A stretch of DNA of 34,860 bases from positions 1-34,860 of the forward strand of contig JAUZRQ010000068.1 of NCBI GenBank assembly GCA_030950365.1, in the 5' to 3' direction. The notes under the pieces are model-generated. The model was not told where the DNA came from. It saw nothing but the letters and a program-made list of their open reading frames with translations, and made no database searches. The translations under genes and the position numbers were made by a program. This DNA comes from Candidatus Zhuqueibacterota bacterium (lineage in GTDB: Bacteria; Zhuqueibacterota; Zhuqueibacteria; Zhuqueibacterales; Geothermadaptataceae). Positions 1 through 34,860 of the stretch are shown one piece after another. Numbering within the stretch: the first letter of the stretch is position 1; every line of letters starts with the position of its first letter.

Positions 1-856
1 CTTCAACAGGGGCTTTGAATTTCTGGACAAAGAGCTGCGGCAAATCCTGAAACGCAGCGAGACTGGAAAGCGGATTGTTGACAAGCTGGTCAAAATTTTC
101 CTGAAAAACGGTAGTGAAAAATGGCTTTTGCTGCATATCGAGATACAGGGATATGAGGAAAAAGCTTTCGCACGCCGGATTTTCGTTTACAATTACCGCA
201 TCTTCGATAAGTTCAATCGGGATGTCGTCTCTCTGGTGCTCCTGACTGACGATAATCCTCATTTCCGGCCGCATCGATTTGAAATCCAGCGATGGGGATT
301 TCGCCTGATATTTGAATTTCCCAGTATCAAACTGCTGGAGTATCGAAATCAGTGGAAAGTGCTGGCCTCGCACCATAATCCGTTCGCCATCGCGGTGCGG
401 GCTTTTCTAAAAACCCTGGAAACCCGAGGCCGGCACCAGGAACGCTATAGCTGGAAAAAGGCGTTCCTGATAGAACTTTACACGCGCGGCCTGAGCAGGG
501 AAATCGTGCTGGCGCTGTATAAGTTCATTGATTGGATCATGACTTTGCCGACACTATTAGAAGATCAGTTGTTCAATGAAATAACCGAATTTGAGGAGAA
601 GAAAAACATGCCGGTATTAACCACAGCCGAGAAAAAAGGAATTCAGCAGGGAATTCAGCGCGGGACCATTGCGGGACTCAAAATGGCCTTGCAGGATATT
701 TTGGAGCTGAAGTTTGGCGAGGCCGGGAAAAACCTGTATCAGAAAATTGAACCGGTCGAAGACCTTGAAGTATTGCAACACCTGCGCCATGCTTTGAAAA
801 AAGCCAAAAATGTGGCTGCGGCCGAAAAAATCATCCAGGATGCGCTTGGCGGTTAA
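1..856 (+). CDS. Rpn/COG5464-family nuclease (putative transposase), 5'-truncated
   Basis: The reading frame is open from base 2 of the window to the stop at 856, giving 284 residues, so the gene starts before the window. It resembles the Rpn (recombination-promoting nuclease, YhgA-like, COG5464) family, often annotated as 'putative transposase'. Visible are an Asp in the segment VDKLVK (residue ~27 of the visible part) and the Glu/Gln pair of HIEIQG (~45-50), which fit the D...ExQ core of a PD-(D/E)XK nuclease. The family block FARRIFVYNYRIFDKF follows directly. The C-terminal third is helical with the repeated GIQQGIQRG segment common at the end of these proteins. Known members cleave DNA and promote RecA-independent recombination. 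No terminal inverted repeats or other transposase are seen, so a mobile element is not claimed. A leucine-rich TTG near 128 could be read as a start, but the family match begins upstream of it. Confidence 0.75.
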   Translation, partial: FNRGFEFLDKELRQILKRSETGKRIVDKLVKIFLKNGSEKWLLLHIEIQGYEEKAFARRIFVYNYRIFDKFNRDVVSLVLLTDDNPHFRPHRFEIQRWGFRLIFEFPSIKLLEYRNQWKVLASHHNPFAIAVRAFLKTLETRGRHQERYSWKKAFLIELYTRGLSREIVLALYKFIDWIMTLPTLLEDQLFNEITEFEEKKNMPVLTTAEKKGIQQGIQRGTIAGLKMALQDILELKFGEAGKNLYQKIEPVEDLEVLQHLRHALKKAKNVAAAEKIIQDALGG

Positions 857-1114
857 TTCAACTTTGTGATGCATGCTGTCGGTGATTGATCCTGCAAAAG
901 AACGTGGATTTAAAAAGGAATTCAAAAAGCAATACCATACGGCTGCTCCGATACGATCCAACGAAACAATCCGCAGCCATACGCTATCGCCTCATCCTTT
1001 CGTTTCCAAAACTACAGGAAACATCCAATAGATATGGCATACACGCTTTCTCCGGTGTACCCCTTTGATTGTCGTTTTATCATTTCCTTATTATTGTAGT
1101 AGCGGCATCATCAA

Positions 1115-2386
1115 TTAATTACCAAAACGCGTATTGACGATGTTGTTATAAATCGAACCAAACGTAAATGAAATGCCCACCGCGCCCCAGTACCGGAACG
1201 AAGTCGCCAGTTGCCGGCGCCGCAGCAGCACTTCTTCGGTGGAAGCCTCCCCTTTCGGCAACGAAAGCTGATCCCGAATGAACGAAAAATTGCCATCCAG
1301 GCGCAGTGAAAAGCCTCGGAACAGCCGCAAACGCAATTCTCCCGAGACCCGCAGTCGGTTCTTGGAAAAATCATTCAGCAGGTGCGACCCTTCCAGCGAA
1401 AATTCGGCATCGCCCCATGGCTGGCGGGTCTCATACGTCACTTCCAGTTGCTGGCCGTACAGATTCTCCCGCAGTTTGTCGAAAATCGTTTCCTCAAAAT
1501 AGCGCACCCAATCCGTGCCGATCCGGTATTGGATGCGCAACTCTCGGTGGGTGCTCTCCGAATACGGGAAAAGATTGTACTCTACCGCCGGCGCCACACG
1601 AACGCTGAACTGGATATTGTCGTAGGTTGAAGACTGCGAAAACACGTATGCACCGGCCGAGAAATGTTCACCCATGCTCTTCACCACCACGCCGTAAACG
1701 AAATACCTTCGCGAAAAGCTGGAAATTTTACCTCCACCGATATCAAAATCGCTTTGATCGTAGCCGGCATTGCCGTGCAGGCGGATTTTCCATGCCTCGG
1801 TGATCCGGTTGGCCGAAAACGAGCCGTTCAGCGAGAAAAATTTCGACGAACTCTCGCCGCGAAACCGGCCGTCGGCGGAGATGCGGAACACCCAGTAGTT
1901 CCAGCGATCCTCGATCGCCTGTGCCGGCGCGGTTTTGTGTCTGGTATAGCGGATATCGATAAATTGCGATACATCGGTGTGGGCAATGAACCGCATCAGC
2001 CCCATTTTCAATATGCGTAGCAAATTCTGGCGGATTTCATCTTCGGTGTCGGTATTCGAAGACACGGCTTTCAATGTATCGGTCAGGCTCCCGAAAACCC
2101 CGCGGCCCAGATACACCAGCGTGTATTCCCGGCCGCCGCTGCCGGTGCGCCGGCGGGTGATCAATACGTGAACATCGGCATCCTCACGGTTGCGCACATA
2201 GTTCACAAAATTCAGTTCCGTACGGATGTATTCGCGGTAGCAACCGCGGCAATCCAGATACAGATTCAGCATATCTTTTTTATAGACGGAAACACCATAC
2301 AAACCGAATGCCTGTTCGGAAGGCGCAAGCCAGAGCATTGTTAACAGGCCAAACAACATGACCATCACATGTCCAAAACCACGCAT
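1115..2386 (-). CDS. Outer-membrane beta-barrel protein of unknown function
   Basis: This 423-residue protein has a hydrophobic signal peptide (about residues 1-26, ending near EQAFG). Next comes a soluble N-terminal domain with CRGC, the motif REYIRTELNFVNYVRNREDADVHV and a glycine-rich TGSGGREYTL strand. The rest, from about residue 150, alternates aromatic and polar residues in repeated amphipathic strands, as in a beta-barrel, ending NTRFGN. I recall similar uncharacterised proteins in FCB genomes but cannot name the family. Start choice: an ATG at 2392 lies directly against the Shine-Dalgarno AGGAG, whereas the ATG at 2386 is spaced 6 nt from it, so the latter is preferred. It lies 103 bp downstream of the amidohydrolase gene on the same strand. 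A weak promoter-like TTGGGT-N16-TATCTA (2408-2435, minus strand) may let it be transcribed alone. Confidence 0.7.
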   Translation of the reverse strand: MRGFGHVMVMLFGLLTMLWLAPSEQAFGLYGVSVYKKDMLNLYLDCRGCYREYIRTELNFVNYVRNREDADVHVLITRRRTGSGGREYTLVYLGRGVFGSLTDTLKAVSSNTDTEDEIRQNLLRILKMGLMRFIAHTDVSQFIDIRYTRHKTAPAQAIEDRWNYWVFRISADGRFRGESSSKFFSLNGSFSANRITEAWKIRLHGNAGYDQSDFDIGGGKISSFSRRYFVYGVVVKSMGEHFSAGAYVFSQSSTYDNIQFSVRVAPAVEYNLFPYSESTHRELRIQYRIGTDWVRYFEETIFDKLRENLYGQQLEVTYETRQPWGDAEFSLEGSHLLNDFSKNRLRVSGELRLRLFRGFSLRLDGNFSFIRDQLSLPKGEASTEEVLLRRRQLATSFRYWGAVGISFTFGSIYNNIVNTRFGN

Positions 2387-2489
2387 TCCCATCTCCTGTC
2401 AACGCACTAGATATCATGATTCTCAATTCACCCAATCCATGTAGTAAGGAAGACACAGCATCCCCCTGATCATTAAAACAAATCCAAAT

Positions 2490-4160
2490 TCAGCGCTTCA
2501 AACCGGGGCCATACACCACCCGTCCCGGCGTGGCACCGGTGTGTTCGCCGTTCTTTAATACCTGGACGCCATTCACGAACACATGTTCAACGCCAACCGC
2601 CAGTTGGTGCGGTTTCTCATAGGTGGCGCGATCCTGAATACGGTCCGGATCAAAAACCACAACGTCCGCATAATAGCCAGGCTTCAGCAGGCCGCGTTTC
2701 TGGATACGCAGGTTCTGCGCTGGAAAAGAGGTTAGTCGCCGGATGGCCTCTTCCAGCGCAATCAGCTTCTCATCGCGCACATAACGCCCCAGCAGGCGGG
2801 CGAAATTGCCATACGCACGCGGATGCGGATTGAACTTCAGAAACACGCCTTCCGGGGCGAGGGAACCGGCATCGGAGCAGAAGCTCACCCACGGCGTTTG
2901 AATTTTACGGCGTACGTTATCCTCGGACATGATGAAGTACACCGCCTCCACCCGGCTGTCGTCCTGAATGACCAGATCGATGGCGGTCTCCTCCGGCGAT
3001 TTGCCGCGCATCTTCGCCACCTCGGCCAGGGTTTTGCCGGTGAGGTGTTTCAGCGAATCGGTTTTGAATCCCACCAGCAGAACATTATCTGCGCCGCCGG
3101 ACATCAGCAGCAGGTTTTCCCACTCGTCCGTGGGCGTGCGCATTTCTTTGATGACTTTTTTGCGGATGGCCGGGTCCTTCAACCGGCTTTTCCAGGCATC
3201 GAAACCGCCTTCCTGCACCCAGGGCGGCATGGTGGCGCTCAAACCGGTGGCGCCGGCTGTATAGCAATACATGTCCGCTGTGATGTGCAATCCTTCCTTG
3301 CGGGCAGCTTCCACCTTTTGGAACACTTTGGCCAGTTTATCCCAGTTGTTTTGCCCGGCCGCCTTCAAATGGTAAATCTCCGCACGAATACCGGCCTCGC
3401 GAGCAATGGTGATCAGTTCATCCACAGCTTTCAGCAGCCGATTGCCTTCGCTGCGCATGTGCGATACATACATGCCGTCGTATTCCGCCGCCACTTTCGC
3501 TAGCTCGATCAGCTCATCGGTTTTGGCATAAAATCCGGGGGCATAAATCAACGCGGAAGCCACACCGAGCGCGCCATCTTCCATGGCCTCGCGCACCAAC
3601 TGGCGCATTTGCTCAAGCTCGCTTTTGGTCGGTGGCCGGTCTTCGTAACCCAGTACATAAATGCGCACCGTGGTGGCGCCGATAAACGAGGCCACATTGG
3701 TCGAAATGCCCCTGTTTTGCAGATATTCCAGATACTCACGCAGCGTGGTCCATTCGATGTCGTATTTGTAATCCCCCTGGCGCTCTCTGGCCTGTTGTTT
3801 CATGGTGTCATTCAATGGCCCCATGGACCAACCCTCGCCGAACACCTCCAGAGTTACACCCTGCTTGATATCGCTGAGCGAGCGGCCATCCATGATGAGG
3901 GTTTCGGTGGCCCAGCTCAACATGTTGATGAAACCGGGCGATACAGCCATCCCACGGGCATTGATTTCAATGTTGCCGTGCGCCGGCCCAATATCGCCCA
4001 CCGCGGCAATAGTATCCGCATTGATGGCCACACTGCCGCGAAACGGCGTGCTGCCGCTGCCATCGTAAATCGTGGCGTTTTTAATGAGCACATCGTATTG
4101 CGTTTTGGAGCTACATCCGGCCAACAGCAAAGCCAGCAAGAACAGGGGAAAGCGGCGCAT
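2490..4160 (-). CDS. D-aminoacylase-like amidohydrolase lipoprotein with altered metal site
   Basis: This 556-residue protein belongs to the amidohydrolase superfamily near N-acyl-D-amino-acid deacylases. It begins with a lipoprotein signal (LLLAGC, Cys16), so it is probably membrane-anchored outside the cytoplasm. A small beta-sandwich segment (DVLIKNATIYDGSG) precedes the TIM barrel and returns at the C terminus (GYYADVVVFDPDRI ... VFVNGVQVLKNGEHTG). Barrel residues visible are His234 (SHMRSE), His264 (YHLKAAG) and Asp430 (FCSDAGS). The usual strand-1 HxH after PGFI(D/N) is replaced by NMLSW (79-83), and the cysteine of the GNCG motif is replaced by FGEGWSMG (107-114), so the metal site must differ from classical D-aminoacylase. 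Start: an in-frame ATG exists at 4292, but the ATG at 4160 has a good AGGAG 6 nt upstream and yields the lipobox. Substrate is unknown; a dipeptide or acyl-amino acid is plausible. Confidence 0.85.
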   Translation of the reverse strand: MRRFPLFLLALLLAGCSSKTQYDVLIKNATIYDGSGSTPFRGSVAINADTIAAVGDIGPAHGNIEINARGMAVSPGFINMLSWATETLIMDGRSLSDIKQGVTLEVFGEGWSMGPLNDTMKQQARERQGDYKYDIEWTTLREYLEYLQNRGISTNVASFIGATTVRIYVLGYEDRPPTKSELEQMRQLVREAMEDGALGVASALIYAPGFYAKTDELIELAKVAAEYDGMYVSHMRSEGNRLLKAVDELITIAREAGIRAEIYHLKAAGQNNWDKLAKVFQKVEAARKEGLHITADMYCYTAGATGLSATMPPWVQEGGFDAWKSRLKDPAIRKKVIKEMRTPTDEWENLLLMSGGADNVLLVGFKTDSLKHLTGKTLAEVAKMRGKSPEETAIDLVIQDDSRVEAVYFIMSEDNVRRKIQTPWVSFCSDAGSLAPEGVFLKFNPHPRAYGNFARLLGRYVRDEKLIALEEAIRRLTSFPAQNLRIQKRGLLKPGYYADVVVFDPDRIQDRATYEKPHQLAVGVEHVFVNGVQVLKNGEHTGATPGRVVYGPGLKR

Positions 4161-4198
4161 GACATTCTCCTTTCTGAATTTTGTTAAGTTTTCCAGGT

Positions 4199-4227
4199 AA
4201 AATACACATATACCAGGGGTACGGCAA
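4199..4227 (-). promoter_or_regulatory. Sigma-70-type promoter of the amidohydrolase gene
   Basis: On the minus strand TTGCCG (-35), a 17-nt spacer and TATTTT (-10) end about 38 bp before the ATG at 4160. Spacing is exact and the hexamers match those of other promoters in this window. It is divergent from the promoter at 4334-4362. Confidence 0.5.
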
Positions 4228-4333
4228 GCACTTTCAGCCGGGATGAACAATATGATGGAAGATAGGCCAATGAGGAATGGTTTCCTTCGCAAGCAGGCAT
4301 CAATTGCTGCGTTGGCGCATCGTATCCCTGTGA

Positions 4334-4362
4334 TTGACTTCGAACCAAATGCGTGTTATATT
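4334..4362 (+). promoter_or_regulatory. Sigma-70-type promoter of the trmB-like gene
   Basis: TTGACT (-35), 17-nt spacer, TATATT (-10), about 47 bp before the chosen ATG at 4410. This is one of the closest matches to consensus in the window. Because it places transcription initiation near 4369, it also argues against the upstream ATG at 4353 as translation start. Confidence 0.55.
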
Positions 4363-4409
4363 CTGTCAATTCGAGCAAAATACCATGGCATCAATCACAC
4401 AGGAGCTGC

Positions 4410-5081
4410 ATGGGCATTACCACCAAAAGTCGCCCTGTTCGCAGCAATCAGACCGGCATTCACGAGGATTTGTTCAACATTCTCCAAAAACATCGCGAAA
4501 AACCGTACCTCAAGCCGGTCTCGCGCCACACCCGCGAAGCATTCGAGTATGCCCGGCAGCGGCTGACCAGCATCAGCGCGCCGCTGATTCTCGATTCGGG
4601 TTGCGGCACCGGCGAAAGCACCCTTGCGCTGGCCGAGCGCCATCCCGATGCGTTTGTGCTGGGCGTGGACAAGTCGCTGGCGCGGTTGCAAAAAAATCCG
4701 CTATTTGCCACCGAACACAACCGCAACCTGCTATTGCTTCGCGCCGATCTGTTTGATTTCTGGCGGCTGGCCGCCCGGGAAGGCTGGCGATTCGAAAGGC
4801 ACTATATTTTTTATCCCAATCCCTGGCCCAAAAAACGTCATCTCAAGCGGCGCATTCATGGCCATCCGGCGTTTTTCGACATGCTGCGACTCAGTCCGTA
4901 CCTCGAGCTGCGCAGCAACTGGCGCATCTATTTGGAGGAATTCGCGGCCGCGGTGGCTTTTGTCACCGGCCGCTCTCTTGAAGTGGAGACCTTTGCGCCG
5001 GACACACCGATCTCGGCGTTTGAGAGGAAATACTGGCTCAGCGGCCACGAGCTGTACCGGCTGCGCATCCGGCTTTCGTGA
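4410..5081 (+). CDS. trmB: TrmB-like tRNA (guanine-N7)-methyltransferase
   Basis: This 223-residue class I SAM-dependent methyltransferase resembles TrmB, which makes m7G46 in the tRNA variable loop. The SAM-binding motif I is LDSGCGTGES (61-70), followed by the acidic end of strand 2, LGVDKS (84-89). The TrmB signature lies at about 133-156: YIFYPNPWPKKRHLKRRIH followed by HPAFF. This matches the family P-D/N-PWPKKRH-KRR motif for tRNA binding and catalysis. Start: an in-frame ATG at 4353 would lie within the promoter -10 region; the ATG at 4410 has AGGAG 4 nt upstream. It begins a plus-strand run with the HD-domain gene 55 bp downstream. Enzyme specificity is inferred from the motifs; YggH-like paralogues would look similar. 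Confidence 0.85.
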   Translation: MGITTKSRPVRSNQTGIHEDLFNILQKHREKPYLKPVSRHTREAFEYARQRLTSISAPLILDSGCGTGESTLALAERHPDAFVLGVDKSLARLQKNPLFATEHNRNLLLLRADLFDFWRLAAREGWRFERHYIFYPNPWPKKRHLKRRIHGHPAFFDMLRLSPYLELRSNWRIYLEEFAAAVAFVTGRSLEVETFAPDTPISAFERKYWLSGHELYRLRIRLS

Positions 5082-5136
5082 CCTGATTAAAACTAAGCAT
5101 TGCGTTCATTTCTGAACATTTTGACGACGGGAACCA

Positions 5137-5682
5137 ATGAACCCACTTGAGTTGATACAGAAATACTACCAGCCGAAATCACTGGCGTATCGCATTTTAG
5201 TAGAACACAGTCAGCGAGTGGCCGAAAAAGCGCTAAATATTGCCGAACGGATCGGCGCAAATGATCTGGATATGCGCTTTCTGGAAGAGGCCGCGCTGCT
5301 ACATGATATCGGCATATTGTACGTCAACGAGCCGCAAATCGGTTGCCATGGCGACCGGCCTTATGTGTGCCACGGCTATCTCGGCCGGGAACTGCTGGAA
5401 AAAGAGGGGCTGCCGCGGCACGCTATCGTGTGTGAAACCCATGTGGGCGTCGGCATCACGCGTGAGGAGATCGAACGGCACGGCCTGCCGCTACCAGCGC
5501 GAGATATGCTGCCACAAACCCTGGAAGAAACAATCATCGCCTTTGCGGACAAATTCTACACCAAGCATCCGAACCATCTCTACGAAGAAAAAACCCCCGA
5601 TGAAATTCGACGGCGACTGGCGAAGTACGGCCCGGGAAAAGTGGCCATTTTCAACCGGTGGCTGGAGATGTTTGGTGTGTAG
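5137..5682 (+). CDS. HD-domain (HDIG) phosphohydrolase
   Basis: This 181-residue single-domain protein has an HD metal-dependent phosphohydrolase fold. Ligands visible are His24 (VEHSQRV), His56-Asp57 in the HDIG sequence LLHDIGI, and Asp138 in FADKFYTKHP; additional histidines are at His80 and His95. The size and layout match stand-alone HDIG proteins often annotated simply as 'HD domain protein', whose substrates are mostly nucleotides or nucleotide-like phosphates. It sits 55 bp after the trmB-like gene on the same strand and may be cotranscribed with it. No strong Shine-Dalgarno is visible (GGGAA 4 nt before ATG). The substrate cannot be inferred from sequence. Confidence 0.8.
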   Translation: MNPLELIQKYYQPKSLAYRILVEHSQRVAEKALNIAERIGANDLDMRFLEEAALLHDIGILYVNEPQIGCHGDRPYVCHGYLGRELLEKEGLPRHAIVCETHVGVGITREEIERHGLPLPARDMLPQTLEETIIAFADKFYTKHPNHLYEEKTPDEIRRRLAKYGPGKVAIFNRWLEMFGV

Positions 5683-5722
5683 GCAACAGGCATTTTAATA
5701 GCGAGGTAGCAATCCGCCATGC

Positions 5723-5750
5723 TTGAGCTAATCTGCGCCCATTTTATCAT
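5723..5750 (+). promoter_or_regulatory. Possible promoter of the DUF3592 gene
   Basis: TTGAGC, a 16-nt spacer and TATCAT lie 22 bp before the ATG at 5772. The spacing is one base short of the others in this window and the leader would be very short, so support is modest. Confidence 0.3.
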
Positions 5751-5771
5751 ACAAAATTCAAAGGAGAAACC

Positions 5772-6323
5772 ATGTCCCTGCTTCTGATGTTTCTCATCCT
5801 CATCGCGGTTGGCAGCCTTGTGGGCTGGCTGCTGTCGCGCACCGCATTGTTTAGGCATCTGCCCGTTTCGGTGATGAGCCTGCTTACCGCCCTGGCACTG
5901 GCCGGCGGCTATCTTTTGCAACTGGAATACCGTCATCTGCAGGAGAAACTCACCGAACGCGCCTGGCCCACGGTGACCGGATACGTGATCGAGGCGCGCA
6001 TCGATACCAGCCGCGCGCTCATGCCCAGCATTCTGTACGAATATGAAATCAATGGCCGCCGGTACACCGATACCACCGATCTGCATATACCGGCGTTTGG
6101 CGGCAAGGCCAAACGGCTGGAAACCGCAGATCAGGTGGTGAAGTCGTTTCCGCGAGGCAAGGCCGTCACCGTGCATTATAATCCGGCCAATCCAGAACAA
6201 TCGGCATTGCGGGTGGGGCCGACGTGGGACATCTATATGAAACTGGGATTCGGTGGATTTCTACTGCTGATCAGCAGCGCAGGGCTGGTGCTGGGCCAGG
6301 TATTGCGCCACAAGGCCGGCTAA
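5772..6323 (+). CDS. DUF3592 domain membrane protein
   Basis: This 183-residue protein has two N-terminal hydrophobic helices (about 2-20 and 31-50). A soluble, probably extracytoplasmic beta-rich segment follows: WPTVTGYVIEARID, then YEYEINGRRYTDTT, then VTVHYNPANPEQSAL (about 65-150). It ends with a C-terminal transmembrane helix (about 157-178). The order WPxxxGxV ... Y.Y.VNGxxY ... V.VyYnPxNPxxs.L is the signature of DUF3592, a family of unknown function common in many bacteria. AAGGAG precedes the ATG by 6 nt. The next gene is convergent, with 72 bp between stops and no obvious terminator. Confidence 0.85.
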   Translation: MSLLLMFLILIAVGSLVGWLLSRTALFRHLPVSVMSLLTALALAGGYLLQLEYRHLQEKLTERAWPTVTGYVIEARIDTSRALMPSILYEYEINGRRYTDTTDLHIPAFGGKAKRLETADQVVKSFPRGKAVTVHYNPANPEQSALRVGPTWDIYMKLGFGGFLLLISSAGLVLGQVLRHKAG

Positions 6324-6395
6324 TGCCGGTTCATGGCGACAACTCGCTCCTCCGCCCCGTGAAACCACATTGCTTGTAGTGAACCGGTTGGCGGA

Positions 6396-8042
6396 TCACC
6401 GTACCAGCAGCAGCTTCTGCGACCAGTGATGCCCGCCTACCGACAGACGCACAAAATAAATCCCCGAGGGCTGGTTCACCGCATTCCAGATTACCCGGTG
6501 GCGACCGGCCGTGAACAGCCCTTGCGCCAGCACGGCCACCTCTCGCCCGGTTGCGTCGTAAATCGCCAGGCGCACCTCCGTGGCCACTGGCAATTCGAAT
6601 TCCAGCGTGGTTTCGGGATTAAAGGGATTCGGATAATTCGGCCGCAGGGCGAACCGATCCGGCAGCGCCGTCAAGTCGTCGTTGGCCACGCCGGTGACCT
6701 GATCGGTGTAATAGTAGCCGAACAGGATCATCATCTCCTCCGAGCTGAGCAGGCCGAAGCCCAGCGCACGGTCAGTGGTGTTGTTGTAGGTGGTGATGAG
6801 CCGCAGGCCCTGACCGGGCTCCAGGGTCAGCGGCGGATCGATTTCCAGGATTGGCGGGTGCTCCCAGTCGTAAGCGATGTAAATCAGCTCACCATCGCGC
6901 GGCCCACCGGCAATTTCCACACGGAATTCGGTCATGTGTTCGTGGGCATGCGAGAACAGTTGAAAAATGTGCATGCGTTCCCGGGTGTAATACGTTTTGG
7001 TGAGCGTCGTGACCTGCTGCGGCGGTAAATAGATGTCCGTGTTGTTCAAAAACAGCACCTCGGCGATGTGCTCGATCTCTGAGGGATCGGCAAAATGCAA
7101 ATTCACGTAAATCTCACCCTGAATCTCCGAACTGCTGCGATTGGCGTAATGCGCATTCAGGTCGAAGCCCTTGCCAGACGGCAGCCGCAGCGCCACGCCG
7201 GGTGGAAAATGATAGTTTAACGCCGGCCACTGCGTGCCAGCAAAAAATTGCTGGAATTGCATCGGAAACAGATTGGCGCCGATGTAATTGCCATTGGCAT
7301 CGCGGATGTCCCGGTAAGTGCGCGCCTGCGTCTCAATGCCGGTCATCACGAAATAGGGCGTGTCATCCCGGTAGGTGTACAAAATGAAATGATGGCTTCC
7401 CGGACGCAACCGCATTTCGATGCGTTTGATAAACCGGTCTTCGTTATGATTCAGCGGTTCATAATAGAAAAATTCGCGGTCAAAATTGGGCTGCACCGGA
7501 AAGGGGCCGAGGTGAAATTGAATACCATTCTGCGGCGGCTCCAGCGCCACGAACTCGGGCGGCGTGTAGCGCGTGGTATCATCCAGCACGGCCGGATCGA
7601 CCACCTGCCCCTGCCGCGGCGCGCCGGCGATGATCCACTCGCGGATCAATTTCAGCTCGCCGTTGGTCAGCGCTGGCCCTCCCAGCGGCATGATGGCGCC
7701 ATAATACGGATGATCTGAATAAAAATGCTCCTGATCCGGCGCATTGACTTTTTCCCAAAGGAAGCTCTTGTACAGTCCGGCCAGCCCCTTGTTGCTGACA
7801 CGGAACAGACCGTCCTCACGCGCGGCGCTGTTTTTGGGCGGTACGTTCACGAGCTGAGCGTAGCTGGAGTCGGCGGTCAGCACCAGGCCCGACTGCCTCG
7901 CGAACGAGGTTCCGGGCTGGTGACAGCTCACGCAATAGCGGTTGAAAATGGATTGCTGAATGAGGGTGTACGTATCGTTCTGAGCGAGGAGCGATGAAGC
8001 CAATCCCCAGAAAATCAGAATGAGCCAAGTTCGGAGTGCCAT
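6396..8042 (-). CDS. Exported PHM-like copper monooxygenase with cytochrome c motif and FCB sorting tail
   Basis: This 548-residue secreted protein has four parts. Residues 1-20 are a signal peptide ending SLLAQ. Residues ~25-145 form a cytochrome-c-like region with heme-binding CVSCH (37-41), a likely axial Met118 (IMPLGG) and the typical closing segment LIREWIIAGAP. Residues ~165-445 resemble the two beta-domains of peptidylglycine/dopamine-type copper type II monooxygenases. Here His217-His218 (GSHHFIL) and His298 (NAHYAN) could be CuH/CuA ligands, His365 and His367 (SHAHEHM) the CuB histidines, and Met437 or Met438 (SSEEMMILFGYYY) the CuB methionine. Residues ~468-548 are a FlgD-Ig-like/type-IX-type C-terminal domain starting NYPNPFNPETT. 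Known relatives hydroxylate organic substrates with O2 and reductant; the fused heme could deliver electrons (inference). GGGGAAGG precedes the ATG. Confidence 0.8.
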   Translation of the reverse strand: MALRTWLILIFWGLASSLLAQNDTYTLIQQSIFNRYCVSCHQPGTSFARQSGLVLTADSSYAQLVNVPPKNSAAREDGLFRVSNKGLAGLYKSFLWEKVNAPDQEHFYSDHPYYGAIMPLGGPALTNGELKLIREWIIAGAPRQGQVVDPAVLDDTTRYTPPEFVALEPPQNGIQFHLGPFPVQPNFDREFFYYEPLNHNEDRFIKRIEMRLRPGSHHFILYTYRDDTPYFVMTGIETQARTYRDIRDANGNYIGANLFPMQFQQFFAGTQWPALNYHFPPGVALRLPSGKGFDLNAHYANRSSSEIQGEIYVNLHFADPSEIEHIAEVLFLNNTDIYLPPQQVTTLTKTYYTRERMHIFQLFSHAHEHMTEFRVEIAGGPRDGELIYIAYDWEHPPILEIDPPLTLEPGQGLRLITTYNNTTDRALGFGLLSSEEMMILFGYYYTDQVTGVANDDLTALPDRFALRPNYPNPFNPETTLEFELPVATEVRLAIYDATGREVAVLAQGLFTAGRHRVIWNAVNQPSGIYFVRLSVGGHHWSQKLLLVR

Positions 8043-8100
8043 AGCCTATCCTTCCCCGTTGGACAGATCAATAATCGTAATGGGCGCAAATCGATTTTGT

Positions 8101-8129
8101 AATATACAACTCCGTAGCAGATTCACCAA
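8101..8129 (-). promoter_or_regulatory. Sigma-70-type promoter of the copper monooxygenase-like gene
   Basis: On the minus strand TTGGTG, a 17-nt spacer and TATATT lie about 58 bp before the ATG at 8042. The intergenic segment from here to 8312 shows no other convincing site. Confidence 0.5.
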
Positions 8130-8312
8130 AGAAAATCTCCCGGCTGGCATGGATAGAGGAGCGCGAATGCAGGGAGAACATGGGACCCGGATGGAGCTGC
8201 GTCACAATGATTTCTGAAAGCGCTACTTGCATGGGTTTGTCCATGACAGTGCCAGAAAGAATAGCCGCCATGCACCTCACCATCCCTTGCAACGCAGAGG
8301 ACTGAATCGGAT

Positions 8313-8639
8313 ATGACCTATCGGCTTCCGACAGATTTTCGCGAACGGGTGCTGGCCTGGGTGCGCCGGATTCCTCGCGGCAAAGTTGCCACCTACGGCC
8401 AGATTGCCGCACTGGCCGGCGGCCCGCGACACGCGCGGTCCATCGGACGCATTTTACGGATGGCCGACGACGACGCGCTCCCCTGGCACCGGGTGATCAA
8501 TCACCGCGGCCAAATTTCGCTGCCGAAATTCGGCCAGTACGAGCTGCAAAAGCAGCTCCTGCTCAGCGAGGGCGTGCACTTCGATGCCAACGACCGGATC
8601 GATCTCCGGCGGTTTGGCTGGCAGCCGGACAAAGAATGA
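8313..8639 (+). CDS. Alkyltransferase-like protein (ATL, MGMT family)
   Basis: This 108-residue protein matches the DNA-binding domain of O6-alkylguanine-DNA alkyltransferases. It has the start FRERVLAWVRRIPRGKVATYGQIA, the ARSIGRIL segment and the active-site region LPWHRVIN (57-63). In true alkyltransferases this reads PCHRV, and the cysteine accepts the alkyl group; here it is Trp58. That substitution defines the ATL family (E. coli YbaZ, S. pombe Atl1), which bind O6-alkylguanine without repairing it and hand the lesion to nucleotide excision repair. Length is normal for an ATL. The gene is convergent with the cyclo-ligase gene, with only 6 bp between stops. Confidence 0.9.
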   Translation: MTYRLPTDFRERVLAWVRRIPRGKVATYGQIAALAGGPRHARSIGRILRMADDDALPWHRVINHRGQISLPKFGQYELQKQLLLSEGVHFDANDRIDLRRFGWQPDKE

Positions 8640-8645
8640 GAGCGT

Positions 8646-9299
8646 TCAGAATTTCAGGTCGGATAGCTCGGGCAGGTCGCGTGCCCCGGTAAGAATCCAC
8701 TCGTCCTCGGTGATGACCACATCCATGGGCACATCAAAGGCGTGGATGGGCACCTGCTCGACGAGCTGGCAGGCGAACGCCAGGCCGATGCGCAGGGCGA
8801 CCGTTTTCTGCAGAAAACGGTCGTAGAAGCCCTTGCCATAGCCCAGCCGGTTGCCGCGGCGATCAAACGCGCAACCCGGCACGATGATCAGGTCAAGTTG
8901 CTCGATTGGGGTGGGGGTGCAGCGCTGCGGATCCGGTTCGAGAATGCCGAACGTCCCCGGCACGAGATCCGAAAACTGGTGGACATCGTAGTGGTCCAGC
9001 ACATGCGTGCCCGGGCGCACGCGCGGCACCGAAATCACGCCGTGCTCGGCCAGTACCGCCTGGAGGATGGCGTGCGTATCCACTTCTTCGGCAAGAGAGA
9101 CGTAGCTGTGAATGCGCCTGGCTCGGCGAAACGGCACAAAGTCAAACAGCCGCTGGCGGATGCGCTGGCTCTTGCGCGCATGCTCTTCCGCGGACAATTG
9201 CCGCCGGCACGCCAGGGCCTGCCGCCGCAGCCGCCGCTTGGCCCCGTCAATGTCTCTATCGGTTCCGTTCCGAATCGTTCCGCTGTGTTTGCTTTCCAA
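8646..9299 (-). CDS. fau: 5-formyltetrahydrofolate cyclo-ligase
   Basis: This 217-residue protein matches the MTHFS/YgfA family, which converts 5-formyl-THF to 5,10-methenyl-THF using ATP and returns a folate storage form to one-carbon metabolism. Visible motifs are the N-terminal basic helix KRRLRRQALACRRQLS (about 21-36), SYVSLAEEVDT (about 65-75) and the signature DRRGNRLGYGKGFYDRFL (146-163), which forms the nucleotide-phosphate-binding loop. Translation probably starts at TTG 9299: an in-frame stop lies just upstream and GAGG is spaced 6 nt before it. The start overlaps the end of ylxQ by 44 bp, so the genes are probably translated from one message. Confidence 0.9.
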   Translation of the reverse strand: MESKHSGTIRNGTDRDIDGAKRRLRRQALACRRQLSAEEHARKSQRIRQRLFDFVPFRRARRIHSYVSLAEEVDTHAILQAVLAEHGVISVPRVRPGTHVLDHYDVHQFSDLVPGTFGILEPDPQRCTPTPIEQLDLIIVPGCAFDRRGNRLGYGKGFYDRFLQKTVALRIGLAFACQLVEQVPIHAFDVPMDVVITEDEWILTGARDLPELSDLKF

Positions 9300-9603
9300 T
9301 GGCCGACCTCATTCCGTTCGCAAAATGTTGATCCAGCACGCCGATCACCCCCAGTTCGCGGCGAAAAAACAGTTCTCCGAATTCGTCTTTGGTGCCGTAC
9401 ACCACCACCGGGCAGTCACCCGCATGATGGCGAATTTTCCTGGCCAGATTTTCAGACGCATCGGCAGCCAGGAAAATAAGCTGCACCTTGCCGCGCCGCA
9501 GTGCGGCCAGCACGGCGGTCAAGCCAAAAGCCAGCTTTCTGGCCCGGGCGGCCAGGCTGAGCAAGTAATACACTTTATCGTGTGTCAATGGCGTCTTTTT
9601 CAA
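9256..9603 (-). CDS. ylxQ: YlxQ-like ribosomal protein L7Ae/L30e-family RNA-binding protein
   Basis: This 115-residue protein has the L7Ae/L30e fold, which binds kink-turn RNA. The family pattern is clear: LLSLAARARKLAFGLTAVLAALRRGKVQLIFLAADASENLARKI, then a strand-helix-strand tail ending near ELGVIGVLDQHFANGM. The last ~20 residues are polar and probably disordered. The apparent start is TTG at 9603, with a strong AAAGGAGG about 15 nt upstream inside ylxR, so the exact start is uncertain. It overlaps ylxR by 29 bp. In many bacteria ylxR-ylxQ sit between nusA and infB; here neither is adjacent. Confidence 0.85.
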   Translation of the reverse strand: MKKTPLTHDKVYYLLSLAARARKLAFGLTAVLAALRRGKVQLIFLAADASENLARKIRHHAGDCPVVVYGTKDEFGELFFRRELGVIGVLDQHFANGMRSAIGKQTQRNDSERNR

Positions 9604-9883
9604 GGGCTTCGTAAAAGGCCTCCTTTAGTTGCTGGTAGCACTCCGCCGGAACCTGCGTCCGGTAGGCGCGATGCAAGGCCCTGCGTTTGAGGGCGGTTTC
9701 CAGACAGTCGGGTTTCGGACAGAGGTACGCACCGCGCCCCGGCTCCCGGTACTTACGATCCAGTACGAGGCGGTCCGGCGCATGAAACACGATGCGCCAC
9801 ATGGCATATTTGGATTGCTTGGCGCCGCAGCCGATGCAGGTACGTTCCGGTATGTGTTTGCCTTTCAAGGTCCTCTGCTTCAA
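9575..9883 (-). CDS. ylxR: YlxR/RnpM family RNA-binding protein
   Basis: This 102-residue protein is a DUF448/YlxR member. The hallmark features are PERTCIGCGAKQSK near residue 12-25, the strand RIVFHAPDRLVLDRKYREPGRGAYLC and the pair CPKPDC, followed by a C-terminal helical end. Two Cys-x2-Cys-like pairs (CIGC, CPKPDC) could hold a metal. YlxR (RnpM) modulates RNase P in Bacillus subtilis, according to published work. No in-frame ATG is available near the start; TTG at 9883 or a TTG five codons in (with AGAGG just upstream) are the candidates. It heads the overlapping cluster ylxR-ylxQ-cyclo-ligase. Confidence 0.85.
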   Translation of the reverse strand: MKQRTLKGKHIPERTCIGCGAKQSKYAMWRIVFHAPDRLVLDRKYREPGRGAYLCPKPDCLETALKRRALHRAYRTQVPAECYQQLKEAFYEALEKDAIDTR

Positions 9884-9913
9884 ATGAAGTATCCATCTTA
9901 AATGAGAATATCT

Positions 9914-9942
9914 AATCTACACCAAACGGGATAGAGAATCAA
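9914..9942 (-). promoter_or_regulatory. Promoter of the ylxR-ylxQ-cyclo-ligase cluster
   Basis: On the minus strand TTGATT, a 17-nt spacer and TAGATT lie 31 bp before the TTG start of ylxR. Its position supports ylxR as first gene of an independent transcription unit, separate from the glycosidase gene upstream. Confidence 0.4.
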
Positions 9943-10055
9943 GCCAAATTCAGGAATGCAGGCAAATGCAAGCAATACAGTGTAGGGACTGGCTGTAGCC
10001 GGACAGAAATTTTCTCTGCGTAAACAGGTTGCTTGCGTTGCAAGAGGCGGTTGTG

Positions 10056-13000
10056 TTACACTTGCACGAAATCCACCGCCTGACGGGCATATTTTTTATC
10101 CGAAGGCGGCAACTGCAAACGCCAGGTGCGGAGTTCCCCGTCCTCCCGCTCCATCGTAAGATCAGCCACGGGCTGCACCTCGATTCCGGCATGCACCGTC
10201 GAAAACGTATAGTCGTGTCCGGCCAGTCCTTCAAAAATAAGCCGCACGGTGTTTCCCCCGATGGTCTGCGTTTCCACCAGCGCCAGCCCGGTATTGGATT
10301 GCCCCGGCTGCAGCGGATTCTCCGGCGGCACGACATCAAACAGGCCGCGAACCTCGATCTCGATGCGGGTTTCGCCCGGGGCGAGTTCGGTCACCAGCGG
10401 CAGGCTGGGCCGATCCTGCCCGTCGATGCGCAAGCGCCGCATGGCAGCGAAGAACGGCAATTGCGGATGAAAATGCAGCTCGATGGCCGGGCCCTGCAAT
10501 CGCAATCGCCACTGCAGCTTCCGTCCTGTGCGGCGGTAGTCGATTTCCACCACCGATTGGCCGATTCGTACCCGGCGCAGACGCGCCCGCGTCCAGTGCG
10601 CCGGCAATTTCGACTGCAAAATCATCCGGCGGCCGAACCGCGCGTCCAGGCCCCACAGGCCTTCCAACGCCGGCGCCAAACACATGGCCTCCGACCAGGC
10701 CTGGTGCGGACACACCCCGGCCATTTTGAACACGTCACCGTGCAACACCTCGGGCATATTGCCCGGCGAAATGGGCTGAAAAATGCGCCACTGTTGCTGC
10801 AGCGCCTGCAACGCTGGCCGGGATTGTCCCACCCGGAAGGCAGCGAGACACAGCCAGCCGGTAAACAGCGGCCAAACGCTGCCGTCATGATAGCCGGTAG
10901 GCCGGTAGCCGGAATCGAACTCCGACACCATGCGGGCCCCCCAGTCGGTGGTCATGTCCCGGCGCAGCAGCCGGCGCACCACCTTCCGGCCCCGGTCCTT
11001 TTCACACACATCCAGCCAGATCGGCACCGATGGCATCAGGGTGACGAAGCGCATCAGGCTACCGTCCTGCCGTTTGCCCAGCGCGAAGTGCTGGTCTTCG
11101 TCCATCCAGAATTCTGAGTTGAGCCGCCCGATGAGTTCCATTGCCCGGCGGTACCAGTCGCGCGAGGTATCCGTTTCTGCGAGCTCGGCGGCCATTTCTG
11201 CCATTGCGCGCAGGGTGGCGATCCAGAGACCGGCCAGATAGAACGTCACGTGCGCGCCGTAATAGCGACCGCCCTCGATCCAGCCGTGCCCCACGTGCGT
11301 GTTTTCGATGAAGCCATCGCCATCACGGTCGGTGCTGAACAAAAACGCCATGGCCTTTTGAGCCGCGGGCCACAGTTCGCGCAACAGCTCTCGGTCGCCG
11401 CTCCAATGCACGTATTTGGCCAGCAGCCACAGGAACAGCGGCGTGGCATCGGCGGCATCGTAGTGGATGATGCCACTGGTGGTGCACTCGTGGAAAATCT
11501 TGCCATCGAACTGCTGGAACCGCGCCAGGAAGCGCAGGTTTTCGGCCACCCGGTCAAACTGGCCGAGATACAGCGCGGCCAGCGCTGTGAATACCGAATC
11601 CCGACCGAAATACCAAGCATACCCTGGCCGGGTGGCGTTCCAGCCGGCGCGCGTGGTCATGAATCCGGCGAGGTAGGCTTCGCCCAGCCCGGGGGTGCGC
11701 GCCCAGAAGCTGTTCATGCGGTGCACGGCCCACGCGACGGCCGCCTGCGCCTCGGCGTCCGGGCACTCCAGCCAGGTCACGCTTTTTTGTAGCTGCACCG
11801 CTGCTTTTGTGGCGTCCCGCAGGATGCGCTGTGGGGACAGGCTCAGCCAGGATGCCAACGCCTGCTGTTCATCCTCACCAGCGGCTCCGGCAAAAAGGAA
11901 CACCAGCGGCTGCCCGGACCCGGATGGTGAAGCCACGAAACGGATTTTGACCCGGCTCTGTTGCTCGTCGGACGCCTCATCAACCTGCGACTCCACGGTG
12001 GTCGCATCGACGCGAAAGCCGGCCAGATGGGGCGCATGCTGCGACTGCACGCGCGCCTCCCGGCGATAGTGCGCCACCGTGAGCCGCCCCTGCACACCCA
12101 TGGGATAATTCCACATGATGCGCAGGTCGCTGTAAAATTCGATCACCAGCTCCTGATCGGTCGGGAAATCAGGCACGGCAAGCAATCCCACCGGCAGCTC
12201 CGGATGCACCGCCAGCCAGACCTCGAAAGGCTGACCATCCAACCGACCCTGCCAGCGCACCCGCTCTGGACCTACTTCGATCCCCTCGGCGAATTCTGAC
12301 AGATTGCGACCGTTGACGGTCATCGTCAGATGGTGCAGCAGCATGAACGGATAGGCCCACACTTCATCGATGCCGCGGCCCAGCCGCCCCATGAGCACCA
12401 TGCGTCTGCCGGTAAGGCCGAAAAAGCGATCGCGATGCGCATCAGCGGAAAGGCGGGGCAGGTCAGCCTGCGGCATGGTCAACGGCTTCATCGGGCGTTT
12501 TTTGCGCGTTTTCAGCGGCACCACTTCGACGCCAATCTCCGGCACCGGCCACACCGGCCGGCGTTCGGGAAGAGGCCCGGTCAGATAGTCCAGACAGTGG
12601 CGCAAAAACGTTTCACGCGCCGATTGATAAATGGCATCGCCGACGTCGAAATGCACATGCGCGCCCACGCACAGCACCCGGGGCTCGGGATATTCCCACA
12701 TCAAAACGCGCGTGGGATCATTGCCGATGTACTCCCGATGAATCGCCACCGCCTCGCCGTGTTCCGGTCCGGGCGGCATGGCATAGCCGCATTGCGTGAG
12801 CGGATCGTCGGGCTGCGGATTGTGCAGATACACGCCGCCGTGAAACGGCTCGAACAGCGGATGCCGCAGGAATGACAGCAGTCCAAGCATGCCGTGCTCA
12901 TCGTGGGGACGCGTGTGCGTGGTTTCTGCGATGATATCTGGCAGCCGCGGTTCAAGGCCGAGATCGTGCACGGCCAGCGCAGCCTGCAGCGTGAGCAGGA

Positions 13001-13223
13001 GCCGCCCACCGGCGCGGAGGTGCCGGGCGATCATTTGCTGCGCTTCCGGCATCATGTGGCGATACACCGCCTGCGATTCGGCGTGCAGCCAGATCACCGT
13101 TTGTCTGGGATCCATCCGCTCCGGCAGCCGCTCCACCACAGAGAACGGCAGCCCGCTGGTTTGCAGCCACTCCGCCGCGGTTCGGGATTCATCTGTGCCG
13201 GAGTGGAGAAACAGAACGGTCAT
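10056..13223 (-). CDS. Amylo-alpha-1,6-glucosidase/GDE-type glycosidase with N-terminal amidotransferase-like domain
   Basis: This 1055-residue protein has no signal peptide and is probably cytoplasmic. Residues ~1-215 look like a flavodoxin/class-I-amidotransferase-like Rossmann domain (MTVLFLHSGT, TVIWLHAE, LRAGGRLLLTLQ, VLCVGAHVHFD). Residues ~265-470 form a beta-rich domain. From ~480 to 880 is an (alpha/alpha)6 barrel with WYFGRDS (537-543), the acidic GHGWIEGG, YHDGSVWP and PHQAWSEAM, which together match glycogen-debranching-enzyme-type glucosidases. A beta-domain closes the protein. Such enzymes remove alpha-1,6 branches or act on related alpha-glucans, but related barrels have other substrates, so specificity is not certain. 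An in-frame ATG at 13418 exists; the ATG at 13223 is preferred because AAGGAG is spaced 6 nt before it and the extra 65 residues look non-coding. Confidence 0.8.
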   Translation of the reverse strand: MTVLFLHSGTDESRTAAEWLQTSGLPFSVVERLPERMDPRQTVIWLHAESQAVYRHMMPEAQQMIARHLRAGGRLLLTLQAALAVHDLGLEPRLPDIIAETTHTRPHDEHGMLGLLSFLRHPLFEPFHGGVYLHNPQPDDPLTQCGYAMPPGPEHGEAVAIHREYIGNDPTRVLMWEYPEPRVLCVGAHVHFDVGDAIYQSARETFLRHCLDYLTGPLPERRPVWPVPEIGVEVVPLKTRKKRPMKPLTMPQADLPRLSADAHRDRFFGLTGRRMVLMGRLGRGIDEVWAYPFMLLHHLTMTVNGRNLSEFAEGIEVGPERVRWQGRLDGQPFEVWLAVHPELPVGLLAVPDFPTDQELVIEFYSDLRIMWNYPMGVQGRLTVAHYRREARVQSQHAPHLAGFRVDATTVESQVDEASDEQQSRVKIRFVASPSGSGQPLVFLFAGAAGEDEQQALASWLSLSPQRILRDATKAAVQLQKSVTWLECPDAEAQAAVAWAVHRMNSFWARTPGLGEAYLAGFMTTRAGWNATRPGYAWYFGRDSVFTALAALYLGQFDRVAENLRFLARFQQFDGKIFHECTTSGIIHYDAADATPLFLWLLAKYVHWSGDRELLRELWPAAQKAMAFLFSTDRDGDGFIENTHVGHGWIEGGRYYGAHVTFYLAGLWIATLRAMAEMAAELAETDTSRDWYRRAMELIGRLNSEFWMDEDQHFALGKRQDGSLMRFVTLMPSVPIWLDVCEKDRGRKVVRRLLRRDMTTDWGARMVSEFDSGYRPTGYHDGSVWPLFTGWLCLAAFRVGQSRPALQALQQQWRIFQPISPGNMPEVLHGDVFKMAGVCPHQAWSEAMCLAPALEGLWGLDARFGRRMILQSKLPAHWTRARLRRVRIGQSVVEIDYRRTGRKLQWRLRLQGPAIELHFHPQLPFFAAMRRLRIDGQDRPSLPLVTELAPGETRIEIEVRGLFDVVPPENPLQPGQSNTGLALVETQTIGGNTVRLIFEGLAGHDYTFSTVHAGIEVQPVADLTMEREDGELRTWRLQLPPSDKKYARQAVDFVQV

Positions 13224-13323
13224 GTCAAACTCCTTCAAGCCAATTTGGGAGCATCCTTTTTTGTTTCGAAAGGATAGCCGGATGCTTTGCCCATGATTGA
13301 GGATCATGCCATCCCCTTGATGC

Positions 13324-13352
13324 AATATAACACGGCATCGAGAAAAAGCCAA
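13324..13352 (-). promoter_or_regulatory. Sigma-70-type promoter of the glycosidase gene
   Basis: On the minus strand TTGGCT, a 17-nt spacer and TATATT lie about 100 bp before the ATG at 13223. This falls downstream of the alternative ATG at 13418, which supports the shorter protein. Confidence 0.5.
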
Positions 13353-13412
13353 CAAATCACGAACGACTGCATGTGTGCATTTGGCGCGTGGTTCGGACGC
13401 CCGAAATTCAAA

Positions 13413-13441
13413 TTGCATTGCGCGGAGAAATTCATTATTTT
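13413..13441 (+). promoter_or_regulatory. Possible promoter of the rfaE1 operon
   Basis: TTGCAT, a 17-nt spacer and TATTTT. Hexamers and spacing fit the local pattern, but the site is about 190 bp from the rfaE1 ATG, so another start nearer the gene is possible. Confidence 0.35.
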
Positions 13442-13633
13442 TGTAAACTTAACTTGACACCGATTTCAGAAATGGATCGAAACGATTCAACCTGTACGGT
13501 CATTTGGAAAGCTGGTTTCAAGGAACTGCTGAAGCCCGCAATAATCCATTTAAAGCACAGGCTGAAAGGTTGCGTTAAAAGCGGCTAAACTGTAACCCCT
13601 CAAACACGACAAGTCAAATGGGACGCCCCGCAC

Positions 13634-14641
13634 ATGGATTCGATTCGCGCTGAGGACCTGATCGCACACGTTGAACAATTCCAGGGCAAGAAAATCGCCA
13701 TCATCGGCGATCTCATGCTGGACCGATACATCTGGGGTTCCGTCGTCCGCATTTCTCCCGAAGCGCCGGTGCCAGTGGTGGAAGTCGAATCCGAGTCTGA
13801 CAGCTTCGGCGGGGCGGCCAACGTGGCCAACAACGTGCGGGCGCTGGGCGCACTGGCCATTCCGCTGGGAGTCATCGGCCGGGATGCCGCCGGCAACCGG
13901 CTTCTGCAATTAGCGCGCGAATCCGGTTTTCCCACCGACGGCATCGTCATAGATGACGGACGTCCCACCACCACCAAAACCCGCGTGATCGCTCACAATC
14001 AACATGTTGTACGCGTGGACCGCGAGCGTAAGGATGACATTTCTCCAGATACCGCTGAAAAGTTGCTGCAATTTCTGCAGGGCATTCTGCCCGATCTGGA
14101 TGCCATTGTGCTGGAAGATTACAACAAAGGGCTGCTCACGCCATATCTAGTCCGGGAAGCCATCGCGCTGGCCCGCGAGCGCGACCTGTGCATCACGGTG
14201 GACCCGAAATTTCACCATTTTTTCGACTATCAGCACGTGACCGTGTTCAAACCCAACCGCAAGGAGACCGAAGAGGCCCTGGGCATGAAATTCGCCGATA
14301 TGAAGGACATCCAGGAGGCGGCGCAAACATTGAAGATACGACTGCAGTGCCAGAATGTGCTGATCACTCTCGGCGAGCAGGGCATGCTGCTGCTGGCGGA
14401 CGATCACCAATATCACACCATCCCCACGCGGGCGCGCAAGGTGCACGATGTCTCCGGCGCGGGCGACACGGTTATCGGTACGCTCACTGCAGCGCTGGCG
14501 TCCGGCGCATCGATTCTCGAAGCCTCGGTGCTGGCCAATTATGCCGCCGGTGTGGTGGTCGGCGAGGTGGGCGCGGTGCCCATCACGCCGGACAAACTCA
14601 TCGAATCCATCCGCTTTTACGCATCGGGAGCGAAATCATGA
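13634..14641 (+). CDS. rfaE1: D-glycero-beta-D-manno-heptose-7-phosphate kinase
   Basis: This 335-residue PfkB/ribokinase-family protein corresponds to the kinase half of HldE, phosphorylating heptose-7-phosphate at C1 in ADP-heptose synthesis for lipopolysaccharide core. Visible are [13 protein letters not shown] (about 23-35), [10 protein letters not shown] (41-50), the glycine-rich substrate lid [16 protein letters not shown] (58-73), and the ATP/anion-hole motif [13 protein letters not shown] in the C-terminal third with the catalytic Asp in GAGD. In enteric bacteria this domain is fused to the adenylyltransferase; here that half is the next gene, overlapping by ATGA. It opens a four-gene overlapping operon. 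Confidence 0.93.
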
Positions 14642-15126
14642 ACGGCGTGATCGACCTCGACACGTTTCTACCGATTCGCAAACAACTGCGCCAGCAGGGT
14701 AAAACCCTGGTGTTCACCAACGGCGTGTTTGACATTCTGCACCGCGGTCATGTCGAGTACCTGGCGCAGGCCAGGCAGCTCGGCGATGCGCTGGTCGTGG
14801 GCGTCAACACCGATGCTTCGGTGCGACGGCTTAAAGGGCCGGAACGGCCCATCGTGCCGCAGGAAGACCGCGCCTATCTGATCAGCATGCTCAAGCCGGT
14901 GGACTGGGTCATTCTGTTCGAAGAAAACACGCCCGAAACGCTTATCCGCGCGATTCTACCCGACGTGCTGGCCAAAGGCGCGGACTACCGTATCGAAGAA
15001 ATCGTCGGCCATGATATCGTGCAAGCGCATGGCGGGCGCGTGGAGCGCATCCCGCTCACCCCGGGCCGCGCCACCAGCGACGTCATCGCTTCCATTCTCA
15101 AGCGCTACGGAGGGAAATCGCATTGA
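14638..15126 (+). CDS. rfaE2: D-glycero-beta-D-manno-heptose 1-phosphate adenylyltransferase
   Basis: This 162-residue nucleotidyltransferase corresponds to the C-terminal half of HldE. It transfers AMP to heptose-1-phosphate to give ADP-D-glycero-D-manno-heptose. The cytidylyltransferase-like signature is [17 protein letters not shown] (about 25-41) with HxGH, and the second motif near the C terminus is [10 protein letters not shown], the counterpart of the family's ISTT/STSxxI. Residues [20 protein letters not shown] are also characteristic. The ATG start at 14638 overlaps the rfaE1 stop (ATGA), which implies translational coupling. A much longer open frame upstream is only a shadow of rfaE1. 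Confidence 0.93.
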
Positions 15127-16313
15127 GACGAACGCTGGGCTTCATTTTCGCGGTGGTTCTGCTGCTGATGCTGCTGCACCTCCTGGCGAGTCTGCTCAAC
15201 ATCGCCTTTCTGCGCCCGTGGTCGGCAGCTGCCCCCGACGAAGGCCCGGCCGTTTATAAAGTCACTGGCGCCACCCACATCCACACGCGTCATTCGGATG
15301 GCTCCGGCACGCTAACAGACATCCTCACCGCCGCGCGCGCCAACAGTCTCGATTTCGTCTGGATCAGCGATCACAACACCCTGGCGCTGATCGACAGCAC
15401 CGACGGCCGGGGCCGACCGCTGGTGCTGGTGGGCGCGGAACTGTCGCTGCGGCCCGGCCATTTGCTCGAATACGGCCTTTCGGAATGGACCTCAGAGCAA
15501 GCTATGGGCGGCCTGAGCGGCATTTTGGACCGCCTCGAGCAGCGGCACGGACTGGCGCTGATTGCGCATCCGTTTCATCCCAAAATCCGCTGGCGCGATT
15601 CGGTGGATGCCCGCATCCAGGGCATGGAGATTCTGAACGCCGACGTGGAGTGGCGCAACGATGCCCCGCTGGAACTGCTCGGCACGCTGTTCGCGTACCC
15701 GTTTTTCCGGCACGCCATGAACGCGCTCATCGATGTTCCCCGGCGGGAACTGCGCATGTGGGACAGCCTGACGGTGCAGCGCCCCTTCGTCGGTCTGGCC
15801 AGCGTGGATGCGCATGCGAAAATCAAACTGTCGAAAACCAGTTACTGGAAATTTCCGCCGTACGACCGGGTTTTCGCGCTGATTCAGAACGTGCTGTATC
15901 TGCGTGCGCCACTAGCATCCGAGCCGGATCGCGCGCGGTCGCAAATTCTCGAAGCCCTGCGCCGGGGCCGGCTCGCTTTTGGATTCTCGGGCCTCGGCGA
16001 TCTGCGCATGGCAAACCTGTGGCTGCAGTCCGGTTCGCAGGCGTATTTGCCCGGCGAAACCGTGCAGGCGGCCTCTTTCGATTCGCTTCGGATTCAGCTC
16101 CGGCTGCCCGCGCAGCATGCCTTCGAGACTTATCTCTACCTGGATGGCGTGCGTATTGCCAGCTCCCGCCAGGCGAGCATCACCTGGCCCATTCGCGAGC
16201 CCGGTGTGTACCGCGTGGCCGTTTTCCAGCGCCGCATCCGGCCGACGCGGCTATCGCGCGTAAACATCCCCTGGCTGTTTGCGAACCCATTCAGCATCCG
16301 GAAAACATCATGA
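15123..16313 (+). CDS. Membrane-anchored PHP-domain metal-dependent phosphoesterase
   Basis: This 396-residue protein has an N-terminal membrane anchor or signal (about 5-30) followed by a PHP domain. Motifs: [12 protein letters not shown] (His52, His54, His57, Asp59), ISDHNT (Asp83-His84), [10 protein letters not shown] (Glu106), IAHPFHP (His149) and [10 protein letters not shown] (Asp, His) near residue 225. Together these cover the multi-metal site of PHP phosphoesterases. The region after about 290 is beta-rich ([11 protein letters not shown]). Start: a TTG overlapping the rfaE2 stop (TTGA) with GGAGGG spaced 8 nt before it, a convincing non-ATG start. The domain should lie on the periplasmic side if residues 5-30 are a signal anchor (inference). 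PHP proteins of this type are often annotated as phosphatases of unknown substrate. Confidence 0.85.
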
Positions 16314-16903
16314 AGAACGCCCAGCATCACTCCATCGAAGACTATCTGAGGCTGGACCGGGCGATTCGCTTCGCCGCCGCCGCGCACCGGAAACAGATTC
16401 GCAAAGGTTCCGGCATTCCGTACATCTCCCATCCAGTGGCCGTGGCCATGATCTTGCAAAAGTACGGCTATCCGCTGGACTGGGTGATCGCGGGGCTGCT
16501 GCACGACACCATCGAAGACACGCACGTCACCCTGGATGAAATCCGGCGGGAGTTCGGCAATGCCGTGGCCGACATCGTCGAGGGCTGCACCGAGCCCGAA
16601 CACCGCAGCCGGCCGTGGGAGCAGCGCAAGGAGCATACCATCCAGTATGTGCAGAACGCGCCGCTGGCGGTAAAAATCGTCACCTGCGCGGATAAGCTGC
16701 ACAATCTGCTGTCCATTTTGCAGGACCGCGAGGTGCAGGGCGAAGAAGTGTGGCAGCGTTTTCACCGCGCACGCGATCAGCAGGAATGGTACTATCGCGA
16801 ACTGATGAAAAGCCTGGAGATGAATCTTTCGCCCGAAGACCGACCGGCCATTTTCGATGAGCTGGCTGCGGCCATCGAACGCGTATTCGGGCGCGAAGCA
16901 TAA
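16310..16903 (+). CDS. Stand-alone SpoT/MESH1-like HD hydrolase
   Basis: This 197-residue protein resembles the (p)ppGpp hydrolase domain of RelA/SpoT homologues without synthetase or regulatory domains, as in small alarmone hydrolases. Motifs: AAAAHRKQIRKGSGIPYISHP (His26, His41), LLHDTIEDT (His65-Asp66, Glu69-Asp70) and VTCADKLHN (Asp128). These match the Mn-binding and catalytic residues of SpoT hydrolase. It would convert (p)ppGpp to GDP/GTP and pyrophosphate, but some family members act on NADPH or other substrates. The ATG at 16310 overlaps the stop of the PHP gene (ATGA). It is the last gene of the overlapping operon rfaE1-rfaE2-PHP-HD. Confidence 0.88.
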   Translation: MKNAQHHSIEDYLRLDRAIRFAAAAHRKQIRKGSGIPYISHPVAVAMILQKYGYPLDWVIAGLLHDTIEDTHVTLDEIRREFGNAVADIVEGCTEPEHRSRPWEQRKEHTIQYVQNAPLAVKIVTCADKLHNLLSILQDREVQGEEVWQRFHRARDQQEWYYRELMKSLEMNLSPEDRPAIFDELAAAIERVFGREA

Positions 16904-17005
16904 CATTCAGGATCGGGTGATCATATAAAATGGCGCCAGACCGTAACGCAAAGCGCTGCGATGGATTGGCCGGGCATGTACCACAATTGCATCCAGCTGA
17001 TTTCG

Positions 17006-17022
17006 CTTGCCTGCAAGGCAAG
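17006..17022. promoter_or_regulatory. Inverted repeat, possible operator
   Basis: CTTGCC-N5-GGCAAG, perfect 6-bp arms, ends 2 bp before a possible -35 (TTGACT at 17025). Its location suggests a transcription-factor site for the iron-sulfur oxidoreductase gene, but a single short palindrome can occur by chance. Confidence 0.3.
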
Positions 17023-17024
17023 TT

Positions 17025-17052
17025 TTGACTAACATAAAGCAATCTGTAACAA
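17025..17052 (+). promoter_or_regulatory. Possible promoter of the HdrD/DsrK-like gene
   Basis: TTGACT, a 16-nt spacer and TAACAA lie about 70 bp before the ATG at 17124. The -10 is weak. It lies beside the 17006-17022 palindrome. Confidence 0.3.
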
Positions 17053-17123
17053 TACGGGCATGTTGGATGCCGAAGCATGGAAAAAACGACCGGTTGATAT
17101 GAACCATGTAAGGAAGGGATACC

Positions 17124-18998
17124 ATGGAACACATGATGACATATTCCAGTCTCGAGCGCTATCTGCTATTGCTGTTCCTTGCTTTGACCATTGGGATATT
17201 CACCCGGGATTTCATCAACAAGCTGCGGGTGGTATTGAAGGGGAAATCCGACCGTCCGCGCTTTAACGATATTGGCCAGCGGCTGGCGCGAGTGGTGAAA
17301 GAAGTGCTATTTCAATCGCGCGTGCTGGGTGGCCGCCCGGTGGCCGGAGCCATGCACGCGGCCGTGTTTGGTGGCTTTGTGTTTTTCTCGCTGGAAACTA
17401 TCGATCACTTTTTGCGGCCGTTCAATCTGCATTTTCTGCAGGTTTTGTTCGGCGAACACGTTTACATTTATAAAGGCATTGTCACCTTCTGGGCCATTCT
17501 GGTCAGCATCGGCATCATCGGGCTGGCGTTGCGCCGGTTTGTGTTTGTGCAATATTCGCCAAATCCGAAATCCTACGAATCGGGTGTGGTGGCGTTGATG
17601 ATTCTCCTGCTGATGGTGACCTATCTTTACACGCAAACCGAACACGATCCGACCAGCACGCTGGCCAAAGCCAACTGGTGGCTGCATGCCAGTTTAATCA
17701 TGATTTTTCCACATCTGATTCTGCGTTCCAAACATTTTCATATCATCATGGCGCCGGTGAACATCTTCTTCCGCACCGAACGGCTGGGTGAGCTTTTGCC
17801 GCTCAATCTGGACCTCGAGGCGCTGGAATCCGAGGACGAGGTGTCGTTGGGCCTGGAAAAGCTGGAAGACCTCTCCTGGAAAAACCGGCTGGATTTCGTC
17901 ACCTGCGTGGAGTGCCGGCGCTGCACCGATCACTGTCCGGCCAATCTCGCCGGGCAAGAGCTCGACCCGCGAGGATTTATTCTCCAGGGCCGCCAGGCGA
18001 TTTTTTCGCTGCCGGAGAGTGAGCCGGTAATCGGCAACGTCATTTCCGAAACCGCGCTGGGCCAGTGCACGAGCTGCGGCGCCTGCGAAAACATCTGTCC
18101 GGTGGGCATAGAGCATTTGCAGGTGCTGACGGGCGCCAAACGCGCGCAAGCGCTGGCCATCGGCACGGGCATGGTGGCCACGGAATTTCTGCAGAGCATC
18201 GAACGCTACGGCAATGCGTTTGGCAAGCCGAAGGACGCCCGCAAGCAACTCATCGAGGAACTGGAGATTCCGTATTACGAGCAAGGCAAAACCGAATACC
18301 TGCTGTGGTTGGGTTGCGTATGGAGCTACAACCCGGATGCGCGCTCGTCCCTCGAAGCCATGGTGAAGGTGCTGAAAGCGGCAGGGGTGAGCTTTGGCGT
18401 GCTAGAAAACGAGACCTGCTCCGGGCATCATTCGCGGCGGCAGGGTGAGGAGATGCAATTCCAGACCCTGGCGCAGGAGAACATTGATTCGATGCAGGCG
18501 GTGAAGGCGGAAAAGATCCTCGCTCCGTGCCCGCACTGCCTGCACACCATCGGGCGCGAATATCCTGATTTGCAGCCGGAGTTCCGTCCGAAAGTGATCC
18601 ACCATTCAGAATTTTTGCTGGAGCTGATTCGCAAGGGCGTAGTCAAGCTGGATTCCCAGAAGTGGAACGGCAAAAAAACCACCTACCACGATCCGTGTTA
18701 CCTGGGTCGGTATGAGCACGTGTTCGATGCGCCGCGGGATATTCTCAAAACCGCCGGGGTGAATTTCGTGGAAATGGAGCGACACGGCGCCAAAGCCATG
18801 TGCTGCGGCGGCGGCAATGCCGGCTTTGCGCGTGAGCAGCAAGTTCCGAAACGCGTGGATCAGGTGCGCAAGGAACATGTGCGCGAAACCGGCGCCGATC
18901 TGCTGGTGGTGGCGTGTCCCGAATGCAAGATGATGCTCAACGCCGCGGTAGAAGAAACCAAAGACCTGGCCGAACTCGTCGCGGACGCACTGGCTTAA
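17124..18998 (+). CDS. Membrane-bound HdrD/DsrK-like iron-sulfur oxidoreductase
   Basis: This 624-residue protein has an N-terminal NarI/DsrM-like membrane part with about five helices (1-210) and histidines in helices (AMHAAVF, WWLHASLIMIFPHL) that could hold heme b. It is followed by a dicluster ferredoxin domain with CVECRRCTDHCP (~260-272) and CTSCGACENICP (~315-326). Two CCG domains follow: the first with GCVWSYNPD, CSGHHS and CPHC (about 395-475), the second with DPCYLGR, CCGGGNAGFAR and CPEC (about 520-605). Such proteins pass electrons between quinones and a soluble partner, for example ETF or a thiol/disulfide carrier; the partner is not in the window. The first CCG domain has Cys-Ser in place of Cys-Cys, a variant I know from related oxidoreductases (CTGD type). 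A purine-rich AAGGAAGGG precedes the ATG. The gene is convergent with the TonB-dependent receptor across a shared terminator. Confidence 0.88.
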   Translation: MEHMMTYSSLERYLLLLFLALTIGIFTRDFINKLRVVLKGKSDRPRFNDIGQRLARVVKEVLFQSRVLGGRPVAGAMHAAVFGGFVFFSLETIDHFLRPFNLHFLQVLFGEHVYIYKGIVTFWAILVSIGIIGLALRRFVFVQYSPNPKSYESGVVALMILLLMVTYLYTQTEHDPTSTLAKANWWLHASLIMIFPHLILRSKHFHIIMAPVNIFFRTERLGELLPLNLDLEALESEDEVSLGLEKLEDLSWKNRLDFVTCVECRRCTDHCPANLAGQELDPRGFILQGRQAIFSLPESEPVIGNVISETALGQCTSCGACENICPVGIEHLQVLTGAKRAQALAIGTGMVATEFLQSIERYGNAFGKPKDARKQLIEELEIPYYEQGKTEYLLWLGCVWSYNPDARSSLEAMVKVLKAAGVSFGVLENETCSGHHSRRQGEEMQFQTLAQENIDSMQAVKAEKILAPCPHCLHTIGREYPDLQPEFRPKVIHHSEFLLELIRKGVVKLDSQKWNGKKTTYHDPCYLGRYEHVFDAPRDILKTAGVNFVEMERHGAKAMCCGGGNAGFAREQQVPKRVDQVRKEHVRETGADLLVVACPECKMMLNAAVEETKDLAELVADALA

Positions 18999-19080
18999 TT
19001 GACAGCAAGACGTTATCAATTTTGTTTTAAAACAGCAGGCACCTTAAAGGTGTCCGGTGTTTTTCTTGATTTGCCAAATA

Positions 19081-19114
19081 AAAAGCCCGACATCCATCGA
19101 TGCCGGGCTTTTTT
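19081..19114. terminator. Bidirectional Rho-independent terminator
   Basis: A GC-rich stem, AAAGCCCG ... CGGGCTTT, continues through CATC/GATG with one A-C mismatch and is flanked by A-runs on the left and T-runs on the right, so it works for both strands. It serves the oxidoreductase (+) and the TonB-dependent receptor (-). Confidence 0.85.
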
Positions 19115-19137
19115 GTGTCCGCAATCCAGTGCCGCGA

Positions 19138-21918
19138 TTACAGGTCCAGCGATAGGCGGGCGTAGTAGAAACCACCATTCATGCCGAACTGAGTCACGCG
19201 ACGGCTGTACGGGAACCGACCACTGCTGATGTTGGCCGGCTTGGTGTGCTTATCCGGGAAGGTGTTGAACAGGTTGTTCGCACCCACCGAAAGCCGCACC
19301 CCCTTCATCACTTCATAGGCCAAATCGACATCGAAAATGGTCTTGGCCGAGAAGACCTCGTCGTTGGCCGGGTTGGTCGGCTTGTAATAGATTTCACCGA
19401 AATAGGTCGCACGCACCATCGCCTGCAATTTGGCCGTGGCGTAACGCAACCCCAGGGTGAATTTCTTGCGCGGCAGCGCATCTTCCAAACGGTTGCGCTC
19501 TTCGCGGTTGAACAGCGTGGTCTTGAAGCCTTCCAGTTCTTCCGCCGTGGGCTCACGTCCCTCAATTTCACGGAATATTTTCACCATTTCGGCCGGCACA
19601 TTGGTAGCCACTACCTGGGTTTTGGTGAAGTTGGCCGCCGCCGTGATGCTCAGCGTCGCATCGCCCAGCGGTTTGGCGTACGAGGCCACGATATCGAGAC
19701 CCCTGGTCTCCGTATCCACCGCATTGGCGAAGAACTGCGCCTGGCTCACGCCCAGCTTGGCGAACGGTTTGAGGATTTCCGCCACCACCGGGCCGATGGT
19801 CGGATGGCCGGCGCTGAACCGGCTCGACAGCACGATACGATCATCGATGTTGATCATGTATCCGTCAACTGTCAAACGCAGGTTCTCTAGCAGTTTGGCC
19901 GTGAAGCCAGCGCTGACGTTGAGCGAAGTTTCTTCTTTCAGATCCGGCACGCCGAAGGCCTTGGTAATGGCGCTCCTGTTGTTGCCGGTCAACACGCGCT
20001 TGGGTTCGAGCTGTCCCGTGGCCGGATCCAACAGGAACTGAATACTGACGTTGTTGAACCAGACCTGATGCAGCGACGGCGCACGGAAACCGGTGCTCAC
20101 CGCACCGCGCAGGGCGAAATTTGGCGCCACTTCAAAACGAGCCGCCACCTTGCCATTCACCGTGCTACCAAAATCGCTGTAGTTCTCAAACCGGCCGCCC
20201 ACGTCCAGCATGAACTGATCGGTGACGTTACTTTCGAGACCGGCGTAAACCGCGATGCTGTTGCGGTAGCGATTGACCTCGTTGGAGGGCTGGAATCCCG
20301 GGAACACCTGCGATCCGGGGTTCTTCGGCGCGCCCGTGGAGGTGGTATCGAAATCGATGCCCGGCCGATCGCCACCGTTGCCGAGCTGCCACGAGGCTTC
20401 TTCTCCGGCAATGATACGGTAGTTTTCCACCCGGAACTCACTGCCCAGAACCAGCGACAGCGATTTCAGCTTGCCACCGGTATCGATCAGCCGCACCAGA
20501 TCCAGGTTGCCGACGGTCTGCGAGAACCGCAACTGACCGGCGTCGAACGAGGTGGGGCTGGATTCACCCATGGAGGCATTCATGGAGTTTTCAATATTGA
20601 ACTGGAACGAGTTGCCGCCATGCGTGATGCTCATGTCGATATCCCAGCCGTTGCGCGTGCCGCTGATGCCGGCCGTAAGCGCACGATCAACAATCTCGGT
20701 GTGGATTTCCGGCAGAAAGCCGTTCGGATACACGTTCAGATTCACGCGAGCTTCCTGATACGGCAGACGGTAAAATCCCGTGGCGCGGCCTTTGCGGTGT
20801 GAAAAACCACCGAAGGCATAGAACTCGGCGTTTTCACTCAACGGCACCATGGAGTTGAAGAACGTGGCACCCACCACGGCTTTGGACTGGCCGATCTTCA
20901 TGGAGAAGTCGTCGCGGGTGAGGCCGCGGCGCCGCAATTCGGCTTCATCAGCCTGAGGATCGTTGGGAAAAAAGATCGGGCCCGTGTATGTAGAAGAGCG
21001 GTTGGTGGGCTCGCGATTCAAGAACTCGGCAGTCACGTTGAAATAGCCGCGATCGCCGATCTTGAATCCAAAATTGACATCTTGCTTCACTTCCTCTCCA
21101 TCACCCTCGCCCGTCACCCCTACGAGCGTGTTGGTTTGAATGCTCGAGGTCTGTTCCTTCAGCACGATGTTGATCACACCGGCGATGGCATCGGAACCGT
21201 ACTGAGCCGCTGCGCCATCGCGCAGAATCTCGATGCGCTCAATGGCGGAAACCGGAATAGCATTCAGATCCACGCCCACGGTACCGCGTCCGAAGGTACC
21301 ATTCACGTGGACCAGGGCGCTCGTGTGCCGCCGCTTTCCGTTGATCAGGACCAGCACCTGATCCGGGCCGAGTCCACGCAAGCTGGCCGGATTGATGTGA
21401 TCGGTGCCGTCGGCAATGGTTTGATGAGAAGCATTAAACGAGGGCGCCAGGTAGGTGAGAATCTGGTTCACTTCGGCCTGACCGCTATGCCGGACTTCCA
21501 GGTCCGTAATCACATCCACCGGAACGGGCGTTTCCACCGCGGTGCGCGCGGTACGTGACCCCAAAACCACCAGCTCTTCACCAACCTGCAGAGCGCTTTC
21601 GGAAAGCGCAAAATCGACCGTCACGGTTTCGCCGGGATTGACCCGGACTTCCTTTTCGGCTGGAGAGTAACCGATAAAGCTGGCCCGCAAGGTGTACACC
21701 CCCGGGCTGATACTGATATGATATTCACCGTCCAGATTGGTACTGGCACCACGCAGGGTACCAACGATAATCACATTGGCGCCGGGCAAAGGCTCGCCGC
21801 TTTCGGCAACCGTCACTTTACCGCTGATGGTGCCTTTGTCTTGTGCCAGCAGAGAAAACGCCAGCGAAAAGCTCAGTAGAATAACGATCGTCGCAATGGA
21901 AAATAATTTCCGACTCAT
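19138..21918 (-). CDS. TonB-dependent outer-membrane receptor with carboxypeptidase-regulatory-like domain
   Basis: This 926-residue protein has a signal peptide (1-26, ending SLLAQ). A beta-sandwich of the CarboxypepD-reg-like type spans about 28-108 (GTISGKVTVAESGEPLPGANV ... GEYHISI). A TonB-box-like EELVVLGSR lies at about 114-122. The plug spans about 125-255 with LRGLGPDQVLVLINGKRRHTS and ERIEILRDGAAAQYGSDAIAGVINIVLK. The rest is a 22-stranded-type barrel ending in an aromatic strand YYARLSLDL. It imports a large or scarce ligand, such as a siderophore, cobalamin or glycan, using TonB energy; the ligand cannot be read from sequence and no SusD-like partner is adjacent. GGGAGGG precedes the ATG. 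The region upstream contains a possible 30-codon leader. Confidence 0.92.
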   Translation of the reverse strand: MSRKLFSIATIVILLSFSLAFSLLAQDKGTISGKVTVAESGEPLPGANVIIVGTLRGASTNLDGEYHISISPGVYTLRASFIGYSPAEKEVRVNPGETVTVDFALSESALQVGEELVVLGSRTARTAVETPVPVDVITDLEVRHSGQAEVNQILTYLAPSFNASHQTIADGTDHINPASLRGLGPDQVLVLINGKRRHTSALVHVNGTFGRGTVGVDLNAIPVSAIERIEILRDGAAAQYGSDAIAGVINIVLKEQTSSIQTNTLVGVTGEGDGEEVKQDVNFGFKIGDRGYFNVTAEFLNREPTNRSSTYTGPIFFPNDPQADEAELRRRGLTRDDFSMKIGQSKAVVGATFFNSMVPLSENAEFYAFGGFSHRKGRATGFYRLPYQEARVNLNVYPNGFLPEIHTEIVDRALTAGISGTRNGWDIDMSITHGGNSFQFNIENSMNASMGESSPTSFDAGQLRFSQTVGNLDLVRLIDTGGKLKSLSLVLGSEFRVENYRIIAGEEASWQLGNGGDRPGIDFDTTSTGAPKNPGSQVFPGFQPSNEVNRYRNSIAVYAGLESNVTDQFMLDVGGRFENYSDFGSTVNGKVAARFEVAPNFALRGAVSTGFRAPSLHQVWFNNVSIQFLLDPATGQLEPKRVLTGNNRSAITKAFGVPDLKEETSLNVSAGFTAKLLENLRLTVDGYMINIDDRIVLSSRFSAGHPTIGPVVAEILKPFAKLGVSQAQFFANAVDTETRGLDIVASYAKPLGDATLSITAAANFTKTQVVATNVPAEMVKIFREIEGREPTAEELEGFKTTLFNREERNRLEDALPRKKFTLGLRYATAKLQAMVRATYFGEIYYKPTNPANDEVFSAKTIFDVDLAYEVMKGVRLSVGANNLFNTFPDKHTKPANISSGRFPYSRRVTQFGMNGGFYYARLSLDL

Positions 21919-21929
21919 TTTCCCTCCCT

Positions 21930-22022
21930 TTAGGAAATGGTTTCATTTAATATAGACATTAAATAAAAAGAACATCGCATGTTAGCGCTCCCACCTCCTT
22001 TCGGCATTCGTGTTATTGACAT
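21930..22022 (-). CDS. Possible 30-residue leader ORF upstream of the TonB-dependent receptor
   Basis: The ATG at 22022 is preceded by AGAGG with 7-nt spacing and runs in frame to a TAA at 21930, eleven bases before the receptor ATG. The encoded peptide begins MSITRMPKGGGSANM. An internal in-frame ATG at 21980 follows an unusually perfect AAAGGAGGTGG (21991-22001). The peptide has no match that I recognise. It could be a translated leader that controls the receptor gene, or a chance frame in an untranslated region. Confidence 0.3.
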   Translation of the reverse strand: MSITRMPKGGGSANMRCSFYLMSILNETIS

Positions 22023-22423
22023 TATGATTACCTCTGGGGGCATAATGCTAATAAGTTTAAAATTTATTGAGGTATTTTAAATTGTGTTAAATAAAGAACA
22101 GCTAAGATTGTTCTGGTTCTAATGTGTGAGTGATGCTTCGATGTCATGAGAGAGGCACTTGAATGATTTTGAAACGGCATTGCATACCGATCAAGCCACC
22201 GTTTCCGTCTTCGACAAGATAAAAACGAGGACGGGAATCATGGCTAAACACCAAGCAATTGAAGTATTGCGCGGCTACTTTCTTAACTTTGTTATTTCTA
22301 AACAATTATATTAATTTTAGTTAACAATAAGGCGAAATATACATGCACAAATGCGCTTTGTCAATACTTTTTTCTTTCATTCGTTTACATTTTAAAAACA
22401 GAGCCTTCGACATGATTCCAACC
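22023..22423. other. AT-rich intergenic region, no gene recognised
   Basis: About 400 bp of AT-rich sequence between the receptor leader and the terminator of the M28 peptidase gene. No credible ORF, RNA gene or repeat was recognised. The receptor's promoter must lie here, but no good -35/-10 pair with 17-nt spacing was found by eye. Confidence 0.5.
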
Positions 22424-22455
22424 AAAAAAACCCGCCAGGTTTGTCTCCTGACGGG
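22424..22455 (-). terminator. Rho-independent terminator of the M28 peptidase gene
   Basis: Stem CCCGCCAGG (22431-22439) with CCTGACGGG (22447-22455), one A-C mismatch, 7-nt loop; on the minus strand it is followed by seven Ts (22424-22430). It lies about 175 bp after the peptidase stop, so the mRNA has a fairly long 3' tail in which nothing else is seen. Confidence 0.8.
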
Positions 22456-22629
22456 TCGAACCGAGGTCATTCAGGCCACCTACTATCACTGCGAATTTTA
22501 TACCGATTGGCTATCTCCTTAATCCTGGCATGGCCTTCGCTATGTTCTATAGTTCAAATGTACAGGCGTTTCCCTCTGAACTTTTTCAGGATCACCTCGC
22601 ACTTTTGCAAATGCAATAATCAAGTCGGC

Positions 22630-24042
22630 TCAAAGACCTTCCTGCGCCAGCACGTAAGACAGGATGGCCAGCATGGCCGCGCCCAATTCCAGTTCGCGCT
22701 CATTCACCTTGTCAAATGTATCGTTATCCGAGTGATGGTAGTCAAAATAGCGGTGCGAATCCACCATCAATCCGATGGTCGGCACGCCCTGGCGTTTCAA
22801 CGGAGATATGTCGGCGCCGCCTCCGCCCCTGCGAATGACGCCGGCCTCGATTTGCTCAAACAAATACGCCCAGCGTGCCAGTTTCTCTACAACGGCTGGA
22901 GGCGCATCCACCGAAAAGCCTCGCGGCGCAAAGCCGCCGCGGTCGCTTTCGATGGCCGCCACGTGGCGCCAGCCTTGTTGGCGCGCCACGCGGGCGTATT
23001 CCCTGCCACCGCGCAAGCCATTTTCTTCGTTCATGAACAGCACGGCGCGGATCGTGCGCTTCGGATGCAATCCCAGCGCACGCAGCAACCGCAGCGCTTC
23101 AATGGACTGAACGCAACCAGCGCCGTCGTCATGGGCGCCGTGGCCCTTGTCCCAGCTATCCAGATGGCCGCCGATGACGATGATCTCGTCTGGTTTTTCA
23201 CTGCCGCGGATTTCACCGATGACATTGGCCGACGGCACATCCGGCAGGGTTTCGCAGCTCAGGCGCAGCCGCACGCGCACATGGTCTTCACGCTTCAGCA
23301 GGCGGCTCAGAAACTCTGCATCGAGGGTGCTGATGGCCGCGGCCGGAATTTTGGGAATGCCTGCGATGTAGCGCATGCCACCGGTGTGCGGCACATCATC
23401 CAGGCGGGTGGTCATGGACCGCACTAGCACGGCCACGGCGCCGTATTTGGCCGCTTCGGCCGCGCCGCGCGTGCGCTGATTCACTGCCCCGCCATACGCC
23501 CTGAATGTGTTCCGCTCGGCCGGATCCATGGGGCGGTTGAAAAATACAATTTTGCCGGCGATGGCCTTTTTCCCCAGCCGGGCCAGCTCATCAAAATCAT
23601 GCACCTCGATCACTTCGCCGATGACGCCCATCTCCGGAGTGCCGACACTACCGCCCAGCGCGCACACGGTCAGCGGATGATCGCCCACAATGGTGGATTG
23701 GATGATTTCGGCCTCCTCCACCTCGCCGCGCACCCAGCGCGGCACCATCACCGGCTGCAGCCAGACGCTATCCGCCCCGATTTGCACCAGCTTTTGCCGC
23801 CCCCACTCCACGGCCGCCGCCGCCTGGGGCGAACCGCTCAGCCTCGGCCCGATGGTCAGCGTCAATTCCCGCAACATATCATAGGCCTGGCGCTCCTGAA
23901 GCGCCCGGTCGATCAGTTTGGTAGCCCGTTCCAGGTAAGGCTGCGCATTCGAGTCAGTCTGCGCCCGGGCCATCAAAGGCACAAGCAAACCCAATGCAAG
24001 CAGGCCGTTCCACAGTCCGAGTCGCCGTTTCATCACTGTCAT
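22630..24042 (-). CDS. Exported M28-family metallopeptidase (carboxypeptidase Q-like)
   Basis: This 470-residue protein has a signal peptide ending near LMARAQ (about residue 28) and a protease-associated insert (about 140-265). The catalytic zinc-peptidase domain carries HLDSWDKGHGAHDDGAG (His293, Asp295, Asp305), FMNEENGLRGG (Glu339 as general base, Glu340 as ligand), ESDRGG (Asp367) and YHHSDND (His437). These are the five ligands and two catalytic acids expected for a di-zinc M28 exopeptidase, so it should be active. Layout and length fit carboxypeptidase Q/PGCP relatives, which degrade peptides after export. AGGAGG is 10 nt before ATG 24042; the ATG three codons later is an alternative. 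Confidence 0.9.
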   Translation of the reverse strand: MTVMKRRLGLWNGLLALGLLVPLMARAQTDSNAQPYLERATKLIDRALQERQAYDMLRELTLTIGPRLSGSPQAAAAVEWGRQKLVQIGADSVWLQPVMVPRWVRGEVEEAEIIQSTIVGDHPLTVCALGGSVGTPEMGVIGEVIEVHDFDELARLGKKAIAGKIVFFNRPMDPAERNTFRAYGGAVNQRTRGAAEAAKYGAVAVLVRSMTTRLDDVPHTGGMRYIAGIPKIPAAAISTLDAEFLSRLLKREDHVRVRLRLSCETLPDVPSANVIGEIRGSEKPDEIIVIGGHLDSWDKGHGAHDDGAGCVQSIEALRLLRALGLHPKRTIRAVLFMNEENGLRGGREYARVARQQGWRHVAAIESDRGGFAPRGFSVDAPPAVVEKLARWAYLFEQIEAGVIRRGGGGADISPLKRQGVPTIGLMVDSHRYFDYHHSDNDTFDKVNERELELGAAMLAILSYVLAQEGL

Positions 24043-24089
24043 CGATGCAATTCCTCCTGTCTATTGATTCCCCAAATGCAAGTACAAAC

Positions 24090-24118
24090 AAAATACGCAT
24101 CAAATATTTGCATGGCAA
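24090..24118 (-). promoter_or_regulatory. Sigma-70-type promoter of the M28 peptidase gene
   Basis: On the minus strand TTGCCA, a 17-nt spacer and TATTTT, about 47 bp before the ATG. Confidence 0.5.
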
Positions 24119-24337
24119 GGTAGTCCGTCCGAAAGGGTCTTTCCAATCGGACAGGCTTTCGAAAAAGGCGTTCAAGAAAATCCAGCCGTGAATGCGTAGG
24201 GGCAAAAATTACCCGAAGCGTACCGTATGGAATAAACCAGGCATGAGACTTCGGAGTGCTGGCTTTTATCGTTGTTTGAAGGCTTTATTCGCCGATTCGC
24301 ACAAGCGAAGATTTTTCCACGATTTGTGAAAAATTGC

Positions 24338-24366
24338 TTGCCATTTTAAAAATTGGCGTTTATATT
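24338..24366 (+). promoter_or_regulatory. Sigma-70-type promoter of the HD-GYP gene
   Basis: TTGCCA, a 17-nt spacer and TATATT. It implies a 5' leader of about 205 nt before the ATG at 24578. Confidence 0.45.
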
Positions 24367-24577
24367 TATGTAAACTTTTTGTAAATTTTTTGCCGATGGC
24401 ATATTTTTTGGGCAACAGGATTTTGCTCCATTTTCCATTCCATTCCATTATGCCTGCTGTTTTTTCCACTTTGCATCCGCATCCATAAGGCGACACAGGA
24501 TTCCAGGACACGGGGACAGAAGGGGAACGCGATTCGATAAACGGAAGTGACCGGCGAATTTCGGGAAGGCCATACGC

Positions 24578-25147
24578 ATGCAAAATCTGTTGAAGGTGTA
24601 CCTCAATCTGGAAAGCGAAACCCGAAAACACTGTGAGCGGGTGCGAATCCTCGCCGTGCAAATCGGCACACGGCTCGGATTGAACCAGCGCGAATTGCAG
24701 CATCTGTCATTGGCGGCGCAGTTCCACGACGTCGGCAAAATCGCTGTGGACCCGGCTATTTTAAACCAGCCCACACGGCTGACTGCCCGGCAGAAAGAGA
24801 TCATCCGGCTGCATCCGCAAATCGGCGCGGAAATCTGGGCCTCGCTCGGCGGTGATCCCGAAATCGCCTTTACCATTCTCAACCACCACGAACATTTCAA
24901 CGGTCGCGGCTATCCGTTTGGCCGGGCAGGCCGTAGCATCCCCCTTCCCAGCCGCATCATTGCCATCGCCGATGCGCTGGACGCCATGCTGTCAAACCGT
25001 CCGTATCGTAAGGCTATGAGCCCCGCGCAGGCAGCTATGGCGCTGCTGGCCGGTAGCGGCAGCCAGTTCGATCCACGCATTGTGCGCCTGATCCTCAGCA
25101 GGCCCTCTTTTACCGCGCCTGTATTGCAGGCTTACATACACACCTGA
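24578..25147 (+). CDS. HD-GYP domain phosphodiesterase, stand-alone
   Basis: This 189-residue protein is essentially one HD-GYP domain. Motifs: KHCERV (His18), FHDVGKIAVDPAIL (His50-Asp51, Lys54), RLHPQIGAEI (His79), LNHHEHFNGRGYP (His103, His104, GYP 111-113) and RIIAIADALDAMLSNRPYRKAMS. All signature residues of cyclic-di-GMP-specific HD-GYP enzymes are present, so hydrolysis of c-di-GMP or a related cyclic dinucleotide is likely. Unusually it has no receiver or sensor domain. GAAGG precedes the ATG. The following OmpA gene has its own promoter, so the two may not be coregulated. Confidence 0.88.
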   Translation: MQNLLKVYLNLESETRKHCERVRILAVQIGTRLGLNQRELQHLSLAAQFHDVGKIAVDPAILNQPTRLTARQKEIIRLHPQIGAEIWASLGGDPEIAFTILNHHEHFNGRGYPFGRAGRSIPLPSRIIAIADALDAMLSNRPYRKAMSPAQAAMALLAGSGSQFDPRIVRLILSRPSFTAPVLQAYIHT

Positions 25148-25207
25148 TTCGGCAATTACAATTTCGAATGAAGAACGTGTAAATCGAGGCTGATTACGCT
25201 TATTCTG

Positions 25208-25236
25208 TTGCTAATCTCAATATTCCTGCTTATATT
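25208..25236 (+). promoter_or_regulatory. Sigma-70-type promoter of the OmpA-family gene
   Basis: TTGCTA, a 17-nt spacer and TATATT, about 130 bp before the ATG at 25368. Same architecture as the promoter at 24338. Confidence 0.5.
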
Positions 25237-25367
25237 CTCAGCGAATCGGACCGATCGGCCATCGAGAATGATGGCATACGTTTTGCAGGTGATGTATAAC
25301 CTTTGATATTTGGGGCATCGATTCGAAAATCACGCAGGACCATACATCGCGGAAAAGGAGTTTAAGA

Positions 25368-26855
25368 ATGAAATTGAAAAAACGCTTTGGCGTGCTGTTT
25401 TTGGTGTGTGCGGGAATTCTGGCGAACGGTGTGATGGCTCAGGACAATCTGCGCTCCCAACTGTTCTCCGAAGTCGATGCCATCAAAGCGCAGGCTGAGA
25501 AACGGCAGGCCAATGTGCTGGCGCCCACCAACTACGGCAAGGCGATGAAGGCCTATCAACGCGCCGAGCAGGACCTGCGCAAGGGGCGCAACCTGCAGGA
25601 TATTCGCAAGCGCATCCGCGAAGCACAGGCTTATTTCAAAAAAGCCATCGAGGCCACCAAGCTGGCGGAAGTGACTTTTTCCTCGGTTACCGCAGCGCGC
25701 AACGATGCCATCAGCGCGGATGCAGCCAAGTTCGCCCGCGCCACCTGGGAGAAGGCCGAAGAGAAGCTCATCGAAGCGGCCAAGGAGCTGGAAAAGGGCG
25801 ATGTGAAAGATGCCATGAAGCGCGGTAAAAAAGCCGAGGAGCTGTACCGCCAGGCCGAACTGGAAGCCATTAAGGCCAATTTCCTCACCCCGGCCTGGAC
25901 CCTGCTCGACAAGGCCGACCGCCTGAAGGTTGGACGCAATGCGCCGCGCACTCTGGCCCGAGCCCGGGAACTGGCGCAAAAAGCGGAAGATCTGCTACGG
26001 CAAAATCGGTACGATAACGATGAAGCGCGACAACTGGCGCAGGAGGCCAAATACGAAGCCGCCCATGCCATCTTTCTCAACGACCTGATCGACAAATACA
26101 AGGACGCCGATCTCGATTTCGAAGACGTATTTTTGCTGGCTGAGCAGCCGCTGCAGAAAATCGGAGGCACGTTGGATATCGTAACCCGGTTCGACAAAGG
26201 CTACGATCCGCCCACCGAAAAGATCATCAACAAAATCAAAGATTTACAGGACAAACTGCGGCTGGCGCTGGAAGTGATTGAAAAGCGCAATGCGGAAATC
26301 AAAACGCTGCAGGAACAGATTGCCTCCATGGAGCGACGGCTGGGCAGCCTGACCGCCGCCGAAAAGGCGCTGCAGGAAAAGCTGGAACGTCAGCGCCGGC
26401 AGGAAATGACCTTTTTTGAAGTGGCGAAAATGTTCACGCGCAGCGAGGCACAGGTGCTGCGCGATGGCAATCATGTGATCATCCGGTTGTATGGCCTCAC
26501 CTTTCCAGTGGGCCACGCGATCATCGAACCGCAGTTTTTCTCGCTGCTCACCAAGGTTCAAAATGCGCTTCGCAAGTTTCCGAACGCCAATGTGATCATC
26601 GAGGGCCACACCGATTCGCAGGGCTCGGACAAGCAAAACCAGTCGCTATCGGAACAGCGGGCTGAGGCGGTGCGGCAGTATTTGCTGGCCAATATGAACT
26701 GGAGCCCGGGCCGGATCCATGCCGTGGGCTACGGCGAATCGCGGCCCATCGCCAGCAACGATACTCCCGAAGGCCGCGCCAAAAACCGCCGCATCGACAT
26801 TGTAATTATCCCGGAATGGGCCCAGAGCGAGGCGGCCAACCAGACGCAGCGGTGA
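25368..26855 (+). CDS. OmpA-family protein with long alpha-helical region
   Basis: This 495-residue protein has a signal peptide (1-25, ending GVMAQ). A helical, Ala/Lys/Glu-rich region (about 30-250) follows, with repeated segments such as AKFARATWEKAEEKLIEAAKELEKGD, like the DUF4398/TPR-like periplasmic helices. A coiled coil spans about 285-345. The C-terminal OmpA domain (about 375-490) carries IEGHTDSQGSDKQNQSLSEQRAEAVRQYL and GYGESRPIASNDTPEGRAKNRRIDI, the peptidoglycan-binding residues (Asp and Arg) included. It should tie the outer membrane to the cell wall from the periplasm. No N-terminal beta-barrel or lipobox is seen. AAGGAG precedes the ATG; a terminator follows 33 bp after the stop. 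Confidence 0.9.
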   Translation: MKLKKRFGVLFLVCAGILANGVMAQDNLRSQLFSEVDAIKAQAEKRQANVLAPTNYGKAMKAYQRAEQDLRKGRNLQDIRKRIREAQAYFKKAIEATKLAEVTFSSVTAARNDAISADAAKFARATWEKAEEKLIEAAKELEKGDVKDAMKRGKKAEELYRQAELEAIKANFLTPAWTLLDKADRLKVGRNAPRTLARARELAQKAEDLLRQNRYDNDEARQLAQEAKYEAAHAIFLNDLIDKYKDADLDFEDVFLLAEQPLQKIGGTLDIVTRFDKGYDPPTEKIINKIKDLQDKLRLALEVIEKRNAEIKTLQEQIASMERRLGSLTAAEKALQEKLERQRRQEMTFFEVAKMFTRSEAQVLRDGNHVIIRLYGLTFPVGHAIIEPQFFSLLTKVQNALRKFPNANVIIEGHTDSQGSDKQNQSLSEQRAEAVRQYLLANMNWSPGRIHAVGYGESRPIASNDTPEGRAKNRRIDIVIIPEWAQSEAANQTQR

Positions 26856-26888
26856 ACCGCATGGCTTGAATGAATAATGAAACGCATC

Positions 26889-26926
26889 AAAAGCGCGCGT
26901 CTTTCCAGGCGATGCGCTTTTTTTAT
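26889..26926 (+). terminator. Rho-independent terminator of the OmpA-family gene
   Basis: Stem AAAGCGC ... GCGCTTT with an internal partly paired loop and a T-run (seven Ts) on the plus strand, about 33 bp after the stop codon. Confidence 0.75.
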
Positions 26927-27424
26927 TGTTAGCGTGAGGCCGATGGTTTGGACAGACAATTCTTGCAATGGCCGCCGAAACAGCAGTAGCACAAGCTTCC
27001 AGTTTGTGAGGCCACAGGTGGTGCCGAACCGGGGCATCCAGGCCACCAGATTCGATTTGATTTACGATGACTGAACCCGTGCATTCGTTCCCGGCCGCAA
27101 GGGCCGGAGACTACACTCGCCAAAACACCGTCAGGGATGGCATTCGATCCTCTACATAAACGATAATTCAATCATCAGGCACCCGCAAGGGGCGCGGGCT
27201 ACGTCGTGGCATTCATGAGCCGTGGCGTAAAACACAAACATCCCCTTCCTCACCAATTCTTGTGCAGGCATTCCGTGCCGATCCGCGTCCTCCGTGTTCG
27301 CTTTTGTTGCTTTGCCCAATACGTGCAAAACCCAACCGGCCATAAGGACCGGGGGCTACATAAAAACGCCCTCCTTTTCGGCTTTCGTGTTTTTCGCGGT
27401 GAAAATAAAACAACCACAAATCGC
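26927..27424. repeat. Intergenic region with degenerate small palindromic repeats
   Basis: No gene recognised; weak open frames here read through repeats. Hairpin units: CCGGCC-N5-GGCCGG (27091-27107, then GACTAC), CCCGC-N7-GCGGG (27182-27198, then CTACG) and CCGGCC-ATAA-GGACCGG (27336-27352, leading into GGGGCTACA to 27360). A related tail, ATCCGCGTCC followed by TCCGTGTTCG, lies at 27281-27300. A degenerate REP-like CCGTC-AGG-GATGG lies at 27128-27140. The same hairpin plus TCCGTGTTC arrangement recurs at 30794-30881. Confidence 0.5.
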
Positions 27425-27490
27425 CGCGGTCAGGGACCGCGTCTAACCAAAAATATGTTCCATTCCGGATAGAGGCCGTCCCTGACGGCC
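27425..27490. repeat. REPIN-like pair of inverted REP palindromes
   Basis: Two hairpins, each a perfect 7-bp stem with a 3-nt loop: CGCGGTCAGGGACCGCG (27425-27441) and GGCCGTCCCTGACGGCC (27474-27490). The second is the inverted form of the first: on the opposite strand it reads stem-TCAGGGA-stem. Both are followed, reading inwards, by TCTAWCC. A 32-bp spacer separates them. Two REP units in inverted orientation around a short spacer is the REPIN structure spread by RAYT transposases. The pair lies just past the stop of the murU-like gene (-) and may protect its mRNA end. Confidence 0.6.
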
Positions 27491-27499
27491 AACCAACTT

Positions 27500-28228
27500 T
27501 TATTGATCCAACGGAAATGTTTGTTCGGCAAGCTTCAATTGCTCGGGGCGGCCGAGGTCGATCCAGCGCGCCGCATCGCCGCGGTAGCCCGCGATACGTT
27601 CGCCGGAGGCCGCCAATTTCAGGTAAGCATCCACGATCGAAAAACATACCTCATCGGGAAGAAGCGGGAAAATAGCTGGTGAAATGATGTGTATCCCCAT
27701 GAAGGAGAGCGGCGTCACGGCGCCGGCATCCGGCACCACCAGCCGCTCTTCGCCAAGCTGCACATGCCGCCAGCCTATGATCCGCAGATCGGCGTCGAAC
27801 AACAAATACCGGCTGGTTTGGCGTTGCCGCACCGCCAGCGTGGCCAGATTGCCGCGCTGGTCATGTGCGGCCAGCATGGCCGATAAATCCAGATCGGTGA
27901 GAACATCCACATTGTGCAAAATAAACGGCCGACCATCATCAAAAAACCAGGACGCCCGCTTAAGACCGCCGCCGGTGTCCAGCAGCTCCTCCTCCACCGA
28001 AAATTCGATCCGCAGCCCAAAGGCGTCGCGCTCGCGGACGAATTCGATAATCTGCTCGGCCAAATGGTACACATTGATGATGATTTCTTCCACGCCGAAG
28101 CTTTTGAGGCGGAGAATGACGTGTTCGAGTAACGGCTTGCCGGCCAGCGGCACCAGGGCCTTGGGGATGCGATCGGTGAGCGGCCGCAGGCGCGTGCCCC
28201 GTCCCGCAGCCAGAATCATGGCCTTCAT
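27500..28228 (-). CDS. murU: MurU-like sugar-1-phosphate nucleotidyltransferase
   Basis: This 242-residue protein has the NTP-transferase fold. Visible are LAAGRGTRLRPLT (6-18), PKALVPLAGKPLLEH (22-36), LLDTGGGLKRA, LHNVDVLTD (metal-binding Asp) and ARWIDLGRPEQL at the C terminus. It is short, like MurU (MurNAc-1-phosphate uridylyltransferase of peptidoglycan recycling) and related mannose-1-P guanylyltransferase-like proteins. The assignment to MurU rests on the adjacent AmgK-like kinase, the classical amgK-murU pair. The start ATG at 28228 lies 5 bp after the stop of the kinase gene. A longer open frame reaching upstream is a shadow of the kinase gene. Confidence 0.75.
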   Translation of the reverse strand: MKAMILAAGRGTRLRPLTDRIPKALVPLAGKPLLEHVILRLKSFGVEEIIINVYHLAEQIIEFVRERDAFGLRIEFSVEEELLDTGGGLKRASWFFDDGRPFILHNVDVLTDLDLSAMLAAHDQRGNLATLAVRQRQTSRYLLFDADLRIIGWRHVQLGEERLVVPDAGAVTPLSFMGIHIISPAIFPLLPDEVCFSIVDAYLKLAASGERIAGYRGDAARWIDLGRPEQLKLAEQTFPLDQ

Positions 28229-28233
28229 GCCGG

Positions 28234-29688
28234 CTAGACCCCCACCATAGGTTGAAACTGCTCCTGCATTTCCAGTTCGCGGTGCCGGACCTCCACATCC
28301 ACATCGAAATGCTCCTTGATGATCCGCGCCAGCCGGTTGGCGCAATACACCGACCGGTGCTGACCGCCGGTGCAACCGAACGCGACCATGAGATCGGTGA
28401 AATTGCGCTTCTGGTAATTTTGAATCACCTGCGCGATGATCGCATTGACGTGGCGCAGGAATTGATGCACATCTTCTTCGCGATCCAGGAAGGCGATCAC
28501 CGGCTCGTCGTTGCCGGTGAGATTGGCGTATTCGGGATAGCGGCCGGGATTCGGAAGCGCTCGGCAATCGAACACGAAGCCGCCGCCGTGGCCTTTGTCA
28601 TCCCACGGGATGCCGCGCTTGTACGAAAAACTCTGGATGCGCACCGTAAGCCGGAGATCGGCGTTACCGATTTGCCGAAGCATGGACGAACGCACCAGGC
28701 GGTTCCAGGCGTCGGTGAGCGCCGGCAGCTTCACGGGCAATTGCGCTGTGCGCAGCAGCCATTCGAGATTGCGGATGGCATACGGTACGCTGCGCAGAAA
28801 ATGCGTTTTGCGCTCATAGAAACCGCGAAAGCCGTACGCGCCCAGCGCCTGCATGATGCGGATGTACACATAGCCGTAATAGTACTGCAAAAAGCTTTCG
28901 CGGTCGATGGGCATGAGTTGCTCCACCGCAGCGATGTAATGCTCTAACAGCGCATCGCGAACGTCCTGCGGAATATCGGCTTTTGCATCGAACAGCAGCG
29001 AAGCGATGTCGTATTGCAGCGCGCCGCGACGTCCGCCCTGGTAATCGATGAAATACGGTTCGCCGTCTACCAACATCACGTTGCGGGACTGAAAATCGCG
29101 GTACAGAAAAAAGTCGCGATCGGCCTGCAGCAGAAAATCGGTGAACCGCTGGAAATCGTCTTCCAGACTTTGCTCATCAAACGGGATTTTGGCCAGTTTG
29201 AGGAAATAATATTTGAAGTAATTCAAATCCCACAACATGGATTGACGGTCGAAACTGGCGCGCGGGTAGCACACACTGAAATCCACCACTTTGGCGGCGC
29301 GGATTTGAAATTGCGGCAGCCATTCCACGACCTTGCGGTAGGTCTCGATCAGCCGGTCGCTGAAACCCTCTTGCTTCCGGATTTCGGTGAGATATGAAAA
29401 CAGAGTCACATCGCCGAGGTCTTGCTCGAGGTAGATATTTTGATCGAGATCCTCGGCATAAATTTCGGGCACCGGCAGACCGATATCGCGAAACTGGCGA
29501 CTGAACGTCAGGAATGCGATGTTCTCCTTCCGGTCGGGATTGTATGCGCCAATGGCGCGTTTGCTTTTTCCGGTGATGCGGAAGTATTTGCGGTCTGAGC
29601 CGTGCGCCGGCAGTGGCGCGATGCCGGTCGCCGTTTCGCCGGCCCAGCGTTCAAACAGCTCGGCCAGTTTTTTCTGAACTTTTTTCAC
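28234..29688 (-). CDS. AmgK-like sugar kinase fused to RapZ C-terminal domain
   Basis: This 484-residue protein has two domains. Residues 1-330 form an aminoglycoside-phosphotransferase-like kinase with GSDRKYFRI (30-38), LEQDLGDVTLFSYL (87-100), LYRDFQSRNVM (Asp198, Asn203) and FIDYQGG (Asp215). This pattern fits AmgK, the anomeric MurNAc/GlcNAc kinase. Residues ~347-484 match the C-terminal domain of RapZ: VRIQSFSYKRGIP, GHGGGFVFDCRALPNPGR, and FGCTGGQHRSVYCANRLA (437-454), which in E. coli RapZ forms the glucosamine-6-phosphate pocket. The RapZ N-terminal P-loop domain is absent. GTG start, with GAGG spaced 5 nt. The murU-like gene follows after 5 bp, so the two are one operon. Confidence 0.85.
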   Translation of the reverse strand: MKKVQKKLAELFERWAGETATGIAPLPAHGSDRKYFRITGKSKRAIGAYNPDRKENIAFLTFSRQFRDIGLPVPEIYAEDLDQNIYLEQDLGDVTLFSYLTEIRKQEGFSDRLIETYRKVVEWLPQFQIRAAKVVDFSVCYPRASFDRQSMLWDLNYFKYYFLKLAKIPFDEQSLEDDFQRFTDFLLQADRDFFLYRDFQSRNVMLVDGEPYFIDYQGGRRGALQYDIASLLFDAKADIPQDVRDALLEHYIAAVEQLMPIDRESFLQYYYGYVYIRIMQALGAYGFRGFYERKTHFLRSVPYAIRNLEWLLRTAQLPVKLPALTDAWNRLVRSSMLRQIGNADLRLTVRIQSFSYKRGIPWDDKGHGGGFVFDCRALPNPGRYPEYANLTGNDEPVIAFLDREEDVHQFLRHVNAIIAQVIQNYQKRNFTDLMVAFGCTGGQHRSVYCANRLARIIKEHFDVDVEVRHRELEMQEQFQPMVGV

Positions 29689-30107
29689 AGAAGCCTCACG
29701 CCATTGATTGAACGTTGCGATTGGACACCATGCGTTCGATGTTTAAAGAAATACTCATAAAAATAGTCACAAGAGCCAAAAATCGGATCCATTCGCGCTG
29801 AGGCCAATGGATCGTGCGCAGGTCGGAAGCATTTTAACTGTTCAGTCTCCTACCCGTCATCGCGAGGATCCGCCAGCTGGCGGAGACGAAGCGATCTCAT
29901 TGTTATATTTGCAAAGAGATCGCCGTCCGCCAGCAGTCGGACAGGCGCATCCGCCATGCGGCGGCTGCTCGCGATGACTGGTAAGATTTCATCAAACGGG
30001 AATAACTGAATAGTTACAGTTACGAATCATCTTTCAAAATGTACCTAATTTTCCAGCGAAATGCAAGCGGCAACCTTTTGGCCCGTTTTGCGGTTAAAAC
30101 AAGTAGC
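29689..30107. other. Intergenic region holding a GTCATCGCGAG repeat element
   Basis: About 420 bp between the kinase gene (-) and the hypothetical gene (+). The repeat at 29856-29978 fills the centre. No promoter with good spacing was found for the kinase gene, and there is no clear Shine-Dalgarno for the next gene. Confidence 0.4.
29856..29978. repeat. Palindromic GTCATCGCGAG repeat element, copy 1
   Basis: Outer arms GTCATCGCGAG (29856-29866) and CTCGCGATGAC (29968-29978) are a perfect 11-bp inverted repeat. Inside are a perfect palindrome TCCGCCAGCTGGCGGA, GCGATCTC, and GTCCG-N8-CGGAC (29925-29942). This is the 'GTCATTGCGAG ... CTCGCAATGAC' type of dispersed element found between genes in many unrelated bacterial genomes. 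A second, decayed copy lies at 33811-33905. Confidence 0.65.
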
Positions 30108-30692
30108 ATGGACAGGATACGCCAAATACTTCGGCTGGGGACTGAGGACTCTTTACGGCAATTGCACGAGTTTTTTCAGAAAATGCTCGGCCTGGCCTTT
30201 TACGATTTGAACCTGCAGGCGCACCGCGACGCCCACGTCTATCTGGCCGATCGTCTCACCTTTTTTGCCCGTACGGATCATCTTTACCGCATCAAATCGC
30301 TGCCCGACTGGAAACTCGAAACGGTGGTGGAAATTTTGCTGCAACTGGAATCGGCGCGGCAGGGCGACATCCTGCTGAAACAGCACGAGGAATGGCTGGT
30401 GTTGCGGCACATCGGCGATTTCACACTGTTCATGACCGGCATGTTCCGCGAATACGTACAGCGCATCGGGGTGATGGATTTTTACCAGACCAAAGGCAAA
30501 GAGGCGTATGCCGATCTGGCCGGACATCTTGGCCGCGGCGGGTTTCAGGAGGAAGAGCGGCTTTTTTCCGGACTGAACCAGTATTTCGAGTTGTACACCG
30601 GGGCCATCGATTACATGAAGAAGGTGTATTTCCACTACGAGCCCATCGACCGCATGCTGAAATCGGTCATCGATGCGCTGAGCCGGTGGTGA
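30108..30692 (+). CDS. Conserved-looking hypothetical protein, alpha-helical
   Basis: This protein of 194 residues starts at the ATG giving MDRIRQILRLG. It is rich in predicted helices (SLRQLHEFFQKML, ETVVEILLQLESARQGD, FMTGMFREYVQRIG, EPIDRMLKSVIDAL) and has no signal peptide, membrane segment, metal motif or nucleotide motif that I recognise. Codon use and GC content look like the neighbouring genes, which supports it as real. An in-frame ATG 69 bp upstream (30039) adds residues from AT-richer sequence; neither start has a Shine-Dalgarno. No function is proposed. Confidence 0.6.
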   Translation: MDRIRQILRLGTEDSLRQLHEFFQKMLGLAFYDLNLQAHRDAHVYLADRLTFFARTDHLYRIKSLPDWKLETVVEILLQLESARQGDILLKQHEEWLVLRHIGDFTLFMTGMFREYVQRIGVMDFYQTKGKEAYADLAGHLGRGGFQEEERLFSGLNQYFELYTGAIDYMKKVYFHYEPIDRMLKSVIDALSRW

Positions 30693-31104
30693 TTTGTATT
30701 TTTTTGCGTTATAGGATAAAATTCTCGCAGAGGTATATTCTCGTTGTGAAGCCGCCGAGCTTGTGGGGCGGCTTGTCTGCAGAAACATTATATGCCCCCG
30801 GCCCTACAAAGGGGCGGGGCTACACGGCAACCATCATCCATCACGGTTATCCGTGTTCCATCCACGTAAATCCGTGGCTATCAAAAAATAGACACCCCAC
30901 CTGTCCCCCCTGTCATGTCTCAGGCCAATTGAGGCAGACAGCACCTCCCCCATCAATTTCCACCCATTCACGTGTTCTGGTACAGTTCTACTTGCCCGGC
31001 CAACACAAACGATCATACATTTTTGCACACTCGACCTTTGTAAATTTTCGATTGATCTTTTGAACCTATGGCAGTATTCCATTCCATTAACCTCGAGGCA
31101 TACC
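30693..31104. other. Intergenic region before the M14 peptidase gene
   Basis: About 410 bp. Its middle part (30794-30881) holds repeat sequences listed separately. A weak promoter-like TTGATC-N17-TATTCC (31052-31080) lies 24 bp before the M14 ATG. No gene is seen. Confidence 0.4.
30794..30881. repeat. Degenerate palindromic repeat with GGGGCTACA and TCCGTG tails
   Basis: A GC-rich hairpin runs from GCCCCCGGCCC through TACAAA to GGGGCGGGG and ends in GGGGCTACA (to 30824). It is followed by TATCCGTGTTCCATCC and CACGTAAATCCGTGGCTAT (to 30881). The hairpin and the TCCGTG parts occur in the same order at 27336-27300-type units, which suggests two relics of one family. Confidence 0.45.
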
Positions 31105-33711
31105 ATGCAATTCAAACATTGGCTTTGGACGTTTGTGAGTCTATTCATGGTGTTATCCGCTCTGTCCAGCATGCAGGCGCAATCCCTCCGCAGGTTTGCC
31201 GAAATTTCAGGGCATGATTTCGGCGAGCGCATCAGTCTGCACCGCGAAATGGAGGCATACGTGCAGTATCTCGCCGAGCATTCGCCGCGGGTCAAAGTCG
31301 TGCATCAGGGCAGGACGTGGGAGCAGCGGTCGCAATACGCGGTGATCATCACAGCGCCGGAAAACCACCAGCGGCTGGAAGAAATCCGGCGGGGCATTGC
31401 GCGGCTGGCCGATCCGAGGCTGCTCAGCGAAGCCGAGGCCGATCAATTAATCCGCTCGCTGCCGGCGGTGGCCTATTTAGGCGGCTCCATCCACGGATTC
31501 GAGCTCTCCGGCAGCGAAGCCATGCTGAAGCTCATCGAGCGCCTCGCCACCCGCGACGATCCGGACACGCGCACCATTTTGCAGAACCTGGTGGTGGTCA
31601 TCGATCCCATGTTCAATCCGGATGGCCGCGACGCCTTTGCCCAGTACAACCATCAGACGCTTGGCCGCGAGCCCAATCCCCGGCGTGAGGACTGGAACAA
31701 CCAGTTCCGGCGCTGGGAAGCGCTGAAATTCCGCACCAACCACTACTTTTTCGATCTGAACCGGGACTGGTTTGCGCACACGCAGATCGAAACGCGCAAC
31801 CGCATCAAAACCGTGTTGCAATGGCATCCGCAAATTGCGGTGGATGCGCATGAAATGGGCTCCGATTTCGAGTTTTATTTCGATCCGGCGACGCAGCCCA
31901 ACCATGTGTACTATCCCGAATACGCGCGCCGCTGGCTGAAACGTTTCGGCCGCGCTTATGCCGCCGCGTTCGATTCCGCCGGTTTTGAATTCATGACCCG
32001 CGAACGCTACAATTATTACTATCCAGGTTACACCACGTCGTGGACCAGCTACCAGGGCGCGGCAGGCATGCTGTTCGAGCAGGGCTCCAGCCGCGGTCTG
32101 GCCATCACGCGTCGCGACGAATCGGTGCGCACCCTGGCGGAGGCGATGCAGCATCATTACCTCGGCGCGCTGACGGCCCTGCGCACGGCGGCCCGCGAAC
32201 GTGCGACGCTGCTGGCCGAGTATTATCACGCCCATATGGATGCGCTGGAAGATGGCCGCAAAGGCATTCGGCGGTATCTGCTGCCCCCGGGCGGCGATCC
32301 CGGCCTCACTGTCGAGGCGGTTGCCTTGTTGCTGCGCAACGGCATCGAGGTCCACCGCCTGCGTGAACCGGTGACCCTGTCGCAGGTACGCGACCGCGAA
32401 GGGCATACCGTGGGCCAGTATCGCTTTCCGGCCGGAACCTACGTGATTGAAGCGGCGCAGCCGCGCAACCGGCTGGTGCGCGTGCTGCTGGAACCCGACG
32501 CGCCATTGCCGCAGGCGTTCCTGAACGAAGCCCGGCTGCGGGCCGAACGCGGCGAAAATCCACGCTTTTACGACATCACCGCCTGGTCGCTGCCGCTTCT
32601 GTTCAACATTCCGGGCTACTCTGCCGCTGACGGCCGTCGCCTGCCGGCGGAGCGCATCGACGCACCCGGCCCGGTGGCCATGGCTTTTGACCGCGCTGGC
32701 TATGCATACATTCTGGACGGCAGGCAGGCGCATACCATGGCCGCGCTGTACCATCTGGCCGTACGCGGCTACCGCGTGTCCATGACCTTTCGCGAAACGC
32801 GCATTCAGGGACAGTCCTTTCCCGGCGGCTCGGGCGTGGTGCGCGTGGGCGACAATCCGGAGGACATTCACGAGGCGGTAAAGGCGTTGGCGGAGCGATA
32901 TCACATTCGCGTGTATCCGGTGCACACCGGCCTCAGCGATGAAGGCTATCCGGCGCTGGGCTCCGAACACGTGCGGCCGGTCAAACCCAACGACATCGCC
33001 ATCGTCGGCGAGCATCCCATCAGCGGCTATTCGTTCGGCCATGCCTGGTTCGTGCTCGACCGCCAGTACGAAATTCCGGTGACGGTGCTGCGGGCCTGGG
33101 CGTTGCCCTCGGCGCCGCTCAAGCGCTATTCAACGCTCATTCTGCCGCACCTGAATCGCGGCGAATTCAAGCGGGTGCTCGGCCAGCGGGGCATGCAACG
33201 GCTGAAACACTGGGTGCAGGACGGCGGCGTGCTGGTGGCCATTGGCGATGCGGCGCTGTTCGTGGCCAAAGACCTCAAACTGGCTGCCGTGAAATCCTGG
33301 GCCGACACGTCGGACAACCCCGCGGCGCGCAACCAGTTGCCCATGCTCACGCCGGGCGCATTTTTGCGCACGGAGCTGCTCGAAGGCCACTGGCTCACTG
33401 CCGGCTATGCCGGCGACTTCCCGACGCTGGTGTACTCCTCACGCATCCTGCTGCCGCCTAACGGTCCAACTATATTGCCGCAGCGCAAGGTCGTGGCCCG
33501 CTTTACCGCGAAAACGAACCGATTGCGCATGGCCGGGCACATCTGGCCGGATGTGGCCGAACGCACGGCGGGCGGGGTGTTTTTGTACGAACAAAAGCAT
33601 GGCCGGGGACGGGTGATTCTATTCGCGGAGGACCCCAATTTCCGCGGCTACTGGCGGGGCGCAGACCGATTGTTTCTGAACGCCGTGCTGTTCGGCGCCA
33701 GCGCGCCGTGA
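31105..33711 (+). CDS. Exported M14-family zinc carboxypeptidase with C-terminal amidotransferase-like domain
   Basis: This 868-residue protein has a signal peptide (1-26, ending SMQAQ). An M14 peptidase domain (about 45-350) carries GSIHGFELSGSE (His130, Glu133), DPMFNPDGRDAF, DLNRDWFAHTQIET, VDAHEMGS (His249) and MLFEQGSSRG (Glu325), so zinc ligands and the general base are present. The middle part (about 360-540) is mixed. The C-terminal part (about 545-860) looks like a class-I glutamine-amidotransferase-like fold (YILDGRQAHTMAALYHL, ILPHLNRGEFKRVLG, LKHWVQDGGVLVAIGDAA, VILFAEDPNFRGYWRG) without a recognisable catalytic cysteine. Proteins of this layout are common in FCB bacteria as secreted peptidases. 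Start: ATG 31105 rather than the in-frame ATG at 31060, as GAGG precedes it and the signal peptide begins there. Confidence 0.88.
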   Translation: MQFKHWLWTFVSLFMVLSALSSMQAQSLRRFAEISGHDFGERISLHREMEAYVQYLAEHSPRVKVVHQGRTWEQRSQYAVIITAPENHQRLEEIRRGIARLADPRLLSEAEADQLIRSLPAVAYLGGSIHGFELSGSEAMLKLIERLATRDDPDTRTILQNLVVVIDPMFNPDGRDAFAQYNHQTLGREPNPRREDWNNQFRRWEALKFRTNHYFFDLNRDWFAHTQIETRNRIKTVLQWHPQIAVDAHEMGSDFEFYFDPATQPNHVYYPEYARRWLKRFGRAYAAAFDSAGFEFMTRERYNYYYPGYTTSWTSYQGAAGMLFEQGSSRGLAITRRDESVRTLAEAMQHHYLGALTALRTAARERATLLAEYYHAHMDALEDGRKGIRRYLLPPGGDPGLTVEAVALLLRNGIEVHRLREPVTLSQVRDREGHTVGQYRFPAGTYVIEAAQPRNRLVRVLLEPDAPLPQAFLNEARLRAERGENPRFYDITAWSLPLLFNIPGYSAADGRRLPAERIDAPGPVAMAFDRAGYAYILDGRQAHTMAALYHLAVRGYRVSMTFRETRIQGQSFPGGSGVVRVGDNPEDIHEAVKALAERYHIRVYPVHTGLSDEGYPALGSEHVRPVKPNDIAIVGEHPISGYSFGHAWFVLDRQYEIPVTVLRAWALPSAPLKRYSTLILPHLNRGEFKRVLGQRGMQRLKHWVQDGGVLVAIGDAALFVAKDLKLAAVKSWADTSDNPAARNQLPMLTPGAFLRTELLEGHWLTAGYAGDFPTLVYSSRILLPPNGPTILPQRKVVARFTAKTNRLRMAGHIWPDVAERTAGGVFLYEQKHGRGRVILFAEDPNFRGYWRGADRLFLNAVLFGASAP

Positions 33712-34154
33712 TGCGGCTTATCGGGAATGGCGATGAAATAGATTTAGACGAGCATAAAGAGGTTCACCGGAAAGAGCCATTTCAAGTATCCGTCCAGCCA
33801 CTAAACCACGGTCATTGCGAGTCTCCGGCGCCAGGCAGAGACGATTTAATCTTATGCAGATATGCGAGCAGATCGGCATCCGCCAGCAGTCGGACCGGCG
33901 CGGCCGCCTGCCTCACAAACGCAGGTCGTTGGCCGATCCGAGCAAGACAGCAAGGATTCACGGGGCTTCTCTGGTTCTCCTTTTTCTTGGCGAACAATCC
34001 ATGCACGTAAGGCCTTGCCCTTTTGCGCATTGCGGCCCTTCTTACTGGGGCAAAATTCAACAAAGCTCTGCATCCCTGCGAGAGACTCTACCCTCCGCGC
34101 TTCCCCTGCACGCTCTGATACCCCACCGGCACCACGATCAGCATAAGCGGGCCT
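33712..34154. other. Intergenic region with decayed repeat
   Basis: 443 bp between convergent genes. A decayed GTCATTGCGAG element is at 33811-33905. The remaining stretch (33906-34154) contains only short open frames on both strands and I see no gene in it. Confidence 0.4.
33811..33905. repeat. GTCATTGCGAG repeat element, decayed copy 2
   Basis: Left arm GTCATTGCGAG (33811-33821) survives. The inner segment TCCGCCAGCAGTCGGAC (33879-33895) is identical over 17 bases to 29926-29942 of copy 1, and both are followed by a GGCGC block. The right arm is not recognisable. Confidence 0.55.
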
Positions 34155-34860
34155 TCACTGAAGTATCTTGAATCGAATCGACTTTTGAACCTCGAGCCCC
34201 GCCACCAGATCCCGCACCCGCACCACCAGCGTGTGCTCCCCCGGCTCCAGGCCGGAAAAATCCAGCGAGGTGTACTGCGGCACATGCCGGTTGCTGCTGG
34301 TGTAATCATAGGACAGCGACAGGCTGGACTTTTTGCCGCCAAACGGATTGAGCGCCGACAGCAGCGCCAGCACGCCGGACGGGCCTTTCTGCTCCACCTC
34401 ATACGTCACCCGGTAGCGCGCCGTGCCGGTTTCGTCCAGAAACAGGCCGTAAATCTCGAAATACACGAAGATGGGCTGCTGCCGCACGATGAAGCGGTAG
34501 GGATACGGCCGTACGTACAGGCCGTGTTTGATAAAGCCTTTTTCTTTATCCTCTGCAGTAGCAAGGCGCACCATCGAAGCCAGTTCGATGTCGCTCATAC
34601 TCAACCGGTCTTGCGGAAACTCCGGCACCGCCACCAGCATCTGCATCATCCCCCGCTGGTTGGTCTGCGGACTCTGGATATCTAACGCCACGCGGTAGGT
34701 ATCGGGTTGGAGGAAGAAGGTGAGCTGGCCGAGGTAGTCTTTAAGCGATAAAACGGCGGCCAAATTAAGCGCAATGATCTCTATTTTGCGAACGACAAGC
34801 TGATAATTTTTCGTGAATACAGAAAAATACATCTTGATGTCTCGGTGGGAATCTTCCTGA
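34155..34860 (-). CDS. GWxTD-like protein, N-terminus beyond the window
   Basis: The frame is open to the window edge (34860), so the protein starts outside; an internal ATG at 34832 is unlikely to be the real start. The visible 235 residues are beta-rich, resembling Ig-like or beta-sandwich strands: DTYRVALDIQSPQTNQ, RQQPIFVYFEIYGLFLDETG, ARYRVTYEVEQK and, at the end, TSLDFSGLEPGEHTLVVRVRDLVAGLEVQKSIRFKI. The FVYFEIYGL and L-x-PGxHTLxVxVxD patterns are those of the C-terminal part of GWxTD-domain proteins, which are common in FCB genomes and of unknown function. The GWxTD motif itself would be outside the window, so the assignment is moderate. Confidence 0.55.
   Translation of the reverse strand, partial: QEDSHRDIKMYFSVFTKNYQLVVRKIEIIALNLAAVLSLKDYLGQLTFFLQPDTYRVALDIQSPQTNQRGMMQMLVAVPEFPQDRLSMSDIELASMVRLATAEDKEKGFIKHGLYVRPYPYRFIVRQQPIFVYFEIYGLFLDETGTARYRVTYEVEQKGPSGVLALLSALNPFGGKKSSLSLSYDYTSSNRHVPQYTSLDFSGLEPGEHTLVVRVRDLVAGLEVQKSIRFKILQ

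Follow-up and report, generated by a model that had tools for sequence, protein, structure and literature searches.

The contig analysed here (the window, 34,860 nucleotides from a Candidatus Zhuqueibacterota bacterium) carries a gene in which an AmgK-like kinase is fused to the C-terminal domain of RapZ (RapZ-C), followed by a gene for a MurU-like nucleotidyltransferase. What does such a domain do on a sugar kinase? RapZ is known as an RNA-binding adaptor, and its conserved C-terminal domain is spread far wider than the GlmY/GlmZ network. The original prediction, made from the sequence, was that the fusion joins a recycling kinase of the amgK-murU pair to a sensor of an amino-sugar phosphate.

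Architecture of the fusion protein and its operon

The features of the locus are reported in table 1. The coordinates first given for the two genes fit, and the MurU-like reading frame (28228-27500) does begin 5 bp past the stop codon of the fusion. A 193-amino-acid open reading frame without a Pfam match (30111-30692, + strand) is divergent from the pair.

Table 1. Features of the fusion gene and its partner in the window.
Feature	Position	Strand	Description
Fusion gene, AmgK-like APH-fold kinase + RapZ C-terminal domain	28234..29688	-	484 aa, GTG start
Kinase domain	28924..29619	-	PF01636 match, aa 24-255, 3.4e-11; AmgK models cover aa 28-317
Catalytic loop D198-F-Q-S-R-N203 (RDFQSRN)	29080..29097	-	D, Q, S, R and N invariant in 37 fusions
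RapZ C-terminal domain, aa 347-473	28270..28650	-	PF22740, 1.2e-37, full model 1-121
GHGGG loop, aa 366-370	28579..28593	-	Insertion typical of kinase-linked RapZ-C, absent from canonical RapZ
NPGR, aa 380-383	28540..28551	-	Gly and Arg at the positions of E. coli RapZ His190 and Trp191
Phosphate-binding loop GCTGGQHRSVY, aa 438-448	28345..28377	-	CTGGxHRS invariant
MurU-like sugar-1-phosphate nucleotidyltransferase, 242 aa	27500..28228	-	PF00483, 4.9e-24; MurU NCBIfam 144.5 bits

The Pfam search bears out the assignment of the C-terminal part to RapZ (129.2 bits for PF22740; cut-off 27). E. coli RapZ is the top match among the solved structures compared with it, and a profile search of the PDB with the domain alignment gave RapZ only, even at an E value of 10. 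The whole protein was modelled by AlphaFold with a mean pLDDT of 92.4, and Foldseek paired the model with the APH structure 3csv (TMt 0.78) and with E. coli RapZ. For RapZ-C alone, the pLDDT is 94.3 and the match is 5o5s, the RapZ C-terminal domain (TMt 0.93). The N-terminal P-loop half of RapZ (PF03668) is missing from the protein, as predicted, and has no match in the whole source genome, where the PF22740 search returns the fusion as its one match and no second RapZ-C. The kinase residues singled out beforehand, Asp198 and Asn203 in RDFQSRN and Asp215 in IDYQGG, show no variation across the 37 aligned fusions.

Among NCBIfam families, the kinase part is matched best by two AmgK models, with 57.7 and 52.7 bits (1e-15 and 4e-14) against cut-offs of 550 and 500. 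MurU is the best model for the partner, at 144.5 bits against a cut-off of 250, while other nucleotidyltransferase models give 107 and 91 bits; its best PDB matches are 4y7t and 8hhd, the latter named MurU. In an Acinetobacter pair, which has the order AmgK then MurU, AmgK scores 246 bits, also below the cut-off, and MurU passes with 313.9 bits. AmgK is a remote outgroup in the kinase tree. Since the scores lie far below the equivalog cut-offs, 'AmgK-like' and 'MurU-like' are fair names and, judged by sequence, equivalence to AmgK and MurU is only probable. The proposed amgK-murU pair thus holds for gene order, spacing and catalytic residues, but not at the level of equivalogs (57.7/550 and 144.5/250). 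The likeness to AmgK-MurU of Pseudomonas and Acinetobacter, an APH-fold kinase closely followed by a MurU-like gene, goes with two further differences: a fused or adjacent RapZ-C, and coexistence with MurQ (see below).

Distribution and gene order

When species genomes were scanned with the alignment of fusions, at least 567 related stretches turned up. The best 80 of these, a set biased toward close kin of a fused query, are all fused, and they span KSB1, Calditrichota, Neomarinimicrobiota, Bacteroidota, Ignavibacteriota, Chlorobiota, Acidobacteriota, Elusimicrobiota, Latescibacterota and others. The fusion is therefore conserved, as had been guessed for FCB genomes, and it extends beyond them to Acidobacteriota, Elusimicrobiota and one NC10 MAG. 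Its presence across many phyla rules out a chance or assembly join. Matches to the domain in phage collections look like bacterial genes in phage-labelled contigs and were rejected as a phage system.

Two public Bacteroidota proteins, WP_005858754.1 (Parabacteroides distasonis) and WP_237923178.1 (Bacteroides finegoldii), have the same fusion followed by a nucleotidyltransferase gene. Both are named 'RNase adapter RapZ' but lack the N-terminal half of RapZ and score 106 bits, against 244 required by the RapZ model. The records that hold them (L120:6007-7437 and L125:5998-7428) are labelled as plasmids; their genes look chromosomal.

Within the class of the source genome, 40 genomes were compared, the source included: the kinase is present in 35 and RapZ-C in 34. 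RapZ-C occurs once per genome, always beside the kinase (34/34) and never without it. Ten of the loci fetched, plus an eleventh (L132), have one gene for the kinase and another, adjacent, for RapZ-C, with the MurU-like gene third in order. In the kinase tree these split forms group, with full support, in a single clade that also includes L024 and L131. The first of these two (1504-2934) is a fused form, which represents either a second fusion or a late survivor; in the second (5335-7493, genome G023), the kinase and MurU-like genes lie about 320 bp apart and the genome has no RapZ-C. The AmgK outgroup of this tree is too distant to root the order of fused and split forms. Because RapZ-C is a separate protein in the split clade, control in cis is not obligatory there.

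Co-occurrence with murU, one of the checks proposed with the original prediction, was surveyed. A MurU-like gene lies downstream in 91 of the 106 loci with room for it, with a 4-bp overlap in 35 of those 91. Fifteen loci have no adjacent MurU-like gene; nine of their genomes, all with the fused form, were checked and all nine carry it elsewhere (1e-42 to 2e-76). A comparably close MurU-like gene is absent from all four kinase-less genomes of at least 85% completeness.

These neighbourhoods bear on the main rival to a role in MurNAc salvage, namely that the substrate is a different sugar (GlcNAc, GalNAc or one of the envelope), which the pair turns into a nucleotide sugar destined for polysaccharide or lipopolysaccharide, with RapZ-C sensing the supply of amino sugars. 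Neither enzyme attains its equivalog cut-off, the other nucleotidyltransferase models score near MurU, and no gene of the window besides the pair itself points to peptidoglycan. On the other hand, the AmgK and MurU models are the best for the two proteins, the gene order is that of AmgK-MurU, and no conserved glycosyltransferase or polysaccharide gene was found as a neighbour. We regard a different substrate as rather unlikely.

Kinase-linked and canonical RapZ domains

The motif CTGGxHRS is present in all 112 kinase-linked RapZ-C domains, and the C, R and S of this loop also in 15 of 15 canonical ones. In a tree of 99 kinase-linked and the 15 canonical domains, the two groups stand apart with a support of 99. 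Residues D182, R184, N188, C247, R253, S254 and H276 (E. coli numbering) are kept in both. The kinase-linked group is distinguished from RapZ (YhbJ/YvcJ) by the lack of the P-loop N-terminal domain, the GHGGG insertion, Gly190, Arg or Lys at 191, Arg236 and Phe238. Position 190 is Gly in 98 of the 99 kinase-linked domains. The exception is the separate RapZ-C of L132 (5721-6137, genome G036), which has His at 190 (NPHY) and a GNGGG loop, and which looks intermediate between the canonical and kinase-linked types.

The positions that differ have known functions in E. coli RapZ: H190 is an essential part of the sulphate/malonate pocket, W191 matters for the contact with the N-terminal domain and R238 is among the RNA-facing basic residues; the conserved D182 is required for self-interaction of the C-terminal domain (PMC9841335, PMC5737377, PMC7073468). 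The E. coli C-terminal domain alone binds GlcN6P with a KD of 10 nM (PMC7073468), probably in a pocket that includes the CTGGxHRS-type loop (PMC9841335). The fusion thus has the complete GCTGGQHRSVY loop that had been noticed, but not the full E. coli pocket, and with Gly in place of His190 its ligand may differ from GlcN6P. The RNA contacts R238, K194, R196, K203, R211 and K251 are lost in kinase-linked domains, with Phe for R238 in all but one and varying residues at the others. As far as the alignments tell, the linked domain still has its phosphate loop and dimer strand but no longer the contacts to RNA and to the N-terminal domain. Since the RNA contacts are gone and the pocket is different at 190, one should not extend GlmZ-like RNA control to the fusion.

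The same residues weigh on the proposal that RapZ-C is a tail for dimerisation or RNA binding without metabolite control, the protein being a moonlighting mRNA regulator as E. coli RapZ is. Asp182 is invariant and K170 is retained in many fusions, as this proposal would have it; yet the six RNA contacts are lost, no Rfam family matches in the window, and a mere dimer needs no invariant phosphate loop. Such a role appears very unlikely.

The domain might also be a relic of a lost RapZ. We searched 31 genomes outside the class set, picked for having the fusion, and in 11 of them (from Acidobacteriota, Elusimicrobiota and NC10) a further RapZ-C with a higher score lies in a different open reading frame. 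All eleven show the canonical residues, and a simple search pattern for Walker A matches six of the frames. The canonical-type RapZ frames of five Acidobacteriota (L139, L140, L146, L147 and L149) gave no match to this pattern, which may reflect a variant P-loop or an over-strict pattern. Full-length rapZ, whose absence was another proposed check, is lacking from the source genome. A simple relic of RapZ is rejected on two grounds: in the 11 genomes a canonical-type RapZ-C exists alongside the fusion, and the kinase-linked domains group in a single clade.

Two routes of MurNAc use

In the source genome, murQ and anmK share a contig. Next to anmK are genes for a BadF-type (NagK/MurK-like) kinase and an alternative GlmU (TIGR03991); the three stand in a row (L134:10482-13946, contig C125) and make up a second cluster for amino-sugar recycling. 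Among the 34 RapZ-C genomes of the class, MurQ is over the cut-off in 30, and nine have no AnmK match. Genome G023, which has the kinase and MurU-like genes without RapZ-C, has neither an AnmK match nor a MurQ over the cut-off; this single case is in line with a role of RapZ-C at a branch point. In beta- and gammaproteobacteria, MurQ and AmgK-MurU are mutually exclusive (PMC5371407). In Tannerella forsythia, both routes have been described as branches of MurNAc use (PMC7670621).

Another possibility is that RapZ-C has a catalytic role of its own and acts on a phosphorylated amino sugar, preparing or removing sugar for the kinase. Its invariant Cys and Arg (C-X5-R-S) would transform a phospho-amino sugar, for example MurNAc-6P to the MurNAc that feeds the kinase, and RNA control in E. 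coli would be a function taken on late by an ancient metabolic enzyme. Freeing MurNAc from MurNAc-6P is the job of MupP in Pseudomonas. The C, R and S of the loop are invariant in the 112 kinase-linked and 15 canonical domains, as expected of a catalytic site, and split operons place the domain between kinase and MurU. Moreover, the C247S substitution abolishes the activity of E. coli RapZ, the crystal of its C-terminal domain with GlcN6P probably contains a transformed product (PMC9841335), and in Pseudomonas a phosphatase is required between AnmK and AmgK (PMC5371407). Against catalysis, the best 50 of 172 PDB matches from Foldseek are to RapZ only and include no Cys-phosphatase fold. The C-X5-R-S motif resembles a phosphatase loop, but a Cys-phosphatase reading finds no support in the fold. 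The distribution of MurQ and AnmK given above shows no complementary pattern with the domain, and thus no call for a MupP substitute. We consider an enzymatic RapZ-C improbable, more so than a different sugar substrate.

Proposed role of the fusion

The explanation that we prefer, and to which we give about an even chance, is that the protein serves UDP-MurNAc salvage as an amino-sugar 1-kinase and carries, in the same chain, a phospho-amino-sugar sensor that regulates it. Phosphorylation of MurNAc (and perhaps GlcNAc) at C1 would be the task of the kinase; its product would then be converted to a UDP-sugar by the MurU-like enzyme. RapZ-C would dimerise the kinase via the conserved strand, and its CTGGxHRS loop would bind a phosphorylated amino sugar, either GlcN6P or GlcNAc6P/MurNAc6P. 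Binding of this ligand would raise or lower kinase activity and so split recycled MurNAc between UDP-MurNAc and the coexisting catabolic route through MurNAc-6P and MurQ.

The domains, the invariant loop, the operon, the co-occurrence, the loss of RNA contacts and the coexistence with MurQ are directly established, and from them we infer the kinase substrate, the RapZ-C ligand, dimerisation and a direction of control. The AmgK-MurU gene order, the constant position of RapZ-C beside the kinase and the frequency of MurQ (30/34) point toward a salvage kinase; the sub-cut-off scores, Gly190, the pair without RapZ-C in G023 and the split clade point against a salvage sensor. Both the intact phosphate loop and the metabolic branch point are in keeping with a sensor role: a kinase responsive to the phospho-amino-sugar pool could determine which MurNAc route is taken where both are present.

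Both domains are already known, and the fusion is present in public records, including the two RefSeq-annotated Bacteroidota entries. As far as could be seen, the kinase-RapZ-C architecture of these known parts is new, widespread and unstudied. Literature searches, whose coverage lay outside most subscription journals, found no paper that describes the fusion and none joining AmgK with RapZ; APH and RapZ occur together in one paper, with a single mention of each, and the one paper with both RapZ and Bacteroides deals with E. coli and its resistance to phage.

The name 'RNase adapter RapZ' would seem misleading for the fusion proteins of RefSeq-annotated Bacteroidota. In hundreds of species, RapZ-C is tied to one sugar kinase without the RNA contacts, and its role outside the RNA network, to sense or to transform an amino-sugar phosphate, becomes directly testable on one soluble protein. 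The fusion also points to possible control of the branch point within the kinase itself in genomes that have both MurNAc routes.
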